DNA of 44,281 nt, taken from positions 1-44,281 of IMG/VR virus record IMGVR_UViG_3300030108_002375. One strand, written 5' to 3'. A model generated the notes under the pieces. It made no database searches, was not told the origin of the DNA, and saw only the letters and a list, made by a program, of their open reading frames with translations. A program made the translations under genes and the position numbers. The stretch is from a virus. Within the stretch, counting starts at the first letter, position 1. The number at the start of each line of letters is the position of its first letter. Shown here one piece after another: positions 1 through 44,281 of the stretch.

Positions 1-998
1 TTTCTATTTAAATAACTAAAGTCTTCATCACCTTTAACATACTTGTGATATGGTAATAAATAAGAACCATAAGCATGAAGCCAGAAGTTATTTTTGTAAT
101 GATAAAAGTCAAAACCGACAACAGGTGAAACTACACCAAACTCATCTAACTCACCCCAAACTTCGTTGTTGTATCGATTAATTAAGTTTTCAAAAACCGT
201 ATCACGGAACTGTAAATCAGTATAAGCTACTACGTTTCCTTGCGGATCATACCAATAGTAATCATATACTTGTTCACCATCAATATCAATAGTAACCCAT
301 TGATCAGTAAAACCATAATTATAACCTAATTGATACCAGTAGTTAACAGGCCAACCGTTTTCATCAGTTTCATTTAACCATATTTCTATAGGATTATAAC
401 CATAAGGTCTTTGATGAGTACGGAACATAGCACCAGCATTTAAAGAAAACTTTTCACCAATAGGTAATTTAGCTCTTAGCTCTGCTGATTTATAGTTAAA
501 ATTAATTTTACCTTGTTTTCTACTTTCTATCTTAGCAATATGGTATTTACCACTATGTTTTAAGAAATATCGATGATTTTTAAATACTTCATCTCTGGAT
601 CTTTCTTTTTCAACATGTACTAGATATTCAAAACCTTTAATCGGTGAGTTAGAAGCTGCTAAACCTACGTTAGATTCAGTTCCATCGTAATAGTTTTTGC
701 CTTTAACCTCATAATCAAACCTAGCAATTTTTCTAATACCAAAACCATAGCGATAATCATAGTCATAATAGTCTGTACCATCAACTACAACTGGCGGTTC
801 ATAGAGGTTGCCACTAGGATTAGTTCTTACAAAATAATCTTTAGGTTGTTCCTTAGGATTTTGTATATCACCTGCTAAATAAATTGTACTATACTCAAAT
901 AGATCTTCGTATATACTTTTAAATAAACCTTTTTTATCTTGAGCATTAGCAGAGACCGCAAATACCGCCGCAAAGAGGACAGTTAAAATTTGTTTCAT
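1..998 (-). CDS. Exported envelope-associated protein, C-terminus cut by window edge
   Basis: An open frame runs from an ATG at 998 off the left edge, giving 332 complete codons without a stop. Residues 1-20 form a clear Sec signal peptide: MKQ, a hydrophobic core, then an AxA-type cleavage site (ANA before QD). The mature part is rich in Tyr, Asp and Phe and has alternating hydrophobic/polar stretches around residues 160-230, such as AELRAKLPIGEKFSLNAG, as in outer-membrane beta-strands. Its start overlaps the stop of the upstream gene as ATGA, so the two are probably translationally coupled. It lies after the ejection-protein genes at the end of the late transcript. The function is not recognised; an outer-membrane or periplasmic protein that alters the host surface is an inference. 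Confidence 0.8.
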   Translation of the reverse strand, partial: MKQILTVLFAAVFAVSANAQDKKGLFKSIYEDLFEYSTIYLAGDIQNPKEQPKDYFVRTNPSGNLYEPPVVVDGTDYYDYDYRYGFGIRKIARFDYEVKGKNYYDGTESNVGLAASNSPIKGFEYLVHVEKERSRDEVFKNHRYFLKHSGKYHIAKIESRKQGKINFNYKSAELRAKLPIGEKFSLNAGAMFRTHQRPYGYNPIEIWLNETDENGWPVNYWYQLGYNYGFTDQWVTIDIDGEQVYDYYWYDPQGNVVAYTDLQFRDTVFENLINRYNNEVWGELDEFGVVSPVVGFDFYHYKNNFWLHAYGSYLLPYHKYVKGDEDFSYLNR

Positions 999-1228
999 TG
1001 TTCATTTTTTCTTTTTTTACGTTTTTTTCTTTTTTTATTTTCCCACTCTGTAACAATGTAAGTTTGAATAGTTATTTCCTTAGGTTCTACACAGTGATTT
1101 GTTTTAATTACTTTTACTTTATAGTTAGGTAATTTTTTTTCTTCTATTGTTATACATTTTTTTATTACTTCTTGTGAAAATGTACTAATAGAAAATAATA
1201 ATAATAAGATTAAAATATATTTTTTCAT
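995..1228 (-). CDS. Small exported protein with basic C-terminus (77 aa)
   Basis: The protein starts with a textbook signal peptide (MKKYILILLLLFSISTFSQ); the FSQ ending is common in Flavobacteriia. The mature chain is about 58 residues with two cysteines (Cys25, Cys46), which could form a disulfide in the periplasm. It ends in a very basic Lys/Arg run at residues 65-74. There is no lipobox cysteine at the cleavage site, so it is not an obvious lipoprotein. It overlaps the next gene by 4 bp (ATGA). The function is unknown; a periplasmic partner of the following exported protein is only an inference. Confidence 0.75.
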   Translation of the reverse strand: MKKYILILLLLFSISTFSQEVIKKCITIEEKKLPNYKVKVIKTNHCVEPKEITIQTYIVTEWENKKRKKRKKRKNEQ

Positions 1229-1287
1229 TTTATTTATAATTTTTAAACATTAATTTATATAAAAGCTTATTCCAAGCTTCTTGTATT

Positions 1288-4200
1288 TTATCTACCACCA
1301 GTTTTAATTTGATTTTTATTTTTTTCTTCATCTTTTTTCTTTTTTTCTTCTAATGCAATTATTTTTTTAATTCTATTCTCCTCGTACTTTAACTCTCTAA
1401 TCTCTTTATTTGTTAAGCCAAGCTCTTTTAATCTTAACTTTTGATCTTTAGTAGAAGTACTTTTCTTCATTTCAATAACTTTATTTTGAAGCTCAAGTTC
1501 AGGTGTCATCTCTACTGGTTCTTCAACACCGTAATAAGGAAGTCCTACATCCCAAGTGCTCCAACCTAATGCTAGTGCTATTTTCTGCCATTTTTCAGAA
1601 TTATCACTAAGTATCATACGGGTGTTATTTATTTTTTGCAATGCTCTATCAGCTGGTATATTTGTCGTTGCCGACACTACTTGTGCTGTAGCTAAATAAG
1701 CTGGATTATTTAAATTAAAACCTTGCTCTTGTATAGCTTGTCTTTCCCAACTAAAAGTATTTGCTGCAGATATTAATTTTCTAGCTTTTACATCAATAGG
1801 TGGTGAAAAATCAAGTAAATCATTAATTGCTTTTCTAAATTCTGGAGAATCTTTACCGTTTTCTTCTGCTATTGTTATTAAAGAATTTTTAAGAGCAACA
1901 GCTATAGATCCTTGATAACCTAAACCTCCAAGTAAAGAATCAACCATACCATTAGCTGTTCTAGCTCCTCTATCTGTTCCATCGCCATCTTCATCGAATG
2001 CTTCAGCCCAAACCGCATTTTGTAAACCATTAAATAATAAATTTTGAGCAGCACCGTAATACATTATTTTAGACACATTAGTTTTCCAGTCACCTCTACC
2101 CGCTACTAAATCTTGAGTAGATCTTTTTATTATACGAGCATATTGCATAGGCGTGTTTTTAAAAGCTAAAATTAATCTACCAGCGCCACTAGCTTGTTGT
2201 TGACTAATTCTCATAGGACTACTAGACTGTTGGTTTTCTTCTGAAATTTTTCTAAAATCATCAAAAGCTTTACGTGTAGCTTCTTCTGTGCTTAAACCTT
2301 GTTTTTCATAAGTGTTTATTCTATTTCTATAAAAAGTAGCACCACCACTAGCAATTGCAAAACTATCAGCACCTCTAGTTAAAATAAAACCTTTATTAAG
2401 TAAATAAGCTACAGCTCCTTTTGCTCCACCTTCTTTTGCAACATCTGCTATTTCTGATTCACTTACATTAATTTGAAGACCTTCTCTTCTATTAACAAGA
2501 TAATCTGAATTAAATAATGTTGTAAAATCTTTCCAATATTGTTTTTGATTTGCAAAAGCTTTACCAGCGTTATATAGATTATTATCACCCCAATTTAAGT
2601 AATTTACCGCAGATATTGTTTGTAGCGCAGCAGATCTAGTATTTAAGAACATTGTAGCACCAACAGAACCATTAACCCAATCAAGCATATTGTTAACAGT
2701 TCTTGATCCACCAATAGGTCTATTGTTTCCGCTTTTCATACGTCTAAGCATATCATCTAATGCTTCAACATATTTATCTCCAAAAGCATATCTAAGCTTT
2801 CTTTTATTAGCATCGGAAAATATAATATCAACATTTTCTTGCCATTCCTGTAAATACTCAGCTCTATTTACTTTATTTATCTCGCCCATTACATCTGTAG
2901 TCATAGTACCAGCTATCCAATTTTTATCTGGTTTAGGGTATTGTTTACCTTTTTGTATCTTCATGACTTCTTGAACAAAAATATTAAGATCTGCATTTTC
3001 TTGTACAAATTTATTTAATGCTTTTGCATCTCTTTTAGAAAGGCCAGGTATTTCCATACCTTGTTCTGTCCATATGGCAACTCTAGCAGCATCACCAAAA
3101 CTAAAACCACCAATACCAGTTTCTTCATTCATTGATTTAGGTAGTTTAGTCAATTTCTTTTTAAGCTCTTTAAAATCACTAGAAGCGGCTATTTTAGCAG
3201 ATTCAATTTTTCTTTCAGCCATGTTAAATGGATCAATTAAATTTTCTTGATAAAACTGCATCATGTTGTCACCTGCTTTACCTTTTGGCAAGGTTGCATA
3301 TAATAAACCATTAAAATCTTCTGCTGAGTAACCCATAAAGAAATTAGTAAACATGTTTTGATTTTTACGCTTACCCATTGTTTGAGCTCTAGCTTCAGAT
3401 ATTTGCCAATCAGCTCCAACTTTATTACCAAGCTCAGTTGTTCTAAGTTCTAAGTTTTGATTAAATATATCATTAAACTCTTTAGGTTTAGAACTTAATC
3501 TCGCTTGAACTGGTCCATCAATTTGCAATACATCTATAACGCCTTGTACAGCTTTAACATTTGGCAGTATATCATCTGCAAATAGAAAATCATTATAACC
3601 TTCCGCGCCTTTATTAATAAACCAATTTGCTTTTGCTGCGGGTGTACCATTTCCTAATCCTATAATATTTTCTACTGGTATATCTATACCTTTTGATTTC
3701 AACCACGCCTGCATTGGAGCTGCAAATTCTTTTGGCCTTGCGCTTAATACAAACATGTTTTCGCCTCCATGCTGTTTGTATTGCTCTAGGTATCTTTTAA
3801 AAGCAGGTCCTTCTACCCCACCTTTTATAGACATAAATTCATCAAAATTAAATTTAGCTCCTTCTGACTCTAATTGTTTAGCTTGAGCACCAAACTCATT
3901 TGGATTTAATTCAAATTTTGTACCATCAGGCATTTCAACTTTTACTTTACTTTTTGTAACAACTAATGTTTCGTCTGCATCAAAAGCTGTTAAAGATTTT
4001 TTAGGTTGATTTAGTTTTCTACCATTTCTAGCGGCGGCATCTGTTTGAGCTAAATGATACATTAAACCTTCAACAGTATCTAAATTAGGAGATTTACCTC
4101 CAACATATTGTTTTTTAGATTTACTTAAATTAGCTTCAACACTAGGCTCTAACAACATAAAGGTATCCATTTGTTCTTTAGCTGTTTTCCTAGTTAAAAA

Positions 4201-7200
4201 TAACGGACTGTCTACATCCAATATACCAGCTTCAGACTCAATAACTCTTTGTATTAATCTACCTTGTTCACTAATTACAATAGGATTATCTGAAAATTTT
4301 GGCTTTACAACTACATTATAATCTTCAGCATCAGTTTTATATGTCCATTTTCCATCTTCACCTTTATATTCTCTACCTATTTTATTAGGATTAGCAGTAA
4401 GATACTCATTATAATATCTATATCTTGGATCTGGCACTTTGCTAAAATCACCTGTTTTTAAAGCCTCTTCCCATGCTTCTTTAAACTTAGGATGCAGACC
4501 ATCAGCTGGACCATATCCTTCAATTGTTTCACCGGTATATCTATTAACAGTTATAGTACCTTGATCTATTATATCTTTTGTTTCTTTGCTAACTTTTATT
4601 TGAAAATAATTATCTTTTGCCCACTCTTTAAAACCTTCATAAACTTTATCGCTACCACTTATAGCTCTAGCAAAACCATCAGCAAAGTTACCATACTGAA
4701 AAACATGTTCTTCTCTACCTTTAACACCAGGTCCAACGCCTTTTTCTGAACCTAATACAGTAGCAAAACCTCTAAACGGATGATTCGTGGCATTACCAGT
4801 ATAAATCATGCTAATTAAAGCTCCAAATTTATCAGGATTTTCTTTATATATTTCTCTAAACTTATCAAATATTAACTCTTTACCCTCTTGAATATCTTCA
4901 TATTCTTTTTTATTTTGCTCTAATTTACCTAGTGTTTGAGTTTTTAAAGCAAGTTCCATTTTTCTAGATTGTTCAGGATCTATTTGTATTTCTCTATCAG
5001 CTATTTCTTTATTTAGCTCAGTGTTTAATATTTCAAGTTCTAATATACTTCCTTCTTTATTAGCTTTTATATAATCTTCAACTTCTTTTGTGTACCCAGA
5101 TTCTGGATCATTTTCGTTTTTATAAAGCCCATATTTATTTACAACATCTTGAAGTTGACGGCTAACACCTACCATTTTTCCACCTGTACCACTAGCTCTA
5201 GTTGGAACTCTTATACCTCCAGTTCCTAACCATTTTACTATTTGATTAGTTAAAGGACCAAACTTATCTGCTAATTGGTTTAATGTAAGATCTCTATACA
5301 TTTTAACTCTTTCTTTAGAATCAGTTGGTAATGGTGGTAATCCTTTTTCAGATAAATATTCATTAAAAGTAGTTTCAAATGTTTTTTTGCTAGCAGCTAA
5401 AGATCCATATGGTGCTTCTATAATTTCTTCTGCGGTTACCGTTTCTTCTTTTGGTTTGCTAAATCTACCGCCCATTTGAAGTCTTTCACCTTGCGTACTA
5501 GTTCTTTCAAGTATATTATTACGCATGTGCATATCAGTAGCAAACTTTATACTAGCTTGTAAATCACCTCTATATATAGGTTTACGTTTACCATCTTTGC
5601 CTACAGCGTTAAACTCTATACCGTTTACTGTAACGTTTTTACCCTGTAATATATCTCTATAATCTTTTAATGTACCTACAAGATTACCTTCAGCATCATA
5701 CATTGCTTTGCCAAGCTTGTTTTGATAAACACCAGTACCTCTTCCAAGCATGTCTATTGTTTTAGGTAGTCTAGCAAAATCAGAAGCTGAATTATCAATC
5801 AAAAATTGTCTAAGTCTAATTAAAGCGTTTTCATCTTTTTTAGGGAAGTTTCTCGCCTTTTCTGTAAGACCCGTAACTGTTTCAATACCAAACATATTCG
5901 CGTAAAGCTCTGCTATTTCTTTAGGAACTTTTGCGTCTTTAAACTTGCTTATATCTACGCCTTCAAAATTTCTTTCAATTACCTCTGTTATATGTTCATT
6001 TATTATTTCGTTGTCAGATTTACCTTCGCCTCTTTTCTGATCTATTACTTCTTGAGCAATACCTAAAGTACCTAAAGCTTCAGGTTTATATATTGTTGTT
6101 GATGTAGGTGTTTTCGCAAGTCCTTCAGTATCAGTAGGTCTTTCTTCTGTTAACACCATTTCTTCAGTTTCTACAACTTCTTTACCTTGTTCTTTTCTTT
6201 GATCAGCACTGTCAGTAATTGTTTCTTTTTCTAGTGTTTCATAAAACTTTTGAGCTTTAGGTTTTATGTTTGCGTAAAAGAAATCACTAAACTTAATACC
6301 TCTATCTGGATTAAATCTTCTTAATATACCTGTAAAATACTGTTGAACAAAACTTTCAAACTCTTCTTGAGTTTTAGTACCTTTACCAACATTAAATTTA
6401 AGAGCATCAGCAGACATAGTAAACATTTGATCTAATAAATTTTTAGGTATATTAGTTTGACTGTTTATAGTAGGATTATTCTCTTTAAACTCCAATATTA
6501 ATTCATTAGCATTTTTCTTAGCAGATCTTGTTGTTTCTACAGGAACAGTACTAACTTCTTCACCTTTTGCTTTAGCAGCATCTCTAGCAAACTGCTCAAC
6601 TTGTATAGCCGCATTTTCTTTACCTTGAGCAAAACCTTTAATCATATCAAACATTTGCTTACCAGTGACATTTTCTGGATCAACGTTTTCTAAGCCTTTT
6701 TGTTTTAAGAAAGGTACAAAACCTTTTAATTTTTCACCAAGCTCTTCTGTAAAGGTTATTCTTTTACTTTTTATTAACTCTGATAAAACAGATAGATTTT
6801 CTTCATACCACTCGTTTTGTGGTCTTTTAGTATCATATCTAGAGCTAACCTCTGCATCTAAAACAGCTCTTTGATTATCTGATAATTGAGCCAAAGTATC
6901 GTCTATAAGCTTAATACCCTCTTCAGTTACTTTGTTATTATTATCTTTTAAAGAATATAATAAAAACTTATGAACATCTTCATGGTTTTTGCTGGTAAAA
7001 TCTTTAATCTTACTAGCAACTTCTAAGTTTATAAAAGCTTCACCTGTTTTTGGGTTTATAACTGCTATTTCTTCTTTAACATTTTGAGCTTTAATTTCAC
7101 CAGCTTCAACCCATTTATTAAAACTATCTTGAAACTCTTGTTTTGAAGGCTTAGTAGTTGTTTTTCCACCAGGTAAATCATATTCCATGGCTAACTCTTC

Positions 7201-10200
7201 TGTTAATACTTCTAAGTTTTCTTTTTTAATTTTACTTTGTAAAGCATCATAAATTGTTCCGCCTTTAGAATATTTAAATATTTCTAATTTTAAAGCATCT
7301 GCATCACTTTTTATATTTATTTTTTCACTTTCACTAAGACCTTCGCTTTTTAATCTATTTTCTAATGTTCTTAATCGATCATCAAGCTCTTCTTTTTTCA
7401 TCAAAAAGTCATAAGCTTCTTTTCTTGTTTTAGGATTTGAAGTGTAAAATTCACCTTGAGCTGTAAAACCAACTCCATTTTCCATATAAAAAGCACCGCC
7501 GCCGTTTAGCTGGTGTTGTATGTATCTGTTGCGTAATAAATAATTTTTTAATGTATTATAAGCTGGTGTTCCAGGCTCTATACCTAATCTTTCGGCTATT
7601 AATCTGGTTGGAGTTCCTGGTTGACCTAGTATATCTGATTCTGTTTCAGTTAATTTTGAACCAGCTTTTATTTTGTTTGATATTATAAATAGTTGATCAT
7701 CCGTTATTAATTTACCATCCGGCTTTTTTCTATTTTCTTTTATAATATCTGACACTTCGTTAAGAGCTAATTGATTTTTTAGCTTTTGACTATTGTTTAA
7801 TATTTTATTAAAAGCAGCTTCATATTCCGTCGAAGACATGCTTTCTTTTTTCTTTTTTAATTCTTCTAAAGCTTTTGCTTGAGCATTAATAACTTTTTCA
7901 TAAGAATCTGCTTTAGGATCTTTTATAATATTATTGTCTATACCTAATTCTTTTGCTGCATCTCTTGAGTCTTTTGTCAACCTACCTTTGTTACTTAATC
8001 TAATAAAGCTGTTTTGAAAAGAGTAAGATATATTTTCCATACCTTTAACGCCTTTACCAACTCTACCCATTACCATCATTTTGATAGTTTCCTCTACATG
8101 CTTTTCAAATAAGTTAGAACCCTCTGCTTCTAGACTTTCTAAATAATTACCTGTATCTAAAACAAAAGAGCTAAACGCGCTACCTGTTTGATATGCAAAT
8201 GCACCTGCTTGAGCCTCACCAGTTCTTGTAACAACTTTGCTAAGTGTAGGGTCTTTCATTAAACGCTGCATTATAGGTGTATAACCAGCTACATATCTAG
8301 TATTAAGATATGTTGAAAAGCCTTTAAATATAGCTTGACCAAAAGGCATAGAAGCACCAAATAAAGCAGAATCTAACTCGCTTTCACCGTCTTCACCATA
8401 TAGTTTTGTTGTCATGGCAAAGTCAGCGGCTTCACCTATAGACTTAGCTGTTAAATCTATAGCTGTTTTAGCCCAAGGACTGGTAGCATAAACGCCAGAT
8501 CTTGCGCCTATTTCTTGAAACAGCTTTGTAGCTCTTTGTCCACTAACAGGTGACACTTTTCTCGTTAAACCTAATTGAGCTAAAAATCCTCCAAAAACAA
8601 CTAAACCTCTATTTATTTTATTTCCAAAATTTTGATCTAATTGATCTGTTATTTCTTCTGGACTTATATCAAAACCTATATCATTTAAAGCGTCAGCAAA
8701 TAAATTTTTTCTTTCATTTGTAGTAACTATATTGTCACCAAACATATTCATAGCTTCATCAACAACCTCTGCCGCTTCAATAGAACTTTTCATGAATATA
8801 GGATTTCTATTTAATTGCATTGCTTGATTAAAAACAACATAACCATTTAGAGCTTCATTATAAGCAGACGCTAGCGGATGTGAAGATGGTATTTCTTTTA
8901 AACCAGCTGGTATTTCACCTGTATTTATAAATTCAGTAATTTTTTCTATAAGTCCTTTAGGTAATAAACCGTTTTGAGATCTTAAATTACCAATTGGATA
9001 AGTAAAATCAATATCACCTGTATTCCAATCAGGGTGGCTTTCAAGAAGCATTTGAGTTTGATCTGGTGAATAAATACCACTTTGACTTTCATAAAACTCT
9101 TCGGTGTATCCTGTTATATTACCTTCTTCATCTCTAATTACACCAGGAACAACACCAGGTATACTAGAAACACTATCCATACCTGTAAATCCTGTTCTAC
9201 CTTTACCAAAAGCATTATTTAATTCTCTAACATCTTTAGATAACGTTAAAAGTTTGTAATACTGTGTTTCTAATCCTTCTTGAAGATCTTCGTATTCAGT
9301 TGTTATAGCTAGTTCTTCTGATTTTTCATAATTAACTAAATCTTTAGTTGTAGCTTTATCTATACCTATAACTTCACCTGTAGTAGTGTCATATAGTTTA
9401 GTACCATAATTTCTTTCTTCGGCTAGTTGTTCAATTTTTTGACCCAACGCTTCTTTTTCATCATTATCGTCGCTCATAGAATTATAAAGATCATTAAGTT
9501 TTTTAAACTCTAATTCATCTTCATCTAAATATCTTTCGCCCCAATTAAATATTTGATCATATTCCCAGTTCCATTTATCTTTAACTTCTTTCATGCCATT
9601 AAAAACACGTCTACCTTGAAGATCTGGTAGATTTACAGGCGCAATACCTTTATAAATATCTTGGAAATAAGCACTTTCACCCTCTTCTAATCCAGCAAAA
9701 TATTTATCTTTTATTTTTCTTTGTGCTTCAGTGTCATTTGTAAACATCCAAGTTGTCTGGTTGTTTCTATCTTCACCCATAGCCCAATGCGCTGGTTGTT
9801 TAAGTTGGTCATTTAAATAATCATCAATAGCTACTTCATTACCACCTAAAACAATAGGCTCATTTAAATCATAAGTATTTTCATTTGGACCTCCTAAATC
9901 TTGAGTATAAGTATTATTAGCTTTAGCCCACTCACCTAATTTTTTAAGACCACTTGTATCATATTTATCATTTATATTTGTCCAAACATCAAGACCAAGA
10001 TGTTCACCCATTGCAACAGGGTCATAAGGATTGTTACCTACAATTTCTACTTCTTCTAATTCAACTTCTGGTTGTTCTAATGTTTTTTTATCATAAGAAT
10101 CTAATGTATTTTGTATGTCTCCTATACTATAAGAAAATGAATTATTATTAAATGAAGTGCCTAAATTAAATTTACTATAATCAATACTTGTAAAATAATT

Positions 10201-10356
10201 AGAACTTGCTTCACCAGTTGTTACAACTTCTTCAACTTCTTCAACTTCTGGTTGAGGATTTTCTTTCTTCCATATTTGAGCTAATCGAAAAATTTGTTCA
10301 TCATTCAATCCCTCATCATATAAAGAACTTATATAGTCTAATAAGTTGTCCGCCAT
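1288..10356 (-). CDS. Giant polyvalent internal virion / ejection protein (3022 aa)
   Basis: This is by far the largest gene and the last of the tail/ejection block, the position where podoviruses encode large proteins injected with the DNA. Several motifs can be seen. HEDVH at 1125-1129, with Glu1185/1186 downstream, resembles a zinc-metallopeptidase site. Residues 1340-1375 (FNPDRGIKFSDFFYANI) resemble sigma-70 region 2. Residues 2115-2275 carry all HAD phosphatase motifs: D2126-A-D2128-E-T2130, Ser2205, Lys2242 and D2261-D2262. The C-terminal 500 residues have hydrophobic, Gly/Ala-rich helices, and the tail is strongly charged (Lys/Glu). Such mosaics are known as phage large polyvalent proteins. 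No DFDGD-type RNA polymerase motif was found, so a crAss-like virion RNA polymerase is not supported. The start ATG lies 1 bp after the preceding stop. Confidence 0.8.
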   Translation of the reverse strand: MADNLLDYISSLYDEGLNDEQIFRLAQIWKKENPQPEVEEVEEVVTTGEASSNYFTSIDYSKFNLGTSFNNNSFSYSIGDIQNTLDSYDKKTLEQPEVELEEVEIVGNNPYDPVAMGEHLGLDVWTNINDKYDTSGLKKLGEWAKANNTYTQDLGGPNENTYDLNEPIVLGGNEVAIDDYLNDQLKQPAHWAMGEDRNNQTTWMFTNDTEAQRKIKDKYFAGLEEGESAYFQDIYKGIAPVNLPDLQGRRVFNGMKEVKDKWNWEYDQIFNWGERYLDEDELEFKKLNDLYNSMSDDNDEKEALGQKIEQLAEERNYGTKLYDTTTGEVIGIDKATTKDLVNYEKSEELAITTEYEDLQEGLETQYYKLLTLSKDVRELNNAFGKGRTGFTGMDSVSSIPGVVPGVIRDEEGNITGYTEEFYESQSGIYSPDQTQMLLESHPDWNTGDIDFTYPIGNLRSQNGLLPKGLIEKITEFINTGEIPAGLKEIPSSHPLASAYNEALNGYVVFNQAMQLNRNPIFMKSSIEAAEVVDEAMNMFGDNIVTTNERKNLFADALNDIGFDISPEEITDQLDQNFGNKINRGLVVFGGFLAQLGLTRKVSPVSGQRATKLFQEIGARSGVYATSPWAKTAIDLTAKSIGEAADFAMTTKLYGEDGESELDSALFGASMPFGQAIFKGFSTYLNTRYVAGYTPIMQRLMKDPTLSKVVTRTGEAQAGAFAYQTGSAFSSFVLDTGNYLESLEAEGSNLFEKHVEETIKMMVMGRVGKGVKGMENISYSFQNSFIRLSNKGRLTKDSRDAAKELGIDNNIIKDPKADSYEKVINAQAKALEELKKKKESMSSTEYEAAFNKILNNSQKLKNQLALNEVSDIIKENRKKPDGKLITDDQLFIISNKIKAGSKLTETESDILGQPGTPTRLIAERLGIEPGTPAYNTLKNYLLRNRYIQHQLNGGGAFYMENGVGFTAQGEFYTSNPKTRKEAYDFLMKKEELDDRLRTLENRLKSEGLSESEKINIKSDADALKLEIFKYSKGGTIYDALQSKIKKENLEVLTEELAMEYDLPGGKTTTKPSKQEFQDSFNKWVEAGEIKAQNVKEEIAVINPKTGEAFINLEVASKIKDFTSKNHEDVHKFLLYSLKDNNNKVTEEGIKLIDDTLAQLSDNQRAVLDAEVSSRYDTKRPQNEWYEENLSVLSELIKSKRITFTEELGEKLKGFVPFLKQKGLENVDPENVTGKQMFDMIKGFAQGKENAAIQVEQFARDAAKAKGEEVSTVPVETTRSAKKNANELILEFKENNPTINSQTNIPKNLLDQMFTMSADALKFNVGKGTKTQEEFESFVQQYFTGILRRFNPDRGIKFSDFFYANIKPKAQKFYETLEKETITDSADQRKEQGKEVVETEEMVLTEERPTDTEGLAKTPTSTTIYKPEALGTLGIAQEVIDQKRGEGKSDNEIINEHITEVIERNFEGVDISKFKDAKVPKEIAELYANMFGIETVTGLTEKARNFPKKDENALIRLRQFLIDNSASDFARLPKTIDMLGRGTGVYQNKLGKAMYDAEGNLVGTLKDYRDILQGKNVTVNGIEFNAVGKDGKRKPIYRGDLQASIKFATDMHMRNNILERTSTQGERLQMGGRFSKPKEETVTAEEIIEAPYGSLAASKKTFETTFNEYLSEKGLPPLPTDSKERVKMYRDLTLNQLADKFGPLTNQIVKWLGTGGIRVPTRASGTGGKMVGVSRQLQDVVNKYGLYKNENDPESGYTKEVEDYIKANKEGSILELEILNTELNKEIADREIQIDPEQSRKMELALKTQTLGKLEQNKKEYEDIQEGKELIFDKFREIYKENPDKFGALISMIYTGNATNHPFRGFATVLGSEKGVGPGVKGREEHVFQYGNFADGFARAISGSDKVYEGFKEWAKDNYFQIKVSKETKDIIDQGTITVNRYTGETIEGYGPADGLHPKFKEAWEEALKTGDFSKVPDPRYRYYNEYLTANPNKIGREYKGEDGKWTYKTDAEDYNVVVKPKFSDNPIVISEQGRLIQRVIESEAGILDVDSPLFLTRKTAKEQMDTFMLLEPSVEANLSKSKKQYVGGKSPNLDTVEGLMYHLAQTDAAARNGRKLNQPKKSLTAFDADETLVVTKSKVKVEMPDGTKFELNPNEFGAQAKQLESEGAKFNFDEFMSIKGGVEGPAFKRYLEQYKQHGGENMFVLSARPKEFAAPMQAWLKSKGIDIPVENIIGLGNGTPAAKANWFINKGAEGYNDFLFADDILPNVKAVQGVIDVLQIDGPVQARLSSKPKEFNDIFNQNLELRTTELGNKVGADWQISEARAQTMGKRKNQNMFTNFFMGYSAEDFNGLLYATLPKGKAGDNMMQFYQENLIDPFNMAERKIESAKIAASSDFKELKKKLTKLPKSMNEETGIGGFSFGDAARVAIWTEQGMEIPGLSKRDAKALNKFVQENADLNIFVQEVMKIQKGKQYPKPDKNWIAGTMTTDVMGEINKVNRAEYLQEWQENVDIIFSDANKRKLRYAFGDKYVEALDDMLRRMKSGNNRPIGGSRTVNNMLDWVNGSVGATMFLNTRSAALQTISAVNYLNWGDNNLYNAGKAFANQKQYWKDFTTLFNSDYLVNRREGLQINVSESEIADVAKEGGAKGAVAYLLNKGFILTRGADSFAIASGGATFYRNRINTYEKQGLSTEEATRKAFDDFRKISEENQQSSSPMRISQQQASGAGRLILAFKNTPMQYARIIKRSTQDLVAGRGDWKTNVSKIMYYGAAQNLLFNGLQNAVWAEAFDEDGDGTDRGARTANGMVDSLLGGLGYQGSIAVALKNSLITIAEENGKDSPEFRKAINDLLDFSPPIDVKARKLISAANTFSWERQAIQEQGFNLNNPAYLATAQVVSATTNIPADRALQKINNTRMILSDNSEKWQKIALALGWSTWDVGLPYYGVEEPVEMTPELELQNKVIEMKKSTSTKDQKLRLKELGLTNKEIRELKYEENRIKKIIALEEKKKKDEEKNKNQIKTGGR

Positions 10357-10357
10357 G

Positions 10358-11461
10358 TTATGCTAAATTATTATCGTCTATAAACTTTTGTGCCTTTGCT
10401 GATTTAGCTTCTTCAAGATCAAAAACAGCAGCATCAGCTTTAACGGTTGGTATTTGATTTGTAGTAAATTGTTTTAAATAATTATTCATAAAATATTCTT
10501 TATATTTTTTCATAAATAATTCTTTTTTATCTTGTTTTAAAGGTAAGTCTTTTTCATAAGACCATGATGAAGAACCTGCGTTAGCATTTTGCGCCATTTC
10601 ACTATCTTCAGTTATACTAGAACCCTTAGATATAAACACGTTCCAAGCAGCTACAACCTCTTGTTCTATAGAAAGCAGGCCAGCAACTTCAGCTTCTATA
10701 AAAGGAGTTATTTTTCTTTCTATTTTATCTAAATCAAATTTAAGTATATTTCTACCTTTGCCCATGCCTATATCTATAATTTCATAATTATAACTACCAT
10801 CGGAATTTTTTAAAACAAACTCATCTGCTATTTTAGCTGTTGGTAATAATTCACCTGTTTCCGGGTTTGTTGACTTACCCGCTAATACACCAACTTCACT
10901 AATAAGTCTAAGCATGTCCCCATTAATATCAGGAGTATTAGCAACTATACCAACACCTTGATCTAAAAGAGACTGTAACACAACGCTGTTTATAATTAGT
11001 GGCTCTTCTAATAAACCACCTGAAAAAGTTATTACTTGAGCACCTGTTTCCTGTATCTGTAAATTAATATTATAACCATCAGACATAGAAAAACCAGGTT
11101 TACCTAAAAATATTGAATTACAAACAGAATATTTATAATTTTGATTTACATCATAATAAGTTGACTCTGTTATTGCAAATTGCTCTGCCACACTAGATAA
11201 AAAATCTATTGATTCTTGAGGCGCGTTTTCTAGTATTTTTAATATTTCAATTTCTTTAATACAAAGTGGGTCATTACATTTATTAGCTTCAATAGCCATT
11301 TTAACTTTAGCATACATTTTACCAGTATGAGCATAAGCATTATCTAATATTTTAAAATTATAATCTGGATCTGAGGCTACGTAATTGCTATTGTGAGCTA
11401 AAACGTTGCTTTCGTTAAATTGTTTTATTAATAAATTAACTCTTATATTTTTATCCATCAT
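10358..11461 (-). CDS. Probable internal virion protein (367 aa)
   Basis: The family is not recognised. The protein is mixed alpha/beta with an N-terminal helical region (residues 1-110) containing three cysteines, a central beta-rich part and a charged Lys/Ala-rich C-terminus. There is no signal peptide or transmembrane segment. It sits between the small internal-core-like protein and the giant ejection protein, one base away from the latter, so it is almost certainly co-expressed with them. By position it could be a middle-sized ejection or cargo protein. Two ATG codons lie in tandem (11461, 11458); the first is used here. Confidence 0.6.
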   Translation of the reverse strand: MMDKNIRVNLLIKQFNESNVLAHNSNYVASDPDYNFKILDNAYAHTGKMYAKVKMAIEANKCNDPLCIKEIEILKILENAPQESIDFLSSVAEQFAITESTYYDVNQNYKYSVCNSIFLGKPGFSMSDGYNINLQIQETGAQVITFSGGLLEEPLIINSVVLQSLLDQGVGIVANTPDINGDMLRLISEVGVLAGKSTNPETGELLPTAKIADEFVLKNSDGSYNYEIIDIGMGKGRNILKFDLDKIERKITPFIEAEVAGLLSIEQEVVAAWNVFISKGSSITEDSEMAQNANAGSSSWSYEKDLPLKQDKKELFMKKYKEYFMNNYLKQFTTNQIPTVKADAAVFDLEEAKSAKAQKFIDDNNLA

Positions 11462-11469
11462 TTTAAATT

Positions 11470-12138
11470 TTATTGACCACTAGCAAAATTACTAGCCATA
11501 CCTGCTAAGTTTCCAATTGCACCTGTAATAGCCGCTGTAGAATCTGCGTTAGCTTGAGCAGCAGCTCCTCTTAATGCGCCTATTTGATTTGTTAATCTAT
11601 CTAACTGTTGCATTTCTCTTGTTTCTCTTGCTTGGAACTCAAATATATTACCCTGAGCTTGCGCTTGCTGCACTCTTTGAGCTTCAGACAATTGTTGTTG
11701 TTGAAGACTAGCTTCTCCTTGAGCCCTAGCTTTTTCATTAGCAGCTTCTTGTGATTCAATACTAGCTGCAACACCTTGCTTAGCTTGCAACGCAGCTTGA
11801 GCCAATGCAGTAGCGCTACCAGCACCTGCACCAGTTGCTCTAATAGTATCTAAAGTATTAGCAAGAGCTATATCTGTTTGCTCGGCCTGCATTTCAGCAG
11901 CTTGAGTAGCAACAGACAAGTTTGCAAATGGATTAGAAAGCATACCACTAAGATCTCTTACATCTTCATAAGGATTTATTATTTCTTGCCTATTAGCCTC
12001 TAATCTATCTAATTTTCCTTGTAATCTTCTAGCTTCAGCTTTAAATTGTCTAGCTTGTTTTTTAGCCGCTCTACTTGCAAATATACCGCTGCCTATTTGT
12101 AAAGCGCCGCCTATTATAAGTGTTGCTGGATCTGCCAT
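11470..12138 (-). CDS. Small internal core / ejection-like protein (222 aa)
   Basis: The N-terminus (residues 1-25) is a Gly/Ala-rich membrane-active type segment. It is followed by a long Ala/Gln/Glu-rich coiled-coil region (about 28-190) and a second Gly/Ala-rich stretch at the C-terminus. This layout matches small podoviral internal core proteins such as T7 gp14, which enter the outer membrane during ejection. It is first of three genes ending in the giant virion protein, reproducing the small-medium-large ejection order of many podoviruses. The assignment rests on architecture and position, not on a conserved motif. Confidence 0.65.
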   Translation of the reverse strand: MADPATLIIGGALQIGSGIFASRAAKKQARQFKAEARRLQGKLDRLEANRQEIINPYEDVRDLSGMLSNPFANLSVATQAAEMQAEQTDIALANTLDTIRATGAGAGSATALAQAALQAKQGVAASIESQEAANEKARAQGEASLQQQQLSEAQRVQQAQAQGNIFEFQARETREMQQLDRLTNQIGALRGAAAQANADSTAAITGAIGNLAGMASNFASGQ

Positions 12139-12156
12139 ACTTTTAAATTTTTATTA

Positions 12157-13611
12157 TTAATATCCATTGTTTGCTTCATAATTAGTTCCTACAGCAAATA
12201 ATTCTTTTTCTCCGCCTACATCTGTAATTGTGTCAGTTTTAATTTTTACAGTGGCAAAATAACCTTTTATTCCTGAAATAGCTTGTCCAAATATTACTTC
12301 TCCCGGTACATTAAATGGTGTTCCTGGAGAACTATTTATTAAATTAGCTACATATTTATTTTCTTTTCTATCAAAACCAGCGTGGTAAAAAGGTAAAGTA
12401 CCAAAACCAGGTTGACCATAAGATATATTATTTGAATCATATTGACCACCATAATAACTTAATACGCTTTGTGTTTGATCAAAAGTACTGTCCCAACCAG
12501 GGTTTCTTGAGTCTACACCTGTTAAACCGGACACAAAACTTTCAACCTCCCATCCATTATCTCCTTCATATTCCACAGTTTTAAATGTTTTTGATATTTG
12601 AGGATTTGGATTAAAAACAAAAGTTATAGAAGAATCACCTTGTTGATTATAATAATTAGCTCTTATTCCTTTATAGTGTTGCCATATAGCTCCATCTTTA
12701 ACAGTGTAAAAATTATTTCTTAAACTAAATAAATTATCAGGGTTGTAAGTATAAAAACTAGTCCAACCTTGTATAGATTCGTCCCAACTTAAAGTTTGAT
12801 AATCGTTATTTTTAGGATAAAGAATTAAATTCTTTTTTAAACTAAGAACATATTGCTTGTTATGTATATCCCAACCACCCAATATACTTCCTTCAACTCC
12901 ACCAACATTTATAGATTCACCTAAAGTGTCTCTAAAATAATCTATCATGTTGGCTGCTGATATTTCTTTTAAATTATTACCAGCTAATTGCAATACTACA
13001 TTATTGTTTTTATCTGTAAAATATTTATAACCACCATACACCGCAAAACTTGTAGGATCTTTGCTTATACCATATTCGCCATAAATCGGTACTATTTGAC
13101 CTATTACTAAATTTTGCTGAGTAATAGGTGTTCCAGAGCCTTCAGCAGAATATATAGCGTCTTTATCTATTAAGGCTGTATTTATTTTTAATTCTTGAAA
13201 AATTGTTAAATTAGTATCTTCTGCATAAAGCTTTTGAACACTTCCTTTAGCCGGATCAAGTGATTTAGTTATAGCTTCTCCTACTGAAAAAACATTAGTA
13301 TTATTAATTCCAGTTCTTGAATTATAGATACCAGAATAAATTAAACTATTTCCTCTTCTAGCACCAGCTGGTTCTTCTTCAACCAAATAAGCTTTTGCTC
13401 CAAAAGAAACAGAAGTATTATTATACCCACCGTTTATTCTGGATTCTTCAATAGCCCATTGATTATCATCTGTTGTAGGGTTATTAGCAGGATAACCACC
13501 TTTAACAGCGGGTATACCATAAGAACCACTCCAAACAGGTTTTGGATCATTGTCCATAGTCTTTTTAAGAACAAAAGAGTTAAAATATTTTACTTCTAAT
13601 AAAGCCGGCAT
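12157..13611 (-). CDS. Tail nozzle / muzzle-like beta protein (484 aa)
   Basis: This is a beta-rich protein full of short Gly/Asn/Tyr turns and repeated aromatic-hydrophobic strands (for example YVLSLKKNLI and YKYFTDKNNNVV), suggesting a beta-propeller or stacked beta-sheet fold. Few charged helices are seen and there is no membrane segment. It directly follows the 1411-aa nozzle candidate, so it may form the second part of the tail tip. Its exact homology is not recognised. The ATG at 13611 is the only good start before the conserved-looking body. Confidence 0.55.
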   Translation of the reverse strand: MPALLEVKYFNSFVLKKTMDNDPKPVWSGSYGIPAVKGGYPANNPTTDDNQWAIEESRINGGYNNTSVSFGAKAYLVEEEPAGARRGNSLIYSGIYNSRTGINNTNVFSVGEAITKSLDPAKGSVQKLYAEDTNLTIFQELKINTALIDKDAIYSAEGSGTPITQQNLVIGQIVPIYGEYGISKDPTSFAVYGGYKYFTDKNNNVVLQLAGNNLKEISAANMIDYFRDTLGESINVGGVEGSILGGWDIHNKQYVLSLKKNLILYPKNNDYQTLSWDESIQGWTSFYTYNPDNLFSLRNNFYTVKDGAIWQHYKGIRANYYNQQGDSSITFVFNPNPQISKTFKTVEYEGDNGWEVESFVSGLTGVDSRNPGWDSTFDQTQSVLSYYGGQYDSNNISYGQPGFGTLPFYHAGFDRKENKYVANLINSSPGTPFNVPGEVIFGQAISGIKGYFATVKIKTDTITDVGGEKELFAVGTNYEANNGY

Positions 13612-13650
13612 ATTATTATTATTATTACTTGTTTTTTAAATTATTAACAA

Positions 13651-16600
13651 TTAAGGTCCTCCACAATTACCAGAATCAGTAAATGTTGCTATTTGAGCCG
13701 ATGTAGGTAGTGTTTCAGAACACACAAAAGCTGGTCCAGGAACGCCTGGATCACCAGCAAAATATTGATTTATCTGTGGTCCACCACCGCATCCTGTAAA
13801 ATTAACAGTAGCTCCTGTAGCTGGTATGTTAAAAGTATATTTTCTACACACACTATTATCAATGCTTAATACATAAGAACACTGATACTCTGCTGGTCCA
13901 GGATCTGTAAAACTTATAGTTACATCATAATCTCCATCAGGTACTGTTGCTGTACCACCTCCAGCAAATGAAAGCGTCGCTAACACCTCATTTAAAGAAG
14001 TGTTTACATTTACAATAAAACTACCCGTAACATCGGAACCATCAGACTGTTTTGTAACTTCATGAGAAACTGTTAACTCTAGTAAAGCTTGACCTGTTAC
14101 AACACCAGAAGAACCATTTAGTGCTCCAACATCAGTACCTGGTATTGGATTTGTAGGATCTCCACCTTGCCAATTAACAGTGCCTGGACATGGTCTAGAG
14201 CCTGGATTATAAGGTGTTTCATTTTGTAAAGACACAGGTGATTGAACAATAGTTGTTCCAACTCCATTTATTGTTGCTAAAAATTCAAAAGTATAATTTA
14301 TTAAGTTTGTATCGGCTCTAAAATATAATGAATCAAAAATCGTTGGATTTGAAGTGCTTATACCATTAAATCTAATATTATAAAAACCACTAGCAGCAGG
14401 AGTTTCTAATAATTCAAAAACTCCAGTTGAACCAATTGGTATGCTATTACCTGCTAAATCTTCAACACTAATAAGTTGTAGTTGAGGAGGTGCTTGCGCT
14501 ACATAACCTATAGAATTACCAAATTGATCGACAAGTTCAAAATTTGCAGATAAAATATTAGAACCAGGTGTTAAAGCTTCAGAAAAAGCACTAGTATTAA
14601 ATGAATCAAAGTCAACAGAAGAAGCAGTATCATCTATTATAGCTTGATTTAACTCTGATATTAAACCAGAAGTAGTTGTTTCCCAATATATATCTAAATT
14701 AGAATCAACAGGATCTGTTTCCATTACTGCTAATTGAGGAGAAGCATAGTAATATACTCCAGCTGGAGGAAGCGTACCACTAGGAACCGTATTTATTACA
14801 GGTGAAAATTGATAAACTTCACCGTTTCCTATTGGCGATTTATCTATTGATAATTCTATGTCGTATCCTGGAGTAGGACCACCATTAGGAGTTAATTTAG
14901 TAATAAAAGTATTTGGTTGTATACCTGGTCCTTCAACTCTTTGACCAACTTTTAAACAATTTTGAGGAGCGTTTGCACATGGTTGCCCGTTTAGCGCTAC
15001 TAAAGTTATAGTACTGTTTTGTATTGTTAGTGTATCTCCACCCGCTTGCGCACCTAAGCTTCTAGCAGCTAAAACAGCTGGAGGTTGACCAAATATACCA
15101 GAAGGCGTATTTATTCTAGCTATTAAAGGATCTGATTCAATATTATAAAACTCTGGATTAGGTTCAAAAAACTCGTCTTTACTACCATCAAACAAATCAT
15201 TATCTGTTGCTATTGTAGAAACAATGTTTGGAAAAGCTCCAGGATAAAACTGTGAATTATTTTCTGCTGGATTAACGCTGTTTAAGTTTTGGACTCTTCC
15301 ATTTAAAACAACACTACTTCTAAATTGTCTTTGCTCTGGGCCTACTTCTGTTAAATCTCTAGGAACTTTATTTATATTATCATTATAAAGAGGTGTATGA
15401 GATGTTTTATTTAATTCTTTATAGTCAAATGAAACTGCCGCACCAGCAATAGGAGAATCTTCTATTATAGCATCCGGATAAGAAGCCATTACTCCTGGTA
15501 GATAAACATTATAATATTCTTGTTCTGTTTGTTTTACAACTATTTTATAACTATACCAACCTAAAGGATTATAATCTAAACTGGTTTCGTCTCCATTATA
15601 TAAACCTGGCCAAAGCGTAGAAGGGTTTGGCGCTGCAGGACTTATTGTTTCGTTAAATAATATTTTTAATGCATTACCAGGCCATGTTAATTGATCAACA
15701 CTTATATCTAAATAATCAGTGTATATAGTAGACCCTTTAAATAATTTATTATTAAATTTTGTTGAACCTTTTTGATTAGATAAAATTACAGTAGATTGTC
15801 TACCATAAATGTCCGAAAGAACAACACCTACCTGATAATTTCTATTTTGTTTTAAAGTATGATTAGGATATTCTATTATGCTGGTTGTATCTTGGGTACT
15901 ACCAGCGGTTTGAAAATTAAGTACATCTCCTGCTACACCAGCGCCAGTTGTTGGAGTATCTATATCTATAGAGCCTAAAGGATCAACACTAGTTACTAAG
16001 GTACCACTTGGAATACCAGGTCCTGAAACTATAGATCCAGTGTTTATAACACCTTGTACTGTAGCAACGTTAAAAGGTATTGTTGTATCACCAATTCCAT
16101 ATCCAGCTGCGTCAACCTCTGCTGTACCAGCGCCTAAGCTAAAATCAGATTTTTGATCTACACCTAAATTATAATTTAAACCACTTGGAGGAGTGTGTTT
16201 GTCTTGATAATTACCATATACAACTCTATTTCCAATAACTTCTTGAGACAAAGCTTTAACTGGTATTTTATCATATGTTCTTAAAAGATCTGATTCTGGT
16301 AATACTTTGTATGGTTTTTTAGCTTGATACTCATATTCATAAACATTTTCATTACCAAAAGTTAATATAGTTCCAGCAGCTAACGTTTGATCACTAGAAA
16401 GAGTTATTATCCCCACAGAACTTATACTTACAAGAGTTGGAAAATTTGTTATTTGACCTAAATCATCTGAAACCAAACTACCTATTCTAGGTGAACCATT
16501 AATATTTGTAAGTTGAAATTGAGTAGTGGCTGCACCTGCTACATCAACTTCACCAGTAGCACCACTTTGTGCTACAACTTCATCTATAGAAATAGAATCT

Positions 16601-17886
16601 ATTAAGTTAACAGCTAGTGAATCAGATTCTTTATATAAAATATCTATTTCTGAAATACCAAAATTAGAAGCTAAAGAATTAGCCTTAACCGGAAGAGGTA
16701 TTCTTAATATTATTTTATCAACTTTATTTTCCATAAACTCAACAGTGGTTGTTCTATACGTATCTTCTTCACTAGTTAATTCTATGGGTATAGCTGATGG
16801 ACTAGGATCACTATCATCAGGATTTTCTACATCATACATAAAGTATCCATCTTGTTTTGGAATAAAACATTCCTGAGTAAATGGCGCAAAAATAGAATAC
16901 TCATTATCAATAAACTTAAATCTATAAGAAAATCTTGAAAACTTTTTAGTTAAAAAATCCTTATCTCCATTGTATTTTTCATCAAAATAAGGATTAAATT
17001 GAAAAGCAAAAACTACATCATTTCCAGAGGCAGAAACATTACCACTTAAATTAATTTCTGCTTGTGTGCCTGAAAAAGCATAATCAACACCTGTTACAGT
17101 AACACCTTGATCTTCTAAAAAACCGTTAGTATCTATAGTTGCTACATTCATGTTTGCTTTTATAGTGCCTTGTATTGTTCCTTTATCTAGTAATAGCGTG
17201 TTTGTTGGAGCGCCGAAAGGTCCTAGAACTTTTCCACTACCACCATCTGGATATGATAAACTAGTTACATCATACATAGTTGTTTCATATAAATCATCTG
17301 GTAATGTTGGTGTTAAGTCTGAAGACTGTCTATAAAGCTCTATAGCTTGATATGGGTAGTACTTAGCTACAGAAATTAAATCTTCACTGTTGTAATAATT
17401 AGGATCATTTAAAGCAGTTTCAACATTAATAACCCTAGGTTGATTTCTATTATCAGTAAAGAATAATAAATTTTCTATTAAATTAACACCTGTTATTGGA
17501 TTGCCAACATAAAAATTTAAAAAAGCTTTACCAGGTTTTTCTGAAACCAATATATCAGTAGCTCCCGTTCCAGCATTATAACACACTATAGCATTTGTTT
17601 TTGAAGGATCGTAAGGAGTATCAAAATTATCTGTCAAAAAAATAAAAACTCTATTATTTATTTCGTCACTATAAACACCAATAGAAACTAAATCAACACC
17701 TATTATATTACTAAAATCTGCTATAAGAGTGTTTCCTATAGAATTTTCTAGCGCACCAACGTTTTGACCTTCAGATTTACTAACCTGAGTATTTACCGCG
17801 TTTCTATATTCACCTTGAGGTATTAATCGATCATCAAGATCTTTATTCATTCTACCTTTAATGAAAGTGTTACTTATTTTTGCCAT
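13651..17886 (-). CDS. Giant tail nozzle / stabilisation protein (1411 aa)
   Basis: The N-terminus (IKGRMNKDLDDRLIPQGEYR, residues 9-28) is the signature I associate with structural or stabilisation proteins of uncultured marine podoviruses; these form the beta-propeller nozzle at the tail end, the T7 gp12 / P22 gp10 role. The body is beta-rich with few helices. Compact Gly-rich modules (about residues 445-510, 595-660 and 960-1030) share a pattern of V-x-G-x-G-I, T-x-V and I-x-L strands and look inserted. The last ~200 residues resemble Ig-like domains with several cysteines and could contact the host. It lies directly after the two ring/connector genes, 6 bp from the previous stop. Confidence 0.7.
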   Translation of the reverse strand: MAKISNTFIKGRMNKDLDDRLIPQGEYRNAVNTQVSKSEGQNVGALENSIGNTLIADFSNIIGVDLVSIGVYSDEINNRVFIFLTDNFDTPYDPSKTNAIVCYNAGTGATDILVSEKPGKAFLNFYVGNPITGVNLIENLLFFTDNRNQPRVINVETALNDPNYYNSEDLISVAKYYPYQAIELYRQSSDLTPTLPDDLYETTMYDVTSLSYPDGGSGKVLGPFGAPTNTLLLDKGTIQGTIKANMNVATIDTNGFLEDQGVTVTGVDYAFSGTQAEINLSGNVSASGNDVVFAFQFNPYFDEKYNGDKDFLTKKFSRFSYRFKFIDNEYSIFAPFTQECFIPKQDGYFMYDVENPDDSDPSPSAIPIELTSEEDTYRTTTVEFMENKVDKIILRIPLPVKANSLASNFGISEIDILYKESDSLAVNLIDSISIDEVVAQSGATGEVDVAGAATTQFQLTNINGSPRIGSLVSDDLGQITNFPTLVSISSVGIITLSSDQTLAAGTILTFGNENVYEYEYQAKKPYKVLPESDLLRTYDKIPVKALSQEVIGNRVVYGNYQDKHTPPSGLNYNLGVDQKSDFSLGAGTAEVDAAGYGIGDTTIPFNVATVQGVINTGSIVSGPGIPSGTLVTSVDPLGSIDIDTPTTGAGVAGDVLNFQTAGSTQDTTSIIEYPNHTLKQNRNYQVGVVLSDIYGRQSTVILSNQKGSTKFNNKLFKGSTIYTDYLDISVDQLTWPGNALKILFNETISPAAPNPSTLWPGLYNGDETSLDYNPLGWYSYKIVVKQTEQEYYNVYLPGVMASYPDAIIEDSPIAGAAVSFDYKELNKTSHTPLYNDNINKVPRDLTEVGPEQRQFRSSVVLNGRVQNLNSVNPAENNSQFYPGAFPNIVSTIATDNDLFDGSKDEFFEPNPEFYNIESDPLIARINTPSGIFGQPPAVLAARSLGAQAGGDTLTIQNSTITLVALNGQPCANAPQNCLKVGQRVEGPGIQPNTFITKLTPNGGPTPGYDIELSIDKSPIGNGEVYQFSPVINTVPSGTLPPAGVYYYASPQLAVMETDPVDSNLDIYWETTTSGLISELNQAIIDDTASSVDFDSFNTSAFSEALTPGSNILSANFELVDQFGNSIGYVAQAPPQLQLISVEDLAGNSIPIGSTGVFELLETPAASGFYNIRFNGISTSNPTIFDSLYFRADTNLINYTFEFLATINGVGTTIVQSPVSLQNETPYNPGSRPCPGTVNWQGGDPTNPIPGTDVGALNGSSGVVTGQALLELTVSHEVTKQSDGSDVTGSFIVNVNTSLNEVLATLSFAGGGTATVPDGDYDVTISFTDPGPAEYQCSYVLSIDNSVCRKYTFNIPATGATVNFTGCGGGPQINQYFAGDPGVPGPAFVCSETLPTSAQIATFTDSGNCGGP

Positions 17887-17892
17887 TAAATT

Positions 17893-19116
17893 TTAATGTT
17901 TTATCCATTTAGATTTACCACGCATTACTTGTGTAAATTCTTCTAATTTAATATTAGATAATCTTATTTTAGCATTTCTTAAAGCTGCATATCTGTCTTT
18001 TTTATATCTTTGAACAATATGCTCTTGTTGACCAGCTCTAGTAGAAACTATATTATATAATATACTTTTATACATAGCTTCTTCTGCAAGCTTTGGAACT
18101 TTAGTGTCTAGGTCATAAGCTAAACCATCAGAAATATATTCTAATACAATTAACTTTCCTACTAAATTACTTGAAAAAGTAAATTTATTGTTTCTTTCGT
18201 CTATACCAAACCAACCATTAAAATTAGATGTTGTAGGATTAATTCCATATAATCTACCCCAATTCCATGGTCCATTTAAACTCCATAAATCTGGATTAGC
18301 ATAACCAAAGAATTCAAAATTAGCATACCATGAGGCGTTTAATAATCTATCATTTGCATTTTTCCATCTTTCTTCTGTTAGCGAACTACCTTCTAGGTTT
18401 GCGCCTAAACTGTCTTGAGTTGGAACACCGCTTGAATCTTGTATGTTTGTATAATACGGATCAGTTGTTAAATTGTTGTTAGGATATAAAGGATGTCTTA
18501 CACCTAATTGATCTATCCAAGCTAATGAAACATAATTTACGTAATCTTGTGGTATGACTAAAGATAATGTAGAAGGAATTGTTAATTCGCTAGATTTAAT
18601 ACTCTTTAATGTATCATAACTAAATTCTTGTAAACTTCTTTTAGCAAAGAAAACAACATCAGATTTTTTACATGTCTGTATAATTTTACCATCTCCTACA
18701 TAACCAACCATAAAGTTATCAACTATATCATTTAATTTTACATATTGATAACCACCGTAATTTTCTTCAACTGTTTCACCATAAGCTTTTTCTTGCTCTG
18801 TTTGACCGTATAAACCTCCATCTAATTTTTTAAGTTGAACAACAATAAATGTTCCAGCCGGTGGAGGTGCTCCAAAAGTTATTATATTATTTTCTACTCC
18901 AGTAATAGCTCCTGGTCCTTGCACTTCAACATAAGTACCCGGTAAACCAGTTGCACTAGAATATACTTTAAAGTTATTTAATTGATAATTTTCACTTAAA
19001 GGATCACTATCACCAAAAACTAAATCAGTATCAAATGTGGTTTGTACGACCTGAGGTGCTCTAAAAGCTTGAGAGCCTTGATAATATTGTGCGTTTGTTT
19101 CTGTTATTTGTGCCAT
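17893..19116 (-). CDS. Ring / tail tubular protein with N-terminal fibre-like domain (407 aa)
   Basis: Residues 110-407 resemble head-tail ring (tail tubular) proteins of crAss-like phages. The C-terminus, with NAKIRLSNIKLEEFTQVMRG and the final KWIKH, matches a pattern I recall for that group. Residues about 15-105 look like a separate beta-sandwich, with strands ending in IITFGAPPPAGTFIVVQL; this is similar to the N-terminal domain of T7-type tail fibres that binds the tail. The protein may therefore be both ring and fibre adaptor. The start overlaps the stop of the upstream ring gene by one base. Fold assignments come from reading only. Confidence 0.7.
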   Translation of the reverse strand: MAQITETNAQYYQGSQAFRAPQVVQTTFDTDLVFGDSDPLSENYQLNNFKVYSSATGLPGTYVEVQGPGAITGVENNIITFGAPPPAGTFIVVQLKKLDGGLYGQTEQEKAYGETVEENYGGYQYVKLNDIVDNFMVGYVGDGKIIQTCKKSDVVFFAKRSLQEFSYDTLKSIKSSELTIPSTLSLVIPQDYVNYVSLAWIDQLGVRHPLYPNNNLTTDPYYTNIQDSSGVPTQDSLGANLEGSSLTEERWKNANDRLLNASWYANFEFFGYANPDLWSLNGPWNWGRLYGINPTTSNFNGWFGIDERNNKFTFSSNLVGKLIVLEYISDGLAYDLDTKVPKLAEEAMYKSILYNIVSTRAGQQEHIVQRYKKDRYAALRNAKIRLSNIKLEEFTQVMRGKSKWIKH

Positions 19117-19859
19117 TATGCTTTTTCATTTTGTTCAACCTGCATTGCTTCTTGCGCGGCTGTTTGAATTATTGTTGGATCATTTATAACTAATCCAGCA
19201 TATTTTAATATACCTATAATAATATTTGTTTGCTCAGAAGTATCTAATTCAAAATTTACAGATAAAACATTATCATATACATATTGACCTGCTCCACCTA
19301 TAAAAAACTTCCAATCAGGAGGTATTGGTTTAAGCAAGCAGTTTGCGCTTACACTATCTGGAACAGGAGTTATAAATACTGATGGACCAGTAAGCCCTAC
19401 AGCATTTTCTTCTAAATAACCTATTGGATAATTTTTTGTAGGAGCAGTTAATTTAGATCTTACTATTTTATTATAATCTCTTCTACTTACAATTTCTGTT
19501 ATTGATTCGTATTTTGGTTGACCATTATAAGTTGAAATTATATCACCTATTAAATAAAGTTCTGGAGTGCCTATGTATTCAAAACTGGTAGATCCGACGC
19601 CTTGAGCAAATGGAACCTCTTTTTGAAAAGGATAAAGTTTATATGAAATATTATTGAAAACATCGAAGAACTCGGTGTCATTTTGTGTATTGTTTTGATT
19701 TTGACGATTAGTTTGATTACCGTCTGGAAAATAGGAATTAAATATTTCTTCTTGCACCTGCGCTCCAATGCTATTGAACTCAGCTGGCGTTAAATAACCT
19801 CTTTGTTCTTTATTTAATAGATACAAGACTGTAGTATATACTGTATTTACATTTACCAT
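19116..19859 (-). CDS. Ring / head-tail connector protein (247 aa)
   Basis: The N-terminus (VNTVYTTVLYLLNKEQRGYL) matches a conserved opening of crAss-like and marine podoviral ring proteins that sit below the portal. The chain is mixed helix/strand with no membrane segment. An upstream TTG at 19889 would add ten residues, but they are encoded inside the right part of a strong hairpin (19875-19910). The ATG at 19859 follows an A-rich leader typical of this genome, so I choose that start. It works with the 407-aa gene directly downstream, with which it overlaps by one base. Confidence 0.75.
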   Translation of the reverse strand: MVNVNTVYTTVLYLLNKEQRGYLTPAEFNSIGAQVQEEIFNSYFPDGNQTNRQNQNNTQNDTEFFDVFNNISYKLYPFQKEVPFAQGVGSTSFEYIGTPELYLIGDIISTYNGQPKYESITEIVSRRDYNKIVRSKLTAPTKNYPIGYLEENAVGLTGPSVFITPVPDSVSANCLLKPIPPDWKFFIGGAGQYVYDNVLSVNFELDTSEQTNIIIGILKYAGLVINDPTIIQTAAQEAMQVEQNEKA

Positions 19860-19874
19860 TTTAATATTTTTATT

Positions 19875-19910
19875 ATAATATAGAGGCAACCAATGTCACC
19901 TCTATATTAT
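19875..19910 (-). terminator. 12-bp stem-loop between two virion genes
   Basis: The arms 19875-19886 (ATAATATAGAGG) and 19899-19910 (CCTCTATATTAT) are perfectly complementary, with a 12-base loop. The hairpin fills the gap after the 273-aa gene and before the ring gene. No U-run follows on the minus strand, so it may protect or process mRNA rather than terminate transcription. It also argues against the TTG start at 19889. Confidence 0.6.
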
Positions 19911-19919
19911 TATCACTTG

Positions 19920-20741
19920 TTAATTAAGTTTTTTCTCTATAGATTTAAAAACTTCTACACCTTCGTCGGTTTTTAAATAAGCCGCGAAAGCTGAGTATGG
20001 GTTTTCATCAAAAGGAACATTCATTAATGTTCTATCATTTGAACCCCATTTAAATGTTCTTTGGTCTTGAGATAGTCTAATTATACCGTTTTCTTCTGCT
20101 CTAATAGCTAAATTTCTTAACATAACATTTTCATCATTAGCTAAAGATATGAATAGTTTTGGATTTTTCTTAGCAAACAACATTAAGTCTCTTTTTATTT
20201 CTTTAGAACTCATGCTAGATACCTTAGAACCTAATTCTACTCTCATTATAGCTTCAGCTTGATCAATATCTATGTTTCTAGCTGCATTTAAAGCATCTAT
20301 TTCATATTCTATTTCTTCAAGTTCATTAACAGCTATAACAGATGGTTTAAACTCATAATATAATTTATCTTTTAAAGGGTGATATAAACTTAATAGTTTT
20401 TGTAAAGCAATATCTTTTGCTGGTACACTTAACACACCATCTCTAAAAAGTATATGACCTAATGTAACTTCTCCTTCTTGCTCATCTGCAAAAGGTGAAG
20501 CCATATTTGTAGCATATCTTATTTCTCTTTGTTTTTGCTTTTCAGCATCAAACCATAAAAGCGCATGCTTTTTAGTATGCTTACCTGGTATTCTTAAAGT
20601 TAAAGGTTGCTTCTTTCCTTTTAAATAATAAACCCTATCTTTTACTTCCCATTCAGGTTTTTTAACCTTTGGAGTTTCTTTTTTTGGTTTTTCAACCACT
20701 TGTGTTGTTTCTTCAACAACTTTTTTTTCTTTTTTTGACAT
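19920..20741 (-). CDS. Conserved virion-region protein after the capsid gene (273 aa)
   Basis: A Lys/Glu/Pro/Val-rich disordered N-terminus (residues 1-35) precedes a compact mixed domain containing LFRDGVLSVP and LQKLLSLYHPL (about 95-125). The second half is helical. I recall similar proteins next to capsid genes in marine phages but not a defined role; a head-completion or connector-associated function would fit its place between the capsid and ring genes. It is separated from the capsid gene by a very stable hairpin, which may lower its expression relative to capsid protein. Confidence 0.6.
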   Translation of the reverse strand: MSKKEKKVVEETTQVVEKPKKETPKVKKPEWEVKDRVYYLKGKKQPLTLRIPGKHTKKHALLWFDAEKQKQREIRYATNMASPFADEQEGEVTLGHILFRDGVLSVPAKDIALQKLLSLYHPLKDKLYYEFKPSVIAVNELEEIEYEIDALNAARNIDIDQAEAIMRVELGSKVSSMSSKEIKRDLMLFAKKNPKLFISLANDENVMLRNLAIRAEENGIIRLSQDQRTFKWGSNDRTLMNVPFDENPYSAFAAYLKTDEGVEVFKSIEKKLN

Positions 20742-20764
20742 AATATAATATAATTAAATAATTA

Positions 20765-20796
20765 AAGGTATATGGGCGCCGAAGCGCCCTTACCTT
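20765..20796 (-). terminator. UUCG-capped hairpin after the major capsid gene
   Basis: On the minus-strand RNA, GGGCGC-UUCG-GCGCCC (20774-20789) forms a six-base-pair GC stem capped by the extra-stable C(UUCG)G tetraloop. Outer arms AAGGTA / TACCTT (20765-20770 and 20791-20796) extend it past a small asymmetric internal loop. It lies just downstream of the capsid stop. Only weakly U-rich sequence follows, so partial termination or 3' protection of capsid mRNA is more likely than full termination. Confidence 0.75.
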
Positions 20797-20805
20797 ATAA
20801 AAATA

Positions 20806-22266
20806 CTAGATACCTTTGAATAATACAAAGTTATTAGCAGCTTGTGTTACTAAACATCTTTCTGAAAGGAAGTTAACCTCCATTGCATCAAGAGTTGAAG
20901 TAAATGCACCACCTGCAGAACCAGTAATCCAAGACTTCATTCTTCTATCGTCAGCTTGAGAAGCTCTATAACGAACATGTAAGAAAGGTCTTCTGATGTT
21001 AGTTCCTAAGATTTGGTCATAAACAGTTGAAGTTCCAGCTGGAATTAATACACCTTCGATTGAGTTAATACCATTAATACCACCTCTTGTAGAAGCGTCA
21101 TTTAAATATTTCCAATCTGTTTTGTAAAAATCGTAAGAACCTCTTCTAAAACCAGAGAATCCTAAGTTAAGTGCCATTTCTTCTGAGTTTTCAAATAAAC
21201 CAAAAGCAACACCACCTTGACCACCAGCAGAAATAGATCCTAACATATCGTCAAAATCTAAAGCAGTAGCTCTTTGTAAGAAAAGCATGTTTTCTTCAAT
21301 AGCTCCCTGAGTATCTAAGTTTTGAAGTATTTCATCAAAATCTCCAATACCAGTACCTGCAGTAAATCCTACTTCTACGTTACCTCTATCTTCAATAGCA
21401 GCAAATAAACCTTGTGTGCCTGGTAATTGAGCTGGTGTATTAACACCACCAATACCTGCATTAAGTTCACCTTCAACACACACCATTTCTAAATAATCCT
21501 CGAATCTTAGTCTTGTTTCAGATTCAGCTTTTAGATACCATAAATATCCAGAAGCACCATCTTCAGTCGCAACTTCAACCCAACCGATTTGAGCCATATC
21601 AGAGCCGTTTACAACGTATTGATCTCTAATAATAACTGGTGAGTTAGAAAATTGAGTAAAGCTAGGCTCTACGCTTGTTCTAGCTGCTGAGTTACCAACA
21701 CCCGTACCAATTGTAGTTCCTTTTGTATATGCAGAACCATAAACAAAAGCTTTAAGACCTGCAGCTGAAAATCCTTGAGCAGTTAAAGTAGCAACTGGGT
21801 CAAAACACTCAACAACTACGTTACCTACACCAGGACCAGGACCAGCACCAGTGTTAACATCTATAACAATACACTTAGCTTCTAATCCAGTAGCTGGATC
21901 TAAAACTACGATTGTATCATTAATACTCATAACCATTTCTTGACCTGCAGCAGCTCCTAAAGTTAGAACACTAGATGTTCCAGCTCCAGCGGCTTGAGTC
22001 ATTCCGTCATAAGCAATATGTAATCTATTTTGTTCAGACCAGATTACTTGATCTGAGGTCATTGGCATTTCTGCACCGACCATTCTTAAAAATCCAGATA
22101 ACGTTCTGTTTCCATAACGCTCTACTTCTTGTTCGTAGACCTCTGGTAAATACTGTTGGATAAAGTCATTTGCACCACCAGTGTTAAATTGTAAATAGTT
22201 AGTATTTAACAATTCTTGCTGTTGTGATGGCAAAATCGATCCAAACTGTGGATTTAATGTTCCCAT
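20806..22266 (-). CDS. Major capsid protein (486 aa)
   Basis: This is the position (portal, scaffold-like, then this gene) and size expected of an HK97-fold capsid protein in crAss-like phages. The N-terminal region has a conserved-looking stretch, LSGFLRMVGAEMPMTSDQVIW (about 56-76), close to what I recall for that group. The gene uses more GC and more preferred codons (GGT, GCT, AAC) than its neighbours, fitting very high expression. The stable UUCG hairpin directly after its stop supports a specially protected transcript. No cleaved prohead segment is obvious. A GroEL/GroES pair elsewhere in the window may serve its folding. Confidence 0.85.
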   Translation of the reverse strand: MGTLNPQFGSILPSQQQELLNTNYLQFNTGGANDFIQQYLPEVYEQEVERYGNRTLSGFLRMVGAEMPMTSDQVIWSEQNRLHIAYDGMTQAAGAGTSSVLTLGAAAGQEMVMSINDTIVVLDPATGLEAKCIVIDVNTGAGPGPGVGNVVVECFDPVATLTAQGFSAAGLKAFVYGSAYTKGTTIGTGVGNSAARTSVEPSFTQFSNSPVIIRDQYVVNGSDMAQIGWVEVATEDGASGYLWYLKAESETRLRFEDYLEMVCVEGELNAGIGGVNTPAQLPGTQGLFAAIEDRGNVEVGFTAGTGIGDFDEILQNLDTQGAIEENMLFLQRATALDFDDMLGSISAGGQGGVAFGLFENSEEMALNLGFSGFRRGSYDFYKTDWKYLNDASTRGGINGINSIEGVLIPAGTSTVYDQILGTNIRRPFLHVRYRASQADDRRMKSWITGSAGGAFTSTLDAMEVNFLSERCLVTQAANNFVLFKGI

Positions 22267-22280
22267 AATAATTGTTTAAA

Positions 22281-23489
22281 TTAGTTGAATTTTTTAGTTT
22301 TAATTCTAAGTTTTGTAGAATCTGCACCACTAATTGATTTCACTTTCATTCCACCAACGAAAACATCACCTTTATTTCCTTCTCTTGCTTTTACATCAGA
22401 AAGATTTTTAGATTTGTTTACCACTTCTTTTACCGCATCGGCTTTGCCCTGCTCGTAAAAATGTGTAGCGATTTTATCTACGTTTGAAGCAGCATACATT
22501 GCTTTATGATAACCAGCCGGGTCTACTACATTTCCATCTGAATCTAGGAACTTCCCTATTAAGTTGTTAATGTTTGATTGGTTCTCTGCAATTTGTTCAC
22601 GATTTTGCACGTTATACTTATATCTCTTACCTCCAACTTCAAAATCAAAACCTTTGAAATCTTCACTGAAAAGTTTTTGAGTTTTTTGTTTAAACGCATC
22701 ATGTAATTGCTCAGCTTGTTCTTGCTGTTTATTATAACGATTAAAAAAATCTAACGCTTTTTGTTGTTCTTGAGTTGCTCCAGGTCTTAACTTTATTTCA
22801 TCGTAATACTTGGATTTTAATTCTTCTAAATAATTTTTAGCATTAGCAACTTCTTCTTTAAACGCTAATTTTCTTTTTCGTATTTCTTTTTCCTCATGTA
22901 AATCTACATCCCACTCATAATCTTCTAAAATAAGATCAATATCGTCTGAATCTAAATGAGGTTTATTTTTTTTATAATATTCTTTTAACAATGCTTTTTC
23001 ATCAATATTACTGTAATCTGCATTTAATCTTACGTAATCTTCCACAGTTCCACCAGTTTCTTCCATAAAACTTACAAGTTTTTCAACATTTTCAGGTAAT
23101 TGCCTACCTAATACTTCCTGATCTCTTTTAGCTTCTTTTACTTCAGCTTCAACTTGTTTTACTTCTTCTTCAGTTACTTCTTGGATCGGAGAAAACCCTT
23201 CAGTAGTCTCGTTGGACTCTTGTACAGGTTCTCCCACCTCTGGGCTATCTCCGGATGAAACTTCCACAGATACCTCCTTTGTTTCTCCGATTTGAATGGC
23301 ATCGTCTTCTTTTTTAATTTCTACTTTTTTAACACTAGGCTCAACTTCTACTAAAGGTTCTTTAATATTAACCTTTTGTATTTCTTGTTTTTTATTACCT
23401 AATTGTTTTGGTTTTTTAGGCTTGTTTTTACCTTTTAAAGTAAATTCACCTTCTTGCTTAGCCTCTACGGCTGCTTGTTTTTCTGACAT
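22281..23489 (-). CDS. Scaffold-like assembly protein (402 aa)
   Basis: The first ~125 residues are a disordered Lys/Glu/Val/Pro-rich segment. The rest is a highly charged helical, coiled-coil region with many Glu, Lys and Gln, ending in a small basic C-terminal tail (LRIKTKKFN). Highly charged helical proteins between portal and capsid genes are typical scaffolding proteins that shape the procapsid and leave afterwards. There is no protease motif. The role is inferred from position and composition. Confidence 0.65.
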   Translation of the reverse strand: MSEKQAAVEAKQEGEFTLKGKNKPKKPKQLGNKKQEIQKVNIKEPLVEVEPSVKKVEIKKEDDAIQIGETKEVSVEVSSGDSPEVGEPVQESNETTEGFSPIQEVTEEEVKQVEAEVKEAKRDQEVLGRQLPENVEKLVSFMEETGGTVEDYVRLNADYSNIDEKALLKEYYKKNKPHLDSDDIDLILEDYEWDVDLHEEKEIRKRKLAFKEEVANAKNYLEELKSKYYDEIKLRPGATQEQQKALDFFNRYNKQQEQAEQLHDAFKQKTQKLFSEDFKGFDFEVGGKRYKYNVQNREQIAENQSNINNLIGKFLDSDGNVVDPAGYHKAMYAASNVDKIATHFYEQGKADAVKEVVNKSKNLSDVKAREGNKGDVFVGGMKVKSISGADSTKLRIKTKKFN

Positions 23490-23517
23490 AATATAATAAT
23501 ATAAAATTAATAATTAC

Positions 23518-25914
23518 CTACATAGGCATAGGAGGTTGAACACCTTCTTGCACAGTAGGTTCTTCAAAGTTTATTGGTGGAGAATCGTTTTTACGCTGCG
23601 ATATTAATTCGCTTGCTTGAGTAGCTTCCATTTTACTTCTTTTATCTTTACGATCCTCAATCATTTCTTCTTTTTTAGAAATACCTTGAACTTCAACTTG
23701 TTTTAATTGCATATCAAATTGATGTTGCATTTGCATTTCTTGTTTTTTAAGTTGAGCTTGTATTTGCATACGCTCTATTTCAAATTGGCTTTTAGCTTTT
23801 TCATATTCAACATTTGCTCCTGATATTGCTTGTTGTTTTTGCACTTCAGCCATTGCTGTTTTTTCAGCTGTTTCAGCTTGTGCTTGAGCTTGAGCTTGAA
23901 TATTTGCTTGTTGGTTAATTTGATCTTGTTTAGCTTTTTGTTTTCGTTTTACTTTTAACATTTGATTAGCTAATTTAAGATTTTTAATACCTCTTAAATC
24001 AATAGCATCTTCAACATCAATATTTTTAGCTTGTAAAGCAATTTGTATATTTTGTTCTAATTTAGCTTGTTCTTCTTCGTCTGGTTCTAATTCTAAAAAT
24101 ATTCCAAAATCATGAAGATTTAAATTTACAACCTCTTCTAAAGTTTTTACATTATATGTTGATATAGAATTTTGTAAAGACGATTTTGTTAAAGGAAACT
24201 CTAAAGCATCTGCAACTTTTAAGCTAATATTTTCTGCTAATTTAAGAGTTAAATAAAGACTAGCCTGCGTTATATGCCTAGTAGCAACATTAGACGCGTT
24301 AGCGGCTAACTTTTGAAGCCCTACTAATGTGTTACGATCTGGCAAACTACCATCTCTAGCTTCATTTAACCCGGTCACGTCTCTTATCATTTGTAAATAG
24401 TACTGATAAGTCTGTATTAAACTTTGTATTTTTCCACCACCAGTTGAAGAACTAAGCTCTTGTATTGGAACTTTACCAGCGTTCATATCTCCTTCTTGAG
24501 TTAATGACCTACCCACTATACTACCTGTTTGAAAATACATATTTAATGCTTCAGCGGGGTTATAATTAGTTCCATTACCCAAATCTACTTCAGCAAGCCC
24601 ATCCATATCTAAATATACACCGTCTGGAACCATACGAGAAATAACTTGTTGTAATTTTAAATGGGTAATTTGAATCATATCTGCAAAACCAGTACATTTG
24701 CTAACTAAAGACTCTATTCTTCCTTTATATATTCTAGGAGCACATATAGAATAATTCATTTTTACTTTAGTAGTATCAGCATAAGGTCTAGACATATTTT
24801 CTGCTAATTCCCATTTCAACATTGTATCAGTGCCTAAAACTTTAGCACCACTATATAAAACCTCAATTGATCTACTAACTCTTTCAAACATATCGTTTTC
24901 AGGGGGATTAAAAGTATCTGATTTTTCTATAGCTTTTACCAAACCTTGATCTGTTTGTTTTATTTTAAAAACTTGATTATGATAAGTTTTATAATCAAAA
25001 TATAAAACTTGAACAGTATTAGAATCATAATCACCCCAACCTGTAATATAAGATCTATTACCAGGCATAGCTTGTATTCTTTCTAATTCTTCTTTAGATA
25101 TATTAGGAAACTCTTTTTTAAGCTCAGGTATAGTGATGGCTTTTAACTCACCCACATAATATATATCTTGAAAATTAGGATCTTCAGTATAAGAATAAAC
25201 CATGTAAGCTGGATCAACATAATCTACAGTAATACCCTCTGCAGTATTAAAACTAGTTTTAGCAGCAGCAATACCACAAACTGTTAAGTCCATGTTTAAT
25301 CTACGTCTAACTAAATCATATTTGTTTTGAGCAAAAACACTAGATATTGCTTCTTCTTCAGCTATTTCTACACTTTGCTTATAAGATAACTGCATGTGTA
25401 GTTCTAGTTCTTCTTTAGTTTCTGGAACTATATCTATATTAGGTGCTTGATATAAATCAATACCAAGAGTTTCTTTTAAATTATCTAAATATTCTTTAGA
25501 CAACATGTCTTCATATATTTTTGACGCGTATGAAGTTCGTTTTTTTATAGACTCAGGGTCTTGCGCGTAAGCTTTTATATCGTATGCTTTTGAAGATATA
25601 CCATTTACAACTATATCTACAAATTTAGACAAAATAGGAACTGGTTTCCAGTCTAAATTTAAATAAGATAAATCACCGTTTATAGCCAACTCATCTTTAT
25701 ACTTTTGAATTGATTGCTCTCCTCTAGCATAAGTTCTTAACATATGAAAATTATTCCAATTAGTTAAGTATCTATTACCACTAGTTCTTCCTTGTGAAAA
25801 CCACTCTTGTTCAATAGCTTGCGCAACACGTGTGCCATATTCAAGACTAGCTTTTTCCGCGTCACTTACAACTTGACTTGGAAAAGGACTATTAGTGTTA
25901 GTATATATATTCAT
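23518..25914 (-). CDS. Portal protein (798 aa)
   Basis: The gene follows TerL with no gap, the usual order. Residues about 75-110 contain LNLDWKPVPILSKFVDIVVN, a signature I associate with crAss-like portals. The middle is mixed alpha/beta with a long wing. The last ~150 residues are a Gln/Ala-rich coiled coil (AQAQAQAETAEK), a frequent portal C-terminal feature that would project into the capsid. The length is normal for this group. The portal forms the dodecameric channel at the capsid vertex on which TerL docks. Confidence 0.85.
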   Translation of the reverse strand: MNIYTNTNSPFPSQVVSDAEKASLEYGTRVAQAIEQEWFSQGRTSGNRYLTNWNNFHMLRTYARGEQSIQKYKDELAINGDLSYLNLDWKPVPILSKFVDIVVNGISSKAYDIKAYAQDPESIKKRTSYASKIYEDMLSKEYLDNLKETLGIDLYQAPNIDIVPETKEELELHMQLSYKQSVEIAEEEAISSVFAQNKYDLVRRRLNMDLTVCGIAAAKTSFNTAEGITVDYVDPAYMVYSYTEDPNFQDIYYVGELKAITIPELKKEFPNISKEELERIQAMPGNRSYITGWGDYDSNTVQVLYFDYKTYHNQVFKIKQTDQGLVKAIEKSDTFNPPENDMFERVSRSIEVLYSGAKVLGTDTMLKWELAENMSRPYADTTKVKMNYSICAPRIYKGRIESLVSKCTGFADMIQITHLKLQQVISRMVPDGVYLDMDGLAEVDLGNGTNYNPAEALNMYFQTGSIVGRSLTQEGDMNAGKVPIQELSSSTGGGKIQSLIQTYQYYLQMIRDVTGLNEARDGSLPDRNTLVGLQKLAANASNVATRHITQASLYLTLKLAENISLKVADALEFPLTKSSLQNSISTYNVKTLEEVVNLNLHDFGIFLELEPDEEEQAKLEQNIQIALQAKNIDVEDAIDLRGIKNLKLANQMLKVKRKQKAKQDQINQQANIQAQAQAQAETAEKTAMAEVQKQQAISGANVEYEKAKSQFEIERMQIQAQLKKQEMQMQHQFDMQLKQVEVQGISKKEEMIEDRKDKRSKMEATQASELISQRKNDSPPINFEEPTVQEGVQPPMPM

Positions 25915-28134
25915 TTAACTTATTATTTTTGATGTAGCTCCTTTATTGTTATATTTTTTTATACCTAAATCAATAGGTTTTAATTCTCTTTTAACAGAAG
26001 GTGTATATCTATGTTTATTACAAGCCATTAAAGCTAATCCAGAGCTAATAGAAGCATCATGTGTTGTTCTATTATTTATATTAAATTTAGCCCAGTCTTC
26101 TAATGTTCTTTGAAAATACATATCGCCATATCCCGTTTCTTTTAAACCTACAAAATGCTCTATATAAGTTTCTATAGCAGCGGCATGCGCTTGTTTTATG
26201 TCTTCACTAGAATTAGGTATTCCACCTATTTCTCTTTCTGTAACTGATAATTTGTTTCTAGCTTTATCAGGTCTGTTCATTGCAAAACCTCTGTAACCTC
26301 TTTTCTTAAAATAATATAATAACCTAGGTTTATTATTTTCTACTAATATAGGCATTCCATAAAAAACACAAGCCATTAATACATCTTCAAAAAATATTTC
26401 AGCAGTTTGAGGTCTAGCTATATATTCTAAGAAAAAATGATTAGGTGGATGGTTTTCCATGCTAAATTTAGTTAAACCATGTAAAGATCCATTAGAACCT
26501 CTTTTATCTACAGTTCCTGATATATCATATGGATCACAGCCAAAAGCTCCCATATGTTCATTACCTGGATAATTTATACCATTTTTATTATATCTTCTGT
26601 TTTGCAAAGAATAATCAGGTATCCATGTAACAAAAAATCTACCGTTTTTATTTGGAATAAATATAACTTTTGTATCTTGCTCTGCATTTTCCCACTGAAA
26701 ATTACCCTGAGTTACATTTATACTATTTTTTAAATCTTCATTAAAATCTATTTGCTCATATATTTTAGTAAGATTAAATAAAGATTCTTTAGATTCATCT
26801 CTAAACGCGTGTTTAGTTGTTCTTGGGAATTGTCTATAAAATTCATTTAAACCGTCTTGATCGCCTTTTAATCCTTCTACTTCATTATCCCAGTATTCTA
26901 TTACACCTTGTTTAATTTTGACGCCATGTGGGTCTTCAACTGGTTTTGAAGGCGTGTTGAATACAGGTAGTCCATAAGAATCAATGTATCCTTCGTAGTT
27001 CCATTCCATAGGTATGAACAAACTATATAATCCTGAGCGAGTCTGTCCATTGCTGTTTCTTTTTGTGACATCTGAATCATCGTATAATTTCTTAAAATTT
27101 CTACCTCCTTTGTCTAACGCATTAGATGTTGAACCCATCATGCATTTACCAATAATTCTACTACCTAATCGTAACGTGGTTTTCGTGACCCTCCAGTTGT
27201 TGAGGATGTTGTTGGGCTTTTCCCATTTACCCGATTCGTCGTGAACGAGAAGTTTGAGTTTCTCACCGTCGTAGGAGTTGTCACCGGTATTTTTCCAGTC
27301 GATAGTGGTGTCGAGACCCTGTAATTCGTCCTGTAAGGTTTCGTCGGCGGAAGCGGTGAGCTTACGACGGGTGTACTTGGTTGCGGGGACACGGTAGGCA
27401 AGCTCGGTCTTTGGACGGTCCATTCCGTCCTGGGTCGGTTTGAAAAAGAAGGGATAATTAACTGATATGGGTACCACCTTATCTGTGAACATCTTCTTGG
27501 CATCAGGACCGGACTTGGATAATATACCATACCTACTGTCACTTGATATGGTTGCCAGGTTAACCACCTCTCCTGAGGCCATGAAAGAAAACCCGGAACG
27601 CCTGTTCTTAAGGTAACACATCCCATAGGATCGTGGATCTGCCTTACAAGCTTCCCAGAAAATAAAGAATAATCTATTTGATTCTCTAAAGTCTGGTGCC
27701 CCAACGTCAATTTTACTCCACTGCAAGTACATATAATGAGTGCCAGTAATATAAGTAGGAATGTCTTTGTTATAAAACCAAAAACCTTCTTCCCTAATTG
27801 TAAACTCATTATCAATGTAATCATACCATCTTTCCTTAAAATCTTCTGGATATTGTTTGAAATCATAAACACTTTTTATTTTACTTAGTGCTTTAGGATA
27901 TTCAAACTTAGTCCATTTTTTATTTTTAAACTTGTGTATATTTTTAGCTTTAGGTAAAGCTATTTTAAGATTTTGTATTTCATATACATCACCTATAGTA
28001 CCGTCTTTACTAATAACAACCATATCATGTTGTTCATTATAACCGTACTCCCATTTTTTATTTTTATTATATTTATTAAGAGTGCTAGGTGTAATATAAT
28101 CTTTTAATATTGTATATAATTCTTGTTGATACAT
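25915..28134 (-). CDS. terL: Terminase large subunit, ATPase-nuclease (739 aa)
   Basis: TerL pumps DNA through the portal and cuts it. The ATPase part shows a Walker A-like KNRRSGFS (176-183) and Walker B LLVHDE (295-300, with Asp299 and Glu300). The nuclease part shows three acidic positions expected of an RNase H-like fold: Asp534 in GCDPYD, Glu599 in ILVEN and Asp693 in THDAS. The adenine-binding-side segment GFWFYNKDIPTYITGTHY (117-134) resembles crAss-like TerL as I remember it. Start and upstream stop overlap as TAATG. Codons for residues ~159-322 are markedly richer in GC than the rest, although the reading frame and motifs are intact. Confidence 0.9.
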   Translation of the reverse strand: MYQQELYTILKDYITPSTLNKYNKNKKWEYGYNEQHDMVVISKDGTIGDVYEIQNLKIALPKAKNIHKFKNKKWTKFEYPKALSKIKSVYDFKQYPEDFKERWYDYIDNEFTIREEGFWFYNKDIPTYITGTHYMYLQWSKIDVGAPDFRESNRLFFIFWEACKADPRSYGMCYLKNRRSGFSFMASGEVVNLATISSDSRYGILSKSGPDAKKMFTDKVVPISVNYPFFFKPTQDGMDRPKTELAYRVPATKYTRRKLTASADETLQDELQGLDTTIDWKNTGDNSYDGEKLKLLVHDESGKWEKPNNILNNWRVTKTTLRLGSRIIGKCMMGSTSNALDKGGRNFKKLYDDSDVTKRNSNGQTRSGLYSLFIPMEWNYEGYIDSYGLPVFNTPSKPVEDPHGVKIKQGVIEYWDNEVEGLKGDQDGLNEFYRQFPRTTKHAFRDESKESLFNLTKIYEQIDFNEDLKNSINVTQGNFQWENAEQDTKVIFIPNKNGRFFVTWIPDYSLQNRRYNKNGINYPGNEHMGAFGCDPYDISGTVDKRGSNGSLHGLTKFSMENHPPNHFFLEYIARPQTAEIFFEDVLMACVFYGMPILVENNKPRLLYYFKKRGYRGFAMNRPDKARNKLSVTEREIGGIPNSSEDIKQAHAAAIETYIEHFVGLKETGYGDMYFQRTLEDWAKFNINNRTTHDASISSGLALMACNKHRYTPSVKRELKPIDLGIKKYNNKGATSKIIS
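27170..27660. other. GC-rich patch inside terL covering the ATPase core
   Basis: Hand counting gives 237 G+C in 480 bases at 27181-27660 (49%), with a peak of 60% at 27361-27420. The 60-base blocks on either side have 35% and 33%. Codons switch from AAT/GAT/ACT/AAA/TTA to AAC/GAC/ACC/AAG/CTC. The patch begins just before Walker A and ends just after Walker B, which suggests replacement by homologous recombination from a higher-GC relative, or selection on the nucleotide sequence. Loss of stop codons in another frame creates a spurious 235-codon frame here. Confidence 0.85.
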
Positions 28135-28412
28135 TATTTAGACCTCCCTTCTGCAAAACCTTTAAAACTTGATTTCTTTTTTTCTTCAACCTTAGGTTTA
28201 TCTTCTAACATATTTTTTTCTTCTTCAATACGATTAAGTATTTCAAAAGCATCAAATATAGCTAATTTTTTTGTAGCTGCAGCATTTTTAAGTCTATCTG
28301 CGGAAATATCAGGACCATAATCTATAATTGGTTCTTTAGCAACTTTTATTAATTCTTTAACCGCTACTTGTCCAGCTTGGATTATATTCTTCTTCGTTTC
28401 CTTTGTGCTCAT
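28134..28412 (-). CDS. Small helical protein upstream of TerL (92 aa)
   Basis: The protein is predicted to be almost entirely helical, with a hydrophobic segment VAVKELIKVAKEPIIDYG (residues 16-33) and a charged coiled coil (55-85). It lies directly before terL (TAATG overlap), which is where small terminase subunits are often found. No helix-turn-helix is evident, so a TerS role is only possible. Its start lies 56 bp inside the end of the GroES-like gene, in another frame; no later Met would leave a sensible protein. Confidence 0.6.
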   Translation of the reverse strand: MSTKETKKNIIQAGQVAVKELIKVAKEPIIDYGPDISADRLKNAAATKKLAIFDAFEILNRIEEEKNMLEDKPKVEEKKKSSFKGFAEGRSK

Positions 28413-28962
28413 ATTTAATTACAATATCATTTGATTTCATACAATATAAACGTTTTTTATCTATTAAAAACTGCCATTCTCTATTTGGTTTAAAACCAAC
28501 AATATCTCCATCGTTTATATTAAGGCTTTTTAAATAACTGTTACCGTATTTTAAAATTCCTTTTAATTTTTCTTCTTTATTAACAGATGTATCAGTAGTA
28601 TTTTTTATAGGCTGTATAAAACATCTATCGTTAAAAGAGTTCCAACCTTTTTTATTTTTATATAAATATATTTGATCTAATGATACAAAATATAAATCAT
28701 CTTTAAACCAAGATCTACTTACTTTTTTTTCACCTTTAATATTATAAAAAGTTCTAAAAACATTTTGATGTATAACTATTATATCATCTTTTTTTATACC
28801 TGTGTTAAATGCTAAAGGGGTAGATACTACCTTGGCAAATCTATTAACAAAAGTCCAAGATTCTATTTTAGTATTAACAACTAATTTTTTATCACCTATT
28901 TTTACCTCATTAGTATATTTATCACCTAAAGGTTTTACAATAAAATCATACAAACTTTTCAT
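28357..28962 (-). CDS. Tandem GroES-like co-chaperonin candidate (201 aa)
   Basis: The C-terminal half (about 145-188) lines up with the end of GroES. It has GDIVGF, then ID, then L-x-x-M-x-S-x-DI and a final beta strand, matching GDIVIF...ID...LIMSESDILAIVE of E. coli GroES. The N-terminal half has a similar plan: MKSLYDFIVKPLG (compare MNIRPLHDRVIVK), then KKDDIIVIHQNVFRTFY and YFVSLDQIYLYK. This suggests two fused GroES-like domains, somewhat like oversized phage co-chaperonins such as T4 gp31. It lies in the packaging operon, overlapping the next gene. It is a second co-chaperonin candidate besides the clear groES at 34180-34443. Confidence 0.6.
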   Translation of the reverse strand: MKSLYDFIVKPLGDKYTNEVKIGDKKLVVNTKIESWTFVNRFAKVVSTPLAFNTGIKKDDIIVIHQNVFRTFYNIKGEKKVSRSWFKDDLYFVSLDQIYLYKNKKGWNSFNDRCFIQPIKNTTDTSVNKEEKLKGILKYGNSYLKSLNINDGDIVGFKPNREWQFLIDKKRLYCMKSNDIVIKYEHKGNEEEYNPSWTSSG

Positions 28963-29186
28963 TAATATTCTAAATCATACTCTATAGATATTGCCATATT
29001 AGAATTAAATTTTTTCCAAGGCAAAACTTCGCTATGTTTCTTTATAAAAATATTATAAGAATTGTCTGAAGTTTCAAAAAGTATATGAGATATTTCATGA
29101 CCTCCATAAACTTGCTGACCTATTGAATAATGCATTGCATCGTTCTTATAATCAGATCCTATACTTATTTTTCTTATATTATTCAC
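28962..29186 (-). CDS. Small conserved-looking protein (74 aa)
   Basis: This short protein has beta-type patterns, no membrane segment and a C-terminal NMAISIEYDL. I have an impression of similar short proteins next to coiled-coil and GroES-like genes in uncultured marine phages, but no function. It contains HEISH at residues 30-34, which resembles a zinc-peptidase motif; with 74 residues and no third ligand I do not read it as an enzyme. The stop overlaps the next start (TAATG), and the start overlaps the upstream gene by 8 bp. Confidence 0.6.
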   Translation of the reverse strand: MNNIRKISIGSDYKNDAMHYSIGQQVYGGHEISHILFETSDNSYNIFIKKHSEVLPWKKFNSNMAISIEYDLEY

Positions 29187-29427
29187 AATCTTTGCATTTT
29201 TCTATAGGTGATATTTCACCTGTAGTAAGATCAATATTTACAGAACCGTATTCTTCTTCTAATTCTTTTTTAGTTTGCTCAATGTCTTCACTTGCTTTTT
29301 TTATATAATCAGTGAGATTTCTTTTTTCAACTTCAATAACACCAACTCTTGTTAATAAACTTGTTAATTTATTTTGTTGTGTGTTTATAGTTTTCAACTG
29401 CTCTTCAGTTATTTTTTTAACTTCCAT
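29179..29427 (-). CDS. Small coiled-coil protein with CxxC tail (82 aa)
   Basis: Residues 5-62 form a heptad-like charged helix (TEEQLKTINTQQNKLTSLL and following), predicted to make a coiled coil. A short beta turn follows (YGSVNIDLTTGEI), then a C-terminal KCKDCE with a CxxC pair. It is the first gene after a leader shared almost exactly with groEL. It may be a small oligomeric assembly factor; the function is unknown. Confidence 0.6.
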   Translation of the reverse strand: MEVKKITEEQLKTINTQQNKLTSLLTRVGVIEVEKRNLTDYIKKASEDIEQTKKELEEEYGSVNIDLTTGEISPIEKCKDCE

Positions 29428-29480
29428 GTAATTTAATTTAATTTAATTAGTAACTAATTATATAGTTACACCTTTTTTTT
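29428..29480. promoter_or_regulatory. Repeated A/T leader and palindrome before the packaging genes
   Basis: Just upstream of the 82-aa gene is ATTTAATTTAATTTAATTA (plus-strand reading), found again before groEL at 35974-35992. Next to it GTAACTA (29450-29456) and TAGTTAC (29463-29469) form an inverted repeat, followed on the plus strand by eight T residues (29473-29480). It could be an operator or start region for the packaging genes, or a terminator of antisense transcription. No Bacteroidota -7 box is visible. Confidence 0.4.
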
Positions 29481-29485
29481 ACTTT

Positions 29486-30031
29486 TTAATTATCCGCTTC
29501 GTCTAATACGGTTACTACTGAAACAGTTGCACTTCCTGTAGCTAAAATTCTTGTAGCTCTAATATCAAAATAAGCTGAATTAGCGCGCGTTGAAGAACCG
29601 TTCCAAGCTTGAGATAAAACTGTTTCTACATCTTGACCAGCAGCTATTATATTTAAATCGTGATTAATAGCTATGTCACTAACACTAGATACTCTAAACT
29701 TATAACCATCATAACCTTGTTTAATGTTTGGTGATCCTCCATTAGATCTATATATTCTGTAATTCTGAGGTGATACATTGACATCTACTTCTAAACTTAT
29801 GTCATTTATAATATTTACCACTTGCGCTATTTCAACTGGAAAGTTATTAGCATCATATGTAATTAATACATCTCCAATAGCTACTGGATTTGGACCGGTT
29901 ATAAATTTTGCAGCTGCATCATCAACATTAGGACCTATACCGCCATTGAAACCACTTGCATAATCTGGAAATTGTGGAATATTTATTGTATCATTTGGTA
30001 TCCATAATAATACCTTGTTATAATTTGCCAT
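29486..30031 (-). CDS. Probable small virion protein (181 aa)
   Basis: This is a beta-rich, acidic protein with no helix-rich segment, signal peptide or membrane segment. Strand-turn patterns (VAIGDVLITYDANNFPVEIAQ; IIAAGQDVETVLSQ) suggest a compact beta domain such as a head-decoration or tail accessory protein. It follows the holin-like gene with a 2-bp gap and is the last gene before the leader at 29428-29480. Its function is inferred only from composition and from being in the late block. Confidence 0.5.
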   Translation of the reverse strand: MANYNKVLLWIPNDTINIPQFPDYASGFNGGIGPNVDDAAAKFITGPNPVAIGDVLITYDANNFPVEIAQVVNIINDISLEVDVNVSPQNYRIYRSNGGSPNIKQGYDGYKFRVSSVSDIAINHDLNIIAAGQDVETVLSQAWNGSSTRANSAYFDIRATRILATGSATVSVVTVLDEADN

Positions 30032-30033
30032 TT

Positions 30034-30492
30034 TTATTTTTGTTTAAATATATTACTTGCTTTTTCTGTTGTACGTCCACCGAAATAGGCTAAAATTACA
30101 GCCATCATAACTTTTTCAAACGTATCGTTCCATGTTTCATGTATATTAAAAGGTATTGTTTCTACACTATCTAATATACCTGCAAAAGAAAATATAACAA
30201 TACACCACACTAATACTAATGGGCGTACATTTTTACTTAGCCAAGAATCAGACATGGAATCAGCTTCCCATCTTGATGTAATTGCTTCTATTTCTTTATT
30301 TTGTTGTTCAAATATAATTTGTTGTAATTTAACTTTATCATCAGCAGGTGCATCAGATTTAGTTATAGCTTCAATAGCTTCTTTTGGTGAAGTAACGCCT
30401 TGCAATACGTTTCCTAATGTAGGGTTGATTACAGATGCTGCGCCAAACAATAATTGCCCAACGGTTGTATCTTTGAATTTTTTCTTACTCAT
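30034..30492 (-). CDS. Holin-like membrane protein (152 aa)
   Basis: The N-terminal ~85 residues are a soluble helical part containing KDTTVGQLLFGAASVINPTL. Two hydrophobic segments follow, around residues 91-110 (VRPLVLVWCIVIFSFAGIL) and 128-143 (VMMAVILAYFGGRTTEK). The order RWEADSMSDSWLSKNVRPL and the ending YFGGRTTEK match the 3TM holin family of gene-transfer agents and marine phages as I recall it. It would make the inner-membrane hole at lysis. It overlaps the zinc-peptidase-like gene by ATGA, so the two are coupled; this suggests a lysis pair, although no classical endolysin is visible in the window. Confidence 0.7.
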   Translation of the reverse strand: MSKKKFKDTTVGQLLFGAASVINPTLGNVLQGVTSPKEAIEAITKSDAPADDKVKLQQIIFEQQNKEIEAITSRWEADSMSDSWLSKNVRPLVLVWCIVIFSFAGILDSVETIPFNIHETWNDTFEKVMMAVILAYFGGRTTEKASNIFKQK

Positions 30493-30797
30493 GATTTTTT
30501 ATATGCTTCTGCTTCCCAAGGTAAAGTTTTATTTCCTTCGTCCATATCTTTTCTTGAATACTTTTTACCTTTCCAATAAACATAATCATCATCATAATTT
30601 AAATCACCACGCTTCATTTGATCAATATGCACCATTTCATGATCAATAACATCTTGCGTTCGTGAGGGACACACGTCTTTATTTATGATAATAGTTAAAT
30701 TATTATTAGCTTTACCCATTACGCCGTCTTCCATATCAACATGATATACTGGAGTATTATCTATTTTGTATGGTGGATTTGTTAATTTAAAAGCCAT
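30489..30797 (-). CDS. Zinc-metallopeptidase-like protein (102 aa)
   Basis: HEMVH at residues 53-57 fits the HExxH zinc motif. LPWEAEAY (92-99) supplies a possible third ligand (Glu95 or Glu97), as in short phage zincins. Between them is a WKGKKYSR stretch. There is no signal peptide. Its stop overlaps the holin start, so it may act with the holin in lysis or process virion proteins. The substrate is unknown. The length is at the small end for such domains. Confidence 0.65.
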   Translation of the reverse strand: MAFKLTNPPYKIDNTPVYHVDMEDGVMGKANNNLTIIINKDVCPSRTQDVIDHEMVHIDQMKRGDLNYDDDYVYWKGKKYSRKDMDEGNKTLPWEAEAYKKS

Positions 30798-30799
30798 AA

Positions 30800-30943
30800 T
30801 TATTTTTTATAAGGAAACATTTTATTTAACGCATCTCTACGTTGACCACATCCACAACCACCGGGTATAGCATCAGCTAATTTTTTAATTCCGGTAGCTT
30901 TAGTAAAATTTTCAATTGAGTCTCCTAGTCCTCTAGGTTTCAT
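30800..30943 (-). CDS. Very small protein with CxC motif (47 aa)
   Basis: An ATG at 30943 opens a 47-codon frame beginning MKPRGLGDSIENFTKATGIKK, followed by PGGCGCGQRRDALNKMFPY and a Lys tail. The pattern FTKATGIKK...CGC..R...LNKMFPY is one I remember as a recurrent short protein of marine phages. Its function is unknown. It fits exactly between two genes (2-bp gaps), which supports it as real. The two cysteines could bind metal. Confidence 0.7.
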   Translation of the reverse strand: MKPRGLGDSIENFTKATGIKKLADAIPGGCGCGQRRDALNKMFPYKK

Positions 30944-30945
30944 GT

Positions 30946-31266
30946 TTATGCTATTTGTGTATACTCAGCTACGTCAAGCAGATTAAATTCACCTTGTAAT
31001 TCCATTACACCAACACCAGGTTTAGCAAATAAACACTTTTTTAATTGCTCTAATACACCTTGACAATCAGCAAGAGTATTAGTAGCATTTCCGTCTTTAT
31101 CTCTAAGATATACTCTATATCCATTAATACCAAAACCTGTGTTTACTGATATTACTACAGAGTCAAACCCAGCGCCTGCATCAATGGCTGTGCTCGTGAT
31201 GTTATCGATTGATAAATAAAAATCCGCGCCACTTGCATAATTTTTAATTTTTAATAAGTTTTCCAT
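30946..31266 (-). CDS. Small beta-rich virion-type protein, paralogue A (106 aa)
   Basis: The protein has the core pattern YLSIDNI near residue 17, then strands and a helix with LEQLKKCL, ending in an acidic strand (EYTQIA). The next gene upstream (31292-31618) has the same plan, with YVLSIDDI, LMEQI and a final FEYQSFIV, so the two look like an ancient duplication. It has no membrane or signal segment. A minor head or decoration protein is plausible, but the role is not shown by the sequence. Confidence 0.55.
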   Translation of the reverse strand: MENLLKIKNYASGADFYLSIDNITSTAIDAGAGFDSVVISVNTGFGINGYRVYLRDKDGNATNTLADCQGVLEQLKKCLFAKPGVGVMELQGEFNLLDVAEYTQIA

Positions 31267-31291
31267 TTTTTATTTTTTATTTTTTTTAATT

Positions 31292-31618
31292 TTAAACTAT
31301 AAAACTCTGATATTCAAATCCAGTAATAGCAATTCCTTCGGGAATAATAAACTCAAAATTACCTCCTGGAGCTGCCGCTATTTGTTCCATTAATGCTTCG
31401 TATAATACTATACCGCCATTTGTTCCGGTTACATTAAAAGTCATTGTAGTTCCAGCCTCACTTGACCCATCAAAACCATTTGGTAATAACAAGTTTAATA
31501 GAGTTGCATTTGCAGATCCTAAACCTACAATATCATCAATTGATAAAACATACTCACCGGCTTGATTCATTGTTCCAGCGCCACCACCAACTGATTTAAA
31601 TGTTAAATATTTTCTCAT
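31292..31618 (-). CDS. Small beta-rich virion-type protein, paralogue B (108 aa)
   Basis: It shares its layout with the next gene downstream: N-terminal LTFKSV, YVLSIDDI, a Gly/Asn/Thr-rich beta region with TMTFNVTGTNGG, a helix LYEALMEQIAA and a final beta strand. It is acidic and lacks cysteines. It probably forms small oligomers in the virion or its assembly, as suggested by its place in the late block. The function is unknown. Confidence 0.55.
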   Translation of the reverse strand: MRKYLTFKSVGGGAGTMNQAGEYVLSIDDIVGLGSANATLLNLLLPNGFDGSSEAGTTMTFNVTGTNGGIVLYEALMEQIAAAPGGNFEFIIPEGIAITGFEYQSFIV

Positions 31619-31636
31619 TTTTTTATTTTTTATTTG

Positions 31637-31945
31637 TTATACGTTATGATGACATTTGCTGCCACCTTTTTTTGCGTTTGGAGCGTCATACATTGCTACT
31701 CCATCAAGCTGTTTTTTAGCAGCTTCATAATCTCCATCATTATCAGCCATTGCTTTACTAAAAGCGTTGCCTTCTACTGGCGAATCACTTTCATGTCCAT
31801 CTTTTAAAGGTGACATTGTTGATTTAAAATGTTTACTTATCCATGGTCTTCCTCCGCTAGCATCTTTAACGACAGGATTATCATGAAGTAAATTATGTCT
31901 TTCTTGTTTTGCGGATTCTCCGCCTGTGTTATACGTGTGTCCCAT
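31637..31945 (-). CDS. Small His-rich protein with Cys-His-His tail (102 aa)
   Basis: The protein has high His, Gly, Lys and Asp content and low hydrophobicity, so it is probably largely unstructured. Histidines are spread through it and the C-terminus is KCHHNV, a possible metal-binding end. It begins MGHTYNTGG, similar to the MGHKGHWGEY opening of the upstream 142-aa protein, suggesting related small proteins. The function is not known. Confidence 0.5.
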   Translation of the reverse strand: MGHTYNTGGESAKQERHNLLHDNPVVKDASGGRPWISKHFKSTMSPLKDGHESDSPVEGNAFSKAMADNDGDYEAAKKQLDGVAMYDAPNAKKGGSKCHHNV

Positions 31946-31953
31946 TTTTATTA

Positions 31954-32382
31954 TTATTTAATGTTTCTAGCGGCTTCTATAGCTGCTTGTCTTTGTTCTT
32001 TTAATTCTTCTCTACTTGGTGTTGGTCCAGCATCTTCAGTAAATTCTTCATCATAAAAATATGAATCTTTATCTTTTCTATTGTAATTTGCGTCTTCACC
32101 AGCTTTTAATTTTATCTTTTTTTTAGCTGGAGAACCATGGTGTTCTTTATCATACTTCATGTCGCCTGCTAGTTTTGAGATATGCTTTTCATCAGCAGTC
32201 ATATTTTCATCACTATGACCATGCTTATTATCATATTTAATATCTCTTTTTAAGTAATCTATATGAGCAGCATCATCTCTTTCTGTTGCTTTATAATTTT
32301 CTTTAGTAACTTTTGTATGAGCGTGGTCTTTTGACCATTTAGCGTTACCAGTATATTCGCCCCAATGTCCTTTATGTCCCAT
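31954..32382 (-). CDS. His/Lys-rich protein with internal duplication (142 aa)
   Basis: Two copies of a ~20-residue unit are visible: DDAAHIDYLKRDIKYDNKHG (36-55) and ADEKHISKLAGDMKYDKEHH (63-82). Both have HI-x-x-L, D-x-KYD and a final His pair. The rest is Lys/Glu/Asp-rich and helical. The repeated unit could be a small helical hairpin that binds metal or nucleic acid through its histidines and lysines. No known family is recognised. Confidence 0.5.
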   Translation of the reverse strand: MGHKGHWGEYTGNAKWSKDHAHTKVTKENYKATERDDAAHIDYLKRDIKYDNKHGHSDENMTADEKHISKLAGDMKYDKEHHGSPAKKKIKLKAGEDANYNRKDKDSYFYDEEFTEDAGPTPSREELKEQRQAAIEAARNIK

Positions 32383-32387
32383 TTTAT

Positions 32388-32837
32388 TTATTTAATTATT
32401 TTTAACTCAGAAGATTTATTTTTATTGTTTTTACTATAATCGTATACACCTCTTTTTTTATCATAATAATCATTATGAGCTTTTGCAATTTGATTTTGCA
32501 TTTCCCTTACATATGGAGCAGTAGATTTATAATAGGCATTAACATCGCCTCCTCCAGTGTAACCTGTTTGATTAGCAGGAGAGTTCATGTTTATATTGCT
32601 TTTTTCTTCTTTTAATCCACCTAGTGGAGGTTGTTTTGGCTTAGATGTTGTAATAGTTACATCAGGATCAACATAACCCACAGCGTCTGTTAGCTCATCA
32701 TAATCTTTATCATATTTACCAGTTAGATCCAATGCATACTTGTCTGGCACAGATGCTACTGTGTGCATCTCTGAATCATATTCTCTACCTTTGTTTTGAA
32801 AAGGTGTTTTGTGACAAAATTTTTCTGAAAAATTCAT
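32388..32837 (-). CDS. Small Tyr/Asp/Lys-rich protein (149 aa)
   Basis: The N-terminal ~55 residues have a recognisable texture (SEKFCHKTPF, VASVPDKYALDLTGKYDKDY) that I associate with small late proteins of marine phages. The middle is Pro/Asn/Gly-rich and probably flexible, and the end is Lys/Asn-rich. There is no membrane segment. It shares a stop/start base with the preceding 65-aa gene (TAATG), so the two are coupled. The function is unknown. Confidence 0.5.
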   Translation of the reverse strand: MNFSEKFCHKTPFQNKGREYDSEMHTVASVPDKYALDLTGKYDKDYDELTDAVGYVDPDVTITTSKPKQPPLGGLKEEKSNINMNSPANQTGYTGGGDVNAYYKSTAPYVREMQNQIAKAHNDYYDKKRGVYDYSKNNKNKSSELKIIK

Positions 32838-33034
32838 TAGCTATTAGCGTGGTATGCGGCTAAAGCTTTTTCTGCTTCTGATCTAGAAGCAAAACCATCT
32901 CTCCAAATACCACCTTTTTTATTGTTTAATATTGCAAATTTGCCACCTCTTTTAACTATACAACCTGAGCCTCCTTCAGATTTAGCGCAGCCTTTACCAG
33001 CTTTAAAAAATGGACTTCCGTATTGTGTATACAT
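32837..33034 (-). CDS. Small protein with compact beta-hairpin/helix motif (65 aa)
   Basis: Residues 28-62 read VKRGGKFAILNNKKGGIWRD then FASRSEAEKALAAYHA: two short strands followed by an amphipathic helix rich in Ala/Glu. This compact unit occurs in many phage proteins as a small alpha/beta domain of unknown role. Two cysteines (Cys16, Cys25) sit in the Gly-rich N-terminus and could pair or bind metal. Confidence 0.6.
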   Translation of the reverse strand: MYTQYGSPFFKAGKGCAKSEGGSGCIVKRGGKFAILNNKKGGIWRDGFASRSEAEKALAAYHANS

Positions 33035-33039
33035 ATCAA

Positions 33040-33270
33040 TTAGTTTTTATGCGAGCAGCATCTTTTAGTAACTGGTTCTGGTCCTCCATAAGGAACGCCA
33101 TCAGTTTTTAAATGCATACCTGTTATTCCTGAACTTGATCCAGTTCCGTGTAATCTACCTTTTTGGCTTAATGGTCCGTCCCATATATGCGACTCTCCAA
33201 CTATACCAACTTTACCTTTACCCATGCGCTCCGCATGCGGGTCGTGTATTATACTTTTGTGTTCTGACAT
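33040..33270 (-). CDS. Small His/Gly-rich protein with Cys-Cys-x-His tail (76 aa)
   Basis: The protein is rich in Gly, His and Ser, with few hydrophobic residues. It has an N-terminal MSEHKSIIHDPHAE and a C-terminal KRCCSHKN that could bind zinc. It is part of a run of tiny late proteins (31637-33270) of like composition. No homologous family is recognised. Confidence 0.45.
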   Translation of the reverse strand: MSEHKSIIHDPHAERMGKGKVGIVGESHIWDGPLSQKGRLHGTGSSSGITGMHLKTDGVPYGGPEPVTKRCCSHKN

Positions 33271-33290
33271 AATAATTATTTTTTCGTGTT

Positions 33291-33740
33291 TTAATTAGGA
33301 GAACCTTCGTGCTCTTCTTTAGCTGTTTTTAATTCTTTTTCTAAGTCCATTAAATCAGACTTTAATTCATACACTATATCTGGATCTCCTCCTTCAGATT
33401 TTGCTTTTTCTATTTCTGCTTTTTTAGCTTCTATTCGTGATTTAACATCATCATGAGCCATTAAAGCTGATGGATATAAAGATCTATTTCTAGCGTCAGC
33501 GTCTCCAAATATACCCATACTAGGAGTTACTTGAGGTTGTTGCATTGGAGCAACGTTTTGCTGAGCTAATTGTTGAGCTGCTAAAGCGTTAGCATTAGTT
33601 AAAAAATTAATATTCGGATTAGCGCCCATGCTTCCAAACATGCTTACCGGTGATACCATTTTAATCCCGGCTTCGTTCATTGCGGCTCCAACTGCTTTTT
33701 GCTGGTTTCTTGACATTTTTTCCATTTCGCCTGTTCCCAT
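33291..33740 (-). CDS. Small protein with Ala/Gln region and C-terminal coiled coil (149 aa)
   Basis: The first ~90 residues are Met/Ala/Gln/Asn-rich and probably flexible. Residues 95-145 form a charged helix (SRIEAKKAEIEKAKSEG and DLMDLEKELKTAKEE), predicted to be a coiled coil. It could be a minor assembly or tail-chaperone-type protein, but nothing in it identifies the role. It is separated by 2 bp from the winged-helix-like gene. Confidence 0.5.
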   Translation of the reverse strand: MGTGEMEKMSRNQQKAVGAAMNEAGIKMVSPVSMFGSMGANPNINFLTNANALAAQQLAQQNVAPMQQPQVTPSMGIFGDADARNRSLYPSALMAHDDVKSRIEAKKAEIEKAKSEGGDPDIVYELKSDLMDLEKELKTAKEEHEGSPN

Positions 33741-33742
33741 AA

Positions 33743-34183
33743 TTATCTTGTTTTATCTTTGTTTAAATTATAAATTGCTTTTGTCATTACCTTATCACTA
33801 TAAGATGTACCAGTTATTATTTTATTTCTACTAGCTACATTTATATCTTCCTGACCAAGCATTATTCTATATATTCGTTTTATTAATTGCTTACCTTTAA
33901 ATGAAACTTTATATATATTATATTTTTGTGTTGTTCTATTTCTATTACGCCAAACAACTATCCAATCATTTTGTATTAGTTTGTTCCAACGCCTATTATT
34001 CCAACTATATGTGTATGTACCTGCTTTAAAATCTTTTATAGTAAATAAATCAATACAGTCAAGATATATTAATAACTCTAAATCACTATCGGTTAAATCA
34101 TTGTTTTTACAAGCCCATTTACGTATTATCCGATAATGCTTCATTAAGTTTAAATCCTTAATATCTTGAGCACTTAATCTCAT
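33743..34183 (-). CDS. Winged-helix-like small protein next to groES (146 aa)
   Basis: Residues 10-110 suggest helices and a beta wing in the order of MarR-type winged helices. The helix-helix segment is LTDSDLELLIYLDCIDLFTI. WNNRRWNKLIQNDWIVVWRN could be the recognition helix and first wing strand, followed by YNIYKVSFKGKQLIKRIYR. The protein is basic, compatible with nucleic-acid binding. Its start overlaps the groES stop (ATGA), so it is expressed with the chaperonin genes. It could regulate late genes or be structural; I cannot tell which. Confidence 0.5.
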   Translation of the reverse strand: MRLSAQDIKDLNLMKHYRIIRKWACKNNDLTDSDLELLIYLDCIDLFTIKDFKAGTYTYSWNNRRWNKLIQNDWIVVWRNRNRTTQKYNIYKVSFKGKQLIKRIYRIMLGQEDINVASRNKIITGTSYSDKVMTKAIYNLNKDKTR

Positions 34184-34443
34184 AACACTATAACAATATC
34201 TTGTGCTTTTATAACACGATAAATTGTTTTATCTATTTCTATTTTATGACCAGCGTGCCTATCATAAAATATAGTGTCATTTTTTACTAATCCTTTTACA
34301 TCATCACCAACAGATATTATTACAGCTTCTACATATCTAATATCTTCTCTTTGATTTTCTGCAAGAAGTAAACCACCTTTAGTTTTAGTAGTACCTTCTT
34401 TTACTTGTTGTATTATTAAATTTTTACCTACTGCTTTCATCAA
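34180..34443 (-). CDS. groES: Co-chaperonin GroES (87 aa)
   Basis: The protein begins MMKAVGKNLIIQQV, as in GroES strand 1. A mobile loop follows with Lys/Thr-rich sequence ending in GGLLLAEN (compare GGIVLTGS in E. coli). The closing strands are KNDTIFYDRHAGHKIEIDK and then YRVIKAQDIVIVL. GroES caps the GroEL cage during folding. It is slightly shorter than the 97-aa E. coli protein. The gene follows groEL and overlaps it by 20 bp, the opposite of the bacterial groES-groEL order. Two tandem Met codons are possible starts. Confidence 0.85.
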   Translation of the reverse strand: MMKAVGKNLIIQQVKEGTTKTKGGLLLAENQREDIRYVEAVIISVGDDVKGLVKNDTIFYDRHAGHKIEIDKTIYRVIKAQDIVIVL

Positions 34444-35971
34444 CTCTAATATTATTAATTACACAATCAGTTGATAAAATAGTAGTAGCTACTGAAGCTG
34501 CATTTTGAAGAGCGCTTTTAGTTACTAACAATGGATCAATAATACCACTGTCAATCATTTTTACCATATTTCCTGTAACAACATCAATACCATGTCCTTC
34601 TACAACCATTGGTATATCATTTTTAATACCAGCGTTTTCTAGTATGGTTTCATATGGTGCGTGTATCGCTTTAAACAGTACTTCTTCGCCTAAACCTTTA
34701 TGATCTATATTTGACGCTGCATTAAGTAAGGCTATACCACCACCTGGAACTATACCTTCTTTTATTGCAGCTTTAGTAGCACATATAGCGTCTTCAACTC
34801 TATCTTGTTTTTCTTTCAACTCAATATCAGAGTTGGCGCCTATTTTTACTATTGCTATTTTAGCCGCTAACATAGCTAGTCTTTTTTCCAACTTAACTAC
34901 TTCGTTTGCTGTATTTTTTTTGGTTAATTTATTTTTAATTTCATGTATAACTTCTTTTACTTGATCAGAAGTTTCATTTACTTGTAATATAGTTTCATTA
35001 TCTGTTGTAATGCTTTTTACGCATTTACCTAAATACTCAACTTTAATTAAATCTAAATCATCACCTAAATCTTCATTTATAATTGTAGCGCCTGTTAATA
35101 AAGATAAATCATCAAGTAATTGTTTTCTATTTACACCAAATGTAGGGGCGTCAACAACGTTTACCTTAATATTACCCTTTATTTTGTTCATAGCTAGAGC
35201 CGATAAAACACCTTTTTCTAAATCGCCTATAACAAGCAAAGGTTTATTGTTTTTTATAACGTACTCTAGCACTGTTTGGATTTGTCTTATTGAATCAACC
35301 TTAGACTCTATTAACAGTACTAACGGATTATCTAGTTCCGCTGATTGACTTTCAGCATTAGTAATAAAATGCCTATTTGTCAAACCTTTATCGTATTGAG
35401 CGCCTTCAACAATTTTTATTTCTGTTTTACCAATAGCAGAAGGCTCCATCATTACTACACCTGTAAGATCTACAGCTCTAAACGCGTCTGCAATTAACTT
35501 ACCTAACTCTGCATCGTTATTTGTAGATATAGTAGCAATGTTATCAATCATATCTCCTTCTACTGAAACAGATATAGATTCTAAATATTTTACAACTTTT
35601 TCAACAGCGCTGTTTATTTCTTGTTTTAAACTTCTTGAATTAGTTTTATCAACAACTTTATAAGCTTCTTCTAATATAGCATGTGCTAATATAGTAGCTG
35701 TGGTTGTACCGTCACCAGCTTGTTGAACTGTTTTACGCGCTGCTTCTTTTAAAAGAGTAGCGCCCATGTTTTCTACAGGGTCTAACAAAACTATTGAATT
35801 TGCTACGGTAACACCATCTTTAGTAATAACAGGATTGCCTTGAGCATCTTCTAATAAAACACACTTACCGCTAGCTCCAAGTGTGGAGCTAACAGCTTGT
35901 GTAAGTTTTGTTATACCTTTAAATACTTCTTCTCTAGCATTATTGCCAAAGTTCAGATTTTTAACTATCAT
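34424..35971 (-). CDS. groEL: Chaperonin GroEL (515 aa)
   Basis: Full chaperonin signatures are present. TLGASGKCV (30-38) replaces TLGPKGRNV. KDGVTVA (51-57) and GDGTTTAT (86-93, with Asp87) bind and position ATP, and VEDAICATKAAIKEG contains the hydrolysis Asp394, followed by VPGGGIALL. The equatorial, intermediate and apical order is intact. It is ~30 residues shorter than E. coli GroEL and lacks the Gly-Gly-Met tail, ending in VDESSR. The domain plan suggests a working ring-forming protein. It is probably used for capsid or tail-protein folding. The leader ATTTAATTTAATTTAATTA precedes it, as before the 82-aa gene. Confidence 0.95.
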   Translation of the reverse strand: MIVKNLNFGNNAREEVFKGITKLTQAVSSTLGASGKCVLLEDAQGNPVITKDGVTVANSIVLLDPVENMGATLLKEAARKTVQQAGDGTTTATILAHAILEEAYKVVDKTNSRSLKQEINSAVEKVVKYLESISVSVEGDMIDNIATISTNNDAELGKLIADAFRAVDLTGVVMMEPSAIGKTEIKIVEGAQYDKGLTNRHFITNAESQSAELDNPLVLLIESKVDSIRQIQTVLEYVIKNNKPLLVIGDLEKGVLSALAMNKIKGNIKVNVVDAPTFGVNRKQLLDDLSLLTGATIINEDLGDDLDLIKVEYLGKCVKSITTDNETILQVNETSDQVKEVIHEIKNKLTKKNTANEVVKLEKRLAMLAAKIAIVKIGANSDIELKEKQDRVEDAICATKAAIKEGIVPGGGIALLNAASNIDHKGLGEEVLFKAIHAPYETILENAGIKNDIPMVVEGHGIDVVTGNMVKMIDSGIIDPLLVTKSALQNAASVATTILSTDCVINNIRVDESSR

Positions 35972-35997
35972 TTGATTTAATTTAATTTAATTATTTT

Positions 35998-36285
35998 TTA
36001 TTCAAAGGTTTTCACGACTTTAGGACCTTTTAAGAAATCTACTTTTTTAGCATAGTGTTCTACTGAACCATCAATAGCTTGCTCTGCTCCTTCAATAGTT
36101 TCACGTCTTGTAACGTCGTGCCAAGTCTCATCATTTGGATCTTGGTATTCAGTTTGATAAAAACCGTTAGGTAGTTGGGTTATTCTCCAGTTTTTCTTAT
36201 CTGCGAGGTGTTTCCAAAGGTTAATGGTTTCTTCTGAAATTTGTGGTTGACTATTCCACGATCTAGTCTGGTAATAAAACGTCAT
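35998..36285 (-). CDS. Small hypothetical protein (95 aa)
   Basis: This is an alpha/beta mix with many aromatics. TRSWNSQPQISEETINLWKH is followed by strands WRITQLPNGFYQTEYQD and a helix ETIEGAEQAIDGSVEHY, and it ends VVKTFE. The GC content is a little higher than its neighbours. It lies between groEL and the 170-aa gene. No family is recognised. Confidence 0.55.
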   Translation of the reverse strand: MTFYYQTRSWNSQPQISEETINLWKHLADKKNWRITQLPNGFYQTEYQDPNDETWHDVTRRETIEGAEQAIDGSVEHYAKKVDFLKGPKVVKTFE

Positions 36286-36340
36286 AGTTTTTGGTTTTTA
36301 AGTTTATATTTGGTTTATTGCTCTACCCGAGCAGGGTTTT

Positions 36341-36853
36341 TTAACCGAAAGCCGCTCCAGCCAGCATGGCCTGAACTTGTTTCAGTAATTCTTCATTTGG
36401 ATCTACTGCGTTGTCTCTATCATAAGGACTAAATGTAGATATTAAAGTAGTATTTCCTAAATCAAACATAGGATAATATTCCACAACAAATGGACTGTTG
36501 CTTGTTTGAGATTTTTGCATAGCCATACTAATACCATTTATTAGTTTTTGAATAGCATGCTCCATAGCTTCTTCTGTTTGAAAATGATCTCTTAAACCAT
36601 GTCCAGAGTTTCCATTTATAGTTAATGTTCCGTCAGAATCCATTTGAGATCCAAGGTAAGAAACAGTAATATGATACTGAATTCCTCCTTCTCCACCTGG
36701 TCCTACATTTGGATTAACTTCTTTATGGTATTGTATACTTTCAAGCTTAGATATATTTATAATACCTATACAATAATTTTTATTTACAAAATTGGTTGGA
36801 TTTCCTATAACCTCTAATTCTTCGTATACAAACGGTTCTGCTTGTGGTGCCAT
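36341..36853 (-). CDS. Hypothetical beta-rich virion-region protein (170 aa)
   Basis: Beta strands dominate the first 90 residues (CIGIINISKLESIQYH, IQYHITVSYLGSQ). A helix (EEAMEHAIQKLINGI) and a Pro/Asn-rich C-terminus with LLKQVQAMLAGAAFG follow. It has no membrane segment. It stands between the fibre-like genes and groEL, and a small hairpin pair (GGTT/AACC and TGCTC/GAGCA, 36319-36345) lies just after the stop. The role is unknown. Confidence 0.5.
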   Translation of the reverse strand: MAPQAEPFVYEELEVIGNPTNFVNKNYCIGIINISKLESIQYHKEVNPNVGPGGEGGIQYHITVSYLGSQMDSDGTLTINGNSGHGLRDHFQTEEAMEHAIQKLINGISMAMQKSQTSNSPFVVEYYPMFDLGNTTLISTFSPYDRDNAVDPNEELLKQVQAMLAGAAFG

Positions 36854-36883
36854 ATTTATTTATTTTAAAAGTTATTATATTAT

Positions 36884-37045
36884 TTATGCTTGGTTATGTG
36901 GATCATCGCCTCCTTTAATTCCAGACGCTAATGCTAATTCCTCTGGATCAATCATTTTTTCACCTTCAAATTGTTCAACAAAAGTGTTTTCTGGAAACAC
37001 ATGATTTTTAGGAAACCTATATATTTTTAAATATTTATCATTCAT
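36884..37045 (-). CDS. Very small hypothetical protein (53 aa)
   Basis: The ATG at 37045 opens MNDKYLKIYRFPKNHVFPEN, followed by TFVEQFEGEKMIDPEELA and a Gly/Asp-rich end (GGDDPHNQA). An A-rich leader lies upstream, and the gene fills the gap between two genes with the same strand and spacing. The body looks like a small mixed fold. The function is unknown. Confidence 0.6.
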   Translation of the reverse strand: MNDKYLKIYRFPKNHVFPENTFVEQFEGEKMIDPEELALASGIKGGDDPHNQA

Positions 37046-37065
37046 TTTTTTTATTTTTTAATTTT

Positions 37066-38838
37066 TTAAGACATATCTACTGCTTTACCAGCAAACTCCA
37101 TTACACTTTTTTCACATACTCCTGCCACGTTTATTTTTCCTTGACTATCCACAGTAAACTGATTAAATAGAGTTTCTCCCTGGTGTTGTGCTACTACCGC
37201 TGGATCGTATCCAAAGTAATAACATGTTTTAGTAAGCTCTACTGGAATACCTGCTTCAGGATTTGCAGGAACCACTGTTGTAATACTAAATGCAGCTTCA
37301 CCGTTTCTAGACGGCTCACCTTTAAATGTTTTTGCAGGAACAGCTAGATTATCACTTGCTAGATCTCTTGGAATAGCAATATCTGTGATTGTATCGGTAG
37401 GTATTAAATTACCTGGATAAGAAACCTCAGATGCTGGGTCTTCTTCATATTCTCTGTATTGAGCTTTTATTTCATAACCAGATGACATAACAAAAGGTCT
37501 ATATAAACCATCAGTAGATAAAATCCAAACTTTAGCTCCATTTGGTACAGTTAATCCAAATAAATTACTAAATTGCTCTTCAGCATCTTGAAAACCTTCT
37601 TCTCCAAACATGCTGGGATTAGATCCTTGACCTGAAGTTGGACAGTTTAATTCAGGTTGAGCTACACCTCCATCTAAAGAAACTGAAAGAACAGCTTCTG
37701 GTATTTCTGTAAATCCAAGAGTTACATCAAACCAAGGGTTTGGATTAACAGTTAACCCAAGTCCACCATAAGAACCTGCTGTACAAACTGTTTGTGCTCC
37801 TTGTACTCCAGCATTAATTAAATCTGATGGTGGTTCTTCACCACTTCCAACAACTGTATTTATTTGAGGCTCACTATACGCCCAACAAGCACAGTTGGCT
37901 GAAGCAACTGTTTCAAGCGGGACCATTACTCCGCTTTCTATAACTGAAACTTTATAAGGTGAATATAATTTGCCAGGAATATCTTTAACAGCATTAGACG
38001 CATCAAAATCAGCTGGACAAATAGCAACATCGTGTATTCTTCCTGATTTAATTGTAACTAGATACAACATACCAGCTTGAGCATTAGTTACTGTTGTTGG
38101 CGGGTTGTTCATATAGTTTACTGAATCCCAAGCTGGGGTTCCATCTAACCACATATATCTACCATCAGCAACAAGTGGAGAAGTAGCATAAGAAGCGTTT
38201 GCTGTTTCAACTACTTTTTCAAATTCAACAAACTCTGGTTCACCTGGGAATCCTTCAGGGAGTTCACCTCCAAAACTATTAGGATTGTATCCTTGAGTTT
38301 GACTTAAGAACACTCTAGTTCCAATTTCTGGAAAAGTAGAATCACCGTCAGTTACAAAAGTAAGATAGTTAGGTCTAGCATTAAGCCCAAGTTCTGGATA
38401 TACTTCATTTTTAAATATTAAACCACAACCATCTTCTATTGTTTGAGTATCATCTAACTTTATACCGTATGCTTCTACAGGAGAAAAGTCATTAACAGCA
38501 AAGGTTGTAACACCGTAAACAGGTCCATTATTTAAATATGAGTTAAATGTTTTTGTAACAGAACCTGCTGACACATCTCTAACCCAAGCCCAAAATCTTT
38601 CTACTGGATAATATTGATCTTTATAATAATCTAATCCAATAATTATATTTCCACCTGAGTCTCTATAACCAGTTGCATTACCTATATATTCAATAACTAA
38701 AGAACCTGTTGTCGCGCTTATCAATTGGTCATTTTGAGCCAAAAACTGTATATCGCTATTTGTGTAATACGTTACAGCTTGTATGTTTGTTAAATTTACA
38801 GGCTTTAATCCAAAAGCCGTTTCTAAAAATCCTTGCAT
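37066..38838 (-). CDS. Large beta-rich virion protein, tail or fibre-associated (590 aa)
   Basis: The protein is mainly beta with many Gly, Pro, Tyr and Asn turns, seven or more cysteines clustered at residues ~270-400 and no helices of note. There is no Gly-x-Y collagen or other classical repeat. It is the third gene after the divergent region, right behind two fibre-like genes, which favours a tail-tip, fibre-adaptor or head-fibre role. It is not recognised by motif. Confidence 0.5.
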   Translation of the reverse strand: MQGFLETAFGLKPVNLTNIQAVTYYTNSDIQFLAQNDQLISATTGSLVIEYIGNATGYRDSGGNIIIGLDYYKDQYYPVERFWAWVRDVSAGSVTKTFNSYLNNGPVYGVTTFAVNDFSPVEAYGIKLDDTQTIEDGCGLIFKNEVYPELGLNARPNYLTFVTDGDSTFPEIGTRVFLSQTQGYNPNSFGGELPEGFPGEPEFVEFEKVVETANASYATSPLVADGRYMWLDGTPAWDSVNYMNNPPTTVTNAQAGMLYLVTIKSGRIHDVAICPADFDASNAVKDIPGKLYSPYKVSVIESGVMVPLETVASANCACWAYSEPQINTVVGSGEEPPSDLINAGVQGAQTVCTAGSYGGLGLTVNPNPWFDVTLGFTEIPEAVLSVSLDGGVAQPELNCPTSGQGSNPSMFGEEGFQDAEEQFSNLFGLTVPNGAKVWILSTDGLYRPFVMSSGYEIKAQYREYEEDPASEVSYPGNLIPTDTITDIAIPRDLASDNLAVPAKTFKGEPSRNGEAAFSITTVVPANPEAGIPVELTKTCYYFGYDPAVVAQHQGETLFNQFTVDSQGKINVAGVCEKSVMEFAGKAVDMS

Positions 38839-38894
38839 GGTTGTTTATTTTTTAATTTCTTTATAATCTTATTATTACTTATTTTTCTTTATTT

Positions 38895-40997
38895 TTACAC
38901 TAATTTAGTAAAAGTGAGTTCAATTGGTCTACTTCCAGTATCAGAAGGAAATGGATTTACACCACCTGATACAAACTCTACAGTAACATTTAGTGTGTCT
39001 CCAGCAGCAAATTCTCTTACTAAAGAACCATAAAATATTTTATCTCCACTTAATTCTGTTGATTTTTCATCAATTACATCAAAACTTGCATTTACACCAC
39101 CTATTGAAACACCATAAGTAACTGTAATTTCAACTTGATTTGTTTGATCAAACCAGTGTTGACATGTATCTATTTGCCAAGTTCCAGCTCCACTTGCTCC
39201 TAATGTAAATAGTGCGCGTTGACCAGCGGTTCCACCAGCAATATTGCTACATGTCCAAGCAAAATTTGCAGCAGTACCTGAATATGTACCTGTTTCGACT
39301 AAAGGGGTTGGATCAAATGGTAAAGGACTAGGAGTAGCATTAGTCCAATTTGTATAAGCTACTGGATTACCGTTTGTCCATTGAAAAACTTGAACTGATT
39401 TATAACCAGATCCACCACCACCGGTAGCTGTTTCTATAATATTTCCCGAAGCATCTACAGATAAATTGTATGATGCAGTTCCTGTAAAAGTACCAGAGCC
39501 ATATTGACCAAATTGGTTTTGACCTGTATTTAAAAGTTTTATTTGACCAGTATTAACAGTACCACCTGTTCCAGGTGTTGATTGTGTTTCTATACTTAAA
39601 GTACCACCGTTAGCCGCGCTTGCTCCATCATTTATAGCGTATATACTAGCAAACCTACCTGATCTATCAAAATCAGTTCCTGTTCCTAGTCCTGAATAAA
39701 ACTCTATTCTATTGTTATTATTACTAGCATTACCTTCATCTCTTAAACCTAGTAAAACATTTTCAAATATATTTGCCCCACCTTTTACATAAAGATAAGG
39801 TCCTGAAGTATTAACATTAGGTGGGTTGCGAACAATAACATTATTAGACATTATTATTTCAGCATCTGTAGAGGCTGCTGAACCACTTGGCACTCTTCTT
39901 ATCCTTGAATCACCTAAAGTTGTTGCACCTGTCCATATTGGAAGATTATCTATAGTTCCACTGCCTCCAACACCACCGCCACCACCTCCTGTAGCAGTTT
40001 CTATTACGTTACCACTAGCGTCAACAGATAAGTTATAAGCTGCGGTACCTGTTATTGTACCAGATCCATAATCGTCAAATTGTAAACTACCATCAATATT
40101 TAGTTTACCAGAACCGGCAACGCTACTAAGCTGCGCGTCAGTAGTAGGACCTGCTGTATCAACAAATTTTACAGCCGCTCCATCTAACATTTCTACATTT
40201 TGAAAAGATTCAACTGTACCACCGTCAAATAAAACTACATCATCAAATCGAACATTTGTTCCAAATATAACTTCACCTGCTTGCTCTATAACACCAGGCA
40301 CATCTCCTATCACTCCATTAGGACCATCTATAAATTTTACAAGATTATCTGTAGTTCCAGTACCTGTAACTGTACCTGTTGCTAAAGGTTCTTCTATTAC
40401 TTGTCCCGCTGCTGTAACAGCAAGGCTATATGTAGCTACTCCTGTATTAGTACCACTACCATAATTACTAAAAGTTACATTTGTACCTACTGTCAACGAA
40501 GTATCGAAGTTTCCATCACCGCCAACGTCTAATTGTGCTGTTGCTGCACCTTTAGCAATAGCTACTTGTTGAAACGCGTCGATAAATAAACCAGTTTGTA
40601 AAACACCGTTATCATCAGCATTGTTAAAATATAAATCTTGGCCTGATGGATTTATTGTACTGTCTAAGGTAAATATTTCTGCAGAGGTTAATTCTGCTCC
40701 TGTATCATCAACACCTCTAAATACAATCGCGTTACTCCCTACACTAGGTCCTGCTCCTGTAGGAGCCATATATAAATCTCCAGTTAATGGAACAGTACTA
40801 CCAGCTGTTAATGGTAAAAATGGACCTCCACCTGGACCAACCGGTATTAAAGGAATTATATAATCTACTAAATTAGCCGCACTGATAGATCTAGTTTGTC
40901 TAATTGTAGATCCTGGTTCTGCGTCCATTTGACTTATTATAAATAAATCATTATTTTGTAGAGTTTGAGTTTGAGGATATGTATATATTATTGCCAT
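38895..40997 (-). CDS. Long tail fibre-like protein with repeated modules (700 aa)
   Basis: The N-terminus (residues 1-50: YTYPQTQTLQNNDLFIISQ) and the C-terminal ~90 residues (HWFDQTNQVEITV; NPFPSDTG) match those of the short paralogue at 40999-41664. Between them are three copies of a Gly/Ser-rich unit, YGSGT-x-TG-x-A-x-Y-x-L-x-V followed by GNVIETATGGGG. They lie at roughly residues 180-210, 310-345 and 495-525, and are also visible in the DNA. Such a shaft of beta repeats with conserved ends is typical of trimeric fibres with a host-binding tip. A 1-bp gap links it to the short fibre gene. Confidence 0.7.
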   Translation of the reverse strand: MAIIYTYPQTQTLQNNDLFIISQMDAEPGSTIRQTRSISAANLVDYIIPLIPVGPGGGPFLPLTAGSTVPLTGDLYMAPTGAGPSVGSNAIVFRGVDDTGAELTSAEIFTLDSTINPSGQDLYFNNADDNGVLQTGLFIDAFQQVAIAKGAATAQLDVGGDGNFDTSLTVGTNVTFSNYGSGTNTGVATYSLAVTAAGQVIEEPLATGTVTGTGTTDNLVKFIDGPNGVIGDVPGVIEQAGEVIFGTNVRFDDVVLFDGGTVESFQNVEMLDGAAVKFVDTAGPTTDAQLSSVAGSGKLNIDGSLQFDDYGSGTITGTAAYNLSVDASGNVIETATGGGGGGVGGSGTIDNLPIWTGATTLGDSRIRRVPSGSAASTDAEIIMSNNVIVRNPPNVNTSGPYLYVKGGANIFENVLLGLRDEGNASNNNNRIEFYSGLGTGTDFDRSGRFASIYAINDGASAANGGTLSIETQSTPGTGGTVNTGQIKLLNTGQNQFGQYGSGTFTGTASYNLSVDASGNIIETATGGGGSGYKSVQVFQWTNGNPVAYTNWTNATPSPLPFDPTPLVETGTYSGTAANFAWTCSNIAGGTAGQRALFTLGASGAGTWQIDTCQHWFDQTNQVEITVTYGVSIGGVNASFDVIDEKSTELSGDKIFYGSLVREFAAGDTLNVTVEFVSGGVNPFPSDTGSRPIELTFTKLV

Positions 40998-40998
40998 A

Positions 40999-41664
40999 TT
41001 AATTTTTTGCTTTCCACTCCATAATTACTTCACATGGTGCATTACCAGTTGCAGATGGAAATGGAGTATTTGTCGATGCGTTAACAACAAAATCAATTTC
41101 ATTTACTGTAGCGTCTATTTCTAAGTATGTAACTCCTGTGTAAATTGTATCATTAGGACCCGCAGCGTTTGTTTTTTCATCAAATAACATCTTTAAGTAA
41201 GTTGTTACACCACCAGTTCTATTTCTTACACCACCATTAAACTCTACGTTGCCTGTTTGATCAAAATAATGTACTTTGTATGTAATTTTCCACCAACCGT
41301 ATATTTCTGCATCAAATAAAAACCTTGTATCAGCTGTTGGACTTGCACCAGATGTCTCTAATTTTGGATATAAATTGTTTTCAGAATTACTAACTATATT
41401 ATAATTTACATTAAACGGTATATTTGTGTCTACACCGTTAACTAAATTGAAATAGTTTTGCGGTGCTTGATCTAACCATTGAAAATAAGATATAATACGT
41501 GGACTACCAGGATAGTTATCTTGATAAAAACTTCCTAAATCTCCTATACCAAAATTTTTAGTAGGATTTGTTACGTTATTTGTACCCTGATCTTTCTGAG
41601 TACCGATTAAACAGTCGTCTTTTTGTATATTGCTTACTTCTGGGTATGCGATTATTTGTGCCAT
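40999..41664 (-). CDS. Short fibre-like protein, paralogue of the long fibre (221 aa)
   Basis: This is the first gene of the leftward block. Residues 1-45 (AYPEVSNIQKDDCLIGTQKD) resemble the long fibre's head. Residues ~130-221 (YKVHYFDQTGNVEFNG; FDEKT; TPFPSATGNAPCEV) resemble its tip. The repeat shaft is absent. The pair could provide a short and a long fibre, or one could cap the other. It begins right beside the divergent regulatory region, so it is the first late transcript product. Confidence 0.65.
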   Translation of the reverse strand: MAQIIAYPEVSNIQKDDCLIGTQKDQGTNNVTNPTKNFGIGDLGSFYQDNYPGSPRIISYFQWLDQAPQNYFNLVNGVDTNIPFNVNYNIVSNSENNLYPKLETSGASPTADTRFLFDAEIYGWWKITYKVHYFDQTGNVEFNGGVRNRTGGVTTYLKMLFDEKTNAAGPNDTIYTGVTYLEIDATVNEIDFVVNASTNTPFPSATGNAPCEVIMEWKAKN

Positions 41665-41683
41665 ATTAAAATTTTTTGTCTAT

Positions 41684-41711
41684 AAGTATATACTTACACA
41701 AAAATGTGTAA
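41684..41711. promoter_or_regulatory. Two overlapping palindromes near the late start
   Basis: AAGTATATACTT (41684-41695) is a perfect 12-base palindrome. It overlaps the inverted repeat TTACACA-AAAA-TGTGTAA (41694-41711). They stand 20-47 bp upstream of the short-fibre start, where an operator for the leftward promoter would lie. Confidence 0.6.
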
Positions 41712-41740
41712 ATTTACTTTTTTGTATGTAATATAGGATC

Positions 41741-41752
41741 TATTATATAATA
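41741..41752. promoter_or_regulatory. Perfect 12-bp palindrome
   Basis: TATTATATAATA is fully self-complementary. It belongs to a cluster of palindromes at 41684-41790, which makes chance in A/T-rich DNA less likely, although this one alone would not be convincing. Confidence 0.4.
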
Positions 41753-41761
41753 TATTACTCC

Positions 41762-41790
41762 TATCTAGATATTATACGTAGTATAATATC
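41762..41790. promoter_or_regulatory. Nested palindromes, 10-bp arms with 3-bp centre
   Basis: GATATTATAC (41768-41777), GTA, GTATAATATC (41781-41790) is a perfect inverted repeat. TATCTAGATA (41762-41771) is a second palindrome sharing four bases with it. It may be a dimeric repressor site, or a hairpin in either transcript. No U-run follows, so a terminator is less likely. Confidence 0.65.
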
Positions 41791-41967
41791 ATAAGGGGAG
41801 AGCAAATTTAAAAAAATTGTAGCAAATAGAGAGCTATGGCGTTCCCCCTCCCACTTTTTTTTACACTTTTCTCTGTAAAATGACTTATTTTTACCCGGGC
41901 TAGCGACTTTTTCAACTTTTCAACTTATATATTACAACTTTTTACAAACGTTTTTACTTTTTTAGCG

Positions 41968-41987
41968 GATAATAATATAAAATAAAA
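41968..41987 (+). repeat. Leader repeat A before first rightward gene
   Basis: GATAATAATATAAAATAAAA is identical to 43638-43657. It sits 11 bp before the ATG at 41999, so it probably lies at or near the transcription start or in the leader. A related but longer form precedes the genes at 42393 and 43018. Confidence 0.6.
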
Positions 41988-41998
41988 CAATTAATAAA

Positions 41999-42235
41999 AT
42001 GACTTATACTAAATTACAATCACTACTTCCAAATGACGAAATTCACTATGTTGATGACTGCGAATGTTTCTTTGAAGATAATGAACTTAATATCAATGAC
42101 TATAAAAAATATAAATTTATAATATTTTCTGAAACTGTTGACTATTTTCAAAACACTATTGACACTTTAATAAATAATAATATTAAACATACAATTGAAG
42201 TTGATGAATGGAATCTAGAATATATATTAATATAG
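41999..42235 (+). CDS. Small acidic protein, first rightward gene (78 aa)
   Basis: The protein is strongly acidic, with Asp/Glu runs (DDCECFFEDNE) and many Tyr, Phe and Ile. It has no basic patch, so it is an unlikely DNA binder. Acidic early phage proteins often act on host nucleic-acid-binding proteins, sometimes as DNA mimics; that is only a suggestion here. It follows the divergent region and leader repeat A and is the most promoter-proximal gene of the rightward block. Confidence 0.6.
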   Translation: MTYTKLQSLLPNDEIHYVDDCECFFEDNELNINDYKKYKFIIFSETVDYFQNTIDTLINNNIKHTIEVDEWNLEYILI

Positions 42236-42236
42236 T

Positions 42237-42283
42237 ATGACATACTGTCACACCATGACACAATGCGCAATGACACAATGACA
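42237..42283. repeat. ATGACA repeat array
   Basis: ATGACA occurs at 42237, 42255, 42270 and 42278. ATGACACAATG is repeated at 42255 and 42270 (15-bp step). TGACA-TAC-TGTCA (42238-42250) is an inverted pair. The array lies just after the first rightward gene, and repeat element B follows ~37 bp downstream. Iteron-like replication sites or an operator would look like this. Confidence 0.55.
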
Positions 42284-42319
42284 TTATTATACACTAAACA
42301 AAATAACACTTTTAAAAAA

Positions 42320-42360
42320 CGAAACTAAATACTAATAACATTAGATAATACTAATATAAA
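42320..42360 (+). promoter_or_regulatory. Repeat element B before the gene at 42393
   Basis: The element starts CGAAA, has AATACTAATAAC in the middle and ends TTAGATAATACTAATATAAA. The last 20 bases are identical at 42990-43009, and the whole differs from element C at about four of 40 positions. It is placed ~33 bp upstream of the ATG and is likely a promoter. Confidence 0.65.
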
Positions 42361-42392
42361 TAATAAATAAATAATAACTTAAAATTCTAATT

Positions 42393-42626
42393 ATGACAAA
42401 CACTATTAACTCTAAAAGATTTGTAGTACGTAAATCTTTAATCGGTAAAAACACAACTATTAATGTTGAATTCAAAAATGGTAAATCTTGTACTTACTCT
42501 CATGATAAAGTATATGAAATTATGAAAGATACACTTACAAAATTACCTTGCTGGTTAAAGTATAACTCATATACAAGTTCTACAAATGTACCTGTAAAAG
42601 TTAGAGAAGTTGTTGAAGTAAAGTAA
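42393..42626 (+). CDS. Small basic protein (77 aa)
   Basis: The protein is basic, with beta-like alternation (KRFVVRKSLIGKNTTINVEF) and an inner helix (DKVYEIMKDTLTKL) ending near a CWLKY. It ends in a Val-rich strand (PVKVREVVEV). No motif is recognised. It follows repeat element B, and its last codons form the left arm of a hairpin. Confidence 0.55.
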   Translation: MTNTINSKRFVVRKSLIGKNTTINVEFKNGKSCTYSHDKVYEIMKDTLTKLPCWLKYNSYTSSTNVPVKVREVVEVK

Positions 42627-42636
42627 ACAACTCTCT
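42603..42636 (+). terminator. Hairpin around the stop codon
   Basis: AGTTGTT (42608-42614) pairs with AACAACT (42626-42632), and after a one-base bulge AGAG pairs with CTCT. The stop codon TAA (42624-42626) lies at the loop end. No T-run follows, so it may be a processing or protective structure ahead of the tRNA-like element at 42642. Confidence 0.5.
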
Positions 42637-42641
42637 ACAAA

Positions 42642-42685
42642 TCTAGTCTTGGAGCAGAGGTGGGTTTCGATTACTCACACTAGAA
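42642..42685 (+). ncRNA. tRNA-like minihelix with T-loop
   Basis: TCTAGT (42642-42647) pairs with ACTAGA (42679-42684). Next to it GTGGGT (42660-42665) pairs with ACTCAC (42673-42678), with one G-T pair, around the loop TTCGATT, the classic T-loop. The stacked stem is 12 bp, as in the acceptor plus T arms of tRNA. The 12 bases between (42648-42659) leave no room for an anticodon arm, and CCA is not encoded. It may be a truncated tRNA, an attachment-site remnant or a tRNA mimic. Confidence 0.55.
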
Positions 42686-42699
42686 CTAAACATATAACT

Positions 42700-42924
42700 A
42701 TGCGAATATTTAAAACTTATAACACTAAATTTCAATGTGATTGGTTTCACTGTGAAATAAATAATGAACACTACTCATCACCTCATCGTAAAAATGTAGA
42801 GGCTTGGCGTGACGACAAGTTAATCAATGCTGATTACTATAAAGAGTTAGCAAAGTTAACTGATGGTGCTATCGCTGAATACTATGCAAGTAAAACAAGG
42901 TGGGATAATTATACTGGCGACTAA
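42700..42924 (+). CDS. Small protein (74 aa)
   Basis: The ATG at 42700 is chosen. An earlier TTG (42649) would be translated through the tRNA-like element. The protein begins with basic beta strands (MRIFKTYNTKFQCDWFHCEI), then a His-rich loop and helices (AWRDDKLINADYYKELAKL, TDGAIAEYYASKTRWD). The function is unknown. Its stop overlaps an ATG (TAATG) of a doubtful small frame. Confidence 0.55.
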   Translation: MRIFKTYNTKFQCDWFHCEINNEHYSSPHRKNVEAWRDDKLINADYYKELAKLTDGAIAEYYASKTRWDNYTGD

Positions 42925-43043
42925 TGAAAAGAGATTTATATAGATTTGCAAAAGAAAGAAGAGACTTTCGAAATAAAATACGAATAACCTTAGATAATAC
43001 TAATATAAAATTTAAATATGAATACAATAAAATTTACTTCTAA
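42924..43043 (+). CDS. Possible very small basic protein (39 aa), doubtful
   Basis: The frame starts with a TAATG overlap and reads MKRDLYRFAKERRDFRNKIR before running through repeat element C and into the next gene in another frame. The start coupling and basic N-terminus are suggestive. However, the second half is encoded by the repeat, so it may be only a short chance frame. Confidence 0.3.
   Translation: MKRDLYRFAKERRDFRNKIRITLDNTNIKFKYEYNKIYF
42969..43010 (+). promoter_or_regulatory. Repeat element C before the gene at 43018
   Basis: The element has CGAAA, AATACGAATAAC and TTAGATAATACTAATATAAA in the same order as element B. It ends 7 bp before the ATG, whereas B ends 32 bp before its gene, so it acts at a variable distance. 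That favours a promoter over a ribosome-binding signal. Confidence 0.65.
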
Positions 43044-43230
43044 AACAACTTGCCGCTTAAACGGTATTGAGTACAAAGGTTATAATGTTGGCGACTTACC
43101 CAACTCATTTGGCTTCAAAGAAATATATCTTGGTCAAGATGAAGAAGGTAATGACCAGTATAAATTTGGTAAAGACAACTGGTTTAACTACAAAGGTTTA
43201 ACATTTATAGAAAAACCTTTGCAATGGTAG
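43018..43230 (+). CDS. Small mixed-fold protein (70 aa)
   Basis: A compact protein of beta strands and turns (CRLNGIEYKGYNVGDLPNSF; EIYLGQDEEGNDQYKFGKDN), with Trp near the end (PLQW). A small beta-barrel or Gly-turn domain is likely. No motif is recognised. It follows repeat element C and overlaps the next gene by 7 bp. Confidence 0.55.
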   Translation: MNTIKFTSKTTCRLNGIEYKGYNVGDLPNSFGFKEIYLGQDEEGNDQYKFGKDNWFNYKGLTFIEKPLQW

Positions 43231-43415
43231 TAACTAATATGAAAGAATTATGCGAGTATGTTAAGCAAAAGCGTAAAGCTCGCGCAGCACAACACACTGA
43301 AATCATAAAAATATATGGTGCGTGTAGAGGTATGGGTAATAGAAGATACAAGTTGCCGCAAAAATCTTCGTTCCCTAAACAATATAAAGCGGCATACAAT
43401 AAAATATGGAGATGA
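43224..43415 (+). CDS. Small basic protein (63 aa)
   Basis: The protein is rich in Lys/Arg (KQKRKARAAQ; GMGNRRYKLPQK), consistent with nucleic-acid binding, with a short helical start (ELCEYVKQKRKARAAQ). A second ATG at 43239 is also possible. Its end (NKIWR, TGA) overlaps the start of the next gene. Confidence 0.5.
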   Translation: MVVTNMKELCEYVKQKRKARAAQHTEIIKIYGACRGMGNRRYKLPQKSSFPKQYKAAYNKIWR

Positions 43416-43612
43416 AAATAAATAAAAATCTAAGAAGAGTGCTTGTTACTGTAGCACTAGTTAGTACAAGTTTTTACTTTGGAACACGAAACGGTGAACA
43501 AAATATACTAGACAGGTGGGAAAATAGATGGTTTGAGTCAGATTGGTATGACACTAAATCTATTGAAGACTTTTTATATGACAAAGATTATAGTATTGAA
43601 CTCGGTGAATAA
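43406..43612 (+). CDS. Small membrane-anchored protein (68 aa)
   Basis: After a short basic start (KINKNLRR) comes one hydrophobic segment (VLVTVALVSTSFYFG), then an acidic, aromatic tail (RWENRWFESDWYD). A single membrane span with the tail outside is likely. Another ATG at 43412 would leave an ATGA overlap with the previous gene. Together with the gene at 43834 it is one of two such small membrane proteins. Confidence 0.55.
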   Translation: MEMKINKNLRRVLVTVALVSTSFYFGTRNGEQNILDRWENRWFESDWYDTKSIEDFLYDKDYSIELGE

Positions 43613-43613
43613 T

Positions 43614-43657
43614 CGAAACATAATACGAATCAAGTCAGATAATAATATAAAATAAAA
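43614..43657 (+). promoter_or_regulatory. Repeat element D before the gene at 43661
   Basis: The element has CGAAA, AATACGAATCAA and GATAATAATATAAAATAAAA (43638-43657); the last part is identical to repeat A at 41968-41987. Two bases are missing relative to elements B and C in the middle of its second half. It ends 3 bp before the ATG. Confidence 0.65.
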
Positions 43658-43660
43658 AAT

Positions 43661-43849
43661 ATGTATTGTAAATGCGGAAACACTGTGCACCCAGTGCGAT
43701 TAGAATTAGGTTATAAAAATTGTGTTAGTTGTAGTACTACTAAAACTTACTCATACGTACCTATTATCACCCATAAAACTGGTAATACTATACAAATAGT
43801 ATCGCAGGAAGTTTCCGCATCAGTACACAAAGCATGGAGAAGAAAATAA
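43661..43849 (+). CDS. Small zinc-ribbon protein (62 aa)
   Basis: MYCKCGN near the start and NCVSCS at about residues 20-25 give four cysteines (Cys3, Cys5, Cys21, Cys24). They are spaced like a zinc ribbon of the TraR/DksA type, although these are usually C-x2-C at both ends. After it the chain reads THKTGNTIQIV and ends basic (HKAWRRK). TraR-like proteins bind RNA polymerase, so a role in early transcription is possible but unproven. It overlaps the next gene by 16 bp. Confidence 0.6.
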   Translation: MYCKCGNTVHPVRLELGYKNCVSCSTTKTYSYVPIITHKTGNTIQIVSQEVSASVHKAWRRK

Positions 43850-44028
43850 ATAAACTATTAATATTCACAGCAATATATCTAACAGGTGTATACTCAGCTA
43901 TGTATTACTGTTATAAACAACCTGTAGATGAGCACGTAAATATTATAAACAGGCAGTTAAACTTTCCTAAACAGGAGTGTTATACTGAAAAAGATTTAGA
44001 ATTAATAATATATGGAAAAGAAAGGTAA
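43834..44028 (+). CDS. Small membrane-anchored protein (64 aa)
   Basis: A basic start (MEKKINK) is followed by one hydrophobic segment (LLIFTAIYLTGVYSAMYYC) and a charged C-terminal tail. The plan is close to the 43406 gene, with the same ATGGAGA-type start inside the end of a basic protein. A single-span membrane protein is likely. The function is unknown. Confidence 0.55.
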   Translation: MEKKINKLLIFTAIYLTGVYSAMYYCYKQPVDEHVNIINRQLNFPKQECYTEKDLELIIYGKER

Positions 44029-44188
44029 AAAATATATATTTGTACTTGACTATGAAGATGGTAGAGTATATAGATATGATGTGTGGTTTGATGATTCAGA
44101 AAAGATAGAAGATTATCTTTGGGATATGGGTCATAAAATGGGTAACTGTGAGTGGATGGTAACAAGATTTAAACGAGTAATAAAATAA
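44012..44188 (+). CDS. Small acidic protein (58 aa)
   Basis: The frame starts at 44012 inside the end of the previous gene (IYGKER then stop) and ends at TAA, 44186-44188. It has Lys-rich first residues, then YIFVLDYEDGRVYRYDVWFD, a helix (SEKIEDYLWDMGHKMG) and a basic end (VTRFKRVIK). This beta-beta-alpha plan would make a small compact domain. No motif is recognised. Confidence 0.6.
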   Translation: MEKKGKKYIFVLDYEDGRVYRYDVWFDDSEKIEDYLWDMGHKMGNCEWMVTRFKRVIK

Positions 44189-44189
44189 T

Positions 44190-44281
44190 ATGGATAGTAA
44201 GAAGGCTTACGAGCAAATCAAAGAAGAAATAGTTGACAAAGAGTCAGCTTATCTATGTACTGAAATAGAAAGAGCATTGGA
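44190..44281 (+). CDS. Start of a gene cut by the right edge
   Basis: The ATG at 44190, one base after the previous stop, opens MDSKKAYEQIKEEIVDKESA and stays open to the end of the window (30 codons). The visible part is charged and helical. Too little is present to assign a function. Confidence 0.5.
   Translation, partial: MDSKKAYEQIKEEIVDKESAYLCTEIERAL

Follow-up and report, generated by a model that had tools for sequence, protein, structure and literature searches.

The window analysed here is a virus record of 44,281 bases (IMGVR_UViG_3300030108_002375), with matches to phage families for terminase, portal and GroEL. The terminases nearest to its own are those of an unclassified spring-water phage and of Flavobacterium, Cellulophaga and Tenacibaculum phages. 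Structural genes lie on the minus strand, where a phage-encoded GroEL is also found (34424-35971), and a plus-strand run of small unknown genes begins at about position 41,999. Within this run, a tRNA-like minihelix (42642-42685) separates two ORFs, and the features of the locus are as follows:

42344 to 42360, plus strand: promoter-like motif GATAATACTAATATAAA, heading a two-gene unit (the 77-aa and 74-aa ORFs)
42393 to 42626, plus strand: 77-aa ORF upstream of the minihelix, used as the anchor gene for relatives; 76 viral contigs hold a relative
42642 to 42647, plus strand: 5' strand of the acceptor-like stem, TCTAGT, paired with 42679-42684; double compensatory changes in 6 of 6 pairs among relatives
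42648 to 42659, plus strand: 12-nt joint CTTGGAGCAGAG, with a D-loop-like TGG (GG at 42651-42652) present in nearly all relatives
42660 to 42665, plus strand: 5' strand of the T-like stem, GTGGGT, paired with 42673-42678; compensatory changes in 6 of 6 pairs
42666 to 42672, plus strand: T-like loop TTCGATT; TTCGA is invariant in alignment A1
42673 to 42678, plus strand: 3' strand of the T-like stem, ACTCAC; compensatory changes in relatives
42679 to 42684, plus strand: 3' strand of the acceptor-like stem, ACTAGA; compensatory changes in relatives
42685 to 42688, plus strand: discriminator-like A (42685) and CTA (42686-42688), the latter at tRNA positions 74-76
42700 to 42924, plus strand: 74-aa ORF downstream of the minihelix, its ATG 11 nt past CTA

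In the minihelix, the acceptor-like stem and the T stem thus have 6 bp each, the joint between them is 12 nt long, the T loop reads TTCGATT and A-CTA follows; all 12 pairs form in the window, one of them as G-U. An earlier note on this DNA had described the same loop, the two 6-bp stems and the 12-base joint, and this description is exact; the direct stacking of 6 bp on 6 bp that it reported is true of the subtype found in the window, the commoner geometry being 6 bp, one unpaired nucleotide and 5 bp, which also amounts to 12 layers. RNAfold returns the minihelix structure together with a weak 3-bp hairpin within the joint. The folding energy is unremarkable (z of -1.2, with 25 of 200 shuffles folding equally well) and the case for the minihelix therefore rests on comparison. 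A tRNA-minihelix descriptor identifies one site in the window, versus a mean of 0.1 in shuffled windows.

ARAGORN reports no tRNA in the window, and Rfam offers neither a family for the minihelix nor a tRNA match in the window, even at an E-value of 10 on the local stretch. The 12 stacked layers of acceptor and T arm and the TTCRANN loop of a tRNA are present; assignment to the tRNA family (RF00005) was rejected on account of the missing anticodon arm and of the mere 12 nt joining the stems. Assignment to tmRNA (RF00023) was rejected as well, given the 12-nt joint, the lack of a tag reading frame or pseudoknots and the absence of an Rfam match in the window; tmRNA matches in relatives are only partial and sub-threshold. 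Two relatives carry a 71-80-nt tmRNA-like RNA that has no tag domain and ends in A-CTA (L044:5084-5154 and L052:4348), the one in L044 being such a sub-threshold match.

The promoter-like motif, written as GATAATAN{0,3}ATATAAA, occurs four times in the window where 0.02 copies are expected by chance. Its copies, at 41968, 42344, 42993 and 43638 on the plus strand, are found only at the heads of groups of small plus-strand genes. It lies upstream of the 77-aa ORF in 21 of 25 relatives and, in the 25 relatives examined, never between this ORF and the next gene past the minihelix. Since the motif heads the unit and is absent from its interior, the minihelix probably sits inside a single transcript with both flanking genes, as motif and strand suggest. 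The 77-aa ORF has no PHROG match, and tblastn against cultured phages gave none either; in relatives, unrelated genes take the place of the 74-aa ORF.

Among the 76 contigs with a relative of the 77-aa ORF, 68 had enough sequence behind it. A minihelix with a joint of at most 15 nt is present there in 34 of the 68 (44 when longer joints are allowed), versus 0 in 30 dinucleotide-shuffled sets. Some relatives have none, which indicates that the element is dispensable there. Another contig holds an identical 43-base copy, with flanks only about 84% identical and a different next gene. Across 25 distinct elements in alignment A1, which was used because the MAFFT alignment A2 had put the T stem in the wrong place, double compensatory changes occur at every one of the 12 pairs and 94.9% of cells pair, compared with 56% after shuffling and 28-55% when slid; no variation is seen in TTCGA or in the joint's first G. 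The TGG of the joint was found in relatives without being required by the search, and covariance model R1 matches 32 of 34 whole related records. The earlier note had judged the pairing unlikely by chance and had named a lack of compensatory substitutions in homologues among the findings that would speak against it; the comparison with relatives bears it out on both points, and we regard the structure as real with near certainty. In T stems, 25 cells are G-U and 2 are A-C, an excess which argues that selection acts on the sense strand as RNA; in acceptor stems the excess is weaker (17 versus 9).

CTA stands where a tRNA has CCA in about 36 of 40 relatives, including elements whose acceptor itself contains CTA, and the initiator-like tRNA-Met genes located farther along the array in related phages also end in A-CTA. 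Taken together, the TGG joint, the CTA register and these tRNA-Met genes make the minihelix resemble the tRNAs of those phages minus their decoding half. A phage tRNA-Met with an initiator-like end, in which CTA replaces CCA, is found for instance at L003:4583-4655 and in other relatives.

Phage contigs with this shape number at least in the hundreds. In IMG/VR, the pattern AATGGTT..GTTCGATTC..CTA gives at least 120 rows, and 114 of 125 form the full helix among the matches listed. A second pattern, free of any acceptor or 3'-end condition, gives at least 120 rows as well, 124 of them distinct among the matches listed; a flush acceptor helix is present in 83 of these 124 listed matches, versus 6.5 (maximum 13) with 3' strands swapped between elements, and the three outer T-stem pairs in 107 of the 124 versus 11.7 after swapping. 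CTA was rejected as a universal 3' end, as the unbiased scan yields CAA, CGA, CTA and others; it had looked universal because the CTA-selected scan inflated it. A strict descriptor detects 221 elements in 2.26 Mb of fetched loci and 0 in the reversed sequence, the 221 being no density since these loci were picked for carrying the motif. In bacterial-named genome contigs, 16 of 36 matches form the helix, several of them in what look like misbinned phage contigs, and one contig of Bacteroides neonati MS4, a likely prophage, has a minihelix (L255:1374-1419) adjoining an anti-repressor gene. Mycobacterium phage LittleE carries two, behind a gene that is not followed by a same-strand gene. A nucleotide search of cultured phages with the minihelix region gave chance-like matches only, and R1 finds no match in the terminase-related cultured or complete phages elemo, phi19:3 and MW202828. 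Weak matches in phi38:1, Gundel_1 and Aeromonas phage Akh-2 were set aside, since they resemble for the most part the 3' half of an annotated or ordinary tRNA and not a minihelix, as was a candidate in Achromobacter phage Axy11, which has a T arm and no flush acceptor.

Of 219 elements placed relative to genes, 43% are flanked on both sides by same-strand genes, versus 3% at random; for these, the medians are 10 nt after the stop and 35 nt before the start. About 40% fall inside naively called ORFs, many of which are probably spurious. Arrays occur in some relatives: a Lachnospiraceae MAG (L254) has 9 minihelices in 7 kb, where a gene is mostly followed by a minihelix at its stop codon, in many cases by a small hairpin, and then by AGGAG and the ATG of the next gene, and L171 has 6 to 8 depending on the method, in a similar alternation with the leader CTAAATTTTTTANNATG. 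These arrays are mostly gene-minihelix-gene, and the minihelix abuts or overlaps the stop codon. At L299:1096-1770 (minus strand), five near-identical minihelices are spaced by about 150-200 nt with no ORFs between them. Of the 78 unbiased elements, 31 are followed by a hairpin that starts 0-8 nt downstream, versus 9.5 (maximum 17) after shuffling. A second structured motif, GGTGAC..CGAACC..AAACTGG.., is located just upstream of minihelices in relatives, at L026:2745-2850, L029, L030:2733-2778, L053 and L055, and has no Rfam match in the three loci scanned (L026, L029 and L053). Some arrays also include a larger tRNA-like element, AACTAGG...TCTAGTTACTA, with a 52-65-nt middle (L016:4280, L020:4810 and L021:4578).

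From the comparative evidence, we propose with moderate confidence that the minihelix mimics a tRNA and punctuates polycistronic phage mRNA, which the tRNA maturases of the host would cut there. Between two co-transcribed genes, the message would carry a tRNA top half made up of acceptor stem, TGG, T arm, discriminator and a non-CCA end, and these enzymes would handle it as a pre-tRNA. Gauging the 12 stacked layers of acceptor and T stem from the elbow, RNase P would cut before 42642; RNase Z would cut after the discriminator A42685. The bicistronic mRNA would thereby be split: the upstream message would end at or near the minihelix, and the downstream one would gain a defined short 5' leader, with a small hairpin at its start in many relatives. 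Cutting may involve RNase P, RNase Z or both, one of them possibly dominating, and could affect message stability or expression. Among the three readings offered by the earlier note, the evidence favours this one, i.e., an RNA that would be processed by tRNA enzymes.

RNase P prefers substrates ending in RCCA; the window has ACTA at this place, and CCA is found in 3 of 78 unbiased elements. The enzyme reads a 12-bp stem, T loop and elbow, and is known to cut some phage RNAs and mRNAs, including the M3 RNA of phage phi80 (PMC10731613; PMC4919913). The stack, loop and elbow expected of its substrates (PMC10731613) are all present here, with 6+6 bp in the window, 6+1+5 in relatives and TGG in the joint. 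The precursors that RNase Z cuts, on the 3' side of the discriminator, are CCA-less, and a U at most 2 nt from the discriminator stimulates the enzyme about 200-fold (PMC10100781); the A^CUA end of the window and of most of its kin has both properties. Given the varied 3' ends of the unbiased scan, the rule of a U at +2 holds in the window's lineage and not generally. Like tRNA-type punctuation, the minihelix lies between genes that are probably co-transcribed and, in some relatives, is repeated along the unit, the window having a single copy. Since the window element has the structural features that RNase P and RNase Z read, except for RCCA, a maturase-cut punctuation mark is the best-supported explanation. 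Counting against it are the ACUA end itself, the varied 3' ends of the unbiased scan, the elements inside naive ORFs, the L299 copies with no intervening ORFs, the LittleE copies with no following same-strand gene and the relatives of the 77-aa ORF that have no element.

The LittleE copies would suit a different role, in which the minihelix would only stay on the upstream message as a 3' end that protects it, possibly with a CCA tail. It would then be comparable to a plant-virus tRNA-like structure and be generated by RNase Z or by exonuclease trimming from downstream, with no RNase P cut. The contact with the upstream stop codon and the CCA-less end in tRNA register also agree with such a cap, and sequence alone fits cap and two-sided cleavage alike. 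However, the 12-layer spacing and the elbow are exactly what RNase P measures, and we consider a simple cap unlikely. The arrays of up to 9 copies, and the L299 series in particular, could instead mean that the released minihelix acts in trans, for example as a decoy for RNase P, RNase Z, the CCA-adding enzyme or EF-Tu; this is improbable, as minihelices are often tied to gene boundaries, the sequences of their acceptor and T stems are free to vary and show no common aminoacylation identity, and the window and many relatives have one copy only. There is a similarly slim chance that the element is a cis regulatory hairpin acting in transcription pausing, translation coupling or decay control, bound and left uncut by tRNA-recognising factors. 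Its place within the transcription unit and the proximity of the next start codon are in line with this, but the joint retention of T loop, TGG and tRNA-register 3' end would be left unexplained, and no terminator-like U-run follows the minihelix in the window.

A DNA-level site, either a remnant of host tRNA attachment or an attC-like folded recombination site, would account for close relatives sharing an identical minihelix and differing in the next gene. It is nonetheless very improbable: G-U far exceeds A-C in T stems, pairing is kept while sequence varies, and the tRNA loop bases and 3' register are conserved. The earlier suggestion that a tRNA 3' end was left here as an attachment-site remnant is likewise unsupported: both acceptor strands covary, relatives differ almost wholly in sequence, and copies reappear behind one gene after another. 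The idea of a trimmed tRNA may still describe the origin of the element, but not decay, since compensatory substitutions keep every pair. A chance fold or a functionless decaying tRNA gene, to which the unexceptional energy and the real tRNA genes farther along the array in relatives could point, is refuted by covariation and also by the swapped-strand and reversed-sequence controls.

The proposed punctuation mark has several partial parallels. In animal mitochondria, tRNA-shaped marks between genes guide cutting by RNase P and RNase Z and so release the messages, as we infer for the minihelix, but those marks are real tRNAs whereas the phage element has neither anticodon nor D stem. To our knowledge, the phi80-induced M3 RNA, the C4 RNA of P1/P7 and the E. 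coli hisCD mRNA are isolated cases in which T loop, TGG and discriminator do not all occur together. They are non-tRNA segments cut by host RNase P through a 12-bp-like stem (PMC10731613), as may be true of the minihelix which, in contrast, is widespread, covarying and repeated. The tRNA-like domain of tmRNA also combines an acceptor stem and T arm with a D-loop that has no D stem, and the 71-nt RNA of L044 partly fits the tmRNA model, but the minihelix is only about 44 nt long and has no tag-coding or pseudoknot domain. RNA C (species 1 RNA) of bacteriophage T4 is a stable phage RNA with a T arm at its 3' end (GGGTTCGAATCCC); unlike the minihelix, it is 139 nt long and lies within the T4 tRNA cluster, and no common geometry is evident. 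Gut phages carry RNA devices around tRNAs, namely the theta ribozymes (PMC10879173), RNA-processing devices of phages of Bacteroidota and Bacillota whose tRNAs mostly have no encoded CCA; these are self-cleaving and sit beside real tRNAs, whereas the minihelix is substrate-like and has no ribozyme fold. Finally, plant-virus tRNA-like structures, such as that of TYMV, are viral RNA mimics of the tRNA top half, but they are terminal, belong to RNA viruses and are in several cases aminoacylated, while the minihelix is internal, belongs to DNA phages and has no aminoacylation identity.

No published description of the minihelix was found in a search of open-licence papers; as far as this literature goes, its ingredients are already known and an anticodon-less, repeated phage element is not. 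The wider proposition, to which we give about even weight for and against, is that DNA phages of several bacterial phyla share a portable, previously undescribed tRNA mimic of about 44 nt, lacking an anticodon and placed after individual genes, at which host RNase P and RNase Z would cut operons into messages with defined, hairpin-protected 5' ends. If true, the essential tRNA maturases of the host would serve phages as a general mRNA-cutting machine, a bacterial-virus counterpart of mitochondrial tRNA punctuation. Short tRNA-like matches in phage genomes would then have to be viewed with caution, as not always being decayed tRNAs, and a large number of minimal substrates of natural origin would become available for RNase P and RNase Z. 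Operon processing in uncultured phages would, in addition, become readable from sequence.
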